Source of the DNA: Cephalotus follicularis
Taxonomy: Eukaryota > Streptophyta > Magnoliopsida > Oxalidales > Cephalotaceae
NCBI GenBank assembly: GCA_001972305.1
Contig: BDDD01002100.1
Span: 14,915 to 78,914 of the forward strand
Length of the DNA stretch: 64,000 nucleotides
Direction: 5' to 3'
In this document: positions 1 through 64,000 of the stretch, piece after piece
How positions within the stretch are numbered: the first letter of the stretch is position 1
How the letters are laid out: each line of letters starts with the position of its first letter
Notes under the pieces: model-generated
What the model was told of the DNA's origin: nothing
Database searches by the model: none
The model's input: the letters and a program-made list of their open reading frames with translations, nothing else
Position numbers and translations under genes: made by a program

Positions 1-2338
1 TTTTCTTCCCATAATATTCATTATACTTCATGCGCTTATTACTGTTCTTTTCATACTTTCCATCAATTTAATTCTCTTTTCCCATAGCCCAACGTTCCTT
101 TGTACTAAAATGTGGAGGTGCCCATTATTGCACTACGTCATTCTTTGGTTAATATATTCCATATACCTATTACTGCACCCATTATTGCTTTACACTATAT
201 ACCAATTACAGCCATCACATCAATCATCCTTATATCAATATTAACTCCACTTTTAGAACTATCATTCTCGGCATAGCCCATAGCTGCATGGAGCATGTAT
301 TGTGCGCATGCTCTGGCGCCTACATGCTAACCATGTGCAAGTGGGGCGCCATCTCAGAAGCAGCCCTCGGTTGCTTTCAACAGGAAAGAGCTCGGCACTT
401 GTACTGAGTACTTGATGCTCAGCTCTTGGCCAGCTCGGCGCCCCCCGACGGTGAGATCAGCGCTTAGCCAGGAGAGAACCTGGGATGCATGCGACGCACT
501 GGGCATCCTCGGACGCATGCCTGTAGGAAGTCACCAGTGCAGAGAAGAGCTCCATACTGGCGTCCTTGGCTTCTTGAGGCATGCAGAGGCGAGGCGTCCT
601 TGACACAAGGACACTGGCGCAACCTCAGCGCATTATGGCATCTCGGGCGTGTGGTCGACCATGGCAGCTCGGGCACGCTTCCTCAGTACCTCAACCATGG
701 CAGCTCGACAGGTGAACACGCACCACCATGGTATTCTGGCAGTGTCTCCTTAGCACCCAGCGTGCACCTCGGCTCCTATGGTGCATTACCTCAGCTCCCT
801 GGCCTGCCCCTCGGCACCTTAGTCTTGCAGAGTACGCATGCAGTGGACAATAATGTCCTCTGCATATGGGTACTTGCTGGCAGTAGTGGGGCGCCTTCTT
901 GTATGTTGAGGACGCATACATGAACAATGGTTGCAAGGCTAGTTGTGGCGTCCTCAGACATTCACTAGTGAAGAGCTTGGGTGCTTAGCCATGCGTGCTG
1001 CACTATATTGTGCGTCATCGGGCATGCCAGTCAGAGGAAGGCCTGGTGGCCCCTCGGACGCATGGCAGAGGATGGCTATGTGACTACAGATGCATGATGA
1101 AGGACGTCTTTCACACGGCAGAGGACGACGCATACTTATGATGCGTGCTCGGCTCATGGTGCAAGCTCTGGAAGCGCGACAGAGGAACGCTTGATGTCGT
1201 TTCATACTGGGACACATGCAGAGGAAGGCTCGCATGCATTTCTATGCCCAGCTCATGGCTCCTCTGCACGTACAACGTTGGTGCGTTCTTGGCCTCATAC
1301 ATCGCGAGCTCAGCACTCGTCCATCTCGGCACGTATAGCTACCTCGGGTCATGGCGTTTCTGGGGCTCTAACACATGGCAGAGGAAGCCATAATTGTCCG
1401 GACGCATCCTCGGGCATGCATAGCAAGACGCACGCTCATCGCATGGATGGTAGGGCGTGTCCTCGGCACAGGCATTACATCTTGGCATAACGGCTCCTCG
1501 GCATGCTTGGCACACTAAGATGGCGTCCTAGATAGTGGTTGGCGCCGTCTCATGCTTGAAGGGCGTTACATAGATGCCAAAATGCATGCTGAGTATATTT
1601 AGCCCCAGGGCACCATGACGCTTGCGTGGTACATGGGAGGAGTGCTTGGGAGTATTGTATAATGTGCTAAGGCGCACAATGGTGGCGTATTAGAGTGCCA
1701 GGGGACACCATCCAATATTTAGAACTCTATAATTTACTAAGTTTAACACCATCTAAGGCAGAGAACCAAGATATAAAATCTATCAATGCACTATTCATTC
1801 AGTATATTATATACAGTATACGATATTTACAACTACAACCAACACTGAGTAGGTAGTAGAACCTACCTGGAATTGGAGAGCTTTCTAATTCTCTGCTTCC
1901 TCCTCATTTGCTCCTTGCCATTGCTTCTTCTTCCTAGCTACTTCACTTCACCATGACATCTCTTTATCTTTATCACTTCACAAAAGCTCAGCAGCCCTCT
2001 CCCTCTTTTCACCTTCCTTTTATAGACACAATCGAACACTCTAGAATTCTCTCCATATTTCTACAATTTCTTTTCCTGAATTGGGCTAGTGGACTTGCTA
2101 GTAAGCCCACTCTTCCTTCAATCCAATATGGCCCAAGTCTCATTTGCTTCCATTTATAATAACATAGCCCACTAATAATATGTTTTAGGCCCAAATTCCC
2201 TCATTATCCATTTATCAATCGGTCCAAGACCATAAAATATTTCAGGCTCAATTCTTTATTAACTCAAATTTATATCCCAACACATTTTGGGCCCAGTTTT
2301 TCTCCTTTAATTATTTATAAAATATTCCGGGTATTACA
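1..2338 (-). mobile_element. Large gypsy (Tekay-like) LTR, minus strand, cut by window edge
   Basis: Read on the minus strand this begins TGTAATACCCGG at 2338 and follows the same order as the plus-strand LTR at 27721: paired GGGCC/TTGGGC-rich start, a TATA box, a short leader, a splice-donor-like CCAG|GTAGG, then a GC-rich block (about 300-1700) full of CTCGG, CATGC and CCTCTGCCATG words, then AT-rich sequence. It interrupts the CACTA element to its right; the other end and the TSD partner lie outside the window (expected repeat CATTG, 2339-2343). Whether it is a solo LTR or belongs to a full element cannot be seen. Short ORFs in the GC block are not credible genes. Confidence 0.75.
2018..2024 (-). 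promoter_or_regulatory. LTR TATA box
   Basis: TATAAAA on the minus strand inside the LTR, about 158 bases upstream of a splice-donor-like CCAG|GTAGG at 1867/1866. The same spacing pattern is seen in the LTR at 27721. Function is inferred from position. Confidence 0.5.
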
Positions 2339-2344
2339 CATTGT

Positions 2345-3491
2345 TCGCGAGTTGACAACTTTTTATTCGTATTATTTCGAACCAGATGTACCGATAAGGT
2401 TATAGACCTGAGCGAAACTGCTATGGGGGCACTGTTGCAAGTAAAGGATTGTTATCCATTTTTAGTCACCCGGGTAAAACACTAGGCCAGACAGAGAAAA
2501 GAGATATGACCTGCAGAGAGTATGTAGGATTATTGATTGATTAATATCACCCCCAAACAAATTGAAGAAGAACGCGATACACACTTTTTCAAGTGGTTTC
2601 AAGGCCGTGTAAGTAATTCACACTCTGTCAACGAAGCGTTTATCGGTTTCATGTTTTGAAATTGTTGAATTTGATTTCTATATTCCATGTGTATAGGTTA
2701 AGAACTACAAGGAAGTTTTTGCCCATGTACGAAATTTAGCAAGTGGACCTGTTATGAAAGTAAGGTCGTGGAAGGGGTATGTCGTCAACGTGTACAATTT
2801 TCACACCAAAGATGTATCGAGGACCTCAACAACTCAAAACTGGGGTGTCATGATCAAAGGGAGCACTTGGAATGATAGTTGTAGTGACTTTTATGGAGCC
2901 TTGGTCGAAGTTGTAGAGTTTGATTTCTACGGAAAAGGCAACAAAGTTGTTTTATTCAAGTGTGATTTGGTTGACACTTCGGATAAAGGTACTAGAGTAG
3001 AAGAGTTTGTGATTGTTCGTTTGAACCCAAAAAATGAACTCCCTACTTACGAGCCGTTCATACTGGCAAGTCAAGCTGTCCAATTATTCTGCGCACCAAG
3101 CGTTTCCAATAATTGTAGGTTAAATGGGTGGGTTACTGTGATTAAAACGAAACCTATGAATTCTTATATCCTTCCTGATTATGAAGAAGAAGATGGACAC
3201 GATTTGGGTATGGTTTTAACGATGCAAGAAGATATCGACAGAAGACCACTACGATAATTTGCAGATAATGTAAGGCTTGAAAGTGATGATTCCCTTCGAG
3301 GAGATGGGGAAGGAAAAGAGGTAGTATTGTCTCCAAATGTTAGAATAAGGGATCCTACGTCAGATCATGACAACAAGGATTATAAGGAAGAAAAATGGGG
3401 AGAGGAGGATTCTGACACGGATGCAGAGGACGAAGTGATGAAATATGATTCCGATAGTCAAGACAATATGGATATTGATAACACAGATTAA
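2345..3491 (+). pseudogene. CACTA transposase (TNP2-type), C-terminal remnant with DUF4216
   Basis: Fragments of the transposase C-terminus are readable: ELTTFYSYYFEPDVP near 2350, IFSHPGKTLGQTEKRD near 2460, EEERDTHFFKWFQGRV near 2565. An 88-bp intron (GTAAGT at 2609, TAG ending 2696) joins QGRV to KNYKEVFAHVRNLA, and the open stretch to 3256 holds the DUF4216 signature: HSWK-like RSWKGYVVNVYNFHTK, then NWGVMIKG, FYGALVEVVEFDFYG, KVVLFKCD and EPFILASQAVQLF. A premature stop (TAA, 3255-3257) is followed in the same frame by an acidic tail ending at 3491. Known family members cut and rejoin CACTA ends in the nucleus; the catalytic domain is absent here, so this copy is inactive. Frameshifts and stops occur in the first 250 bases. 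Confidence 0.85.
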
Positions 3492-3644
3492 ACTGTAAGT
3501 TAATAGTGTAGTATATGTAGTAAAGGATGTTTGAAATAGTATTCTTAATCTTATAATTAGGCATGATATTATAATTTGATAATATATAGTAGACCAACTA
3601 TATAGAACTTGTATTATTTTTAAATACGGTGAGTTCTTACAGAG

Positions 3645-5291
3645 ATGCCACGTAAGGTGACACGTTCATCTATCCCCAAAGCTTAAACCATAGCTTCCGA
3701 TTTTACACGTCCCGAGTGGGACAACATGGAGATTGACACACGGGAGAAGGATAACGATGTTCCCAAAGCTAGTGAAGAAATTTATTATGTCACAATATTT
3801 CACCTTAAACTGTTTTTCGTATTGTTTATTGTTTTTGTTATATTTTGTTAAACATATTTACAGTCAAACGTAACCATGTTTTTTAAGCAGGCTCTCATCA
3901 GCGATGGATGAGGGGAGCTAGTATGGGAGTGGACTTGCCTCCACAAAGAGTAGAGGATTTTCAGCTTGTTCGCCATATCAGTTACAATGGGTAAGTAACA
4001 AGCAATTTCATTACCTTTTTTTTAAAACTAACATATCATGTTGGTACTAATATTTATTTAATTGCAGCAGTTTTGAGGACATGGATGTGAAGAACACTAT
4101 AACAGGCATTGTAAAGGCCAGAATACTACACCCTTGGACAACGTGGGGCCAGTGGCCTAATTCAGAAAAGGAACTACTGTGGGAGAAGCTAATGATGAGT
4201 AAAACTGTTACAATTAACAATTAATTTTATTGAAGATATTTTTATTTCTGTTGTTATTTGACATTGATATTTTGTAGAAGTAATTTCACTTTCTTCCATC
4301 TGATGCACATAGCAAACCTGCATTCCACAGTTACGTACAAGAGAATTACCCAAAGTGGATACGTAAATTTAGAAATAAGTCTATAACCAATACTGGTGTG
4401 CATAAGATGAGTCATGAGTGAAAGCAGCATAGCCTAACAGAGATACCAGAGCCAGTGTGGGATCAGATGGTGAACATCTAGATGTCAGAGAATTTTCAAA
4501 AAAGGGCAAGAACAAATGCCACCAATAAGGCGAACGAATCACACACCACCTACACTGGCGGTAGCTACATGATGAAGAGGCAACTTAAGATTGGGGTAAG
4601 GAATACTGCACCCTTGTAATTATGGTGATTAGTAAACTTAATTTTTGTTTCAAACATCTAACGAAATAGCATTTGACTTGCAGGAAACCAAGGGGAAAAA
4701 GTGAGAGGATGTATACAACGACACCCATCGGAGGGTGAACGAGGACACTCTTCCACCTCCTACTATAGTGGAGAGGGTGGTGAGTCACAACTGTAATGAA
4801 TATGTCAATTACCATTTGTATGTTAATTACTTAACTGATTAAATTTGAATTTTTTGTAGGAGAAGTACAAGGCTGTTAGTGGGTTAGATAATGCGGAAGG
4901 GCCCTTCAACGTCATGGCATGGACAGAGGCGAACGGAGGTAAGCGAAAGGGCAAGATCTATGGCTTGGGGAACTACATGACTTCCACGAAGATGCTACCA
5001 CAAGCAATTCGTACTCCATCAGCAATGGGAAGTCAGAGTCACCCATTCACTTCACAGTCATCAGAGGTTGGACCTAGGACGAAAGAGGACATAGACCTCC
5101 GACAGCAGATCTCTCAGATTCAGACGACGTTGCAGGCTCAGATGGCTCAAATAAGCCAACTAACTCAGATGGTTTCCAGTCAGTTTGTGACATCGTTGGG
5201 ACGATCTAGATCTGACCATAGTACGCTGCAGAACCGGTACCACCCTACCCAGTCATCTCCGGATTCGGACCATAGCAATTTAGAATCATAG
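3645..5291 (+). pseudogene. Second CACTA gene (Ptta/En/Spm plant transposase, TNPA-like)
   Basis: A multi-exon second gene of the CACTA element, starting perhaps at the ATG at 3645 (MPRKVTRSSIPK, then a stop). Recognisable pieces: a proline/glutamine-rich start with VEDFQLVRHISYNG ending at a GTAAGT donor (3990), an intron to about 4068, then FEDMDVKNTITGIVK and HPWTTWGQWP; later YVQENYPKWIRKFRNKS, then EIPEPVWDQMVN and FQKRARTNATNKANESHTTYTGG, the diagnostic core of the Ptta/En/Spm family; finally EKYKAVSGLDNAEGPFNVMAW and a glutamine-rich coiled stretch (about 5100-5170). TNPA-type proteins bind the subterminal repeats. At least three in-frame stops (for example 4418-4420 and 4480-4482) show decay. 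Exon limits are approximate. Confidence 0.75.
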
Positions 5292-5849
5292 TTTTGTTAC
5301 AACTTTTGATTTTGATATAGTTTATAACTGTTTATTTGTAAAGCTATTACAGTTTTTATAAGTGTGATATGAAGTTAAGTTATATTGTTTTGTTACTTCA
5401 ATATGAATTAAATGTTTTATTGAGCATTTATTAATTGAGTCCATAGGACAATTGAAATATGAACTGTTGTTGTGGCTGCTGAAAAAACTTACAGGTTTTT
5501 CTTGGATTGGGAAATAGATCCTACTGATTCAAGCATCAGCAGGATCTGCAGAATGGCGAGGGCATGGTGAGGGTAATTCCCCTCGTCATGCCCTTGCCAT
5601 TCTGCAGAATTGAACATTACGAGGTTACCCGCGAGGTAGGCGTTTAGCCTGCGAGGGGCATAGTCCTCGCCATGCCCTCGCATATGGAGAAAGCAATCAA
5701 CGGAGAGGGGGTGGTACCCTCACAAAATCCTCTTTGTACCCTCGCACAAACAGAGGGCTAGTTCCCCTCGCCATGCCCTCGTCAGTGCCTCAACCGCGAG
5801 GAGACAGCGAGGGGATATGCCCTCGTCGTTGGCCCTTTTTTTTGCAGTG
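5292..5849 (+). repeat. CACTA subterminal repeat region and 3' terminal repeat
   Basis: After an AT-rich stretch (5292-5540) the sequence becomes GC-rich, with the words GCGAGGGCATGGCGAGGG, CCCCTCGCCATGCCCTCG and close variants in both orientations between 5549 and 5830, ending in the terminal TTTTTTTTGCAGTG. Direct and inverted subterminal arrays of this kind are the known binding sites for TNPA-type proteins of CACTA elements. Confidence 0.75.
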
Positions 5850-6153
5850 TAAGTTTGAGGTTGTTTTCTACAAGGCCATTGGGCTAACCCATCATTCGGG
5901 ATGGGGCTTCGTTTATGTGATCAGTGATGGAAGAATTTGGGGCTCATAGTAGTAGTCATGGACATAGAGATCAATGATTGTAGAGATTCATAGAGAGATG
6001 ATCCAAAGATGATACATTACAAGAGCTAATGTTATTTATGGATTCATATTGTATGGTTTGTCTAAGATCGTATAGAATTATATGAACTATGTATATTATG
6101 ACTATGAAGTTGTATGAAATGTATTGATGTTTAAAGAAATTCGAATGAATGTA
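5850..6153 (+). mobile_element. Gypsy-type LTR, 3' part, segment 1 (split by copia insertion)
   Basis: This piece and 14010-14157 form one LTR end when the copia element is removed. The reverse complement resembles 62247-62759 base for base in many stretches, for example the GGGTTAGCCCAATGGCCTTG region against GGGTCAGCCATAAGGGCTTG. Orientation is inferred from the placing of this 'GGGCTAACCC' block near the 3' end, as in the plus-strand LTR at 27721. The CACTA element is inserted at its left side. Confidence 0.65.
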
Positions 6154-6642
6154 TGTAAGAATGTTTTCTTATATGGGCTTATATTAATTGGGTATTTATT
6201 ATTAAATAAAACCAGGCTGACTATTGGTCTAATAAAGTGGGACATACATATTCTAAATAGTCGTATATGGACTGGCTAGTGTGGGCTGTAGTAAACTAAT
6301 TAGGTTTTTGATGAGATGGCCCATTAGGTTACTAATAAGAATTAAATAATAGCTAGGTCTCCTCTCTTAACCCTAATCTTGACATAAGAGAAAATACACA
6401 TACAGTGTTGGAGAAGTTAGATAGCTATCTTCTCTATGTATTACGGTGCCTCATCGAGCCAGTGTTCTAGGGAATTAAGAGAGTTGTACCTTGCTTAATC
6501 ATGATCACTACATATTTCCGCTGCTTACCATGGATCCTAAACAAGGTACGATTTCTATCATTGTTATTTAGGTGTTTCTCTTCTATCTAAGGCGATCCTA
6601 GGGATTGATAAATTGATCAAGTATACAATTTTTTTGATTACA
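6154..6642 (+). repeat. Copia 5' LTR
   Basis: Starts TGTAAGAATG, ends TTTGATTACA; partner of the LTR at 13521-14009, same length. It is followed two bases later by the primer-binding site. Confidence 0.95.
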
Positions 6643-6644
6643 TG

Positions 6645-6656
6645 TGGTATTAGAGC
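6645..6656 (+). promoter_or_regulatory. Copia primer-binding site (initiator tRNA-Met type)
   Basis: TGGTATTAGAGC lies two bases after the 5' LTR; it differs by one base from TGGTATCAGAGC, the usual complement of plant initiator tRNA-Met 3' end. Confidence 0.85.
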
Positions 6657-6796
6657 GACCTTAGATTAGAATTGAAATCCTAATCAAGTTAAAGAAATAA
6701 TTGCGTATGATTCATGATTTGGGTATGACTTTGTTTTTGTATAAAACTGCTGCTTTAGGGTTTAACAAAAATCCTGAAGAAAAAAAAAAATCTCGC

Positions 6797-7030
6797 GTGA
6801 AAGACATTGATATCTTTGGCGAAAGACATTGATGTCTTTATGAGAAATCGACCTGTAACTTTTGAACTAAAGATATCGATGTCTTTGGCAAAAGACATTG
6901 ATGTCTTTGTGATATTTTGACCTGTAATTTTTGGATGAAAAACATCAATGTCTTTTGAAAGGACATCGATGTCTTTGTGTCTTGTTGCTATAACATCGAT
7001 GTTTTCCTTCAAGACGTCGATGTCTTTGAA
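6797..7030 (+). repeat. Array of self-complementary GACATCGATGTC-type motifs in copia leader
   Basis: About eight copies of an 16-18-base dyad, for example AAAGATATCGATGTCTTT (6869-6886), AAAGACATTGATGTCTTT (6892-6908) and AAGACGTCGATGTCTTT (7011-7027), sit in the untranslated leader between primer-binding site and gag. Flanking words such as GACCTGTAA repeat with them, so local duplication contributed. The minus-strand ORF across it reads as KDIDVF repeats and is not credible as a protein. Confidence 0.8.
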
Positions 7031-7620
7031 AAAAAGGCTTGATTGTTTAAATGCGCATGCAGAAAGTAATATATTCGGTATTGTGATATTACATGCGTGT
7101 ACATTCAATTATTAAAATACTTAAACGATGTAATTAGCATGACTTGTGATTTTAGGGACAATTCAAGCCCCATTATGTCCATCGTTCTAAAATCACACTA
7201 TGGTTTGATGAGGGTAATATAAAGTATACTCCAGTATGAAATAGTTTCACGGTTTAGTCAAGATGTAGTCACCAAAGTGGCCTTCTTGGTTGGATCTCTA
7301 ATTCTTGTGCATGATCATACGCCCAAAGGCGGTGGTCGTTTATTGGAATCAAGAGAGTACATATTGAAATACAATGTATATGGCAACCTCAAACAAGAAA
7401 AATAATTTGTATGCGGAAAATACAAATTAAGCAATGAATATAGACAATCACACAAGAACAAATAAATTAAAGAGTTAAGGGATAGAGATTGTGCAAACGA
7501 ATTTATAGTGGTTCGGCAAATCCGTGCCTACGTCCACTTTCTCAAGACCTCTTGAGTTTCCACTAGAATCCACTAGCAACCTTTGATTTTCGGCTTACGG
7601 GTGAAAATCAAAGAAACCAC

Positions 7621-7706
7621 CTTACACTTGATTTTGGGTTCCGGGTGCAAATCAAACAAACACCTTACACTTGATTTTGGGTTCCGGGTGCAAATCAAAG
7701 AAACAC
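7621..7706 (+). repeat. Two 43-bp tandem units in solo LTR A
   Basis: CTTACACTTGATTTTGGGTT...ATCAAA occurs twice head to tail (7621 and 7664). The copy of this LTR at 31770 has only one unit, so the duplication is private to this copy. Confidence 0.85.
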
Positions 7707-7989
7707 CTTACAAGGGTTCACTCCCCTCTTTTACAATGAATGAATTGTAAAGATAATATGTGTTTACAAATAACCTCTCAAAGGTTGGATATAAAAGTGT
7801 AAACAAAAGCTTGATGTAGATGTGCAAGTTTTAGCTTGGATGTTAGATGATCAAGGTTCTTCTCTCTAGTCACTTTGTTTTTGTTTCTTGACCTCTATTT
7901 ATAGCCTCATTCAGATTATAGCCGTTGCAAAAGTCTTGGACATTTTTGGATATAAAAATATGTTGATGCAGCCTTGTTTTAGTCTCTGC

Positions 7990-8430
7990 TGACAGAAAGA
8001 CGTCGATGTCTTTTGGAAAGGCGTCGATGTCTTTGACTGTTCCTAGCCGTTGAAAGTGCGCCAACTAGCCGTTCCATGTTTCCCGGTCTGTCCATTTAAA
8101 AAGACGTCGATGTCTTTTTAAAGGCGTCGATGTCATTTCTGGGAAATCTCCAGGCATTTGATTCTTTGAGTATCACGTCGACTTCTTCTTCATGGGTCGA
8201 TGTATTTTCTGGGATTTGCAGTTTGGTCTCGAAAGACGTCGATGTCTTAGGAAAGGGATCGACTTCTTTGGTACGGACGTCGATGTCATTTCTTGTATGG
8301 ATCGATGTCTTTCTCTAAAACATTTGATCAGTAGCATCTGGCACTAAAGACGTCGATGTCATTTTGAAAGGCGTCGATGTCTTATGTACGGACGTCGATG
8401 TCTTTTGTGGAAGATCAATGTCTTTGTCTG
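7990..8430 (+). repeat. Array of AAAGACGTCGATGTCTTT motifs in solo LTR A
   Basis: At least ten copies of a GACGTCGATGTC-type dyad between 7997 and 8428, often in pairs of the form AAAGACGTCGATGTCTTT followed by GGCGTCGATGTC. Spacing is irregular (about 20-70 bases). Two copies keep only the half GATCGA(C/T). Confidence 0.85.
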
Positions 8431-8819
8431 CAGATTAGTTTTGCCTTGGAATTGAACTTTGTAATATCTTGCACATCAAGCAACAAAGTTAAATGCAAAT
8501 TTGTAATCATTAAAACATATTATTGAGATTCAACAATCTCCCCATGATTGTGACTCAACACATATGAAGCATATGGTTGGGAATTGACTAGTCATGGAAG
8601 CCTATACACCCAAAGGTGGTGGAATGTCTATGGTTAGAATATATTCTCATGGCCGCTTCTATGTAAAAGTTTTGTAACTGCATGTCATGCATTCGCCCAA
8701 AGGTGCTTGTATGGTGATGCCTGCGAACTTTCATGTGTGCTTATACAGTTTCAAGTGACACATTGTTTGCTCTCATTGTGCTAATATTATACATTGTTTA
8801 TTTTACAGTCACTTTCTCT

Positions 8820-9655
8820 GTCAACAACAATACGGTAACTATTGAGGTCCTCACTGGGTCCAACTTCAAGAAGTGGAAGGAAGACATAGAGTTTGCTATG
8901 GAAATGACAGATGTAGATCTTTCGCTTGTTACGGATAAGCCTGAGGAATTAATTGTCGCTAGCACTAATGATGAGAAATTAGTGCATGCTGTCTGGATGA
9001 AAAGCAATCCAATTTGCCTACTATCCATGAGGAGGTCGATCTTGGATCACCTAAAAAGTGGCCTGCCAACTGATTGCACTGCTAAGGAATTGATGACTGC
9101 AATCAGTGAGAGGTATCGTGTTTCATCGAATGCTGATATAGGGAGACTATGTTATTCGTATGGTGGATTATCAGACCAAGCTGAAGGCACTTAAAGTTGA
9201 TATTCCGGATACTTGCATTGTGCACCAAGCCTTGAACACCCTTCCTCCTGAATTCAGTATCATCAAGACCAATTACAACTCTTAAGATGAATCATGGTCC
9301 ATCAATGATTTGATTTCAAGGGTCGTTCCTGGGGAGGAAAAGTTAATGAAGGAGAAGTGTCAAGTTTCTTTATATGTTGCTGGTTCTAATTCTCATAAAG
9401 GTAAGAAGTCCAAAACTTATACTAATAAAGTTGTTCATAGAACCACTAAAGAACCTGGTCAGTCTAGTAATATGGGTCCAAATAAAGTTTCTTTTAAGAA
9501 AAAGGGTGACCACTGCTTCTTTTGTAAGAAGAAAGGTCATATGAAGAAGGATTGTCTAAAGTATAAAGCTTGGTTGGCCAAACGTGAGAATATAGGTAAC
9601 GATTATTTGGCTCTAGTTTATGAATCCAATATATCTGAAGCCTCATCGAGTTCAT
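8820..9655 (+). pseudogene. Copia gag (capsid and zinc knuckle), frameshifted
   Basis: The capsid N-terminus reads IEVLTGSNFKKWKEDIEFAM near 8840, followed by DLSLVTDKP and an ISERYR block; the frame is lost near 9190, a stop occurs at 9283-9285, and the next open stretch (from 9310) ends in the nucleocapsid zinc knuckle CFFCKKKGHMKKDC (CX2CX4HX4C, about 9517-9558). Gag packages the element RNA into cytoplasmic particles. No clear start codon precedes the TGSN block in good context, so the start is set by homology. Confidence 0.82.
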
Positions 9656-10917
9656 GGTCGCTAGATAGCGGTGCAACTAACCATGTTACTTTCACCATAC
9701 AGGGGTTCATAAATAGAAGGAAGCCAAATAAGGATGAGTTAAAGCTCATAGTTGGAAACAATAAAGATGCAGACGTAGAGTTCGTGGGAGATGTCAATTT
9801 AGTTTCAGATTCCGGTTTAAATTGATGTTAAGAAATACTCTTTATGTACCGTCCTTTAGACGAGTTTCCTCGTTAGACAATCTTGGCTTTGAATTTGAAA
9901 TAAAGAACTCTACGGTTAATCTTTTTTTCAATTCAAATATGGTTGGCCATTGCACATTGTCTCGTGGACTTTATAGAGTGTGTTTGACTCCCAACGATAT
10001 ATATGTCTGTTATAATGTTAATAACATTGCATCTAAAATACCCTTACCTAAGGAACAATCTTTCATGTTATGGCATAAAAGGTTTGGCCATATCTCTAGG
10101 AAAAGAGTGGAAAGGCTGATAAAGTGTGATATCCTGCCTACTCTTGATTTCGGTGACCTAGAGACACGTATAGATTGCTGTAAGGGCAAAATGACCAAGA
10201 TAAGGAAGAAAACGGTAATCCAAAGTTCAGATATATTAGAAGTGATTCATACGGATATCAGTGAACCATATTCAGCCACATAATGTAGAAATTTTTATTT
10301 CATTATGTTCATTGATGACTACTCCCGATATGGTTATCTGTTCTTAATTAAGGAAAAGTCTCAAGCTCTTGGGAAATTCAAATCTTTCAGACTGAAGTTG
10401 AGAAACAGATGGCAAAAGTCATAAAGGTGGTTAGATCTGATAGGGGTGGTGAGTACTATAGCAGACATGGGTATGTTTGATAGCTTAAGGGCCCATTTGC
10501 CAAATACTTGGAGGATTGTGGGATAGTTGCTCAATTTACTATGCCTGGAAGTCGGAGCAAAATGGAGTGGCCGAAAGGCGTAACCGCACTCTTATGGAGA
10601 TGATGAGAAGTATGATTAGTAGGACGAACTTACCTGAGTTTCTTTGGGATGAAGCATTGAAAACAGCCCTTTGTATTCTAAATAGAGTTCCAAGTAAAGT
10701 CGTTGCACTTACTCCTTTCGAGTTATGGACTGGATGTAAACCTAGTCTTAATCATCTTAGAGTTGGGGGTTGTCCTGCAAAGGTGAAATTGTATACTCCA
10801 AGCTTAAATAAGCTAGATTCGAGATCCGTTCGTTGTTTCTTTGTTGGTTATCCAGACCATTCGAAGGGATACCGTTTCTATAACCATTATGGAGGTACTA
10901 GAATTGTGGAGTCATAG
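9656..10917 (+). pseudogene. Copia protease and integrase, frameshifted
   Basis: The aspartic protease motif WSLDSGATNHVT is intact near 9655. The frame then shifts near 9822. The integrase zinc domain has WHKRFGH but the usual CX2C reads RIDCC, so the first Cys appears replaced by Arg. The core begins HTDISEP, has a stop at 10281-10283, then FIDDYSRYGYLF, a frame change near 10375, VRSDRGGEYY, and QNGVAERRNRTLMEMMRSM, followed by the GKPS-like CKPSLNHLRVGGCPAKV and FVGYPDHSKGYRFY. These are copia integrase landmarks, order correct for Ty1/copia (integrase before reverse transcriptase). A stop follows at 10915-10917. Confidence 0.88.
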
Positions 10918-11129
10918 ACAGCAAAATTTTTAGAGTTTGATGTAGCCGAACAGGGTGATTGTTATAAAACCATTGAAGATAGTAGAGATCAAACGATGAC
11001 TGTATCTTTTTCCTTACCTACTCCAATGAATTTTAAATCTATTACACATGCAGTTGCACCTGTTGAGGTTGAGGCACCTGTTTAAGAGCCTATTGTTGAT
11101 ACTGTACCTACGGATGTTCTTCAGACACA

Positions 11130-12828
11130 TGATGTAGTAGTAGAGGTTCCAGTTAGGAGATCGACTCGTGAGAGGAGATCATCGATACCGCATTGCTATG
11201 AGATTTACTTGGGAGAAAGTGAGTACGATATCGGTTGTGTAATCGATCCATTAACTTATCTGGATGTTGTTGCTAGTACTCAATCAGATTTGTGGATGGA
11301 TGCAATGAAAGATGAGATGCAGTCAATGAGACATAATGGCGTTTGGGAACTTGTTGAATTTCCTGAAGGTTGCAAACCCATTGGTTAGAAATGGGTTTAT
11401 AAGACTAAAAGGGATTCAGAAGGGAAGATTGAGAAGTTTAAAGCCAGAATGGTAGCCAAGGGATTTAAACAGAGAGAGGGAATAGACTATAATGGAACTT
11501 TCTCTCCAGTCTCTTCGAAGGACTCTCTCAGGGTAATCATGGAATTAGTAGCTCATTTTGATTTGGAGTTACACCAGATGGATGTAAAGACCGCATTCCT
11601 AAACGGTAATCTTGATGAAGAGGTCTATATGGTACAGCTTGAGGGTTTTGCAGTTGATGGTAATGATCATCTTGTTTGTAGACTCAAGAAGTCTATATAT
11701 GGTCTAAAACAAGCTTCGAGACAGTGGTATTTTAGATTTGATGATGTTGTGACTTCTTTCGGTTTTAAAGAAAATACGGTGGATCAGTGTATATATCACA
11801 AAGTCAGTGGGAGCAAATTCATTATTCTTGTGCTATATGTGGATGATATCTTATTAGCAAGAAATAATCTAGGCAGGCTACATATGACCAAGCAGATGTT
11901 GTCTAATGAGTTTGACATGAAGGACCTTGGTGATGCTTCTTTTGTCCTTGGCATTCAGATTCATAGAGATCGTTCTAGCTATTTGTTGAGTCTATCTCAA
12001 AGGGCTTATATTGATCGTGTTTTGGAGAGATTCAGTATGTTGGATTGCAAACAGGAGAATGTTCCTGTTCTCAAAGGTGATAAGCTGAATTTGTTACAGT
12101 GTCCTAAAAATGATGTTGAAAGGGAAGCCATGAAGAAAGTGCCTTATGCTAGTGCAGTTGGGAACATCATGTATGCTCAAGTTTGTACTAGGCCGGATAT
12201 TGCTTTTGCAGTAGGACTTCTTGGCAGATATCAGTCTAATCCTGGTCATGATCATTGGGTAGCTACTAAGAAAGTTTTAAGATACTTGAAAGGAATGAGA
12301 GATTTTATGCTGACTTATAGGCGGGTTGATGATCTACAATTAGTGGGTTTTACATATTCTGACTTTGTTGGCTGTCGGGATGATAGGAAATCCACATCAG
12401 GTTATGTTTTTATGATGGTAGGTGGGGCAGTGTCTTGGAAAAGTGCAAAGCAGACGTTGATTGCTTCTTCGACCATCCAGGTAGAGTTTGTAGCGTGCTA
12501 TGGAGCAGCTACACAGGCAGTTTGGTTCAGAAATTTTATGAGGACATTCACTGTTGTTGATTTTGTGTCTAGGCCTATCCGGTTGTACTGTGATAATAGC
12601 TCTGTTGTGTTGTTTATAAATAATAATAAAAGTATCACAAGGTCTAAACACATACAGATAAAGTACTTGACCATCAAGGAAAATGTTAAGAACGGTGACA
12701 TTACGGTAGAGCATATTAGTACAGATGATATGGTTGTTGATCCCTTGACTAAAGGCCTTCGTCCTTGTATTTTTGAGAGACATGTAGCTAGTATGAGCTT
12801 GGTTGCATCATGGGATGCACTTGTTTAG
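11130..12828 (+). pseudogene. Copia reverse transcriptase and RNase H
   Basis: The reverse transcriptase begins before the long open stretch (11449-12828): RRSTRERRSSIPHCYE-like sequence and WMDAMKDEMQSM near 11300, then GCKPIG followed by a stop in place of the Trp of KWVYK (11386-11388). From 11449 the frame is clean: MVAKGFKQREGIDYNGTFSP, LHQMDVKTAFLNGNL, IYGLKQASRQWYFRFD and the catalytic YVDDILLA (about 11838). RNase H follows with STSGYVFMMVGGAVSWKSAK, VEFVAC, LYCDNSS and a C-terminal VEHISTDDMVVDPLTKGL. The 459-residue stretch from 11449 is the longest open frame in the window, yet the upstream stops mean no intact polyprotein. Confidence 0.93.
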
Positions 12829-13504
12829 TGGAAGTCAGTGGTTTTATTTTGCTCTATTTTTGTTTTCATTTGTATTATTTTATCTTTTGATAATATATCA
12901 GATTATATTGACTATGTCTTTTGCAATCAAATGAGTTGAATAAATTCAGTTTTTATTTCGACTGCTTTGTTTAAACACATTGGTGTTTTACATGTTGACA
13001 TGTCATATATATATAATTGTTTAAAGTCTTGAGATGTGTGTCAATCTTGAACAAATGTCGGGGCATTCAGTTATTGGCCTTAAAGGTATGTCTTGTGAGA
13101 CATAAAAATTTTCACGTGAAATAAGGTTAAAGACATATATGTTCATTGGAACCATATAGATTTTCTCTAGTGTGCCTATGCCACTTAAATAAAGAAAATT
13201 GGTGACTGACGATGAATAACACATGAGGAATTTGTAAAGTGTTATTAAATCGCCACACTACCATATTAAATCCATGTTAGTAGTGCTAAAAACTTTTGTG
13301 ACCATGGAAGGTCCTGTGTCACTTAAAAGATACAGTTATCGCCATGATTCAGAGTTTGAGGTTCTATGGGATAGGATTGACTATTGGAACAGTCTCTAGA
13401 CCAATAATTTTTTATACACGCAAAACTTTGAAACTTAGTTGACCTGTGTAATTGTTTTGATAAAATAAATATATTTATTTTTATTATTATATAACAATTA
13501 ATAT
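12829..13504 (+). other. Copia 3' untranslated region
   Basis: 676 bases between the polyprotein stop and the polypurine tract, AT-rich. Short ORFs on the minus strand show no recognisable domain. Nothing else seen. Confidence 0.6.
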
Positions 13505-13520
13505 AGCCCAAGTGGGAGAA
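13505..13520 (+). promoter_or_regulatory. Copia polypurine tract
   Basis: AGCCCAAGTGGGAGAA directly precedes the 3' LTR; AAGTGGGAGA is a typical copia plus-strand primer. Confidence 0.85.
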
Positions 13521-14009
13521 TGTAAAAATATTTTTTTATATGAGCTTATATTAATTGAGTATTTATTATTAAATAAAACAATGCTGACTATTGATCTAAT
13601 AAAGTGGGACATACATATTCTAAATAGTTGTATATGGACTGGCTAGTGTGGGCTGTAGTAAATTAATTAGGTTTTTGATGAGATGGCTCATTAGGTTACT
13701 AATAAGGATTAAATAATAGATAAGTCTCCTCTCTTAACTCTAATCTTGACATAAGAGAAAATACACATACAGTAGTGGAGAAGTTAGACGGCTATCTTCT
13801 TTGTGTATTACGGTGCCTCATCGAGCCAGTGTTCTAGGGAATTAAGAGAGCTGTACCTTACTTAATCAGGATCACTACATATTTCCACTGCTTACAATCG
13901 ATCCTAAACAAGGTACGATTTTTATCATTATTATTTAGGTGTTTCTCTTCTATCTAAGGCGATCATAGAGATTGATAAATTGATCGAGTATACAATTTTT
14001 ATGATTACA
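13521..14009 (+). repeat. Copia 3' LTR
   Basis: TGTAAAAATA...ATGATTACA, 489 bp, about 35 differences from the 5' LTR, many of them G-to-A or C-to-T, as expected for methylated repeats. Followed by TSD ATGTA (14010-14014). Confidence 0.95.
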
Positions 14010-14157
14010 ATGTACGCACATATGTATTGAAGTTTTAAGAATTTCATGGTTTTTCGATGTACAAAATAGATTTAACTAGTATCTGACATAAAGATTAAGA
14101 GATTGAATGAGTTTAAGTGACGTTTTGGATCTCCATCGGATAAAGTTCGGGGTGTTA
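14010..14157 (+). mobile_element. Gypsy-type LTR, 3' part, segment 2
   Basis: Continuation of 5850-6153 after the copia insertion (first five bases are the TSD copy). It ends TTCGGGGTGTTACA, the expected LTR terminus. No primer-binding site follows at 14158, so it is a 3' LTR or a solo LTR. Confidence 0.65.
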
Positions 14158-15423
14158 CAAAACCTATGATGTTCAAAAATCAAATTGAAAAAATATGCAA
14201 AAAAGATACCAGGCTAAGGTCTTAGAAGATCCACTTATGTATGGATAAAGGTATAAATTAATCAAAAGTAGAACTTAACTCAATTTGTATCATCTTAAAT
14301 TGAGAAATTAACGTGGAATGGTTTTAACTTCGTAAAATGGTGAATTTTGATGATATGTTATGTCACATCTACTCATTATTCCTATAAAACCAAACCCTGA
14401 ATGGTCTATATATCAAATAATATTGCTTCTCTTCTTTGATCGATTGAATGCATACTTTATTGATATTGGGAGGGGAGAGTTCTGGGCTCCACATCCGTAC
14501 GGAAAAATTTCCTTTTATTTGTCGGTATATCATCGTTGTATGATTTATTTTTTAAAATATAATCATTAAATTTTAAATTATATTTATATAGATTATGTAT
14601 AATTAAATATCTATAAATATTTTATTTTATATATAGTAATTCAATCGTTAAATGAATTTCTTTTAAAAATTTATATAATAGTTGAAATTATTATATTTTA
14701 GATGTAATAGTTAAAGATATTTGATTAATTTAAAAATTATATGTATGATATTTATAGACAAAACTTAACATCTAATAATTAATTCTTAAAAATATAAATC
14801 ATAAATAAACGAAACATCAATGAATAAAAAAAATTTCTCCAAATCAGCGAAATTCCAGTTAATGAAAAAGAGTTTCTCCAAATCAGCTTGGAGCCAAATA
14901 TTATTTGAAGGGCAGGACCATCGTTATAAATGTGTTTGAGATGCAAAAAATGTTAGTTGAGGTAGGCAAGCACCTTAAATTGAAGAATAATAGAAGACAT
15001 ACAATACCGTTGTATGGCTGGCCTACGTGCCGAACACCCTCAACCAAAGTCAACCCAAAGTCGATACAAAAGTCAAAAGAATCAAGCTCTTCCATTAACT
15101 GCCCACTCTATTAAAATTTTGCCTGCCAAACTTGGCCATTTCATTTCCAAATTTTTCTCCAGAGTTGATGACAATTCATGATATGTTTAAAATTCAGATT
15201 AAGGATAAACCGAACCAATTTGGTTTGGATTGATATGATCCGGTTTTATTATTTTCTATGATCCGTTCCGGTTCAAAAAAATTTCAAACCGAAAACTGAT
15301 AACATATATAAAATTTAAGAAACCTTATTTATTCTGTATGTTTATATTATAATTATATAAACATAATATATAAGGATTTTTTTATTTGAGTAGTTATTTT
15401 TATATATAGAGTGAGTAAGTATT

Positions 15424-15478
15424 GTCACAAATAAGATGGACAAAAATGAGTGGTGATTTAACCACCTTATTTGTGATC
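15424..15478. repeat. Near-perfect hairpin
   Basis: GTCACAAATAAGATGG (15424-15439) pairs with CCACCTTATTTGTGATC (15462-15478) with one mismatch across a 22-base loop. Could be a short MITE core; no TSD identified. Confidence 0.55.
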
Positions 15479-15844
15479 ACACTTGTTTACTTAAAGGATG
15501 TAAACAATTGATATTCTATATATTTAGAGTATATATAAAAAATTTCAAATGAAAGAGATATGCATACAAATTTCATATAATAAGTTATTTATTATATATA
15601 AATAAATAATATAACGATTAAAATTGTTATATACAAATGAAATAGTTAAACATTTTCAATTAACTTAAAAATTGACATCAACGATATATATATATAACTA
15701 CAAATTTAATAGTTAGATATGTAAAATTTTAATGACTTGTGTGATATTTAGGTGTTCGAAGATATAACTTAATTTTATACTTTATCGGTCTGTATCATTT
15801 TTCCCTTTTTATATAGAAAATAGCATAAAAATATTTCGATAAAA

Positions 15845-15995
15845 CAGATTTAATTCGACGAAGTCTGTAGCATTCCTACTCCAGCAATCAAAACTATGTA
15901 GGATTGACTATACATATTTAAACTCTCATTTTACTCACTTTTTTTTTTTCATCCTTTCAATCTCATTTACTTCTTTATGGTTCCCTCCCCCTTCT
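15845..15995 (+). repeat. Dispersed repeat, copy 1
   Basis: Shares an ordered set of words with 17085-17245 and, inverted, with 26150-26300: GTCTGTAGCATTCCTACTC against GAGTATGTAGCTTCCTTACT, then an AT-rich middle, then TTTACTCACT and a T-rich CT tract. Family not recognised. Confidence 0.45.
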
Positions 15996-16203
15996 ACAAT
16001 ACAAGAAAGAAAAACTTTGGTAAGCATATATTAATGATATATTAAACGCTCAACTATACATAACATTAATGGAGAAGTAGGTGGGTTCCAAGAGAATTCT
16101 TCCATTATAATGTTTATAGGATAATTCCAGGTCACTGACTTCATATGTCAAAATGTTAAATGTTTGAAATGAAATTAATAGTGAAATTATATGTTGGAGT
16201 TAT

Positions 16204-16385
16204 GGCTGCAAACGCACTAAGTCGTTCGTGAATAGTTTGTGACTCGATTCGATAATGACTCGTTCGTGTTCGTTATATAAGCTTAACAAATAAACACGAA
16301 CAAAATTTTAAACTCGATAACTTAACTAGTCGAGATTGAACAATGGTAAGCTCGACTCGTTAACGTTTATGAATAATTCGATAAA
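16204..16385 (+). mobile_element. hAT-like MITE, degraded copy
   Basis: GGCTGCAAACGCACTAAGTCG followed by TCGTTCGTG, CTCGTTCGTGTTCG, AAGCTTAAC and AAACACGAACAAAATTTT words, matching the better copy at 16648-16831. The right terminus is eroded. Confidence 0.5.
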
Positions 16386-16647
16386 AGATCATTAAGAACT
16401 TGATTATAGACATGTAGTTTGCGTGTATCGACACTTTTAGTTATCATATTTATGATTAATATTTTATACATTCAACCGTTAGATTTAATGTTCAATTTAT
16501 GTAGATCATTCATGTAAATTTTTAAATCAATTGAAAATATCTAACTGGTTCATCTTCACATACCAGAGTACTAGAACCAACATTTGGTTTAAAACACAAA
16601 AGATGTGATTCAATTATTCCTCTTCTTCAAGTATTTCTCGAAATTAT

Positions 16648-16831
16648 GGCTGCAAATGAACCAAGTTGTTCATGAACAGCTCGTGTTCAGTCGATAAACT
16701 TAACGAACGAACACGATTTTAAGGCTCAATAAGCTTAACGAATGAACACGAAAATGATTTTAAGACTCGATAGCTTAACGAACCGAGCCTAAATAACCTA
16801 AAGTTCGACTCGGCTCGACTTGTTTGCAGCC
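16648..16831 (+). mobile_element. hAT-like MITE with GGCTGCAAA termini
   Basis: The left end GGCTGCAAATGAACCAAGTT and the right end CGGCTCGACTTGTTTGCAGCC are imperfect inverted repeats. The interior is rich in GAACACGA/TCGTGTTC and AGCTTAACGAA words. This type is common in eudicots. No clean 8-bp TSD could be assigned. Confidence 0.6.
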
Positions 16832-17304
16832 TAATTGGAAGGAAACAAGAGTATTTCATCTAAAAGATTAAAACTGAAAACAAAATGAACAGAAGTAATT
16901 CTTCTTTTGCTCAAATAATCACTTTTAACCACGAAAAACAATTACTGGTTAGAATAGTTAATTTTGTTAATGATTAGGTTTTTCTTTTTATTTTCTTGTA
17001 ATTAAGGAGATAGAGGAACAATAGTAAAATAAAGGGGAGTGAACCAGAGAAAGAAAATGTAATAAAGAGAGTTTATGGTAAAGCGGATAGACTCCGACAG
17101 AGTATGTAGCTTCCTTACTCTAACAGTTAAAACTTCATAATTTTGACTTATGTTTTAAAAGCTCTTTAAACCTTCTCTTTACTCACTCATTTTTTCCCCC
17201 ATTCTATCAACTCTCCTTAATTTTATGCACTCAGTCATATGCCCCAAAAAAGGAGAATACAAAACGACGGGGATTTGTGTATTGCAAATAGAAAAATTTA
17301 TAAT
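16832..17304. other. AT-rich spacer with dispersed repeat copy
   Basis: Non-coding. 17085-17245 is a second copy of the dispersed repeat seen at 15845; nothing else recognised. Confidence 0.5.
17085..17245 (+). repeat. Dispersed repeat, copy 2
   Basis: GACAGAGTATGTAGCTTCCT, AACAGTTAAAACTTCATAAT and CTCTTTACTCACTCA appear in the same order as in copy 1 and, inverted, at 26150-26300. Confidence 0.45.
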
Positions 17305-17577
17305 TGTTATAAATTTATGATATTAAATAACAAATGAAGATTGCACTATATAGAAATCAAGAGAGAAAGTAAGATAGAATAAGAGATTTTCTTATTATGA
17401 ATTCTTCATTTCTTCATAATAATACATGCCTATTTATACATGCCTATTTATAGAGTTTAGGGTTGTTAGAATATGATTAAAGTTGTTAGAATAGGATTAT
17501 GATTGTTGGAATATGATTAGAGATGTTGGAATAAGATTAGGGTTGGTAGAATAGTTATTCATAATTATTTTACAATA
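17305..17577 (-). repeat. Copia 3' LTR (minus strand)
   Basis: TGTTATAAATTTATGA at its low-coordinate end and ATTATTTTACAATA at the other match the partner LTR at 25635-25854. Contains four to five degenerate tandem copies of GTTGGAATATGATTAG (17461-17560). Confidence 0.85.
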
Positions 17578-17722
17578 CTCCCCCTTGAATTTCTATTCTA
17601 CATCACTATGACTGCCTCGTTAAAACCTTACTAGAAAAAACTCATTGGGATAAAAACTTTTGCGAAGGAAAAAGAGTACAGTCTCCTCCTGAAACAAAAA
17701 CTCTCTAAGTTCTTGTACTATA

Positions 17723-19413
17723 TTAATGAAGATTTTTAAGCTGACGCATTCCAATATCATGTCTGAGCTTCTTGAATTTAGTACCTGATAATGCCTTTAT
17801 AAATAAATCGGCTAAATTGTCACTTGATTGGATTTGTTGTATATCAATATCACCATTTTTCTGAAGCTCATGGGTATAGAAGAATTTTTGTGAAATATGT
17901 TTCGTTCGATCACCCTTGATATATCCTCCTCTGAGTTGTGTGATACAAACAGCATTTTTCTGAAGATAGTGCATTATGTGTTTAATCTCATTCCAGTGCA
18001 TTCTTGTTGGTGTAGGGCTATATCTTGTTAGCAAATTAATAGAAAATGCAATATCAGGTATTGTGCAATTTGCGAGATACAATAGTGCTCTAATTGCGCT
18101 AAGATAAGGGATTTCAGGTTTGAAAATTTCTTCTCCTTCTTCTTGAGGATGAAATAGATCATTCTTGACATCAAGTGATCGGACGATCATTGGTGTGTTT
18201 AAAGGATAAGCTTTGTCCATGTTGAATCGATTAAGAACTCTTTCCGTGTATGTAAATTAATGGATGAAGATCCCAAATGATATGTACTACACCTGTATAC
18301 TAAGACAAAATTTTGTTTTTCCAAGATCTTTCATTTAAAATTCACATTTTAAATAGGTAGCAGTTTTTGTAAGGTCTTTAGAAGTACTCACAAGATTTAA
18401 GTCATCCACATATATTGCAATAATAACAAATCCATCATTAGATTTTTTGATAAATATACATGGACATATTTGATCATTTATATACCATTCTTTGATCAAA
18501 TATACACTTAGTCGATTGTACCACATTTGACCAGATTGTTTCAATCCATACAATGAACGTTGTAGCTTAATTGAATATATGTGGCAAGATTTGTTCGCTT
18601 CAGGAACTTTAAATCCATCAGGAATTCTCATATATATGTCATTATCAAGTGACCCATATAAGTATGATGTTACTACGTCCATACGACGAGTTTCTAGTTT
18701 TTTCGAAGTAGCCATACTAATTAGGAATCGAAATGTGATTCTATCTAAAACTGGAGAATATGTTTCTTGGTAATCAATACCTGGTCTTTGTGAGAACCCT
18801 TGAGCACAAGCCTTGCTTTGTATCTCACAATTTTATTTTTCTTATTTCGTTTTTGAACAAATATCCATCTAAATTACACAGGGGTTACACCATTTAGTGT
18901 TTGAATTATTGATCAAAATACTTCTCTTTTGGACAAAGATTGCAACTTTGCTTGTATTGCATCTTTCCATTTTGGCCAATCATTTTTTTGTTGACATTGT
19001 TCAACACTTAGTGGTTCGGGATCCATATCAGAATTTGCAATATCCAATGCAACAACAAAAGCAAACTTATTATTAACTATAATCTCATATCGATTCCATA
19101 TTTGTTCATTATGTGCATAATTAATTGAGACTTCTTGATTTTGAAATCCCACAACCTCTTCAGCACTTTGTACTCTCTCTAGAGTCAATGTGGGTTCTGG
19201 AAATAACACATTCTCTTGTTTTAATGTTATTTCAAGGTTTTGTACACCACCCTTATTTGCCTTTCGTTTTCGTGGTACAATATCTTTAGCACCAATTAGT
19301 CTATCACGTTTCAATTGTGGTCTAGACTTTAATATATCAATTGAGTTTCCACTAATATTAGGTATATCAATTATTTCTGGAGCATTCAGTGCTGATATAT
19401 AAGATTTTACCAT
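17723..19413 (-). pseudogene. Copia reverse transcriptase and truncated RNase H
   Basis: Minus strand. The entry region (19413-18913) holds NDWPKWKDAIQAKLQSLSKR. After stops and a frame change, 18715-18335 reads RRMDVVTSYLYGSLDNDIYM, RSLYGLKQSGQMWYNRL and the catalytic IYVDDLNLVS. 18220-17723 continues with IPYLSAIRALLYLANCTIPD, SINLLTRYSPTPTRMHWNEI and MHYLQKN, then jumps straight to AVCITQLRGGYIKGDRTKHI and the final VDIQQIQSSDNLADLF-like block. The missing part should hold most of the RNase H core (the TGYVF...SWRS block), so about 100 residues appear deleted. Inactive. Confidence 0.88.
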
Positions 19414-19811
19414 ATTTTGAGCATCATTAAATGCGTCTGCATTTGATTAGTAATATTTTACAAATTAATGATCATTTAATTTGTAATTCACATTCATTTG
19501 TACGTGGATCAAAAATATGTAATCTTGATACTTTTCATGAATTTTCATTTTCATTTTTTGATAAAATCTTCTCTCCACCTAACAGTGAGAAAAACCAATT
19601 CATCAAAGAGAAAGTCTGCATAACGTGCAGTAAAAATGTCACATGTTAATGATTCAAGATACCTTATAATTGATGGAGAATTAAATCCCACATAAACGCC
19701 AAGTCTGCGTTGTGGTCCTATCTTACTCCGCTGAGAATGTGCAATAGGGACATATACTGCACATCTAAATACTCATAAGTGGGATATGTTTGGTTCTTGA
19801 CCAAAAACAAG

Positions 19812-20931
19812 TTATAATAGAGAATATTTATGATATGCAGTCGGTCTTATACGTATAAGAGCCGCGGTATGCAATATCGCATGTCCCCAAACTAAAATAG
19901 GTAACTTTGATCTCATCAATAAAGGACGAGCAATCAATTGAAGTCTTTTGATAAGATATTCGGCTAACCCATTTTGGGTGTGTACGTGAGGAACATGATG
20001 TTCAATAGTAATTCCTGTTGCCATACAATATTCATCAAATTCTTTGAAACAAAATTCAGCAGCATTATCTAGCCGAATAGACTTCATAGGATGATCTGAA
20101 AATTGTGCTCGTAATTTATTTATTTGAGCCAATAGCCTTGCAAATGCAACATTATGAGTTGAAAGCAAGCATACATGTGATCATCTTGTTGATGCATCTA
20201 TTAAGACCATGAAATACTGAAATGGTCCAGATGATGGATTAATCGGTGCACAAATATCTCCTTGAATTCTCTCTAAAAATTTGGAGATTCTACAGCTACT
20301 TTTGTTGTAGATGGTCTTATAATAAGTTTTCCTTGCGAACAAGTAATGCAATAATTCTCATTGTTCAATAGCATTTTTTGGTTTTTAAGTGGATGGTCAT
20401 GTGAACTTTCAATAATTAGACGCATCATTGTGACACCTGGGTGGCCTAGCCATTTATGCCAAAGCATGAACCATTTTAAGTCTATGACTTTTGAATTCAC
20501 AACATTATGAGATTAGATTGCTCTAATTATTATAATATATAACTTAGAAGAAAGTCCGGGGAGTTTCTCCAGTATTTGTTTTCTGTCGGAAGCATTACAG
20601 TGATATAAAGATATTATTTGTCATTTTCATTTGTAGTTTCAATATGATAACTATTACGGCGAATATCTTTGAAACTAAGCAAGTTTCTTCTAGATTTTGT
20701 AGAATATAAAGCATCTGTGATGCGAATTTGTGTTCCATTTGATAACACAAAGCTAGTCCTCCAAAAACCTTCAATTATATCAGATGTACCAGAAATTTTT
20801 TCGAAATTAGCCTTTGCTACTGTCAAATGTGAAAAATATTTTTCATTTTGGAGTATTGTGTGTGTTGTTGCAATGTCGGCTATGCATATATCTCCAATAT
20901 CCATTGTACGATGATCTATAGATAAAAACAC
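19812..20931 (-). pseudogene. Copia protease and integrase
   Basis: 20931-20614 is the protease region: ICIADIATTHTIL, where family members have DSATTHTIL, so the catalytic triplet DS(A/G) reads DIA. The rest (SGTSDIIEGFW, YSTKSRRNLLSFKDIRRN) is typical. 20500-20273 carries the integrase zinc domain (WHKWLGHPG ... CITCSQGK). 20168-19812 carries the core: SDHPMKSIRLDNAAEF, GITIEHHVPHVHTQNGLAEYLIKRLQLIARPLLM and WGHAILHTAALIRIRP. Stops separate the three stretches. Integrase normally inserts the cDNA copy into nuclear DNA. Confidence 0.87.
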
Positions 20932-21023
20932 ACATATTATTAATAAATATAACTATCTTACATTTATTACTTCATAAGCACTTTATTCAAAAGTGATAAA
21001 CATTAAAACAATGACATATAGCA

Positions 21024-22079
21024 TCAAGCGAGATGGAAGTCTTTGTCGGCAATCACTTGGTCCATTTTCCCATTTGGATCAGTTAAGAAATCAGCAATGT
21101 CTAAATGTGTTGTATCCATTGAAACAAAGTCTGATTGCGTAGTTTTCAAAGGATCATAATGACCAATAAAATTTGTTTCAATTTGTTTGCCTTTCTCTTT
21201 TAGAGAAGTTTGGTACAAGTCGACCCAATACTTCGCTATGCGACAAGCACTGTACCAATGACCTTCCATTCCACATCGGTTGCAATCACTGTTTTTATTT
21301 TGGGCTTGTCCAGCAATGTTGTATTGTCTAGGATTGTGCCACTTTTGACGTTGTTTTATATCAGGATTTTTCCATTTCACGCTATTATTATTATGTGGCC
21401 CCAAGAAATTTTAATTCCTTCCATTACCATGTCCTCTTCCACGCCCTCTTCCTCGTCCTCCAAAATAGGATGAAATTGCATTTACTTCTGGTAAAGAGGT
21501 TGAACCAGTCGGACGACTGTCATGATTTTGCATGAGTAATTCATTATTTTGTTCCGCAACAAGAAGAGATCTAATTAGTTCACGATATTTTTTGAACCCG
21601 TGCAACCTATACTGTTGTTGCAGTGACAAAGTGGATGCATGAAATGTTCGATACGTTTTCTCTAATAACATATCTTCAGTGATAACTTCACCACAAATAT
21701 TTAATTGTGATACGATTTTAAATAACGTGAGAATTATATTCCGAAACTGTTTTAAAATCATGAAATCGTAGCTGTGACCAATCATTCAATACATTTGGCA
21801 ATACAACAGCTTTCAAATGCTCAAACCTATCATTTAAGTTTTATCACAGTTCAAGTGGATTTTCAATAGTTAGATATTCATATTTCAGGCCATTATCAAT
21901 GTGATGCCTAAAGAAAATCAGTGCAGTGGCTCGTTCCTCATTTGATACTCATTTTCTTCCTCAATTGTGTACCTTAATTTCTTAGCACTCAAATGCAATT
22001 TCACATCAAGTACTCAAGATAGATAATTCTTTTCAGAAATATCAAGAGCATTGAATTTTTGATTTTCAATGTTTACCAT
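21024..22079 (-). pseudogene. Copia gag
   Basis: The start is the ATG at 22079 (MVNIENQKFNALDISEKNYL), the usual gag start of this group. It is followed by LDVKLHLSAKKLRYTIEEEN, a degraded middle with stops, then EVITEDMLLEKTYRTFHAST and QQQYRLHGFKKYRELI, a glycine/arginine-rich GGRGRGRGRGHGNGRN (21458-21411), and the zinc knuckle CNRCGMEGHWYSAC (CX2CX4HX4C) in 21404-21024. It contains at least two stops. Confidence 0.85.
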
Positions 22080-22590
22080 TTTTACACTGAATCAAAAGAT
22101 AAAATAAATGTCATTTAAGCATAGTAAATAAACAAAGTTTACTGCAATAAAAAAATTGGGGCCTCATTGATGCAATCACAAGTCACGCTCACTTTTTCCC
22201 GATTTAATCAGAGCATGAGACCACTTGAGCATAATGGGGTTTGCCGGACTCGAACGTCGGACCTTATGTATGAACGAAATGTTTCCAACCACTAAGTCAC
22301 CACCTCAAGTGGTGATAATAGTTTGCAAGAATAAATATATATGGATATATGATAATATCCTTACTTACATTATTAATTGGAACAAATATTAGATAATTGC
22401 AATTAATAAAATTGATCATTAAGCAAATAATGTAAATATATAAAACAGTAAATAGGTTCTCATTTATACATCGTAAGGTGGTACCATTAGATATTAAACA
22501 TATAGGTTCTCATTAAGTCTCGGATAATTCCAGTAAACAAATAGTACCTCAAGAACAGTAAATCACAAAAATGTTTCACATCACGTATAT
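22080..22590 (-). other. Copia leader segment with SINE
   Basis: Untranslated leader between gag and the solo LTR. Apart from the SINE-like unit (22150-22310) it is AT-rich; AGGTTCTCATT occurs twice (22456 and 22504). No gene. Confidence 0.55.
22150..22310 (-). mobile_element. tRNA-derived SINE
   Basis: On the minus strand the head reads GGTGGTGACTTAGTGGTTGG, with a box A-like TGACTTAGTGG (22289-22299), and about 34 bases later GTTCGAGTCC, a box B match (22246-22255). A non-tRNA body follows and ends in CAATTTTTTT (near 22150). AGTTTACTGCAATAAA on the left and AGTTTGCAAGAATAAA on the right could be a degraded TSD. The head does not fold as a complete tRNA. Transcription by RNA polymerase III is the family property, not shown here. 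Confidence 0.6.
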
Positions 22591-25379
22591 TGTGACATCC
22601 GTGTCCTCGTACGGTCGGTGTCTGTGAGCCTACGGGGCTTCTGTCTGTCTGTCTGTCTATCTGTTAATCTATTTTTCTGGCTTTCTTGACTTATGCATCA
22701 TGACATTAATAAATTTTTTGGTTTATTCTGATGGTTTTCTGCATAAGAAATTATTTTTCTTTTCCATAAATTAAATGATGTTTTTCTGAAAAGACTGCTG
22801 AATTCGGAAGATATGCCAAGTGGTATGTCTTAAATATCCAATTTTTGTCCGTATCGGTTTAATTCTGGATGAAACCAGTCCGTTTTGAGTTGAATATATA
22901 TGAGAAAATGCCAAAATGCTCACATTTTTCCCATTTCTCTCTCTCTCCCCAGTTTCTCTCTTCTTTCTCCCGTCTCTCTCTGCCATCTGCATTCTGCCGC
23001 CAACGTCAGTGCCGATCTGATGTCGACGAGGGTACCAACGGGACCGCCTCGTCCTCCCGAGCACACCGGACCCCTCCCCTGCGTCGGCAACCGCGTCGTG
23101 CGCTCACAGTGACCGCTTCTCTCTCCATCTCTATTTTACATTGTTCCGGCGTTTCTGGTGATCGTCACGGCAAGGCGAGCCCAGATTCAGACTCCTGGCG
23201 TGGCGGCGGTTCGAACGGTACCAGCCCCGACACGTGAAGACGCCGACAGCGCAGATTGGCGGCGAAGGCAGCCGCGGTCAACGCGCCCATTCCAGCCAGA
23301 TGCGGTGCCGCCGTGACCAACGCGCCTCAGATCCGTGCTCCCCGGCTCTGACCACCGCGCGTGGCTGACAAGCGCTGGCCACCAGCGGTGCGTGGGCCCA
23401 CGAGCCAGTGACCTCCGGCTACCATTTTCTAACAGTTTTCTGACTCCGTTCTCCGCGTTGAGGTGATCCGTTCCAATTTCGCTGTGGGATTCTGACTCTG
23501 TGCGCCGTTCCATCGGCTTTCGGTAAATTCTGAACTATGTTCCATTAGTTCTGTTTTCCACTGTTTTCTGTATTTCTGTATCTGTTTCTGTTACATATAA
23601 ACTTGAATTGCTTATATGACTCGAAATTGGATAACTCGGACAACCACTTGGACTAGCTTTAATGATTTTGAAAGGGTGTTTAAATTGAACGCTTAAACGA
23701 TGTTTTCAATAATCAGACTTCTGTTTCTGTTGACCGTATAGGTCGTTATGGTTTTCTGACATCTGCACGCATTTCAGTTTCATAAAGCTTTTCACGTCTT
23801 AGTACGTGTTTGAGTATGATAGTTTGCTGTCTGTCTATCTGTTGGCAGAGGATCTTGCCTTTGAGGTAGGTCTTGGAGGCGACCAGTCGAGGGACTCGCT
23901 TGTCTGTACTGTGAGTGGAACGCCTTTCTTTAACCTTTTATTCTGAAATTCTTTTATATGGTTTAAATGTTTAAGCGTGTTAGCTTACTTGTTTTCTGTA
24001 TCTGAATGAACTTGGTTTTAGTTCATTTCTGAAATCTGTTTAAGTTTTAATGTCTGAAACTTTCTTTTAATGTTTTCAAAAGCTCGCACAATGATAGTCA
24101 TACTATGACGATATTTTCGGTAATATCTATACTTGAAAGAAAAATGATTTTTGTATCTGTTTGAATCTGTTTAAATCTGTTCTGAGACATTGTAATTTCT
24201 CTATCTGCTGAATCTGTTAAATATGTTTAGATGCATGGTGATCTTGGTATTGTATTATATATATATCTGATGCCTATGAGAGGCTTTGTCTGCACGTGTA
24301 TGACTTTCTGCTGATGCTTGGACACGACGGTGTCCTTGCCACTATTTCTGCTGGACGTTCGGCCCGACGGGGCCCATGCGTCAACTTTACCTAGTAGACC
24401 CATGGAATCTCTATATATTTATTTTTGTTTAAACTCTGTTACATTTATATGTATGAAAAATCTAAGAATTTGAATCTGTTTGAAAGAAATGATCTGGTTT
24501 TTCTTCTGATTTTTGGAAATACCGGTTTTTAAATCGATTTTGTTTTTATATTCTGTTTAAGTCGTTTTATATCTGCTTCATAAATCAGATGATATATTTT
24601 GATTCTGTTTTTGAAAACTCTGTTTCAGTTTTATACTTCTGTTATATCTTTTCTGTAAAGATATTTATATGCGAGCAAAACTCTGCGGAGTCTTTTTGTT
24701 CCATCTCACTAGTCTTGTGGACTAACCCCTCATCTGTTTTCTATTTTTAGTTCTGACAGGTTAGTCTGCTGCGCTCTGTCAGCTGGAGTTTGTTTGTCTG
24801 GTGAGGTGAGACCAAAAAGGGTATGCTACCAGAGTCAACACATGCATATCATCATTACATTAGTATTTAAATTTTTGCATTACTTATGTTTTTATATAAC
24901 TGTTTTGGTTTTGTTTAAAAGGGCTGATACCTATTCAGGTTTTAAGTTTTGTTAATATGGTTGAAGCAGAGTCCAACCCATTACTTGTTTTCTGCTTTTA
25001 AATTGTGATCTGCTGAGGGTTGAGCCCATTTTATAAACTGTTTTCTCCATCAAGAGTGTGGTATGTTGAGGGATGAGCCCATTACAAATTGTTTCCTCAT
25101 TCGGGGGTGTGATTTTATAAATTGTGTTTTTATTTACAGGGGGCATAGTCCTATAAATGAATACAACATGCCCGATTTTCGTAAAATTTTAAGAGTTAGA
25201 ATTATTTTCAAGTTTTTCTAGAAACTTTATGTTTTTCTTTATGTTTTGAAGAGATTTTCTGTTTAAAAATGTATTTTCTGAAATTTTGTTCTGCTGAACC
25301 TACGAGGTGAGTCTCTAATGGGAGGCTTGGCCTCGTAGCGGGAGCGACAGATCCCAGCGAGTTGGGTCCGGGCGTGTCA
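22591..25379 (+). mobile_element. Solo LTR, 2.8 kb, gypsy-like, nested in copia leader
   Basis: TGTGACATCCGTG...GGGCGTGTCA with perfect 5-bp TSD TATAT at 22586-22590 and 25380-25384. Near the start is a (TCTG)n tract (22640-22660). A TATA-like GAATATATATGAG (22884-22896) is followed by a CT-rich then GC-rich leader (22920-23520), then a long AT-rich interior rich in CTGTTT, then degenerate tandem GGTTGAGCCCATT units (24955-25110). No coding domain. The ORFs in the GC-rich leader look like chance frames. Confidence 0.88.
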
Positions 25380-25384
25380 TATAT

Positions 25385-25634
25385 GGTGATCCGCACATAT
25401 AAGTAATATACTAAAATAATAATAGAGACATATGTTTTTATACAATGTCGGTAATCCGCACAAACGATAAAAACGCGAAACTTTATTATATATATATATA
25501 ATATACGTTTCCATACATAGGCGGTACGCCGACTAATCGGTGAAACCGTTAATCTTTATTATATGTGTGTGTGTGTGAAAAACTAATTTAAATTAACTCA
25601 AATCTCAGTTGGATAGAGTATCGTGTTGATAACG
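25385..25634 (-). other. Copia leader, 5' segment
   Basis: Between the solo LTR and the 5' LTR. Holds (TA)n at 25480-25503 and (TG)n at 25564-25577. Next to the LTR is GTGTTGATAACGTGT (25622-25636), whose reverse complement ACACGTTATCAACAC sits where the primer-binding site should be; the tRNA used is not identified. Confidence 0.5.
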
Positions 25635-25854
25635 TGTTATAAACTTATGAGATTAACTGACAAATGAAGGTTGCACTATATAGAAATCAAGAGAAACAGT
25701 AAGATAGAATAAGAGATTTTCTTATTATGAATTATTCATTTCTTCATAACAATATATGCTTATTTATAAAAGTTTAGGGTTGTTGGAATAAAATTAGAGT
25801 TATTGGAATATGATTAGGATTAGTAGAATAGTAATTCATAATTATTTTACAACA
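25635..25854 (-). repeat. Copia 5' LTR (minus strand)
   Basis: TGTTATAAACTTATGAG...ATTATTTTACAACA, partner of 17305-17577. Confidence 0.85.
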
Positions 25855-26995
25855 CTAATATTATTGTATTATAGAGTGATCGATATCTCTTCACATATAC
25901 TTTTTATATATTCATAGTTTTTTTTAATTATAAGGGAAAAAACATAATAAGTAACTTCGAATAATATACGTAACAAAAAATGTATAAAAGAGTTATCCTA
26001 TTATTATATACAACAATAACACTAGAATATTTCACAATCCCATAGCAAAATTCAAAGGCGTTCTGGTAGATAGCCACCCATATTCATTTCGTCTCCTCAG
26101 TTGTTATCGAAGAATCATGAAATTAAGGGGAGGATGATCGCGAGTGAAGAGAATAGGGAGAGAGAGAATAAAAAAATCGAGTGTATTAAATAAAGGTTTA
26201 AATAAGTATTTAAAATAATAGTCAAAATTACGTTATATTTTGATTGATAGACTAGGAAAGTTACATACTCTGTGGGAGTGTTTCTGTTTTATTAACGAAT
26301 GTATTTATGTACTATAATCATAATATAAAAAGGTAATATAATTAACTTTTATTGTATTAAAAAAAATAATAAACAAAAACAAAAAAAAAATAAAACAACA
26401 CCGAAATTTTTAATTCGCTTAAGTTTGGTTTTCTACTAGTTTTCTCCTACCTAACATTGAAGGGGAAAATAAATTGTTTTTAAATATAAAGATATTTGAT
26501 TGTGTGTACTAGGAATCAGCCACATCAAGCTTGAACCAAGAAAATGAAGCGAGATAGCAAGTGGGAGTGGGACAAATTCCCATAATTAATTTATACAGTG
26601 ACTTACTTGACCATCAGCATTGAATGAATGTTTGACCAAAATGAGGACAGCTTTGCTTCATTTCCATTTTAAGATATCGCAAGATCGTTGACATAATGAC
26701 CTCAAACTAGCCTTACCTCTGTTGTCTATTTAAATGTGTAATATCTGTCTCCTTTTCATGGCTCTCCTTTTCATGCTTTTGACTTTCAGCTTTTGTGCAG
26801 TTATTAGTCAGAGAAAATTTCAATAAGTGTAGCACTGTACATAATATTAATAAAAAGATGTAAAAACGCCTAAATAATATCATACAAGCAAAATGACTCA
26901 AATATGACTAAAATTTATTCTTTTATTGGTTTACCCTTCACTTTAGTTGTTCACGCGCGTTCTAATGTTGATAAGCACGTATTCTTCAACTAGAT
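25855..26995. other. AT-rich spacer
   Basis: No gene recognised. 26150-26300 is an inverted copy of the dispersed repeat at 15845 and 17085. The ORF at 26713-26901 has no known motif. Confidence 0.5.
26150..26300 (-). repeat. Dispersed repeat, copy 3 (inverted)
   Basis: The reverse complement has CACAGAGTATGTAACTTTCCT, an AT-rich middle and a terminal CTCTCTCTCCC tract in the same order as copies at 15845 and 17085. Confidence 0.45.
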
Positions 26996-27003
26996 CTTCT
27001 CTT

Positions 27004-27473
27004 TAGAGATGGCAATGGAACGGAACGGAATGGATTTTACCATCTCCGTTCCCACCCAATCAAACAGCGAGATGGAGACATAGATGTATAAGCTAAACAC
27101 AACCACATGACTAGTAGTTTCTATTATTCTTAAACTCACATATTAATACGCTTAAAGTTTAAGAAAAAAAAAATATAGTTGTTATACATAAATATATATT
27201 ATAATAAATCATAGATATAATATTACAGTAATATTTTGAGAAATTCTTTTATTGATATATCATATATGTGATAAAATATATGTGATACAATATATAAAAA
27301 CGGGGCATGGCGGGGCGGAGAAAACACTTGCCTTGCCCCCTCCTCACCCCTACTTGCGGAACATATTTTTTTACCCATCTTCACCCCAATTCTTAAACGA
27401 AACGGGGATTCCCCACCCCATTTGACGCGAAGAGGAGAGTGGGGAACGGGGGCGGGGAAAATTGTCATCCCTA
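27004..27473 (+). mobile_element. hAT-type MITE, about 470 bp
   Basis: Left end TAGAGATGGCAATGGAACGG; right end CGGGGAAAATTGTCATCCCTA; these are imperfect inverted repeats of the common plant TAGGGATGGCAAT family. Flanks CTTCTCTT (26996-27003) and CTTCTCTC (27474-27481) match at seven of eight bases, the 8-bp TSD expected for hAT elements. The right arm is GC-rich (GGGGCGGGG), the middle AT-rich. No transposase. Confidence 0.8.
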
Positions 27474-27584
27474 CTTCTCTCCATGCAAGTTTATTAGTCT
27501 CTATTAGTATAACAAAGTCAATAACCACAAATTGGACAGTTCACACCCACTTCAGTGAATATACATGATGTCTATTAATTTGAT

Positions 27585-27720
27585 GGGTAAAAATACAAAA
27601 AACTCTCTGAGATTTGGACTTATTAACATTTTACCTCATCTGTTTTTAAATATTACATATACCCCATTGACTTACAATTTATGCTTATAACACAAAGGGT
27701 TAATGGTTAAATGGACTCAA
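27585..27720 (+). mobile_element. Mutator-type MITE, left half (split by Tekay-like element)
   Basis: Begins GGGTAAAAATACAAAAAACT and pairs as an inverted repeat with the end of 46132-46285 (reverse complement GGCTAAAATACAAAAATTCC), including TTTGGACTTATTAACA against TTTGGACTCATTAACA. Flanks TAATTTGAT (27576-27584) and TAATTTAAT (46286-46294) match at eight of nine bases. Without the insert the MITE is 285 bp. Confidence 0.8.
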
Positions 27721-28156
27721 TGTAACACCCGAAATTTTATTATATAAAGAATGACTTTTGGGCTGACGATGATTACTTTGAACTTGACCGAATGTGGACC
27801 GAAATTGTTAAAGGAGAAAGAAATGACCCAAAATGTAATATTGTTATTGGACTGGAAATTTGATTAATAAAGAAAATGGCATTTGGACTAGGAAATGGGC
27901 CTTATGTTACTGGGCCGATATGAGATAAATGAAGGGATGGTTTTTGGGCTTAAATATGCTAATTATTTTATTGGGCCAAATTGGAAAGGAGAGGAAAAGA
28001 AATATTGGGCCTAAATATATATTAGTACTATTTTTGGACTTGAGAAATGTTTATTGGGCTAAATGAAGTTAAAAGGAGAAGGGAGACATTGGGCAGCCCA
28101 CAATGTGAAGGTTTTGATAGAATTGTCTCAAGAATTCTAGAGACTTCCTTGGCTGT

Positions 28157-28166
28157 CTATAAAAAG
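28157..28166 (+). promoter_or_regulatory. LTR TATA box with downstream leader donor
   Basis: TCTATAAAAA; a splice-donor-like TCTAG|GTAGGATC lies at 28305/28306, about 149 bases on. A pyrimidine tract with TTGCAG (30731-30743) near the LTR end could serve as acceptor, giving an LTR intron; this is inference. Confidence 0.5.
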
Positions 28167-28487
28167 GGGAGTAGAGACAATGGAGACGGTTGCTGATTGT
28201 TGGGAATGAAAGAGGCAAGGAAAGCATGTCAAATGAGCAAAAGAGGAAGAACCAGTGGAAAAAATAGCTTACTGGAGGCAAGGAAAATAAGCTCTCGGAT
28301 TCTAGGTAGGATCTACTCCTACTCAGTACTTTATCTTCTACTATGTATTGTTATAAATATTTGTTAATGATGAATACTTAGGCCAGAATTAGATAGAGGT
28401 TACAAGAAAAAAACGACTATGATGGATTTAAGGTCCTCTGTAATTAATGGGTGTTAGACTTAGTAAATATTGGACTTTTAATGTAAG

Positions 28488-29640
28488 ATGGCATCTACTG
28501 ATACTCCAAACACGCCATTGCTATGCGTTTTAGTACTCTGGAGTGTGCAACCGAGCAATACAGTACGCATGCGTCCCGAGTGCCCAATGTGTGCATCCTC
28601 TACATGCGTTCCATGCTCCACAATATGGGCGCCTTACCATATACGAGCATGTCATCTCTGTGCCGAAGATGTGCTCTGCTACCCATGCCTACAACAAAGG
28701 TGCAATGCGTTCCATGAAGAGTGTTCCTCTACACATAAACACTCGAGCACGCCATCCTCTACCACAAAACGGAGCCGAGCTCACCAGTGCATGTGTCCTA
28801 AGCCTGTGATGGTATGTGCACCAGTGAACCATTGAGCCGAAGAACCATGCGTGTCGAGGATCCATGAGTGCCAAGGAGCCAACAACTGAGGTACTATGCA
28901 TGCTGAGGAGACAACAGTCGAGGAACCATGCGTCTGAGGAGCCAACCATGGCTTCCTCTGCCATGCGCCAGAGCTACTGAGAAGCATGTGCGTGAGGTGC
29001 CATTGCCAAGCATGCAATGCGCGCCGAGCGTTCCTCTGCCATGGGCCGAGCATGCATCCAACGCATGCGTCATCCTCTGCCCAGGAGCCAAGCCCTCCTA
29101 TGTCATGTCCACTATGCACTGTGAAGTGACGACCTCTCCTTTGCCATGTGCGCCATGCAATACCAAGCTCTCCTCTGCCATTAACGTCGTACAGGCGAAC
29201 TTGTCCTCTGCCATACATGTATCACACATGAACTCTCCTCTGCCATGCAATACACCACGACTCTCCACTGCCATGTGCTGAGGTGCCAACCATGGCTCTC
29301 CAGCGTCAAGTGCCGAGGTGCCATTAGTGTTGTGCATGGCTCTCTCCAATGCATGCGCCCGAGAAGCCAGGGTACCGAGGATGAAAGGTGCCCAGCTCTT
29401 CACTGTCCAGAGCATGCATCCCGAGCATGCATCCACGCACCAAGCATGCCGAGCATGAAACGCCATAGCTGAGCTCTCCTCTGGCAGCGCACAAGCATGC
29501 AATGCATAAGAGTTCTCCACTGTCCATGCATCTGAGATGCCATGCCCAAGCTCTCCCCTGCCGTGCTCAAGCACACCATGCACCTGAGCTCTCTTGAGCT
29601 CTCCACTGGTGCGTGTTAAACCCTCTTCTGCATGCATCCT
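28488..29640 (+). repeat. GC-rich degenerate tandem block of the LTR
   Basis: More than ten copies of CTCTCCTCTGCCATG-like words (28950, 29030, 29130, 29170, 29205, 29236, 29265 and on) mixed with CATGCATGC, GAGCTC and GTGCCGAG, at irregular 30-60-base spacing. Similar blocks in the same orientation within the LTR occur at 300-1700 and 47500-48350. ORFs in all frames reflect the lack of AT-rich stops, not genes. Confidence 0.75.
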
Positions 29641-30023
29641 CAGAGTTCATGGTACGCGAGATGGTAAGTGATGAACAGTTCATGTGTTCAGAATACATGC
29701 ACCGAACAGTATGCTTTAAGTATAATATAAATTTATATATATTATGTGAGTGATGGGATGATGGCTGATGTGAAAGAATAAGCAATAAAATATAGTGTAA
29801 TAAATGAATGCAATAATGAATACAATGATAAATGAATGATAAGTGTAGTGGGCATGGACGATAAGTACAGAGAAAGGGATGTTAAATGTAGAGTAAAATA
29901 ATGTGATGAAGCATAAAAATGTAGTGTTATATAAGTGATAAAGGCAGACCATATAGAAAGGAAATGCTAATGTACTGTTAATGTAGTGTAATGTTAACGT
30001 AGTGTAGTGTAATGTAATGTAAT

Positions 30024-30225
30024 GGATCACCACCGAGATGAGCCCTACGGGGATCACCACCGAGATGAGCCAGTAAGGCTATTTCTGAGATGACCTAATG
30101 GGTCACCGAATTGAGCTGAACCAGGTGGGTCACCGAGATAGCCGAGTGGATCACCGACTGAGATGAGCCATTGGATCACCAACTGAGATGAGACGATGAA
30201 TCACCGACGGAGTTGAGCCACGCCG
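30024..30225 (+). repeat. Tandem GATCACCGACTGAGATGAGCC units
   Basis: Seven degenerate units of about 25-30 bases built on GATCACC(A/G)ACNGAGATGAGCC. The array is repeated in the 3' LTR at 45200-45370 with one unit fewer. Confidence 0.8.
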
Positions 30226-30998
30226 ACTGAATGACTGTGATTGTATAGTGAATGTCTAGGTTCCTCTCCTTAGCCTATAACGCCTAGAGCGCGTATATTG
30301 CTCTTCCTAAAGCCGAGGACCCGAGGAACCGGTCTGCCTTAAATGTAATGTTTATTCCTGTCCCGAATCCTCTAACTTAAAGTCTGGAGTGCGTTATCGC
30401 TCCTCCTCAAGTAGGGGATGCAGAGGAAGGATTTATATGACTGTTAGTAATTGTCACTGATTATGAAGGACTGATAGTGACAGTGACTGTACTGAATGAA
30501 CAAGATTGTACTGTTATCGATTACGAGTGAATGTTATTGATTGGACTGAACTGTTATTGTATCTCTCATTGCATTACATATGCCTGTTGTATCTGCATCT
30601 TCCATCCGTATGTGGGTAGTAGTTACTACACGACCAGTGGTCACTGACCTATTACATTTTAATGTAATGAGTCAGGTACAGGTGGAGCTTGCAGCTAGCT
30701 GAGGATTGAAGCCCCGGGTGAGTCTCCTCCCTTTTTATTGCAGCTTGACGACCCAGGAGCATAAGGACATTGTATTTTTTTGTTTTATGACCTGCCGGCT
30801 TGCAGCAGAGCTGTTGTAAACAGTATTGTACATAACTGGGTAATATCCACTCAAGTGATATTTTATTGGATTTATTCCGCATGTGTTATTATATTGTTAA
30901 ATGTTTTTAATTATTCCGCTAAATTGGAAAAGAATGGTACTGTTCGTAGCGCGTCAAACCTTGGGGGTCCACACTTGGGGTTTGGGGCGTTACAGTTT

Positions 30999-31014
30999 TG
31001 GTATCAGAGCCAGG
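30999..31014 (+). promoter_or_regulatory. Gypsy primer-binding site (initiator tRNA-Met type)
   Basis: TGGTATCAGAGCCAGG, four bases after the 5' LTR, matches the usual complement of plant initiator tRNA-Met 3' end. Confidence 0.9.
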
Positions 31015-31118
31015 TTCTCCTATTCTGAATACACCAGCAAGGAGTCCTTGGCTTATAAAGTTAAATGCATGCGGATTGATAAGTGGATATTAACCTTTTG
31101 TTGTTATACAAAAGTGAA

Positions 31119-31266
31119 AATGGACGGTCGTCAAAGTAGAACTGCACAAGGAGCGAGAGCTGAGCCGTCGATTAGACGTACTCGAGCAAGTAGAGATGCA
31201 GAAGGAATGAATGTAGCCCAAGAGGCTGAAGTGACCATAAGAGCCATAACGTGTATAAGTGATTGA
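31119..31266 (+). pseudogene. Tekay-like gag, N-terminal stub
   Basis: Starts MDGRQSRTAQGARAEPSIRR at the ATG at 31120 and runs about 48 residues, basic and disordered, before a stop. It sits where gag starts, about 105 bases after the primer-binding site. The capsid and zinc-knuckle regions that should follow are not recognisable; 31267-31764 has become low-complexity. Confidence 0.55.
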
Positions 31267-31764
31267 TATAATGAACTGAAATGGATAAGTGACAGACTGT
31301 ATGGATCAAGATGAACGAGTGATTGATCGAATGGACTGAAAAGTATAAGTGTTTGACAGAAAAGGTTCCATATTGGATGACGAATGACTGATGGAGTAAA
31401 TGGTTTAATGGATCTTAAGCTAGAACCCTAGAGGACTGGCTAGTGAGTAATTGAGTGAATGATTTATTGCATAATGGAATAACTGAATGAATGATTGAAC
31501 GTGTGACTGAGTGAATGATTGAATGATTGATTGGAAGGTTAAGTGAATGAACGACTGTGAAAAAGGGATGCGGTTAACTACTTATATATACACTGGTATG
31601 GGACGGTATATATATATTTAGTCAACCACTAGATGTTAACTATTTATATATATGTTGGTATGGGACGACGTATATATACCTAGTCAGCTTCTAGATTCCT
31701 CGTAAGAGTGCTAAGTGGATTTGGATCGTATTGTTACTAAGTCATATCGAATCGTTACGGATCG
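31267..31764 (+). other. Degenerate GACTGAATGA-rich sequence of former gag region
   Basis: Built of GAATGATTGA, GACTGA and GTGATTGA words, with two tandem units of about 62 bases at 31565-31690 (each with TTATATATA, GGTATGGGACG and TAGTCA). No protein motif. Similar GAATGGATTG words resume at 32950-33055 after the solo LTR. Confidence 0.5.
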
Positions 31765-31769
31765 ATATT

Positions 31770-32918
31770 TGAAAGTCCTAAATGGCAACTTTTAGATAAT
31801 AAATTTGATTACGAAAAAGACAAATTAACCCATGAATATAAACAAGCACACAAAAAACAATCAAACAATTATAAGTAAAGAGAGAAAGGAAAGAGAGTGT
31901 GCAAATGATTTTATAGTGGTTCGGCAAAATCCGTGCCTACGTCCACTTTCTCAAGAACCCCTTGAGATTCCACTAGCGACCACTAGCAACCTTTGATTTT
32001 GGCTTACGGGTGCAAATCAAAGAAAACCACCTTACACTTGATTGACCCCCTTTGATAATCCTACTAAGGGTTCACTTCCCTTGATTATCTCAAGAATGAT
32101 TCACTCCTCTCTTATACAATGAAAGATATATATGGATGGTTTTGTGTTTACAAATTAACCTCTTAAAGGTTTGATATAAAAGTGTTTGACCGACAAGCTT
32201 TGAATGATTTGAAAGTTCAAGATGTTGAGCTCTTGTTCATAGATTGTGCAAAAGGTCCCATTGATCTTGTTTCTTGGTCTCTATATATAGCTTTGGTCTC
32301 TATATATAGCTTTCTTCAGTTTATGGCCGTTGTAAAAGTGTTATAGCCGTTGCTTGTTATCTTGGAAGTTGTTGCTGTAAAAGTGTTATAGTCGTTGCTT
32401 GTTATCTTGGAAGTTGTTGCTTCAAAGTCGGCTCTTTAAAACGCGATCAGTAATTTTTCCAGCTGCGCAAAGCATCGACGGTGTTGCTTAAAGCGTCGGT
32501 ACTTATGTTACCGTTATGCTTTGTATTTGAATTTTGTCGCTCAAACCGCTGGCGCTTTGATCTGGGTGTCGACTGTTTGGCATAAAGCGTTGACGCTTTC
32601 CCTTGAGCATTGCCGCTTTGAGTTCTTTAACTGTTTCCACAAGTCTCTGTTTTTAACCGCTGATGCAAGCTCCTTAAGCGTTGACGCCTTGGTTCAAACC
32701 GCTGAAGCTTTCCATTAGACCGTCGACGCATTAAGCAGATTTGTTGGCCTTTGTCTCCTATACTTGGCACAAAGCGTAGACGCTTTCCATTAGACAGTCG
32801 ATGCTTTATTCTGTTTCTGCACTTCTTAATTTTGTTTATCTTTTCTTGCACAGAAAGTAACAATGTTAAATACAAATTTGTAATCATTAAAACTTAGGAT
32901 TGAGACTAAAAGTCAACA
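31770..32918 (+). mobile_element. Solo LTR (family A), second copy
   Basis: TGAAAGTCCTAAATGGC...AAAAGTCAACA with perfect TSD ATATT at 31765-31769 and 32919-32923. It is homologous along its length to 7365-8560 but lacks one 43-bp unit and has its own duplications: TCTATATATAGCTT twice (32279-32312), and GTTGCTTGTTATCTTGGAAG twice (32352 and 32394). Confidence 0.87.
32450..32810 (+). repeat. Array of AAAGCGTNGACGCTTT motifs in solo LTR A
   Basis: AAAGCATCGACGG, AAAGCGTTGACGCTTT (32585), AAGCGTTGACGCC, AAAGCGTAGACGCTTT (32772) and partial forms. Position in the LTR matches the GACGTCGATGTC array at 7990-8430, but the arm sequence differs. Confidence 0.8.
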
Positions 32919-33249
32919 ATATTGAACCAAGACCTTTGAGGGACTGGGGACGAAAGGATTATGATTGAACGGATCGTTAATAAATGGACTGATATCGAAT
33001 GGAATGATAATGAATGGATTGTGATTGAATGGATGAACGGATTGAACGGTTACGGATTGTATGATTACTGGATTAGCTATCTGCACGTTGTGCGTACGTG
33101 GATCGTGACAGGAAGGTGTGACCTTCAATAAGCCAGAGCAGTCTCCGTTCCAGTCTTGGAACGCTAACCGAGCTAAATGATATCTACTATGAAGACTCAT
33201 ATACTATTAAGGCAAAGTTGTAATACTTGCCTGGAACATGTTATGGACA

Positions 33250-34039
33250 GTAGTAGATAAGTACAGAAATTAGAGGATGTTCTGGTAATTAGTGAATACT
33301 CGGACGTGTTCCGGAAGAACTAACGTCTCTACCTCCTGATAGAGATGTAGAGTTTCTATAGACTTGATACCGGAAAAACACCTATATCGAGATCTCCCTA
33401 TCGAATGGCTCCCCCTAAATTGAAAGAATTAAATGTACAATTGCTGGAGTTACTCGATAAAGGTTTCATCCGAATGAATGTTTCTCCATATGAAGCACAC
33501 GTCTTGTTTGTTAAAAAGAAGGACGGATCGTTGAGAATGGACACCGATTATTGGCAGCTTAATAAAGTGACTGTTAAGAATAAATATTCACTGTCGCATA
33601 TCGATGAGTTATTTGATCGACTGAGGGGATCAACGGTGTTCTCTAAGCTAGAACTGAGATCCGGATATCATCAGCTCAGAGTCCGAAAGGAAGATATTAT
33701 GAAGACAGTTTTTAGATCACAGTATGGACATTTTGAATTCGCGGTTATGCCGTTTGGGAAAACTAATACCCCTAGCGCATTTATGAGCTTGATGAACCGA
33801 GTGTTCGGTCCATATCTTGATCGCTTCATCGTAGTCTTTATCAATGATATCCTGGTGTACTCTAAAATAATGGAGGAACATGGAGAGCGCTTGCACTTGG
33901 CATTGCAAACTCTCACAGATCAACGGTTGCATGCCAAGTTCAGCAAATGCAATTTCTGGTTGTCATAGGTGATCTTTCTCGTTCGTATTATATCCAGTGT
34001 TGGATTGTCAGTAGATCCTTCAAAGATCGAAGCAGTTAA
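33250..34039 (+). pseudogene. Tekay-like reverse transcriptase (interrupted)
   Basis: From about 33250 decayed linker precedes [20 protein letters not shown] (33410), then [35 protein letters not shown] and [14 protein letters not shown]. The active-site block reads [11 protein letters not shown], where the family has FIDDIL, so the first catalytic Asp is Asn. The frame continues FSKCNFWLS, a stop at 33966-33968, then IISSVGLSVDPSKIEAVN, where a solo LTR interrupts it at 34040. The domain resumes at 36030 as NDWKRPMSVTEVRSFLGLAG. It cannot be active. Confidence 0.92.
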
Positions 34040-34615
34040 TGTAATGACCCGAATTTCTATTAAAGATATTAATTATGGAAAGATGATTGTTGTTGTGTAA
34101 TTGGAAAATATTTCAAGGGACCCGTAGTATGACCCTACGCTCGGGGGGTTCGGGGGTTCCGCTCCCCGGTGAGCGGATGGGGGGTCCCGCTGCCCGGACA
34201 GCGGGCAGGGGCTCAGGGGCAGCGCCCCCGGAAGAAAACGGAAATTGGTTATTGCTTTGTGCTGGAAATGTCTAAAGCGCCGCAATTTCTGGTTGTCAGA
34301 GGTGATCTTTCTCGGTCGTATTATATCCAGTGTTGGATTGTCAGTAGATCCTTCAAAGATCGAAGCAGTTAACGTAATGACCCGAATTTCCATTAAAGAT
34401 ATTAATTATGGAAAGATGATTGCTGTTGTGTAATTGGCAAATATTTCAAGGGACCCGTAGTATGACCCTACGCTCGGGGGGTTCGGGGGTTCCGCTCCCC
34501 GGTGAGCGAGCGGGGGGTCCCTCTGCCCGGACAGCGGGCAGGGGCTTGGGGGCAGCGCCCCCGGAAGAAAACGGAAATTGGTTATTGCTTTGTGCTGGAA
34601 ATGTCTAAAGCGCCG
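33950..34615 (+). repeat. 333-bp tandem duplication across a nested-insertion junction
   Basis: 33950-34282 and 34283-34615 are head-to-tail copies with few differences. Each holds the last 90 bases of reverse transcriptase (with the stop TAG in copy 1, AGAG in copy 2), the TSD GTTAA, and the first 243 bases of the solo LTR, including a GC-rich GGGGGGTTCGGGGGTTCCGC patch. The copying therefore came after the LTR insertion. Confidence 0.95.
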
Positions 34616-34840
34616 ACGGTTCCAGGTAAAGAGTCGACTCTTTGGAGGCAACCGACGACGCTCCAAATGTAAGCATCAACGCTTCGAGATCAAGTATTGA
34701 GGTTGACCTGGAGGAGACTTAAAGCGGCGACGCTTTGTAGGGAAGCGTCAGCGCTTTAGTCAGGATAGAAGTTGGAGAACTCAGGATAAGCCCGTGACCG
34801 GCGACGCTTAGGGATAAAGAGTTGACGCTTTGCCCTGTGT
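34600..34840 (+). repeat. GCGACGCTTT-type dyad motifs in solo LTR B
   Basis: AAAGCGCCGACGG, AAAGAGTCGACTCTTT (34627-34642), CATCAACGCTTCG, AAAGCGGCGACGCTTT (34720-34735), AAGCGTCAGCGCTTT and AAAGAGTTGACGCTTT. Several are self-complementary around GTCGAC or GCGACG. Confidence 0.75.
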
Positions 34841-35064
34841 CAGGTGCAGAATTCTAGATTTTTATCCCGTTTCGGAGGATTTAAATGGATTGTAGGATAC
34901 GTGTCAAGCAAGGGATGGAAGACTTATGTTTTTCTCCTGGAAAAGGGCAGGTGGCATCATTGGATTGGATGGAATTCCATCACATGGGCTGCTAAGGAGG
35001 CAAGCTCACATGGGTGAGGTCATGGATGACACCATGCAAGCTTGGCCTCCAAGTTTGCCTCTCC

Positions 35065-35072
35065 TATATAGA
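35065..35072 (+). promoter_or_regulatory. LTR TATA box
   Basis: TATATAGA in solo LTR B, 100 bases before a splice-donor-like GAG|GTAAGG at 35165. Confidence 0.45.
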
Positions 35073-36029
35073 TATGTGTAAATTCAGCTGATGAAGGGTT
35101 TCTTTTCTGCTGAGATTAGAGAGGAGGATGTTTGGGAGAGAAGAAGAGAAGGAGATCAAGTGAGGTAAGGAAATTCTATACCTATTTATGTCAAAGCTTC
35201 CTCTGTTTTGATTCAAAATTATGCAGCAGATAGTTTAATTCATATCTTGCTCATTTCCGGATGAAATTTCAAATGGTTGAATGTTTTGAAAACCTTAAGA
35301 TGTCTACTTTAACTGTTATGTTTTATGTATGTCGAAATTCTATCGAATTCTTGATGAAAAGCTATGTTTTCTTCTACTGCTCAGGTCCTCTTTTCAAAAG
35401 GAAACTATAACTTTAAAAATTCATTGCAGCTTCTTTTCTCAATGAAATTTTATGATTTTTATCTCTATGAATTCTTTGAGATGTCTAATTTAATGTTTAT
35501 GTTTTAAGTTTTCTATGAAAATGTTTATTTCCCTATAAAATTCAAGATTTAGAAAGGTTGTGCAAAATTGTTTTTATGAAGGTTTTGAGTTAAATTACTC
35601 AAAGTGATGAGAAATGTTTGATGATTGTGAAATGTTTCAAACAAATCTTCCAGGAAACGTTGAACGTGAAGTTGCGATCTTTAGAGGAAGTTCACGAAAA
35701 AAGTGTAAGGAAAGGAAGTATGATATGCTGTGAAGTTATGTTTAATGTCATATGTTTATGTTTTTCCACTGTGTAAGGTTACATGTTAAGTAATGTGCAA
35801 ATGCAATGGTATTAGAAATGATCATGATAATGAGAATATGATATTTTGAAATTAGTGTTCAAAGATGTAAGCATATGTGACCCTGTGAAGTGATAAACAT
35901 ATTGAATATGATATGAAATGGATCGTTAAATGGTTAAATGATTTGACGGTCAAAGGTCACACCCACGTAACGCACCGATCTTCGGAGCTCGCTTTGAGCA
36001 TAAAGCGGACTCAGGTCGGGGGTGCTACA

Positions 36030-36690
36030 GTTAATGACTGGAAACGACCGATGAGTGTAACGGAGGTCCGGAGCTTCTTAGGCTTGGCAGGATACTACCG
36101 TCATTTTATTGAAAGATTCTCACGCACAGCTACACTTCTGACTTGATTGACGCAGAAGAATGTACTGTTTGAATAGAATGAATAGTGTGAAAAGAGCTTC
36201 TAGGAGCTTAAGCATCGTTTGACTTCTACGCCAATTTTGGCTTCACCAGAAGATAGTGAAGGTTTTATGATACATAAGGATGCATCAGGCAGTGTCTTGG
36301 GAAGTGTCTTGATGCAGAATGGAAAAGTGATCGATTATGCCTCAAGGAAATTTAAGCCCCATGAAGGAAGTTAACCAACACATGACTTGGTGTTGGCAGA
36401 AATAGTTATACTTTGCAAAAATGTAAGCACTACCTATATGGTACAAGTTTGAGGTGTATGCCAATCACAAAAGCTTGAAGTACCTGTTTTCCCAGAAAGT
36501 TTTGAACATGAGACAGAGAAGATGGATGGAATTGCTCAATGACTACAATTGTAAAATTCAATACCATCTGAGCAAAGCTAATGTTATGGCATACGCGTTA
36601 AGTCGCCAATTAGCATGCTTAACGGTTTCTTATATACATGTATGTTCAAATGTTATTGGAAACTCAATGTACGAATGGAATGCTATTTAA
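36030..36690 (+). pseudogene. Tekay-like reverse transcriptase end and RNase H
   Basis: VNDWKRPMSVTEVRSFLGLA and GYYRHFIERFSRTA close the reverse transcriptase. A decayed RNase H follows with stops: TSTPILASPEDSEGFMIHKD, GSVLMQNGKVIDYASRKFKP, and from 36454 [20 protein letters not shown] and [20 protein letters not shown]. Family members have T/ADHKSLKY and ADALSR, so the catalytic Asp of DHKSL is Asn. Several frame changes. Confidence 0.85.
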
Positions 36691-36829
36691 GGCGGCAGTG
36701 AATGAGCAAGGTGAATGGGAAATTGATTCTGGATTCATGGTGACGAGTTGAGAAGATCCCAAGGCAGAATTTGTATCCTTTAAAGAATTAAAGTATAAGT
36801 CGTTCTCATAAGCTCACTGCTCCAGATTT

Positions 36830-37440
36830 TCAGTGCATCTGGCGATTAGCAAGATGTACCAAGATCTGAAGCTTGTTTGGAAAGATATGCACTGTTACCA
36901 CGGGCTTGCCTTACCACTCAACTTACGGGATCAATACCTACCGTGAAAGGTAGAGTATATACCATGAATCAGAGTAGCACAACAAGAAGCGTCCTAGATT
37001 GTCAAGAACAATGACTATTGGAATGTTGTACGGGTGATTGTTGATCACTTCTCTAAAAGTGCTCTTCTCCTCGCGGTCAAGACTACCTACTTCCTCGAAC
37101 GATTGGCAATCTTGTCCATTACAAAGATTGTAAGGCTCCAGGGTGTACCAGTTAGTGTGGTTTCTGATAGAGACCGTCGCTTACATCGCGGTTCTGGAAT
37201 AAACTGCAAGTAACTCTTGGTACCCAACTCTACTTCAGCACCGCTCTTCATCCCCAGACTGATGATCAGTCTGAGAGGACTATTCAAACTCTTGAAAACC
37301 TGCTTAGAGCATGTGCAATGGATTGGGGTGACGGTGGTTACACGCCTGTTGATAGTGGAATTTTCATATATAACGGCTTCCATGCCAGCATTGGAATGGC
37401 GCCTTTTGAAGCTATCGTATGGTTGAAAGCGTAAAACCCC
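36830..37440 (+). pseudogene. Tekay-like integrase
   Basis: Remnants of the core in broken frames: KMYQDLKLVWKDMHCYHGLA region (36850-36905), VDHFSKSALLLAVKTTYF (37040), IVRLQGVPVSVVSDRDRRLH (37125), then after frame changes ISLRGLFKLLKTCLEHVQW and VEFSYITASMPALEWRLLKL against a family LVEFSYNNSFHASIGMAPFE. Order after RNase H is as expected for gypsy. Confidence 0.8.
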
Positions 37441-37968
37441 AATCTATTAGTCCAAAGATGGTAAACAGAGCCTTTTGGGACCAGAGTTGGTACAAGAAAC
37501 GATGAAAAAGGTTTAAATGATCAAAGAAGGACTGTTGAATGGTACAAATAGACGAAAACGTTATGTGGATTACCACAGAAAAGAACTGAAATTGGTAGTC
37601 GGAGACCCTATTTTTCTTAAGGTCTCACCTTTTTGAAGTTATCATGAGGATCGAAAAGGAAGGAAAGCTATCTCCTCGCTTCCTAAGACCTTTGGAGATC
37701 CTTGAAAGAGTACGTATGTCGGCCTACCGACTTGCCTTACATCGAATGTACAGAATGCCTTCCGCGTTTTTATGTTAAGAAAGAACCAGCTTACCCCTTC
37801 TCATGCGCTTTAATGGAAATCATTACAATTAGAGCTGGTCATGAACTTAAGACTCCTGTTTGAATCCTTGATTGATAAGTTAAATAGTTGAGGAGCAAAT
37901 TGTTCCGGTAGAGAAAGCATTGTGGTGATGTCATGGAATTGGAAAAGCTATATGGGAAGGGGAGGATG
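37441..37968 (+). pseudogene. Integrase C-terminus and 3' leader of Tekay-like element
   Basis: Scraps of the integrase tail: RMSAYRLALHRMYRMPSAFL (37708), and near the end IVPVEKALW then CHGIGKAIWEGEDD, matching the usual VKVLW...EEATWE...EDDM ending. A purine-rich ATGGGAAGGGGAGGATGA (37949-37966) is a likely polypurine tract. The first 45 or so bases of the 3' LTR are missing after it. Confidence 0.65.
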
Positions 37969-38307
37969 ATACGATGGCGATGGTTACTTTGGACTGGGTC
38001 GAATGTACCGAAATTTTTAAAGGAGAAAGGAATGGGAATTGGGCCCAAAATGTAATATTGTTATTGGACTAGAAATTTGATTAATAAAGAAAATGGCATT
38101 TGGACTAGAAAATGAGCCTTATGTTACTGGGAGGATATGCGATAAATGAAAAGATGGCTTTTGGGCTTAAATATGCTAATTATTTTATTGGGCCAAATTG
38201 GAAAGGAGAGGAAAAGGAATATTGGGCCTAAATATATATTAGTACTATTTTTGGACTTGAGAAATGTTTATTGGGCTAAATGAAGTTAAAAGAATAAGGG
38301 AGACATT
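37969..38307 (+). repeat. Tekay-like 3' LTR, segment 1
   Basis: GATGGCGATGGTTACTTTGG onwards aligns with 27769-28093 of the 5' LTR. The terminal TGTAACACC stretch is deleted. It is cut at 38307 by the copia LTR. Confidence 0.88.
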
Positions 38308-40844
38308 TGTTAGAATTGGGTGTCCCTGCAAGCCACGAGAGGCTACATGTACACTATGATTCAACGTTCTTAGTTCAAGTTATGTTCTATGTGCAAATTT
38401 ATTTATATTGGCAAGAATATATGGCTCATCCCAACCAACCAAAAAGAACATAATAATTATTCTTAATTAACTGTATGCCATATATTGCCTTGTCACATCA
38501 AAGGGTTAGATCTCTCGCCAGGGAGGCCATGAGATTGAGATTCTTATTCCCTGTGACTAAACTTGTTCCAAGTCATAGGTTCACAATCTATGGGCCATTG
38601 TAGAACCGTGATAAAGACTTGTCACATTAAGCTTGCTCCCAATGAGGGAGGATGGATCATCTCATGGACCATTCGGTATTATCCTAAAGCTAATGTGGGG
38701 TGCGTGCGCGGTTGCATGATGCTGAACAGACCCACCAATAGGATCCCTATTTGGATAGTCTATACCCATGTCAATAGGGGTTCCTATGGTCTCGGTAGTG
38801 TATAGTCTATGGTGACTAGTAGGTCCACGCCTACGATGTTCCCTTGACCTGAGCGGCTAGCATGCATTGTGTGGTAACTGCTTGACTTTGATTTCCGCCT
38901 TCCCCAGCACTAGCCACGTGCTGGCAAAAAAGTTGTCTTTGGGTCTTGTGAAAGCTGCATTGAGATGTATAAGCGAGCGCACAACAAAGAATCGTCACAC
39001 CCGGGCAGAGGGTGACCAACTCTATTTATCTATTTATGTTGCAGATTTAAAATCATGATCAGGTTATAGACGGACCGGAGACGGGGTAGATTCCATGGGA
39101 GGTCTGTCATAGTCTCAATGCCATCATAGATATTTAGTATCACGGCTAAATATAGGGGTGACATTCATCCAAACCCTAGAACGTTGATCGGAGCTACGTA
39201 TCACGAGGGAAACACTACACATATGCAGATGATTGGACAAAGCGACTGGCTATTCGGTCCCTGATTGATAGACGTGGTAATACACAGATCCGTGAGGTGA
39301 CTAGAAATCACACCGGGGCTATTCTAGTAGTCGGTGACTATTAAAGTAGTCGTACCAGATGACGGAGTGCTCTGAGAATTTATCATCATACTGGAGATCG
39401 ACAGGTTTTCGGGTCCCGTTCGATTATTGAAAAAGTGACGCATGCTGCACACATGCTCGCTTGGTGGTAAATCTAGTTTTTAACTAGTATATATTAATTA
39501 GACATTTGTGATTTGTTCCTCTCTATATAGTTTACCTTTTTTAATATATAGAGATTAAATGTCAGAGCATGATTTAATTTTAATTAAATAAAATTAAAGA
39601 GATAGTCTTTAATTAATTGGGAGAAACAATTTCAAACTTTTATTAAATTTGAAAGAGAATTTAAAATAAAAGAAAAGGAGAAAATTACATTAAATGTGAG
39701 AGACATTTGATAAAAGGAGAAAATAAAGACATTGTTTTTGGGATTATATTTTTTAACACAAACAAAAAGCACGGCTTCGTGCGAGAGAGGGAGAGAGACA
39801 ACGCGTTCAACGCGTTGAAGCACAGGGGCACACTTCCTGGCCGGAGAAGACGTCGCGAGTGGCGACGGCAACCGGGGAAGAGGACCTGCTCGTTCACAGT
39901 GAGTCCTCCTCTCTCTCTCCTTCTCTTTTCTCCTTCGTTTCTCCCTGTTTTACTCCCTGGCGGCAGTTGCGTTTTCTGCCACCGCTTGCTCCCGGCGCCT
40001 CTTCCACCGACGGTGATCACAGTGGGTGGAGCCAATCAATGGCTCTATCCATTTTGATCTTAGTTTAGCGTTTTACCAGTGCGTTTTTGGCCGGTTTCCA
40101 TGCATTGAGTCGACCCTGTTGACTCAGTGCGCCTTGCACCGTGACTTGGAGTTCTGGCCCGAGTCACGGCGAGTCTAGGGTGTAGGTGTGTCGGGCAGAA
40201 GGAGTTGAGGTGTTTGGTGGCTTGGCGGCCGCTGATGGTGAACGGCGAGTAAACTCCGTGACTGGCCACCGGCTATTCTTAGCGTTCCAGGCCGAGTCTC
40301 ACCGAGTCTCAGCCACTGGTGTGGAGATCGGGTATTAGACGTCCAAATATGTCAAGGACGGTCAATGGCGAGTTGATCGAGACTAACTGAGTATGAACTC
40401 AATGAGTCGCCACCACTGTTAACCGTGATCTGGCGCGATTCACGGTGAGTCTCCGCCAACAATGGGTAAAGCAGAATTTTTGGAGTCCGGTGGTGTCAAG
40501 ATCGGACCTAGCGTGGACTGTCTGAAATACGACAATGGTACCAGTGACCGGCTGTTGCTACTGCAAACGTGTAGCGACAAAGTGGTAGAGCCTTCAACGT
40601 TGGTATGGACGCTTCCCTTTTATTTTATGTTTTCTGTTGTGCTTACGTTTTATGTTTTTGCATGCATGCTTGATTTCGTAATTGTTCGATTGAACATTAA
40701 ACGGAGATCCTCAGCTTTTCTATTTGGTACTAAGATGTCAGTGTGAACTTTGACTTCCTGTCTAAGTATTTTTGAAAAATTAAAATTATACACACTAGCG
40801 TCCTAGGACCAAATCGACCAAGAACCCTTGCCAGGTTTCCAACA
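38308..40844 (+). repeat. Copia 5' LTR (2,537 bp)
   Basis: Starts TGTTAGAATTGGGTGTCCC, ends GGTTTCCAACA just before the primer site. Includes GAGAGAGGGAGAGAG and a GC-rich leader (39780-40330) with a GTTCACAG|TGAGTCC junction. Minus-strand relatives of its 38560-39060 part are seen at 60420-60960. Confidence 0.78.
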
Positions 40845-40846
40845 AA

Positions 40847-40859
40847 TGGTATCAGAGAC
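40847..40859 (+). promoter_or_regulatory. Copia primer-binding site
   Basis: TGGTATCAGAGAC, two bases after the LTR end; initiator tRNA-Met type. Confidence 0.8.
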
Positions 40860-42317
40860 ATCCGTTTTAATTTTAATTGGACTTTAATTTCGATTTTGGT
40901 GACTATTTTGAAATAATTAAAGTACCTGAAATTCTGGTTTAGTTCCCATCCCATGGTTGTTTTATAAAATAAAATATTATTTTTAGGGAAACTAGTTTTT
41001 AAATAATCTAGTGGGAGGTTTACTGGAATATCAATGGACTTGTGGAATTATTTCGATTGGTAATCGGAAATTGAAATTTCTTGTGTTTATTTAAAGTCTA
41101 TAGTGGATGTAGATTTTAAATGTATTATGCATTATGGTAGGCTATGGGACTGGACCTAGCTTTTGATTTCTTTTGTGGATGATTTAATTTACTTTATTAA
41201 CTTTTGCTTTATTTGGTCTGTAATATGGTTGCCTGCGAGCACCATTAATTACTTATTTGTATTATTCTCTCTCCCTCCATTTGTATTCTATTCTTTATTT
41301 TTTAAAATTTATTTTGGTAATTTCATTTTGTAAACAAAGAAGAGAGGAATCGCAAAGGAGCGAGAAGAGGAAGATCAAGGAATTTGCAAGACCAAGTGAA
41401 GGCCATGTATGCGTGGTGCATTTTGTAAAAAAATAATTTTAAATAGTTCACCTAGGAGATCGAGTGATCACATTAGCTCGTGTGATCACTCATAGATTTA
41501 GTCCCTGGTCAGGACATTTTATTTCTAAGAGGGAAATAGGTTGCATGAGATGGATGTTTTCTTTTTGCAAATAATCCAAACACGTCAAGCATGCTCAGCC
41601 GTCCAAATGGATTGGAAGATAATTAAATTTATCTAAAACGGCTTTGGTAAATATATAAAATTTGATGAGACCAAAATTCCTCCAACTTGTGAAATAATAA
41701 GTCCATAAGCGGTGGGATATAAGGCTGCCCTGTCGTTGGCCTTCCATAATCATCGTTGAATGGTGTGGATATATTGGGGATAGAACTAGCCACAGCTGAG
41801 GTCCCCCGTATGACTATTTCTATTCAATTTTAGAGTGAGGTACACTGGAAGGAAATAACTATGTTTTGGCATTCTGACAAGCCACAGCGTGTGGGTGTCA
41901 AAATGGGTTCATTTCTTTGAGGATTATGGGTTTGACTTATACTGGGATCTTATGGTTTGTCATGCCACAGCTGAGACCATATGGGCCGGGAGGCTGAATG
42001 CTTTGTATCGGATCTTACATTTCGAGGGAAGAGCCCGAGAATGTAAAATGGTACTCGTACCTACCTATTCAAGTATTATGGTTTGTTCGCCACAGTTAAG
42101 GCAATAATATCGGGATAGATTCCGATCCCCACTAGGAAGCGAGAGGCTTCCCGAGTTCCACATTGGAGGTGTGGGATACGATTAGAATAGTGAGAGGAGC
42201 CATAATTACAAAAGACCGATGATTATGGTAATAACATAAATGGAATGATCTGTTAATATTCTCTCTCTCTTTCCTCTTATAGGTTGCTAGTTTTTACATA
42301 CTAGATTTAATACTCAA
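40860..42317 (+). other. Copia leader
   Basis: 1.46 kb of untranslated leader, AT-rich, with near-repeats of GCCACAGCTGAGGTC-like words (41791, 41882, 41966, 42090). No domain recognised. Confidence 0.5.
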
Positions 42318-44572
42318 ATGACAGACAACACGACAAATTCAAACAAATTTGGAACTCCTAAACTTGAACATCCAATTTTCAATGAATGGAAACACGTTTA
42401 TCGCAACATTCTCACGAGCATGAGAAGCGCTCATGTCATGACTGAGATAACCCCGAGCTAGGGAATGATGTATCCGACCATCACAAGGCCTTGGTGGTTA
42501 AGTGGTGGGACAACGATTATCAAGCTCGTAACCTTGCATTTATTGGCACGGAGCCACAATTTTTATGCAGGTTATGCACTCATAGACCTTGTGTGTCATG
42601 CTTACACAACTTGAGGAGTTGTATGGCACATAGTCGATGACTGTAAAGGTGGATTTTGACCAAGAGAGGTTGAGGTCATCTGTGATGCCTCGATTTCCTA
42701 CTTGAAGAATCTCAAGGGGAGATAGATCGAGTGAATCTAAGTTCCAAGGGTGAAAACCCAAGGAAGAGGCAGCTGGTGCAAAGGAAATTCTATTCTAGAA
42801 AAACGATTAAAAGTTTTATATGGAGTTTGCTTACTTCCATTGTGGGAAGCTAAGGAAATTGGAAGATATTGTAATATGTTCTTATAGTCCATAGCTAGAG
42901 ATGCCTTGTGGTAAGACACTTCCATATACTTTATCTAGCTTACAATGTAAGTTGAGCTTGAGTAAGGAACTCAGGTTATGACACTAACATTAGTATCTCT
43001 ATGCAAGGAGCTAAGAGAAGCTAGGTAGCAAGGAACTGTTAAAGCTGTGGATATACACCATAGTGATGAGTCAAGGGATTCATACCTTTGTATAGGCGTA
43101 ATGAATAGTTTAAATATTGTGAATGGATATATACTAAAACTGGATCCTTAAATATAAAGAATATTATAAGAAACATTGTTTCGATTTGTATGAGATAAGC
43201 AAGGAGCTTGAACTGTGGCAAATTCTTTATTCTCATACATAGAAATATTCTAGTTAGTGCAAGAGGCACATGGATACAAAAGGATCTAAGTTTTAACCAT
43301 TGTATTAACAATTCAATAAGGAACATATAATAAAAGATTACTGAGAGATAATGGGACTTTCTCTCTAAATGGACATCTCCGAGTAAAAACCATGTGGAAA
43401 TGGTATATCCGTACAGAGTATATGGACTTTGTCGAAAGGGTCTAGTCCATTAAATCTTTTATACATCTTCCTATCTCCTTCTGGGTTATACATTGCACAG
43501 GGAAATACTTATCCAAATATGGATTCCTTGAAATCTATCCCCTCCGATATCGAGAGGATATCATATGATCAAGGAGATCATACATGGAGGAAACCCAGCC
43601 TAAACCATCGGTTGGTTAAAGGCTGTCCAACTTATATAAGAAGGTGGAAACCTTCTAAGCTGGAGGCACGATCGAGACATTGCCAGTTTGTGGGATATTT
43701 TAAGAAGTGCTTAGGATATTATTTCTACCATCATAGCGAACAAATATGGTTTTGTTTAGCGTACTACAAAATTCTTAAAAGAAGGAATACCTGATTGCAG
43801 GAAGCAGTGGGAGTATGGTATAACTAAGTGAGTTATGACAAGGTGAAAACCCACATGACGATAAGGAATTGGAGGTTGGAAACTCTAAAGACATAATTGG
43901 GAAAGGATTCCAATCTAAGATGGAATCTGAGTTAGGCAATCCTCTAGTGAGGAGATCAAGCAAGGTTTTCGACAGCACCTGAGAAATACGGTTTTCTCCA
44001 TAAAGGCACTGACAAACCTATCGTCAGTGAGATGATGAGCCTGTCAGCTATGAAGAAGCAGTGAAGTGCACTGATTCTAGGACATGGTAAGAGATCATGA
44101 AATCCGAAAAGGACTCCAGACACACCTATCAAGTAAGGGACTTGGTATACACACCCGAAGGCTTAAAACCCTATCAGATGCTAAGTAAATCTTCATGGAG
44201 AAGAATGGCGTTAATGAAAAAGGTTAAAACCTTTAAGGCATAATTGGTCGCGAAAGGGTATACACTAAGACAAGAGGTATGTATATACCGGGAACTTTCT
44301 CGCCAGTTGCAAATGCTTAAGTCCATTCGGATTATGCTTGCAATTGCTGCTCATTGTGGTAATGAGATATGGCAAATGAATGTCAGGATTACCTTCCCCG
44401 AGGACTATCTTGAAGAGGACATTGAAATGTTCCAAACCAAGGAGGTTTACATTCATTGAGCATTAGCACATGGAGTGCAAAGCTCAAATGGTTTGTGTAT
44501 GACCTTAAGCAAGCATCCTATAGCTGAAATATCCATTTTGATTTTATCAAATATATAGATAATGTCATGCCC
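42318..44572 (+). pseudogene. Copia polyprotein remnants (gag to reverse transcriptase)
   Basis: Gag starts at the ATG at 42318: MTDNTTNSNKFGTPKLEHPI, then EWKHVYRNILTSM. Coding similarity is then lost for 1 kb. At 43590 KPSLNHRLVKGCPTYIRRWK and RHCQFVGYFKKCLGYYFYHH are the end of the integrase region. At 44244 the reverse transcriptase begins: MVAKGYTLRQEV, then LKSIRIMLAIAAHCGNEIWQ and MNVRITFPEDYLEEDIEMFQ (family MDVKTAFLNGYLEE), ending VYDLKQASYS near 44520. Stops and frameshifts throughout; the catalytic YVDD block is absent because the element is cut off at 44572. Confidence 0.75.
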
Positions 44573-45056
44573 CGAATCATGGGTTGGGCCCCACGACTCG
44601 ACACGTGACAATCCGTACAATCATCTTAACATGAACCATAAAATTTAAAACTTAAATAATCATGATAATAATAAACCATTTATTTAATGGGTGGATATAC
44701 AGGCCCAGTTAGATACAATAAAATACACTGCTACAACCAGCAGGTAAAAATAAATAAATACATATTTATTCCTTGCAAGTCTGATCATAAACACACCGTC
44801 GAAGAGGACGAACTTACTATAACTTTATCCTTAGCGTTGCTGTAATGTGCCTCCACTACCTGTTCCTGTACCTGGCCCATTCAAAGGAATGGGTCAGCAA
44901 CCCTGAGGGTTGTGTAGGTTACCACATATATGGGCACATACCAGAGGAACAACCAATAAAAGTAGAGGAGAAATAATAATACATGCATATTATGAAAGCA
45001 AACCACAATCCATAACATAACATCATCATCCTTTGCCCTTGGACTACTCTACTCAT
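44573..45056 (-). mobile_element. Gypsy LTR 3' end fragment, minus strand
   Basis: TGTCATGCCCCGAATCATGG onwards is closely similar to 46751-47225, up to GGACTACTCTACTCA, where similarity stops and Tekay-like 3' LTR sequence resumes. On the minus strand it ends CGGGGCATGACA. The sharp joins on both sides suggest deletion or recombination between nested elements. Confidence 0.65.
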
Positions 45057-46131
45057 AGAAATGTAAAGTAAAATAATGTGATGAAGCATAAAAATGTAGT
45101 GTTATATAAGTGATAAAGGCAGACCATATAGAAAGGAAATTCTAATGTACTGTTAATGTTGTGTAATGTTAACGTAGTGTAGTGTAATGTAATGTACTGG
45201 ATCACCACCGAGATGAGCCAGTAAGGCTATTTCTGAGATGACCTAATGGGTCACCGAATTGAGCTGAACCAGATGGGTCACCGAAATAGTCGAGTGGATC
45301 ACCGATTGAGATGAGCCATTGGATCACCAACTGAGATGAGCCGATGGATCACCGACCGAGTTGAGCCTCGCGAACTGAATAACTGTAATTGTATAGTGAA
45401 TGTCTAGGTTCCTCTCCTTTGCCTATAATGCCTAGAGCCCGTATATTGCTCTTCCTAAAGCCGAGGACCCGAGGAACCGATCTGCCTTCAATGTAATGTT
45501 TATTCCTGTCCCGACTCATCTACCTTAACGTCTGGAGTGCGTTATCGCTCCTCCTCAAGTAGGGGATGACGAGGAAGGATTTATATGACTATTAGTAATT
45601 GTCAATGATTATGAAGGACTTATAGTGACAGTGACTGTACTGAATGGAAAAGACTGTACTGTTATCGATTACGAGTGAATGTTATTGATTGGACTGAACT
45701 GTTATTGCATCTCTCATTGCATTGCATAAGTCTGTTGCATCTGCATCTTCCATCCGTATGTGGGTAGTAGTTCCTACACGACCAGTGGTCGCTGACCTAT
45801 TGCATTTTAATGTAATGAGTCAGGTACAGGTGGAGCTTGCAACTAGCCGAGGATTGAATCCCCGGGTGAGTCTCCTCCATTTTTATTAAAGTTCGACGAC
45901 CCAGGAGCATAAGGACATTGTATTTTTTGTTTTATGACCTGCCGACTTGTGGTAGAGCTGTTGTAAATAGTATTGTACATAACTGGGTAATATCCACTCA
46001 AGTGATATTTTATTGGATTTATTTCGCATATGTTATTATATTGTTAAATGTTTTTAATTATTCCGCTAAATTGGAAATGATTGGTACTGTTCGTACCCTG
46101 AGGGTCCACCCTTGGGGTTTGGGGCTTTACA
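45057..46131 (+). repeat. Tekay-like 3' LTR, segment 2
   Basis: AAGTAAAATAATGTGATGAA onward aligns with 29888-30994 of the 5' LTR, including the tandem GATCACC units (45200-45370) and the terminal GGGGCTTTACA. The GC-rich block present in the 5' LTR is missing here. Confidence 0.9.
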
Positions 46132-46285
46132 CTCAAACCTAAGGGGGTTAATCGTTAACAGACTCAAACCTAAGGGGGTTAATCGTTAACAGACTCAAAC
46201 CTGAGGGGGTTTTTATAATATTTGAAAAAATAAAGGGTAAAGTGTTAATGAGTCCAAACCTTAGGGGAATTTTTGTATTTTAGCC
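46132..46285 (+). mobile_element. Mutator-type MITE, right half
   Basis: Begins with the TSD copy CTCAA and carries three 31-bp tandem units CTCAAACCTAAGGGGGTTAA.. (46132, 46163, 46194). Ends GTATTTTAGCC, the inverted partner of 27585. Flanked by TAATTTAAT. Confidence 0.8.
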
Positions 46286-46750
46286 TAATTTAATTCTCAT
46301 TGGTGCCTATTAATTACTTGTTGATCTGTGATGCTATTATTACGCAATTTGTGGTGCCTATTAATTTGACTCTCATAATTTTTTTGTGTAAGTAAAAATA
46401 ACACAAATTGCTTTGTTACTTATTCATCAAATCAAATTCATATGTACTTATTCATATGCATGGCTGTGGAACAAAATACTACTCTTTTTTTTTTTGCCTC
46501 CCTCACATCTCCTCATCAAGATCTTTCTTTTACCTATAAAAACAAGCAAATTCATATGTACTGGACCAAAACCACCATATGTGGACTCCACTTTCTCATT
46601 TTCATTATGTGTTGTAAATAACTAAAATATAATAAATTCAGTATAAATAAAATGCATATGCACAAAAACCAAAATTTAAGCAATATGATAAAAGTTAAAC
46701 AAAAAAAATCCACTAAGGGTTTCTATTGTTAGTGAAAGAGAAAGCATTAG
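46286..46750. other. AT-rich spacer
   Basis: Non-coding; GTGCCTATTAATT occurs twice (46302 and 46351) and AAATTCATATGTACT twice (46433 and 46549). No element ends recognised. Confidence 0.5.
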
Positions 46751-48487
46751 TGTCATGCCCTGAACCGTAGGTTGGGCCCAAAAACTCGACAAGTGGCAAT
46801 CCGTACAATCATCAATAACCATAAAAATTTAAAACTTAAATAATCATAAACATAAACCACGTATTTAAAGTGTGGATATACAGACCCAGTTCGATACATT
46901 TAAAATACACTGCTATAAATCAGTAGATAAATAAATAATTACATAATTTATTCCTTGCGAGTCTGATCATAAAACGCACCGTTGAGGAGGAGGAACTTAC
47001 TATAACCTTATCCTTAGTGCTGCTGCGATGTGCCTCCACTACCTGTTCCTATACCTAGCCCATTCAAAAGAATGGGTCAGCAACCCTAGTGGTTGTGTAG
47101 GTCACCACATCTACGGGCACATACCAGAGGAAACAACAATACAAGCAGAGGAGAAAAATATAACATTTGCATGCATACCATGAACATCATATAATAATCA
47201 TCCTTTGTCCTCGGACTACTCTACTCAACCATACATATCAATCACACAACAGAGGAGTCTAGTCCGGTCATCCTATGGTATGGTCAGTGTGTAAGGTTCA
47301 CCATTGGTGAATTCTCCCGAGATCAGTTCACCCCTTGGGTTCACCTGCTTGGCGGAATTCTCCCATGTTGGGCTCACCTGCCAGGGATCATCCCTATACT
47401 TCCTTACTATTTTCCTTTCTTTCCTTTAACATTTATAATCCATTCCTTAAGTCTGACCAGAGTACATCATTGTGCATGGCACTTCCCATGCACAATGCTC
47501 AAACACGTGCATGATGCATGCACAGCCATTACACACCACGTATAGGTATACCAGGGACGCCTACATGCCAACCTTCCATTTACTTTCCTTGTGAGTGCAT
47601 ACAGGGGCTATTCATCTCACGAGCGCCTGTAAGGATCACGTGCAATCACATGCCAGGGACGCATGTGTATACATATACCATTTCCTTCTTCATCAACGCA
47701 TATAAGGAGTGCGTACCAGGGGACAACGCGTGCCCATCATGCGCGTTCGGCTCAGGGCAGGAGAGAGCTCATCGTCGTCACCTACTCGGGCGAAGGCAGA
47801 GGAGAGCGTGGCGCCATGTGAGGCATGCTCGAGAAGCATGGATTCTGGGCGCAAGTCACCCATGGTGTTGGCACCCCAGGTGAGCAACTTCCCTGGCATT
47901 CACCATGGCACCTCAGCCCGGCTCTGATTTCCTCTGGCGTCGTCACCTTGCATACATGGCACCCCTGGCATTAAGGTATCTCGGCATGCACTGGAGGGGA
48001 GCTCGGGCCTGCATGGAGCTCGGGCGTGGCATGGGGAGCTCGGGCATGGTATGGGGAGCTCGACACCACGGGCGTATCACTTCTAGCCTAGCACCACGGC
48101 TCGGATCCTCTGGCGTTAGCTCCTCAGGCATGACATGATTACAAAGGTGTTAAACAACACTCTCGGGTGCATGCATGGGGCACGCCGGTGACAAGGAGAG
48201 CTCGACGCTTGCCGACGAGGAGCTCGGGTGTCTCGCCATGCATGGACGCATGGCCAGAGGAGCTCAACTCTACCATGGCATCTACATTCATGACGTCCTC
48301 GTGCGACATGCACTGTTTATACAAACAGGAACGCATAGAGCAGGGAGGGGACGCCCACGTGATACGCATATGTGTATTTATGTATATATATATATATGAA
48401 AAAAAACTATAAAAATAACAATGAATGCTCAAGAAATATATGAAAAACAATGCAATAAATGAAAGAACAATAGGGGTAGGATTTACC
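46751..48487 (-). mobile_element. Gypsy (Tekay-like) LTR, minus strand, 3' portion
   Basis: Plus-strand TGTCATGCCCTGAACC at 46751 is the LTR terminus (minus strand ends CAGGGCATGACA). Moving right come the GAATGGGTCAGCAACCC block, AT-rich sequence, a GC-rich word-repeat block (47500-48350), and at 48470-48487 the reverse of TCTGGTAAATCCTACCCCT, matching the leader/donor area of the LTR at 28301. The LTR start (about 0.4 kb more) is missing at the junction with the Athila-like element. Confidence 0.7.
47500..48350 (-). repeat. GC-rich word-repeat block of minus-strand LTR
   Basis: Dense CATGCATGC, GAGCTCGGGC, CCAGGGACGC and CAGAGGAG words, like 300-1700 and 28488-29640. ORFs overlap in most frames and carry no known domain. 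Confidence 0.65.
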
Positions 48488-49956
48488 AGATATGATCATG
48501 GAGACTCAAAGTAATGAAGCTCATAAAGGTACATGGTCTCCTCCATCGGAGCAGCTGGAAACTAAAGAAACTTATTCAACCGTTGCCCAATTAATTTGAA
48601 AACATCTTCAGTACCTGACTTACAAATCTCAAAAACAACGTGTGAGTAAACAGTTTTAACAATATACGGACCATCCCATCGGGATCTCAATTTTACAGGA
48701 AACATATGTAACCGTGATATGTACAAAAGAACCTTGTCTCCTACTTTGAAATTCTTTCATAAAATACGCGCATCATGAAAGGCCTTGGTCTTTTCTTTGG
48801 AAATATTTGCGTTGTCATATGCATCATTTCGGATCTCTTCCAACTCAGATAGTTGGAGAGCACGATGACTACCCGCAATGGAATGATCAAAATTGAATTA
48901 CTTAATGGCCCAAAAGGCTTGATGTTCCAATTCAACCAGAAGATGACAAGCTTTACCGTATACAAGTCGATAAGGAGATTGACCAATATCAGTCTTAAAA
49001 GCGGTTCGATAAGCCCATAGAGCATTTACGATTCGGGTGGACCAATCCTTTCGGCTAGGGTTGACCGTTTTTTCTAAGATTTGCTTTATTTGGCGATTGG
49101 ATACTTCAACTTGCCCATTAGTTTGCGGATGGTAAGGTGTGGAAAGTTTGTGAGTGATCCCATATCTATTCATGAGAGCTTCAAAATTGCAAATGCAAAA
49201 GTGGGTATCCCTATCACTGATGATGGCATGTGGGGCACTAAAACAAGAAAACATATGTTCCTTGAGGAACTTGACAACCACAGAGTTGTCATTGGTTCGA
49301 CAAGGAATCGCCTCAATCCATTTTGAGACATAGTCAATAGCCAGAAGGATGTATAAATTCCCAAACGAATTGGGAAAATGACCCATGAAATAAATACCCC
49401 AAACATCAAAAATCTCTACTGTAAAAATCGGAGTTAAGGGCATCGTATTCCTCTTAGTCACACGGCCTAATGATTGACAAGACGAACAAGCCCTACAGTA
49501 CTGAAAAGCATATTTGAAAAGTGTCGGCCAATAAAAACCACATTGTAAAACCTTGGCCGATGTCTTTGTTGGGCCAAAATGGCCACCACACGCCTGATCA
49601 TGATAAAACGAGAGTATAGATCGACACTCATGATTAGGAACACATCGTCGCATAATCTGGTCAGGACATGCTTCAAACAGGTAAGGATCATCCCAAAAAA
49701 AGTGTTTGACTTGCAAGAGAAACCGATGCTTATCTTGAGCAGACCACTTGGATGGTACACTTCCCGTGACAAGAAAATTCACTATGTCCGCATACCATGG
49801 TTCGCTCTCGACACGCATAAGTCGCTCATCTGGAAAGTTCTCATTGATCGGACCCTTTTCCTTAGGAGCATTGGAAAGTTGGGATAAGTGGTCGGCAACC
49901 AAATTCTCAGTCCCTTTCTTGTCTCTAATTTCCACGTCGAACTCTTGAAGTAGCAA
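48488..49956 (-). pseudogene. Athila-like integrase
   Basis: One long open frame (49956-48898) begins in the RNase H tail ([26 protein letters not shown]) and runs into integrase: zinc domain [20 protein letters not shown] and [11 protein letters not shown], core [45 protein letters not shown] and [20 protein letters not shown], then [20 protein letters not shown]. Catalytic D, D and E are plausible at these blocks, though DVWGID appears as DVWGIY, so the first core Asp may be lost. The C-terminal part continues after a frame change (49025-48741) and reaches VLLYISRLHMFPVKLRSRWD near 48660. Confidence 0.9.
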
Positions 49957-51066
49957 AACCCAACGGATAAGTCACGCTTTTGCATCCTTTTTAGCCACTA
50001 GGTACTGAATTGCAACATGATCAATATAAACAATGACAAGTGATCCTAAAAGGTACGACCAGAATTTTTTGAGTGCAAAGACCACAGCTAAAAACTCATT
50101 CTCAGTAGTCGTGTAATTTAATTGTGTATTGGAAAGGGTATTACTTGCGTAGTAAAAGACGTGAGGCAATTTATTCATCCTTTGTCCGAGAACAGCTCCT
50201 ATTTCATTATCTGACACATCACACATAATCTCAAAAGCCTCAGTCCAAATGGGTGCCTGAATGATAGGAGCCGAAGTAAGCTCCGTCTTTAAGCGGTTAA
50301 AAGCTTCAAGGCACTCATAAGAGAAAACAAAGTCTTGATCTTTCGCTAGGAGCGATATCAAGGGTCGTGCCACATTGCTAAAATCTTTGATTAACCTACG
50401 ATAAAAACTAGCATGTCCGAGGAATACTTGGATGTCTTTCACATTTCGAGGTGGAGGCAAATGTTTGATGACTTCAATTATCACTTTATCTACTTGAATT
50501 CCTTCTTTTGACACTACATGTCCGAGAACAATCCCCTTCTTCACCATGAAATTGCACTTCTACCAATTAAGAACCAAATTCTTCTCTCGACTTCTTTTGA
50601 GTACTAATTTCAGATGTTGAAGGCATTCAGAGAACGAGGAACAGTGAACAGAGAAGTCATCCATAAACACTTCAAGGAAATCTTCCACTATATAGGAGAA
50701 AATACTCATCATGCATCTTTGGAAGGTCGCAGGGGCACTGCAGAGGCCAAGCGGCATGCGTCGATAAGCAAATGTTCCAAAAGGGCACGTGAACGTAGTT
50801 TTCTCTTGATCTTGCGGAGCAATGGGAATTTGATTGTATCCGGAGTACCCATCGAAAAAACAGTAATACTCATGACCAGCCAACCTATCCAACATTTGAT
50901 CGATAAATGGAAGGGGAAAATGATCCTTCAAGGTGGCTGTATTCAACTTGCGGTAGTCGATGCACACCCTCCATCCTATTTGGACTTTCGTCAGAATTAA
51001 ATCATTGATGGAGGATTGCACGACCGTCACTCTGGATTTCTTTGGAACAACGTGGACTGGACTCAC
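49957..51066 (-). pseudogene. Athila-like reverse transcriptase and RNase H
   Basis: 51066-50560: SPVHVVPKKS, WRVCIDYRKLNTATLKDHFP, GYSGYNQIPIAPQDQEKTTF, PFGTFAYRRMPLGLCSAPAT and the active-site VFMDDFSVHC, intact in its two Asp. A TAG stop (about 50559, family Glu) precedes CNFMVKKGIVLGHVVSKEGI. 50547-49972 holds the thumb and RNase H: FLGHASFYRRLIKDFSNVAR, FEIMCDVSDNEIGAVLGQR, TTTENEFLAVVFALKKFWSY and VYIDHVAIQYLVAKKDAKA, with a TGA where the family has Arg before LIRW. The CGA-to-TGA form fits methylation decay. Confidence 0.92.
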
Positions 51067-51499
51067 CTACTGACTATCTGAGATGGGATAAATGATCCCA
51101 TTATCTAGCCACTTCAAGATTTCTTTTTGTATGGCTTATTTCATCAATGGATTTGCCCTTCGCTAAGGTTCTCTAGAAAGTTTGGATCCCTCTATGAGAT
51201 TTATGTGATGCTCGTAAATAGAAGAGATGATTCACTTGATGTCAGTCATAGTCCACCCGATTGCCTCCTTGTTTTCTTTGAGTAAGTGAACAACCTCCTC
51301 TTCTTGATGAGAAGTAAGATCGGACGAAAAAATAATAGGAAGAGTTTGGTTTTCACCTAAGAATGAGTATTTCAACGAGGAGGGCAATTACTTCAATTCA
51401 AATTTCAGAGGCTCTTCTATTGATGGTTTAGGTAGAGATGTGGACAAAGGGCCTAGTGGCTCTAATGGCTGTATGATAAACACATCAAAGAAATCCCCT

Positions 51500-52400
51500 C
51501 CGTCAACATCCTCTAATTCCTACATACACTCCTTGAAATTTCCATCAAAATCAATGTCAAAGTGCGTATCAATGTGGTCAGAAATTGATTGTAACGCATT
51601 TGCTTCATCGAAGTAAACTGGATGCTTTCCCAAACGAAAGACATTAAAATCCACTGACGTGTTGCCAAAACTTAACTTCATCAGACCATTAAAAAAATTG
51701 ATTAAAACATTACTCATCGCTAAGAATGGTCTACCGAGGATAACCAGGATTTGATCATTGAGATTTAAAACAAGCTGGGTATCTAAAACGACAAAGTCGA
51801 CAAGAAAGAAAAACTCACTAACCTTGATCAAAGCATCCTCAACTTTTACTCGAGATACTTTCACAGACCTATCCGCTAATTGCAATGTCATCTTGGTCGA
51901 GCACAATTCTCCTAAACCAAGCTTCTCGTAGACTGATGATGGCAACAAATTCACACTCAATCCTAAGTCTAGTAAAGCATGTTCAATTTTGGTGTTGCCA
52001 ATGAAACAAGAGATTATCGGGCAGTCAGGGTCTTTATACTTTTGCACCATGGGTTGCGAAAAAATCGTACTAATGTTCGCTGCCAAGAAAGCCTTTTTTG
52101 GAGGTTGAATGATACTTTTTTTAGTGCATAAGTCTTTTAGGACTTTTGCGTAAGAGGTCACCTGCTCAATGGCCTCTAGCAATGGAATATTGATTTGGAC
52201 TTGCTTAAATGTTTCAATGATCTTTTCCATCACGGGAGCTTTCTTAGTTTGCAATCTCTTTGGAAAAGGAGCTGGTGGATCTTATGAACTCTCGAGCATC
52301 GCCACTGGTTGTTTCTTCTACTCGTCCTCTTGCTCCTTCCTCGATTCCTCTTGCGCACTTAAATTTGTTGCATGCACAAAGGAGTCAACCAATGGTTCAT
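51500..52400 (-). pseudogene. Athila-like protease region
   Basis: The open stretch 52254-51520 starts in the gag-protease linker (KAPVMEKIIETFKQVQINIP, EAIEQVTSYAKVLKDLCTKK) and holds the retropepsin core CFIGNTKIEHALLDLGLSVN, LLPSSVYEKLGLGEL and the C-terminal VILGRPFLAMSNVLINF. The active-site triplet reads DLG, normal for this group. Upstream sequence (to about 52400) is acidic linker. Confidence 0.87.
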
Positions 52401-53905
52401 TGAAATTTTCATGTGCCGAGGACTCCTCCAACTGCTGGCTCACATTTTCGGTTTGATCCACTGGTTGGTATGCATTTCCACTCCTTAGGGCAAAAACTTG
52501 CTTTGATGGGCCCGAGGAGGAAGAGGAGACTTACGGATTCGATGTCGGTTGGGTGTGAAAGGAATGGTTCATGGTATACCTCGGATTCGGGTTTGGCTGA
52601 GAAGGCATCTTGCCTTTCTCTCTTGCATGTAGAGCAGACGCAAGTTATGAAATTTTCTTCTCCATGTTATGCTGACTAGTCATTACAGTGCTCATGAGAA
52701 GCAACATGCTCTCTTCTAAAGAGGAAATCCTAGATGTGTCTTCCATTTGGTTCAAAAATTCAGGTGATTGTTGATTTTGAAACTGACTTTGTGGTGGGAA
52801 GGATGGTCGGACATTATTGGGAGTAGGGGGAAACCTCTGATAAGTCTGCTATGGAGCAGACTAGCCAGTAAGGTTCAAAGGTTGCCCCGAAAAGTTTGAT
52901 TGTTGACCTGGAAAGTTTGAAGGTTCTCTCAAGTTTTACCCTTGACTCCATAAGAAGTTTGGATGATTTCTCCAACCCGGATTGTAAGTGTTACTATACG
53001 GGTTGTATTGATTCATAGCGGACACATTCTCAGGAGAATACTGATTTTCAATGTAACTTTGGCATTCTTCGATCACATGACTAGGAGACTGACACCAAGA
53101 GCACATAGGGATGCTCTGATTTAAGAGATTCGCATGCTCGGGTCCCCTAATTAACGACTCTAATATCTTGAGGCGGCTATCTAAATGTGCCTCTAGAGCT
53201 ACTGATCCCTCAATAACATACCCCTTACTCGGCAAAGCTCTCTCAGAAACTTGAGTGGACTCCCACTCCCTAGTTCGCTCACCCAAATATAAAAGGAAAT
53301 TTCAAGCCTCATTTTCATCAGTGTATGAGGTGTACCCATCAGGACACATTGATTCGACCAATTGCTTGGTCTAATAGTCGATGCCCTCGTAGATGATTTG
53401 ACACAAATGCCACGTGTTCAAACTGTGATGTGGACACTCTAAGAGAAGGTCTTTTAAATGTTCCATACATCAAGAGAATGATTCATTGGGTCACTGACGA
53501 AACTGGAGAATGTCGTTCCTAAGTTTACTGGATTTGTGAAGCGGAAAGAATTTCTTGATGAACGAAATAGTGAATGGTCCCATGTAGAGATGGAACCATT
53601 TGGGAGACTGTAGAGCCACTTTTTAGCTCCATCTTTCAAAGAAAAAAATGATAAAAACGCAATTTGATTGCATCATCCAAGAGTTGCTGATGTTTCATGA
53701 GGGCACACACCTCCTCGAACTCGTGAAGGAAGAGATATGCATCATCATTGGGTAATCTGTGAAAGTGCAGGAGCATGCTAATTAATTGGGATTTCAACTC
53801 GAAATTGTTCCCTTGAGGGGCAGGCAACTGGATACAGGATGGTTGCGCTATCCTCGCAGGTTAGAATCTATCGCGCAGAGTTTGGATGGGGCGTTCGTCA
53901 GCCAT
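52401..53905 (-). pseudogene. Athila-like gag
   Basis: Start set at the ATG at 53905 (MADERPIQTLRDRF, then a stop). From 53827: APQGNNFELKSQLISMLLHF, LHEFEEVCALMKHQQLLDDA and KDGAKKWLYSLPNGSISTWD, the Athila capsid signature. After frame changes 53286-52936 has SIPMCSWCQSPSHVIEECQS, where CSWCQSPSHVIEEC is a zinc-knuckle-like CX2CX4HX4C, and NQYNPYSNTYNPGWRNHPNF. Stops at several points. Confidence 0.85.
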
Positions 53906-54282
53906 GATTTCTTGTTGATTATTAATTCGTTCAACACGGTTATTTGGACCACGCACCCACTCAGTCATAAACTTAAGGAAACTAACTAACTAACGCAATC
54001 CTAAACTAAAACAGAAAACGAAAGGTTAAAGCAGATTTTTTTTTTAATTAAAGTTTATGCAAAGCTAAATTAAACTAAGATTATTAAAACTTATGCAGAA
54101 ATCAAAATTAGCGCAATCAAGGTTTGTTAAAAGCTTACGATGTGAAAGTTTGTTTAAAGCTTATGAACGAACCTTAATTAAACTACGCTAGAAAATTGTT
54201 AGACAAACACAAAAAAGGGAATATAAAAACACAAATAAATACTATGAATCAATTAAACAAATTAAAACTATTTTAAAACTTA
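53906..54282 (-). other. Athila-like leader
   Basis: Untranslated AT-rich leader between primer site and gag, with three AAGCTTATG/AAAGCTTA words. No gene. Confidence 0.6.
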
Positions 54283-54302
54283 TTTCCCAGGCAACGATGC
54301 CA
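54283..54302 (-). promoter_or_regulatory. Athila primer-binding site (tRNA-Asp type)
   Basis: Minus strand TGGCATCGTTGCCTGGGAAA; it differs by about two bases from TGGCGCCGTTGCCGGGGA, the complement of plant tRNA-Asp 3' end known for this group. Confidence 0.8.
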
Positions 54303-54308
54303 AAAACT

Positions 54309-54910
54309 TGTTCAAATGTTTTGAATGTTTTAAATTTATACCGCAAGTACACGGTTGTGCAGTAACAGGTCGAACGCTAGGAAACAAGCTAAATTAATTT
54401 TAATCTATCCAACCTAGGCAAAGTATGCAAAATTTGAGGTTGATTATTAAAAACTACTCCTAAATATGAAAAAATAAATAAAAAGTTGAAACATGCTAAT
54501 AAAGCATCGTCGCTATATAGGAAGGCATCGACAATATAACTTCAAAAAATGAAAGCGTCAACGCTATCAAGAGAAGCGTCAACGGTTATGACAAAGGCAC
54601 TGAAAGCGTCGACGCTTATAGCAAGGCATAGACGGTTAACTGTTCTAAATTGAAAACTAACGAAAATTGAAGATGGAAACTATTAACTAACAAATCAATA
54701 AATAACAGTGAAGAAAATATGCAAGGTAAAACGGTTCTAAGGAATAGAAACTCACCATAGATTATATTGAACAACTCACTTACTTGATTGATCAAACCTT
54801 GATAACCAACGTCAACTAGGTCGATACGGAGTGCGACTGTGATGACAAATCATCAGCGCTTAGTGCTTAAGCGTCGACAGTTTACTCTACACTGTCAGCG
54901 CTTAATGCTT
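54309..54910 (-). repeat. Athila-like 5' LTR, 3' portion, with CGTCGACG motifs
   Basis: The minus-strand end reads CATTTGAACA just before the primer site and the nearby ACCGTGTACTTGCGGTATAA is typical of the group. From 54500 to 54910 there are GAAAGCGTCAACGCT, AAGCGTCAACGG, GAAAGCGTCGACGCTTAT (54602-54619), AAGCGTCGACAG and CAGCGCTTAATGCTT. The LTR start is lost near 54910. Confidence 0.65.
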
Positions 54911-55096
54911 CCATGCACGTTCATCGTCAGAGATACGTCAAACTAGCGAAGGTTAGACAACAACTGGGAATTCTGCTATTACATTTCATGTTTGCGTTTC
55001 ACAATTTAAATCATGTAATCACCCAAACAATTCAAGCATATCATCATAAACAAAATCCAACTGCACATATGCATCAAATCCGCTCTAATACCATTT
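54911..55096 (-). mobile_element. Copia leader with primer-binding site (minus strand)
   Basis: GCTCTAATACCA at 55082-55093 is the reverse complement of TGGTATTAGAGC, three bases from the LTR. The leader is only about 170 bases before it meets Athila LTR sequence, so the rest of this copia element is gone. Confidence 0.65.
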
Positions 55097-56814
55097 TGTT
55101 GGAACTTTATGGTGAGCTAACAACTAAGAAAAAATCTAGATGCATGCAACCTAAAACAATCCATTATCATCTCATGAACAACAAACCATAAAGTCCAGTC
55201 CCAAGATCATTGAGCATATATGTACAGTCAGAAATACAAAGATTAAATAAGGAGGAGAAGACGAAAATCACTCACAAAATAGAGCGGCTCCTTCCTTGAT
55301 AGTCATGGGTTCTAGCTTCCAAGATAAGCAAGCCTCCAAGGTATCTACACCAAGCTTCTAATCTCCAATACCAAGGCTTCTTCCAAGCCATCTTCTTTGA
55401 TTCGCAGGTCACTGCGTTTTCTGTTGAGAGAGAGGAACAAGAGGAGCGGTTGAAGAGAAGAAAAACGTGTTCTATGTATTTGATGCTAGTAAAAACGTGT
55501 TTAACACAAATCCCTCATCCTCCTATTTTAGCCAAATCTCCTTATTAGTATAAATAGATTTTCTTTCCAAAGATAAATACTTACTTTCCTTAATCAACAT
55601 TAAGGACAGTTAATCTCATTAAGAGTAATTAGGAAAAATATCCTAATAATTATTCTCTCATGCATGGTGTTGGAAATATCAGATTGTATTGTGTGTGACC
55701 CTATGGGTTCACTATTACGCTGGCCGTATGATTAAATCATAAAACCCATGATTATCTGATTAGGTATTTATTATCACATAAAAGGAAACACCCTTGCGGA
55801 CTTTTCGAATTAAAACTCTTTTAATTCTTTTCTTTCAAGATTAATTATCAATTTAATCTCGGGCATCCTACAGGTCGACGTCGATATCTAGCAATGCATA
55901 ACGACCCCCAAGTAATATGAATTATCTGTGAACCACGATTTACAGGTATATGCACGTACAGTCCCTCCATTGACAATGCTTTGATCAAATCTAGGGTACA
56001 GATTATGCCAGACCTTAATAACTTAATCTTTAGTTACGTGATTATCTTTCGTCAGCTTTAAATAATATTAGAGGTGCCCCTATAATATTTTACCAACGAT
56101 GTCAGACACTTGATATCGTGGCTAGCCTGGCCAGACACTAAATTGCTAACGAAAATCATCCTGAGCATAATCTTCCTTTACTAGAAGCAATGGATTTATT
56201 ATTGCACGTTCACATGTCTCCACACATAAGCATACTATGTCCAACTAATGTCTGTATAGATTTCCTTGAATATGTATTTAAGCACCATCAAAACACAGCA
56301 TCATATGCACAAGACATCCAGTGACGGCTCATGTTTAAGGACCACTTGCACTGCTGTAAAACTATAATTATGTCTGACATGTACGTAAAACTCCATACAT
56401 ACATTCTATTTTCTAGTCACCTTCAGTGAACTCATTTATTAATCAACGAGCACCCACGTAGTTATCATAGCATCGACCATGCGAGTGAGTGTAAGATCAA
56501 TCACCCTATGCTTACCGATCCGACAGTACGTGCTAGTTTATTCGGATTGATCATGCCCTGAGTGTCAATCCTATAACCAGAAAGATTCGAAATAAAGTAT
56601 ACGGAGATTCCAACTCTCACATCATGATCTCATCATGAACTTGGTTCTCTAACTTTATTTAAGTACATTCATTCATTATTAAATAAACATGTATTGATGT
56701 AATGAACTCATAGCCAATGATAAAATATAAACATCTCTATTGAATTTTGATCATTATATATAAGATAGAGTAAATGCAAGCTCGGCACTGGCTTGCAGGA
56801 CTTCATCCCTAACA
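55097..56814 (-). repeat. Copia LTR (1,718 bp, minus strand)
   Basis: On the minus strand it starts TGTTAGGGATGAAGTCCTGC (56814) and ends ATAAAGTTCCAACA (55097) before the primer site. Its start resembles the LTR at 38308 (TGTTAG..TCCTGCAAGCCA). Leader-like GAGAGAGAGGAACAAGAGG lies at 55424-55442. No TSD can be tested because the other end is missing. Confidence 0.78.
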
Positions 56815-58100
56815 TCAACTTCTAAGGGTTGAAGCATAAATTTGTAGAACATATCGAATTAAAAAAGTAGGTTTAAGCGTTGATGCGTACAGTTTATGCG
56901 TTAACCTTCCAGGCTTAAAACTGTACACATAAACGCATATATTGAATACCTTCTCAGAAAGTGTGCACGCAGTGTAGGTCAAATGTACACAGGGAATAAT
57001 GTATGCGTACATGGAATATAACTGGTATGTACATTGTGAAAAAACTCGCTTAGTGGAAGCGGAAAAAACAAGGTGCACGTATTACACCAAAGCAGTATGT
57101 AGTGTGCAAGGGAGGTTTTGAGAATGGACGGCGGCGTCAGCATGTACATGCTTGAATAAAGGTAAGGTGCGTACAAATACCACCTGTGTGAGTGAGAATT
57201 GGTAGTCATTAGACCCATGACTAACAAAACAACTAGCCTTGGTACATTAGTTGCAATGTGTTGATTAGTTGAGTTTGAACAGATACCGTAAGGGTTTTTT
57301 TATGGACCTTCTATAAAGGCGTACTCACAGTGTAGGACAACGTACACACAAAATAAAGTAGGTGTACATAGAATATCCCTAGTATGTACATTATGAAAAA
57401 AATCACTTCGTAGAAGTAGAAAAAGAGGATACCCAGTTGCTGATATAATTATAGATTTGGTTTTGACCTTTTTGTCTTTCGTCCAATATTTATGAATAAT
57501 AGAAAGAATAGACGAAGGAGACCTTTGGGGATTTCATAAAGATTTTCTAACAGATCTTCCTAGAAAGTGTACACGTAGTGTTGGTCAGATATACACATAG
57601 AATAACCTATGCGTATGGGATATGATTTTTATGCACATTGTGAAAAAACTCGCTTAGTGGAAGTGGAAAAATAGGGTGCACGTATGCCAGCAAAGCAGTA
57701 TGTAGTGTGCGAGGGGGGTTTAGGAATGGTCGACAGTCGTGAGCATGTACATGCTTGAATAAAGTTAGGGTACGTATGAATAAAATCTGTGTGTGTAAAA
57801 ATTGGTAATCGATCGGTCGATGACTAACAAAAAACTAGTCTCGGTACATTAGTTGTATTCCGATGATTAATTGAGTTTGAACGGATATCGTAAGGGTTTT
57901 TTTTTATGCACTTTCTATGAAAGCATACATGCAGTGTAGCATAAACATACATATAGAATAACGTAGGCGTACATAGAATATGCCTAGTATGTACATTATG
58001 AAAAAAGTTACTCCGTTGAAGCAGAAAAAGAAAACACATATTCCTTACAAGTATGATGTAGTGTGAAAGGCTTAACCACTTTATGGAAATGTCTTAAACC
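56815..58100. repeat. 606-bp higher-order tandem repeat
   Basis: Two units begin at about 56955 and 57561 and share CTCGCTTAGTGGAAG, AAAGCAGTATGTAGTGTGC, GCATGTACATGCTTGAATAA, GGTACATTAGTTG and a CGTAAGGGTTTTTTT. Each unit holds two related sub-units of about 110 bases (starts 56955, 57312, 57561, 57916; steps about 357, 249, 355) with GTGTAGG..GTACA...TAGTATGTACATTATGAAAAAA. No coding potential. Confidence 0.82.
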
Positions 58101-60120
58101 TTAAACCTATGAATCTATGACCCTTACACTTCATATTTAGAAAAAATAAATTTTCAATTTTGTGGTGGCTAGAAAAGATTCAAATATTGTTAAATATTTT
58201 TAATTTCTGTGATTTTAGAGGATACATATGTAGAATCTATACATGTGGATTAAGCATTTGACGTTTGACTCTCAATTTCCAAACAACTAAAAATTGGGGA
58301 TAAAAAAAAGAACAAAGGAACGAAGAAAGCAAGTCCATGGAGATTAAAACATCATAAAATGCATAAAGCCAATGCTTTTGGAAACTCATGTGTATATATA
58401 AATGGGTTAACCACTATGGTTGGCTCAGGGGTAGAAATCAGAATGGTTAGGTCCACCTCAGAGGGTGTACTATCTAGCACAACACTTACGAGGGTCATTG
58501 AGGAGTATATACTTCTAGCCACACTGGATTCCTGACACATAGGTGCATCAGGAGTCGTTTAGGAATTTTATCGAACATGATGTGTGCAAGCCTGAGGAGG
58601 TTGATGAATGGTGATTTGGGCACTAGAGGACAGCTCGACACAAGGACAAATCAAAGAGGCAGACTGCAAACTCAATGAGTCATGAGGAATGGGCTCTTCC
58701 GTGGCCTTATTAAGTGTTGGAAAGGCTCAAAATGAGGAAGAGACATTAAGGGACTTTAGGGTTAAAGGTTGTATAACAAAACTTTTTAATCCATTTTAAA
58801 TGTCCAGTCAATGGCATACCCTAAACCTAAGTCCATTAGTGTCCCATTATGCCCTAGGATCTCTAATTAGGGTATCAGTCGAACCTAGAAAACATTCAAA
58901 GCATGAAGAAGGGACAAGTTGAAGCTAGGGTTACACAAACCCTAGCTTTGGCTCTCCCAAAAAATGCATTAGGGTAACACACCAAACCCTAACACATTAT
59001 GCTCCAAAACCTAAACCCTAACCCTAGAAAACCCTTAAGGTTTTCTAGGGCACAAAACCTGCATGAAAAGGGCATGGGTGGGGTGGAAATCCCAGCCCTC
59101 AAACCCTACACCATAACAACACAAAATAACAACAACAAAGATGGAATTAGAACCATTACCTAATTCTTAGTCCACCTCCACTTTTGTGTGTTCCTTCCAA
59201 CTTGAATCCAACCTTTGAAGCTTCACAAATATTGCTCATCTAGGAACGACTAGGGTTCTTTGTGAAGGCTAAATGGCTAAAAGTGTTTACCCTAAACTAG
59301 TCTCCAAAAAAAGTAAAGATAGAAACCATTAAAGTGACTATCTCCACCTATTATGAAGTTTGGAGGGTGAGAGGAAGGTTGTTTGTGTTTCTTTCTCAAA
59401 GAGCTTGAAGCTCAAGCATGTTCTTCCATGGAGGAAGGCTTCTCATGGCTAGAGAAGGGAGAAAGAGATGAGAGAGCATACGGGTGAATTAAGAGAAGAG
59501 AATGAGTGAAGTGTGTTATGAAAGATTAGCAAAATGTCTTAAGTCATTACTCACATGTAAGACTAGTCAAATGATGACTCACCAAAGCTTCTCACACAAG
59601 CTTAAATGACTCACAAATTCTCTCCATTTTATCACTTAAGGTCGGCCAATATGAAGCATAAAAGCGTCGGGTGCAATGCCTTCAACAAGGGACAAATGCA
59701 TGTGACTATTCATTAGTTGAAATAGTCAACAATAGTATGCTATGTTTTGCATTTGGGCTAACCATTTCACAAGGCAATGTTAAGGCCCAATTTAAGGCAT
59801 CACATAGCCAAAATTTTGGCCCACATAGGGAAGTAAATCCCAAGTCCAAAATGCTACAAAGCCCACTTGCTCTCCCTACAAATTAATGCCCAATGCATTC
59901 ACAAGTTTCACAAACAATCCTTTGCACGTAACATTCTATTATGGCGATGCATGAACTCACTTCTAAAGAAGTGATGTATGTCCAAAAAATAAAATGTTCA
60001 CTAGTAAAGTAATATCTCTCTTAAATTTTAACCTCTCACTAAATGACATGTGTCCCTCACACATCAACCTGTTCCAAAATCATACGGGACCCGAAAGTCA
60101 GGTTGGGTTCCGGTACAACA
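58101..60120 (-). mobile_element. Probable LTR (minus strand) starting at 60120
   Basis: The minus strand at 60120 starts TGTTGTACCGGAACCCAACC, an LTR-like start that interrupts copia LTR sequence. Downstream on the minus strand come GGGCC/TTGGGC words, a CT-rich leader (59530-59390) and a donor-like TTAG|GTAATGG (59164), the layout of other LTRs here. The far end is not found; 58100-58900 may be a different element. The minus-strand ORF at 58540-58352 has no known motif. Confidence 0.4.
58922..59050. repeat. Two perfect hairpins with telomere-like AAACCCTA words
   Basis: AAGCTAGGGTT/AACCCTAGCTT (58922-58932, 58938-58948; 5-base loop) and CCCTAGAAAACC/GGTTTTCTAGGG (59022-59033, 59039-59050; 5-base loop). 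AAACCCTAACCCTA lies between them at 59012-59025. Confidence 0.8.
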
Positions 60121-61223
60121 ATATATTTTCCAAAACATCCCAAAATTCTGGTAAGACCATCACAATAGTCTTTAGACTATCTAAACAGCCCCGGTGTGAT
60201 CTCTAATCACCCCCAGATCCGTGGACCAAAGTACCACGTCTATCATACATTAGCCCGATAACCTGTACTTTCCTCACTATCTTCGGTTTATGTGTCATGT
60301 ATCCCTCATCAACTCGACTCTAACCACGGCCTAAGGTTTGGATTAATGTCAACCCTAGGAAAAACCGCAATAACTATAATTATACGAACGCACTGAGACT
60401 ATCGGGAGACATCCCAGGAAACCACTAGTTTCCAATCTCCCAAGTGACTGGCCAGGACTTTAAGTCTTCAACGGTCATAGATGTGATAAAGCCTATAACC
60501 CATCAACACAGGTGTGATGATCCCATCTTGCGTACCCATACATCTTGATGCAACTCTCACAAGTCCAAAAGAAAACCCTTTTTCTAACACGTGACTAGTG
60601 ATGGGGAAGGAAAAAATCAAAGCCAAGCGATTACTACACAATGTATACCAGCTGCTCAGGTCTAAGGAAACAACATAAATCACGTATGATCTACTAATCA
60701 CCTTTGACTATACACTACCGAGATAATAGGAACTCTATTGACAGAGGTGTTGACTCTCCAAATAGATAACCTATAGAGGGTCAGTTCAATGACATGCATC
60801 CAGCATACATACCGTATCAGCTTTAGGGTAAACCAAAATGGCAATGAGATAATCCATCCTCTACATGACATGGGAGCAATCATAATATGGCAAGTCTTTG
60901 CGGTTCATCAATTGCCCTAAGAAAGTGAACCTATGACTTGGAACTTTTGTCAAAAGGGAGTAAGGATCTTATTATCATAACCTCTCAGGTACAAGATTGA
61001 AACCCTCAAACGACATGGCACTATATGTGTATTCAGTTAACATGGTGATTAACTGATCCATATCGACGGTTTGAGATAATACATATAGCAAAATTCCAAT
61101 CTTACTGAATATGCACTATAGAACATGAATGGAACTAAGAATGTATGGACACAGAGTGTATCATATGTAAAATACATATGGATGCAGCCACCTCTTGGCT
61201 CACAAGGACACACCTATCTAACA
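60121..61223 (-). mobile_element. Copia LTR fragment, minus strand
   Basis: On the minus strand it starts TGTTAGATAGGTGTGTCC at 61223 and follows the order of the LTR at 38308: for example reverse of CAAAAGAAAACCCTTTTTCT..ACACGTGACTAG against the 38915-38950 segment. It is cut at 60121 by the LTR-like start at 60120. Confidence 0.72.
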
Positions 61224-62246
61224 TTAAGGGCTTTGAATTGATTAGAAATATTGACTAGAGGTTTGAGAGTCTGGCCACTTTGATTGGCTGATTGAATGTT
61301 GAGATTGGAAGGCTTTAAGAGTTGGTTTGGGCATTTTGGAAAACTATTGGAGGACAGGGAATGGAGGGTTGATTGGGCACAATTGGGATAAGTGGCACTA
61401 GGCCATTGTCTGAGGGAAGAAAATTTGGCTCTAATGTGTTGGGCATAAACGAAGGATGGGATGAAGATTCGGTGGGATATGAAGCCAAAATGTTGGCCCG
61501 AATTGAGAGAGTAAGGGTTTTATGGCTTGTAGTTTGAGGGTTAGCGCTTATGGGGGGAAGAGGGTTGGTTGGGGCATTTCCACAAATAGTTTGTGGGCAT
61601 GGTTGAGAAGGATGGGAAACGGTGATTAGGGCACCAAAAAGTCTCTCGGCACATGACCGATTCACAATGATAGGCTGCAAACATACGTCAATATTACCTT
61701 GGTGGGCTGGAGGAGAAGGGTTTACAGTTGGCTGGGGATGGGCCTTGGTGGTTTTTCTTCGTCATTGAAGGATTTGATGGCCTTGTACGTGGCAGAAGCT
61801 ATAATAACCAATTCTCATATCATAATCAATTTTTTGGGTCAAAAATTTGTCGACACCGATGGCTATCATAAGTTATTTAGGGAAATTGGTAGCCAGGTTC
61901 ATCTCAACGCATAATCGGGGAGCCATAGGGTGCTTCAACTTCTAGGTCCTTTCATCCAACCAAAAGAATCTCCCAATGGCATTTCCAATAGCCTCAAGAA
62001 TTAAGGGGTTTTGGAAAGGCAGAAGAAGTTCTATTAGGCGCAACCACGTGGCAGTGAAAAACGAATCTATCTTCTTGTTGTAATTCGGCGTCCACCAAAG
62101 GAGGAGGAAGCGTTTATTGTCAAACATCCTAGACTCCCTAAACCAGGGAATGGTGAAGTTAGATTCAGAATGTAGGCGGATGCATCTATGCTTCAGATCT
62201 AGTAAACCCACTGTAGTAGGGAGGTCGAGACCCCATGTGGAGTTAA
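61224..62246 (-). pseudogene. LINE ORF1 fragment (DUF4283 and knuckle region)
   Basis: 62211-61942 on the minus strand reads FTIPWFRESRMFDNKRFLLL, FTATWLRLIELLLPFQNPLI and LEAIGNAIGRFFWLDERT, the end of the DUF4283 domain of plant LINE ORF1 proteins. After a frame change RLCVEMNLATNFPK and KIDYDMRIGYYSFCHVQGHQ (about 61890-61790) fit the next block, where the Cys-rich knuckle is degraded. A proline-rich tail follows (61680-61315). No reverse transcriptase portion is present. No poly(A) tail seen. Confidence 0.75.
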
Positions 62247-62759
62247 TGTAACACCCCGGACCTGGTGGAGGCCTGTGACGTTACCTCAGTCCTATACAGT
62301 CTTTTAATCCTTAAGTAGGGTACTAATTAAGTCTATACCGTAATACGAAAAAACCATAAAATTTTAAACTTTTATACATGCGAATACTAAAGTGCATAGT
62401 CCATTCAAATACTCTTAAACATTAATACAAATTCTTGGCATAACATGCATAAATATCATACAACTCCATTGTATTCCATAATAAGTCCATACATAATATG
62501 AAATCGATAACAATACATCTTCCTTGAAACCTCGCTCCATGCATCTCTACTCTTACTAGTTGTTGTATCCTTGGCCATTACCACTTACCCCAACTCCATC
62601 AAAACCTGATCGAATAAATGTGCCACATCCTGAAAGATGGGTCAGCCATAAGGGCTTGTAGAAAATAACCTCATGCTTATGATATGAAGAGATATCGTAA
62701 GTATATATGCATGTCATAACATATGTATGACAACAATTGTGGTTAACCAATATATATAT
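62247..62759 (-). mobile_element. Gypsy-type LTR, 3' portion, minus strand
   Basis: Plus-strand TGTAACACCCCGGACCTGG at 62247 is an LTR terminus; same family as 5850-6153 plus 14010-14157 in opposite orientation. Cut at 62759 by a copia LTR. Confidence 0.68.
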
Positions 62760-62999
62760 TGTTAGATAGGAGTGTCCCTGCATGCCACGGGGTGGCTACA
62801 TGCTTGTATATATACATTATTGATTTAAACATATTCTTAATTCCATTCATGTTTTATTGTGTAAATTACATTCAACAATGGCATTTAGCTATATGCACAT
62901 CCCTATTGCTACGGATCAGTTAATCACCATATTAACTTAATACACATATAGTGCCATGTCGATAAATGGTTGGATCTCGTGCCGGGAAAGTTATGAGAA
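62760..62999 (+). mobile_element. Copia LTR start fragment
   Basis: TGTTAGATAGGAGTGTCCCTGCATGCCACGG-type start (first 20 bases TGTTAGATAGGAGTGTCCCT), same family as 38308 and 61223. Cut at 62999 by the next LTR. Confidence 0.72.
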
Positions 63000-64000
63000 T
63001 GTAACGACCCGAATTCCCCTTTGTACTATTGAGCACTGTTTATGCATACACTGTACAGTATTGAATTGTATTTGACTATATTGAACTGTATAGGACATTG
63101 AGAGATGATTGAATTGAGGTATTCTTATACCTATTACTTATCGTATTAATCATATGCATGTATAGTTGGGGTATTTTGGGCTAAGTTTCAGAGATTTGAC
63201 TGAATTGACTATATAAGTCAACCCTTAATCATTTTTCCCTCATTCTCTCATTTTCCCATTTCTCCTTCTCCCTCTATCCTTCTCCTTCTCTCTCTCTCTC
63301 TCTCTCTCCCAGCTGAGCAGCCTTCTCTTCACCCAGCAGCTCCGGATTGCCACACCAGAAGTGAATAGAAATTGCAAGTCTCACCTCCTTTCTTCTTGAA
63401 CAAGGCAGCGGCTAGGTCTTGAGTGCTTTCAACCGATTGATTGATTGGTAGCTCAACTATTGAAGCTCCATTTCTAGGTAGGATTTCTCTACTTGAATTG
63501 TTTATCGCTTAATTGATTGTTATAGATCCTATCCATATGCGCTATTATGGGCCAGTGTCATATGGATAATTAGATCGCCAATTGTATGCATGCATTTGAC
63601 ATATCATGCATTGATAATATACAAAACAAATTGATATTGTATAATCTGCCACAGATATTGCACCTTGTATACGCATACATGTTGTATGGGGGTTCTGCTT
63701 AACCTTGTGACTAACCCCATCCTATAGGATAGGGCTGTGTGTGCATTCTTGTGTGGAACAGGTAGGACAGCAAGTAGCAGCGAACAGAAGAATTGAAGAT
63801 TAGATTTGACCACATGACCATATTGTTTTGACAGAGCTTATATTGTAAATTGTATTGAAAAGATTGATAATTAGTATCGTATTGTATCATGTTATGGAAT
63901 GATTGTATCATATTGATGGATTATTGTTTGTTTTGCAAGAGAACTATATTGTATCTTCCACATATTAAAATGTATTGTAAAGTTTTTAGTTTTCCGTATT
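63000..64000 (+). mobile_element. Gypsy LTR, running off the right edge
   Basis: Starts TGTAACGACCCGAATTCCCC at 63000, similar to solo LTR B (TGTAATGACCCGAATTT). A TATA box (63210), CT-rich leader with (TC)n (63287-63308) and donor-like TTCTAG|GTAGGATT (63477/63478) follow. The end is outside the window. Confidence 0.78.
63210..63217 (+). promoter_or_regulatory. LTR TATA box
   Basis: TATATAAG about 268 bases before the donor-like TTCTAG|GTAGG; a (TC)n leader lies between. Confidence 0.5.

Follow-up and report, generated by a model that had tools for sequence, protein, structure and literature searches.

In the copia element Tnt1, the U3 region holds an activator box, with few boxes and a sequence other than the one described here. 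Bousios et al. are said, in 2016, to have described the palindromes in the LTRs of maize Sireviruses as a fast-changing cis region with the potential to form hairpins. In 13 Sireviruses, palindromic repeated motifs (RM boxes) have been reported that precede the TATA box (Bousios et al. 2010, PMC2829016). According to the sections of that paper on RM boxes, the boxes share a CGG-CCG core with one exception, Tnd-1, the motif is Sirevirus-specific and absent from classic copia elements, small changes in a box may alter the nuclear factor that is bound, and box I of the Tnt1 U3 is symmetric (PMC2829016). The parts of two further papers used here present the palindrome-rich LTR regions of maize Sireviruses as hotspots of small RNAs (PMC5311732, PMC10760457). 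Judged by the sections of PMC5735166 used here, the target arrays of VANC in VANDAL elements are the nearest case of motif arrays that change between related elements.

The present window, by which we mean the whole 64-kb stretch of DNA that was analysed, looks like plant DNA, is rich in LTR retrotransposons and contains six arrays of dyad boxes, 50 boxes in all, in at least four retrotransposon families (Table 1). Over the whole window and on both strands, AAAGACGTCGATGTCTTT has 29 matches at up to three mismatches, compared with 0.10 expected, and AAAGCGTNGACGCTTT has 33, compared with 1.23 expected; the arrays are genuine and greatly exceed the chance expectation. Boxes were scored by running both consensus boxes over six regions preselected by motif matches (thresholds 10/16 or 12/18), and an overlapping weaker centre at 8105 was left out, which gives 50 boxes and 44 gaps. 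With weight matrices built from the boxes, no doublet elsewhere in the window rose above the largest value of 20 shuffled windows. A first-pass annotation had reported dyad boxes in the copia leader, in LTR A and in a second LTR copy, all of which were confirmed (arrays 1 to 3); its inventory was real but incomplete, missing arrays 4 to 6, and it did not mention the regular 21-bp spacing of box centres. We propose, with rather more confidence than doubt, that the arrays are cis-regulatory DNA, in promoters or leaders, in which the dyads are putative sites for a dimeric protein, with neighbouring dimers lined up along the same helix face.

Table 1. Retrotransposon features and box arrays of the window, with the distances between successive box centres.
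Feature	Position	Strand	Description	Centre gaps (bp)
Copia element 1	6154..14009	+	self-BLAST, ends, Pfam	
Array 1	6800..7027	+	8 dyads, 18-bp form; 5' leader of element 1, ~150 bp past primer-binding site (PBS); centres 6808, 6830, 6877, 6899, 6946, 6967, 6997, 7018	22 47 22 47 21 30 21
LTR A	7381..8535	-	Sirevirus-like, TG...CA ends; inside leader of element 1	
LTR A TATA-like box	7896-7903	-	by eye	
Array 2	7996..8425	-	14 dyads, 18-bp form, groups 2, 2, 2, 4, 4; U3 of LTR A upstream of TATA-like box	21 83 20 51 19 42 20 21 22 51 21 21 20
Polypurine tract + attachment site ATGGGGAG/AT/TG	8534..8545	-	11/12 letters of Sirevirus twelvemer (consensus: PMC2829016)	
LTR B	31783..32918	-	homologue of LTR A	
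LTR B TATA-like boxes	32282-32289 and 32301-32308	-	by eye	
Array 3	32469..32807	-	11 dyads, 16-bp form, groups 2, 4, 3, 2; U3 of LTR B, place equivalent to array 2	21 53 20 21 20 71 21 21 54 21
Solo LTR C	34040..36029	+	TGTAATGACC...GGTGCTACA, target duplication GTTAA; splits gypsy reverse transcriptase (RVT_1)	
Array 4	34607..34831	+	8 dyads, 16-bp form, groups 4, 2, 2; U3 of LTR C	21 21 21 51 21 53 21
Gypsy LTR (inferred)	54309..54773	-	ends TGTTCAA...TTGAACA	
Array 5	54501..54638	-	6 dyads, 16-bp form; three doublets in inferred gypsy LTR	21 30 21 30 20
Array 6	54847..54904	-	3 weak dyads, 16-bp form; remaining leader of second element	21 21

Two forms of the box were found, and both reduce to the single pattern AAAG(A)CRTCGAYG(T)CTTT. 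The 18-bp form of arrays 1 and 2 has the half-site GATGTCTTT, with an extra A/T per arm, and the 16-bp form of arrays 3 to 6 has the half-site GACGCTTT, the majority half-site in array 6 being GACGCTTA. From array 1 to array 6 the consensus is symmetric at 9/9, 8/9, 8/8, 8/8, 6/8 and 4/8 positions; consensus symmetry is thus shown for arrays 1 to 4, and is weaker in array 5 and poor in array 6. The first-pass annotation had taken both forms for dyads, which is correct for the leader and for LTR B, while the LTR A form is imperfect, with G/T at +/-3. Its version of the leader motif, containing ACGTCGATG, was mistaken, as the true consensus is AAAGACATCGATGTCTTT and ACGTCGATG occurs there only once, at 7010. 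Agreement with the half-site is better on the right than on the left in array 1 (0.94/0.85), array 2 (0.90/0.70), array 3 (0.84/0.73) and array 4 (0.84/0.77), and the order is reversed in array 5 (0.73/0.85) and array 6 (0.67/0.75). The unequal halves of the LTR A boxes are as expected if half-sites are read singly, and these boxes are oriented despite their symmetry, since their plus-strand half, GATGTCTTT, is the better conserved.

Boxes stand in groups of two to four with centres about 21 bp apart. Thirty of the 44 gaps measure 19-22 bp and 20 are exactly 21 bp, compared with a mean of 8.9 gaps at 19-22 bp (maximum 19 in 20,000 trials) for random placement within the same spans. This distance is common to the 16-bp and 18-bp boxes, and in array 4 the spacing within groups is exactly 21. 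By motif-free autocorrelation, too, the strongest or second-strongest lag of all six arrays is 21 bp, or 22 bp in the case of array 1; two of three control stretches are without lag 21, and the LTR of element 1 tops at lag 21 with a weak z of 2.2. A strict motif-free search for two like 16-mers, each paired at 6/8 positions, recovered doublets at 21-22 bp from arrays 1 and 2 only, six in number. LTR C gave two more at a distance of 28 bp, and single doublets turned up at 16, 30 and 35 bp; 20 shuffles produced one doublet altogether. The same search returned no doublet at 21-22 bp in arrays 3 to 6, the boxes there being too imperfect to pass, and this result, together with the lesser symmetry of arrays 5 and 6, lowers our confidence in the protein reading. 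In the arrays with at least four 21-bp doublets, dyad and linker identity are 0.80/0.57 (LTR A), 0.62/0.40 (LTR B) and 0.69/0.32 (LTR C), a contrast that is inflated because boxes were chosen by similarity to the consensus in six picked regions. The larger gaps show a weak lean towards whole turns at 10.5 bp (11/14 within 0.15 turn; P ~0.01, or 0.006 with repeats removed), and the count falls to 4/14 at 10.6 bp.

The arrays lie close to promoters and occur in unrelated elements: arrays 2, 3 and 4 are upstream of a TATA-like box, located by eye, and arrays 1 and 6 are in leaders. Element 1, which carries array 1, has LTRs at 6154-6642 and 13521-14009 (93% alike by self-BLAST) with the target duplication ATGTA on either side, a PBS-like GGTATTAGAGC at 6646, the polypurine tract AGTGGGAG ahead of its 3' LTR, and the Pfam domains RVT_2, gag_pre-integrs, SH3_retrovirus and Pol_BBD. 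LTR A had been described as a solo LTR; it is indeed an LTR, on the minus strand, but it stands beside a remnant polypurine tract (8538-8545) and no target duplication was seen by eye. The tract and attachment site are found exactly at the start of LTR A and are the sole match in the window at up to one mismatch. Downstream of the TATA-like box of LTR A, positions 7583-7712 hold three successive copies of a 43-bp unit (91% matches).

LTRs A and B align at 73.6% over 7396-7800/31794-32185, at 82% over 7893-7937/32298-32342 and at 87% over 8467-8528/32844-32905. Their homology thus reaches the array from close to the LTR start and resumes before the TATA-like box to continue to the end, while the array stretches themselves were left unjoined by BLAST between the two LTRs. 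Because the LTRs align outside the arrays, arrays 2 and 3 are in an equivalent place, at 110-539 bp past the start of the 1155-bp LTR A, with the TATA-like box beyond, and at 111-449 bp of the 1136-bp LTR B. Two earlier claims, that related LTRs carry two forms at an equivalent place and that consensus symmetry is kept there while arm sequence changes, are upheld by this homology on both flanks. Sirevirus boxes form CpG islands (PMC2829016); in these two arrays the CpG observed/expected ratio is 1.44 (LTR A) and 1.22 (LTR B) compared with 0.54 and 0.62 in the rest of the LTRs, at a G+C of only 0.44 and 0.46.

LTR C, the superfamily of which is presumed from its ends, interrupts a gypsy reverse transcriptase whose reading resumes past 36030. 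Array 4 is followed by a TATA-like box at ~35065, roughly 235-460 bp farther downstream. A tandem duplication of 333 bp at 33949-34615 (96% alike) runs across the junction between the left end of LTR C and the reverse transcriptase; since it spans the insertion junction, it arose after LTR C inserted. LTR C contains, in addition, another dyad pair, CGCTCCCCGGTGAGCG and CGCTGCCCGGACAGCG, 28 bp apart, at 34152-34211 and 34485-34544, which is G+C-rich and unlike the main box. Further along the window, array 5, inside the inferred LTR, precedes a gypsy element whose pol domains, at 52281-48898, come in the order protease-RT-RNase H-integrase. No second LTR for this element was found in the window by self-BLAST, and the four ORFs of its gag region are without a Pfam match. 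A placement of 54501-54638 in a copia leader was dropped when gypsy LTR ends were found flanking it. Array 6 is downstream of a copia-type PBS at 55082-55092.

Other repeats are present in the window. Direct repeats of 1.1 kb at 29884-30994 and 45059-46131 (91% alike, 15 kb apart) are probably the LTRs of another element, an exact GGTATCAGAGC primer-type site occurs at 31000 beside the first of them, and the doublet scan detected no box array in either. At 56948-58070, a repeat of ~480 bp occurs twice (81%), and shorter repeats of ~120-160 bp are nested within it.

Several explanations other than protein binding have to be weighed. The boxes could be RNA hairpin arrays kept by folding of the transcript, serving small RNAs or RNA packaging or dimerisation. 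The first-pass annotation had pointed to pairing as well; covariation of arms within arrays, the test named beforehand for it, is absent. Watson-Crick pairs number 280/422, compared with 282.5 after shuffling halves within arrays (P = 0.73; single-array P 0.28-0.98), where arrays 5 and 6 are pooled, as they are for folding, while the spacing test keeps their gaps apart. One-sided changes account for 125 cells, compared with 5 paired and 9 unpaired double changes. A structure-pair counter gave the 16-bp boxes (25/28, three of array 6 being left out) a covariation score of 0.161 compared with 0.185 shuffled, all five measures falling below the shuffled mean, and the 22 18-bp boxes 0.225 compared with 0.207 (119/500 shuffles as high), the measures being slightly above the shuffled mean with 82 to 290 of 500 shuffles as high; RNA covariation was rejected on the permutation and on the counter with its two alignments. 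Moreover, a second flavour, AACCG/CGGTT at +/-5 of the 16-bp boxes, is found in one arm of 13/28 boxes and in both arms of 0/28; the expectation for both arms is 1.5, so that the deficit is not significant and its direction is opposite to compensation. On the transcribed strand, array 1 (6:3) and the pooled arrays 5 and 6 (10:5) have more G.U than A.C, as hairpins would have it, but A.C is commoner in LTR A (3:21), LTR B (5:13) and LTR C (4:6), and these LTRs argue against selection for an RNA stem because such selection would favour G.U. Folding is similarly divided. The sense RNA of array 1 reaches a z of -10.5, which is strong because tandem palindromes must fold, and arrays 5 and 6 (z -3.31, 0/100 shuffles as good), LTR A sense (z -2.98, 1/100) and LTR C (z -2.58, 3/200) fold moderately better than shuffles, but LTR A folds worse in the sense direction than on its other strand (z -7.61) and LTR B sense reaches only -1.29 (11/100). 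The small-RNA hotspots of maize Sireviruses would suit hairpins, whereas Rfam has no match at gathering score in the window. Taken together, we consider hairpins quite unlikely as the reason for the boxes, and RNA roles are possible for the leader arrays 1 and 6. With no covariation and unequal halves, symmetry belongs to the consensus, which is what a dimer reading two half-sites would lead one to expect.

It is unlikely, too, that the boxes are neutral tandem repeats, that is, a functionless palindromic 21-bp unit multiplied by slippage and moved between elements by recombination. A 21-bp tandem unit arising by slippage would equally yield the 21-bp spacing; block duplications do exist (a 69-bp unit in array 1, by tandem-repeat finder), and array 1 and LTR A share a 30-bp match of 86.7% identity that covers a doublet. 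This pair has cross-matches clearly longer than the dyad (30, 29 and 23 bp), and exchange between the two is possible because the matches run beyond it. Among the 25 longest of 81 matches, however, those outside this pair have at most 16-19 bp, approximately the dyad itself, and whole-array exchange between families was rejected on that ground. Linkers differ while spacing is constant, two box lengths share one centre distance, and all six arrays are in LTR or leader DNA where elements are placeable, none of which favours neutral repeats. Finally, the boxes might be targets of a transposon-encoded anti-silencing protein similar to VANC, with several retrotransposon families riding on one factor. 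In the sections of PMC5735166 used here, repeated short non-coding motifs vary between related elements and one VANC hits an unrelated element, both of which would agree with this idea, as would signs of methylation in the 16-bp boxes: CpG positions in the 28 boxes read CG in 51/84 cases, TG or CA in 24 and otherwise in 9, and transitions to transversions are 26:8 at these positions compared with 23:40 elsewhere in the box. This pattern looks like decay of methylated CpG, and copies with 16-bp boxes were therefore probably silenced; part of the A/G and C/T variation of arms at +/-3 may be ordinary CpG decay, so that some symmetric-looking changes require no selection. Against VANC-like targets, the 15/21 listed ORFs of element 1 that were scanned with Pfam (six small ORFs left out) comprise 4 of copia pol type and 11 without a match, with no DNA-binding or VANC-like domain seen; a candidate factor was not found; the elements other than element 1 are fragments or solo LTRs; and the word stem "palindrom-" is absent from PMC5735166. 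We regard such targets as very improbable.

Binding of a dimeric protein to the DNA is favoured over RNA in view of the missing covariation between arms and the poorer pairing of LTR A on its transcribed strand, and of the possibilities raised in the first-pass annotation a palindromic protein site fits best. Each dyad would be occupied by a dimer of a DNA-binding protein with sequence specificity, which is probably a transcription factor of the host and would recognise the half-sites GACGCTTT or GATGTCTTT separately. Two to four dimers would be placed ~21 bp (two helical turns) apart on the same helix face and would probably help each other to bind. Such platforms are most likely enhancers of retrotransposon transcription, activating rather than repressing it, because their position is either ahead of the TATA box in U3 or shortly past the primer-binding site in the 5' leader. 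Arms could change while symmetry stays because both arms would be held to one half-site preference and because copying of boxes inside an array would let a new half-site form propagate. A whole array might plausibly change form by gene conversion or slippage between its boxes. Among the matches listed in a literature search on the box motifs there was nothing on retrotransposon boxes, and the motif combined with LTR retrotransposons returned an HIV paper only. We know of no candidate transcription-factor family that fits the boxes. In viral contigs, the two doublet patterns had 0 matches and the copia RT was without a relative; a single 16-bp box in 3 viral contigs, one site each, was taken as chance.

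Palindromic boxes in LTRs have been interpreted in two ways, as sites in promoters and as hairpins feeding silencing. The two-turn geometry is kept across boxes and elements and the pairing of arms is not, which argues for protein binding, and the doublet of 37-39 bp provides a precise probe for finding the factor. If the factor is common to unrelated retrotransposons, it would be a shared control point over their activity. A bolder suggestion, which we hold to be doubtful, is that unrelated copia and gypsy families converged on one code, with the same half-site type, two-turn doublets and one dimeric factor, and that arrays switch form together when the factor changes; were this true, it would amount to an arms race over a shared control protein in retrotransposon promoters. 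It should be noted that the evidence comes from one 64-kb window.

The boxes of LTRs A and B are similar to the RM boxes of Sireviruses as these are given in the RM sections of PMC2829016. In both cases there are dyad boxes, at least 8 per element (14 in LTR A and 11 in LTR B), mostly in the upper half of the LTR and upstream of TATA, which vary in sequence between elements and are CpG-rich, here as judged by the observed/expected ratio. The cores GTCGAC and ATCGAT also occur in boxes of Vitis (CGGTCGACCG) and Tnd-1 (ACAATCGATTGT) (PMC2829016). The Sirevirus polypurine tract AGGGGGAG followed by AT/TG is matched at 11/12 letters at LTR A, and none is present at LTR B; LTR A is probably a Sirevirus LTR, though its box core differs. 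Unlike Sirevirus RM boxes, LTRs A and B are without the CGG-CCG core, the core here being CRTCGAYG, and their boxes start ~110 bp past the LTR start compared with 200-400 bp in Sireviruses (PMC2829016). The form of the box differs within one LTR family, between LTR A and LTR B, which departs from the Sirevirus RM description in the same sections. In contrast to the claim of a Sirevirus-only motif, a like box is found in the leader of element 1, an element with 489-bp LTRs whose polypurine tract is a substitution among the commonest in classic elements (PMC2829016), and in the inferred gypsy LTR with array 5. The spread among element types is thus wider than these sections lead one to expect, and they contain no mention of the 21-bp doublet geometry.

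Like the palindromes of maize Sireviruses, as far as the parts of the sources used here describe them, the arrays belong to a cis region of the LTR that is rich in palindromes, changes fast and could form hairpins; they differ in lacking covariation between arms and in that LTR A folds less well in the sense direction. With VANC targets in VANDAL elements they share short tandem motifs in non-coding transposable-element DNA that change between related families, but VANDALs are DNA transposons with their own VANC gene, none being seen in the scanned ORFs of element 1, and their motif is not described as palindromic in the sections of PMC5735166 used here. Among the literature matches listed (titles and abstract starts, with subscription journals outside the scope), no description was found of a 21-bp doublet rule or of similar boxes occurring both in copia leaders and in a gypsy LTR. 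Overall, the regulatory architecture of the arrays is real and very far from random. Its general kind, palindromic boxes in LTRs, is known; what is new is the 21-bp geometry, the presence of similar boxes in the leader of a classic-looking copia element and in a gypsy LTR, and the switch of form within an LTR family.
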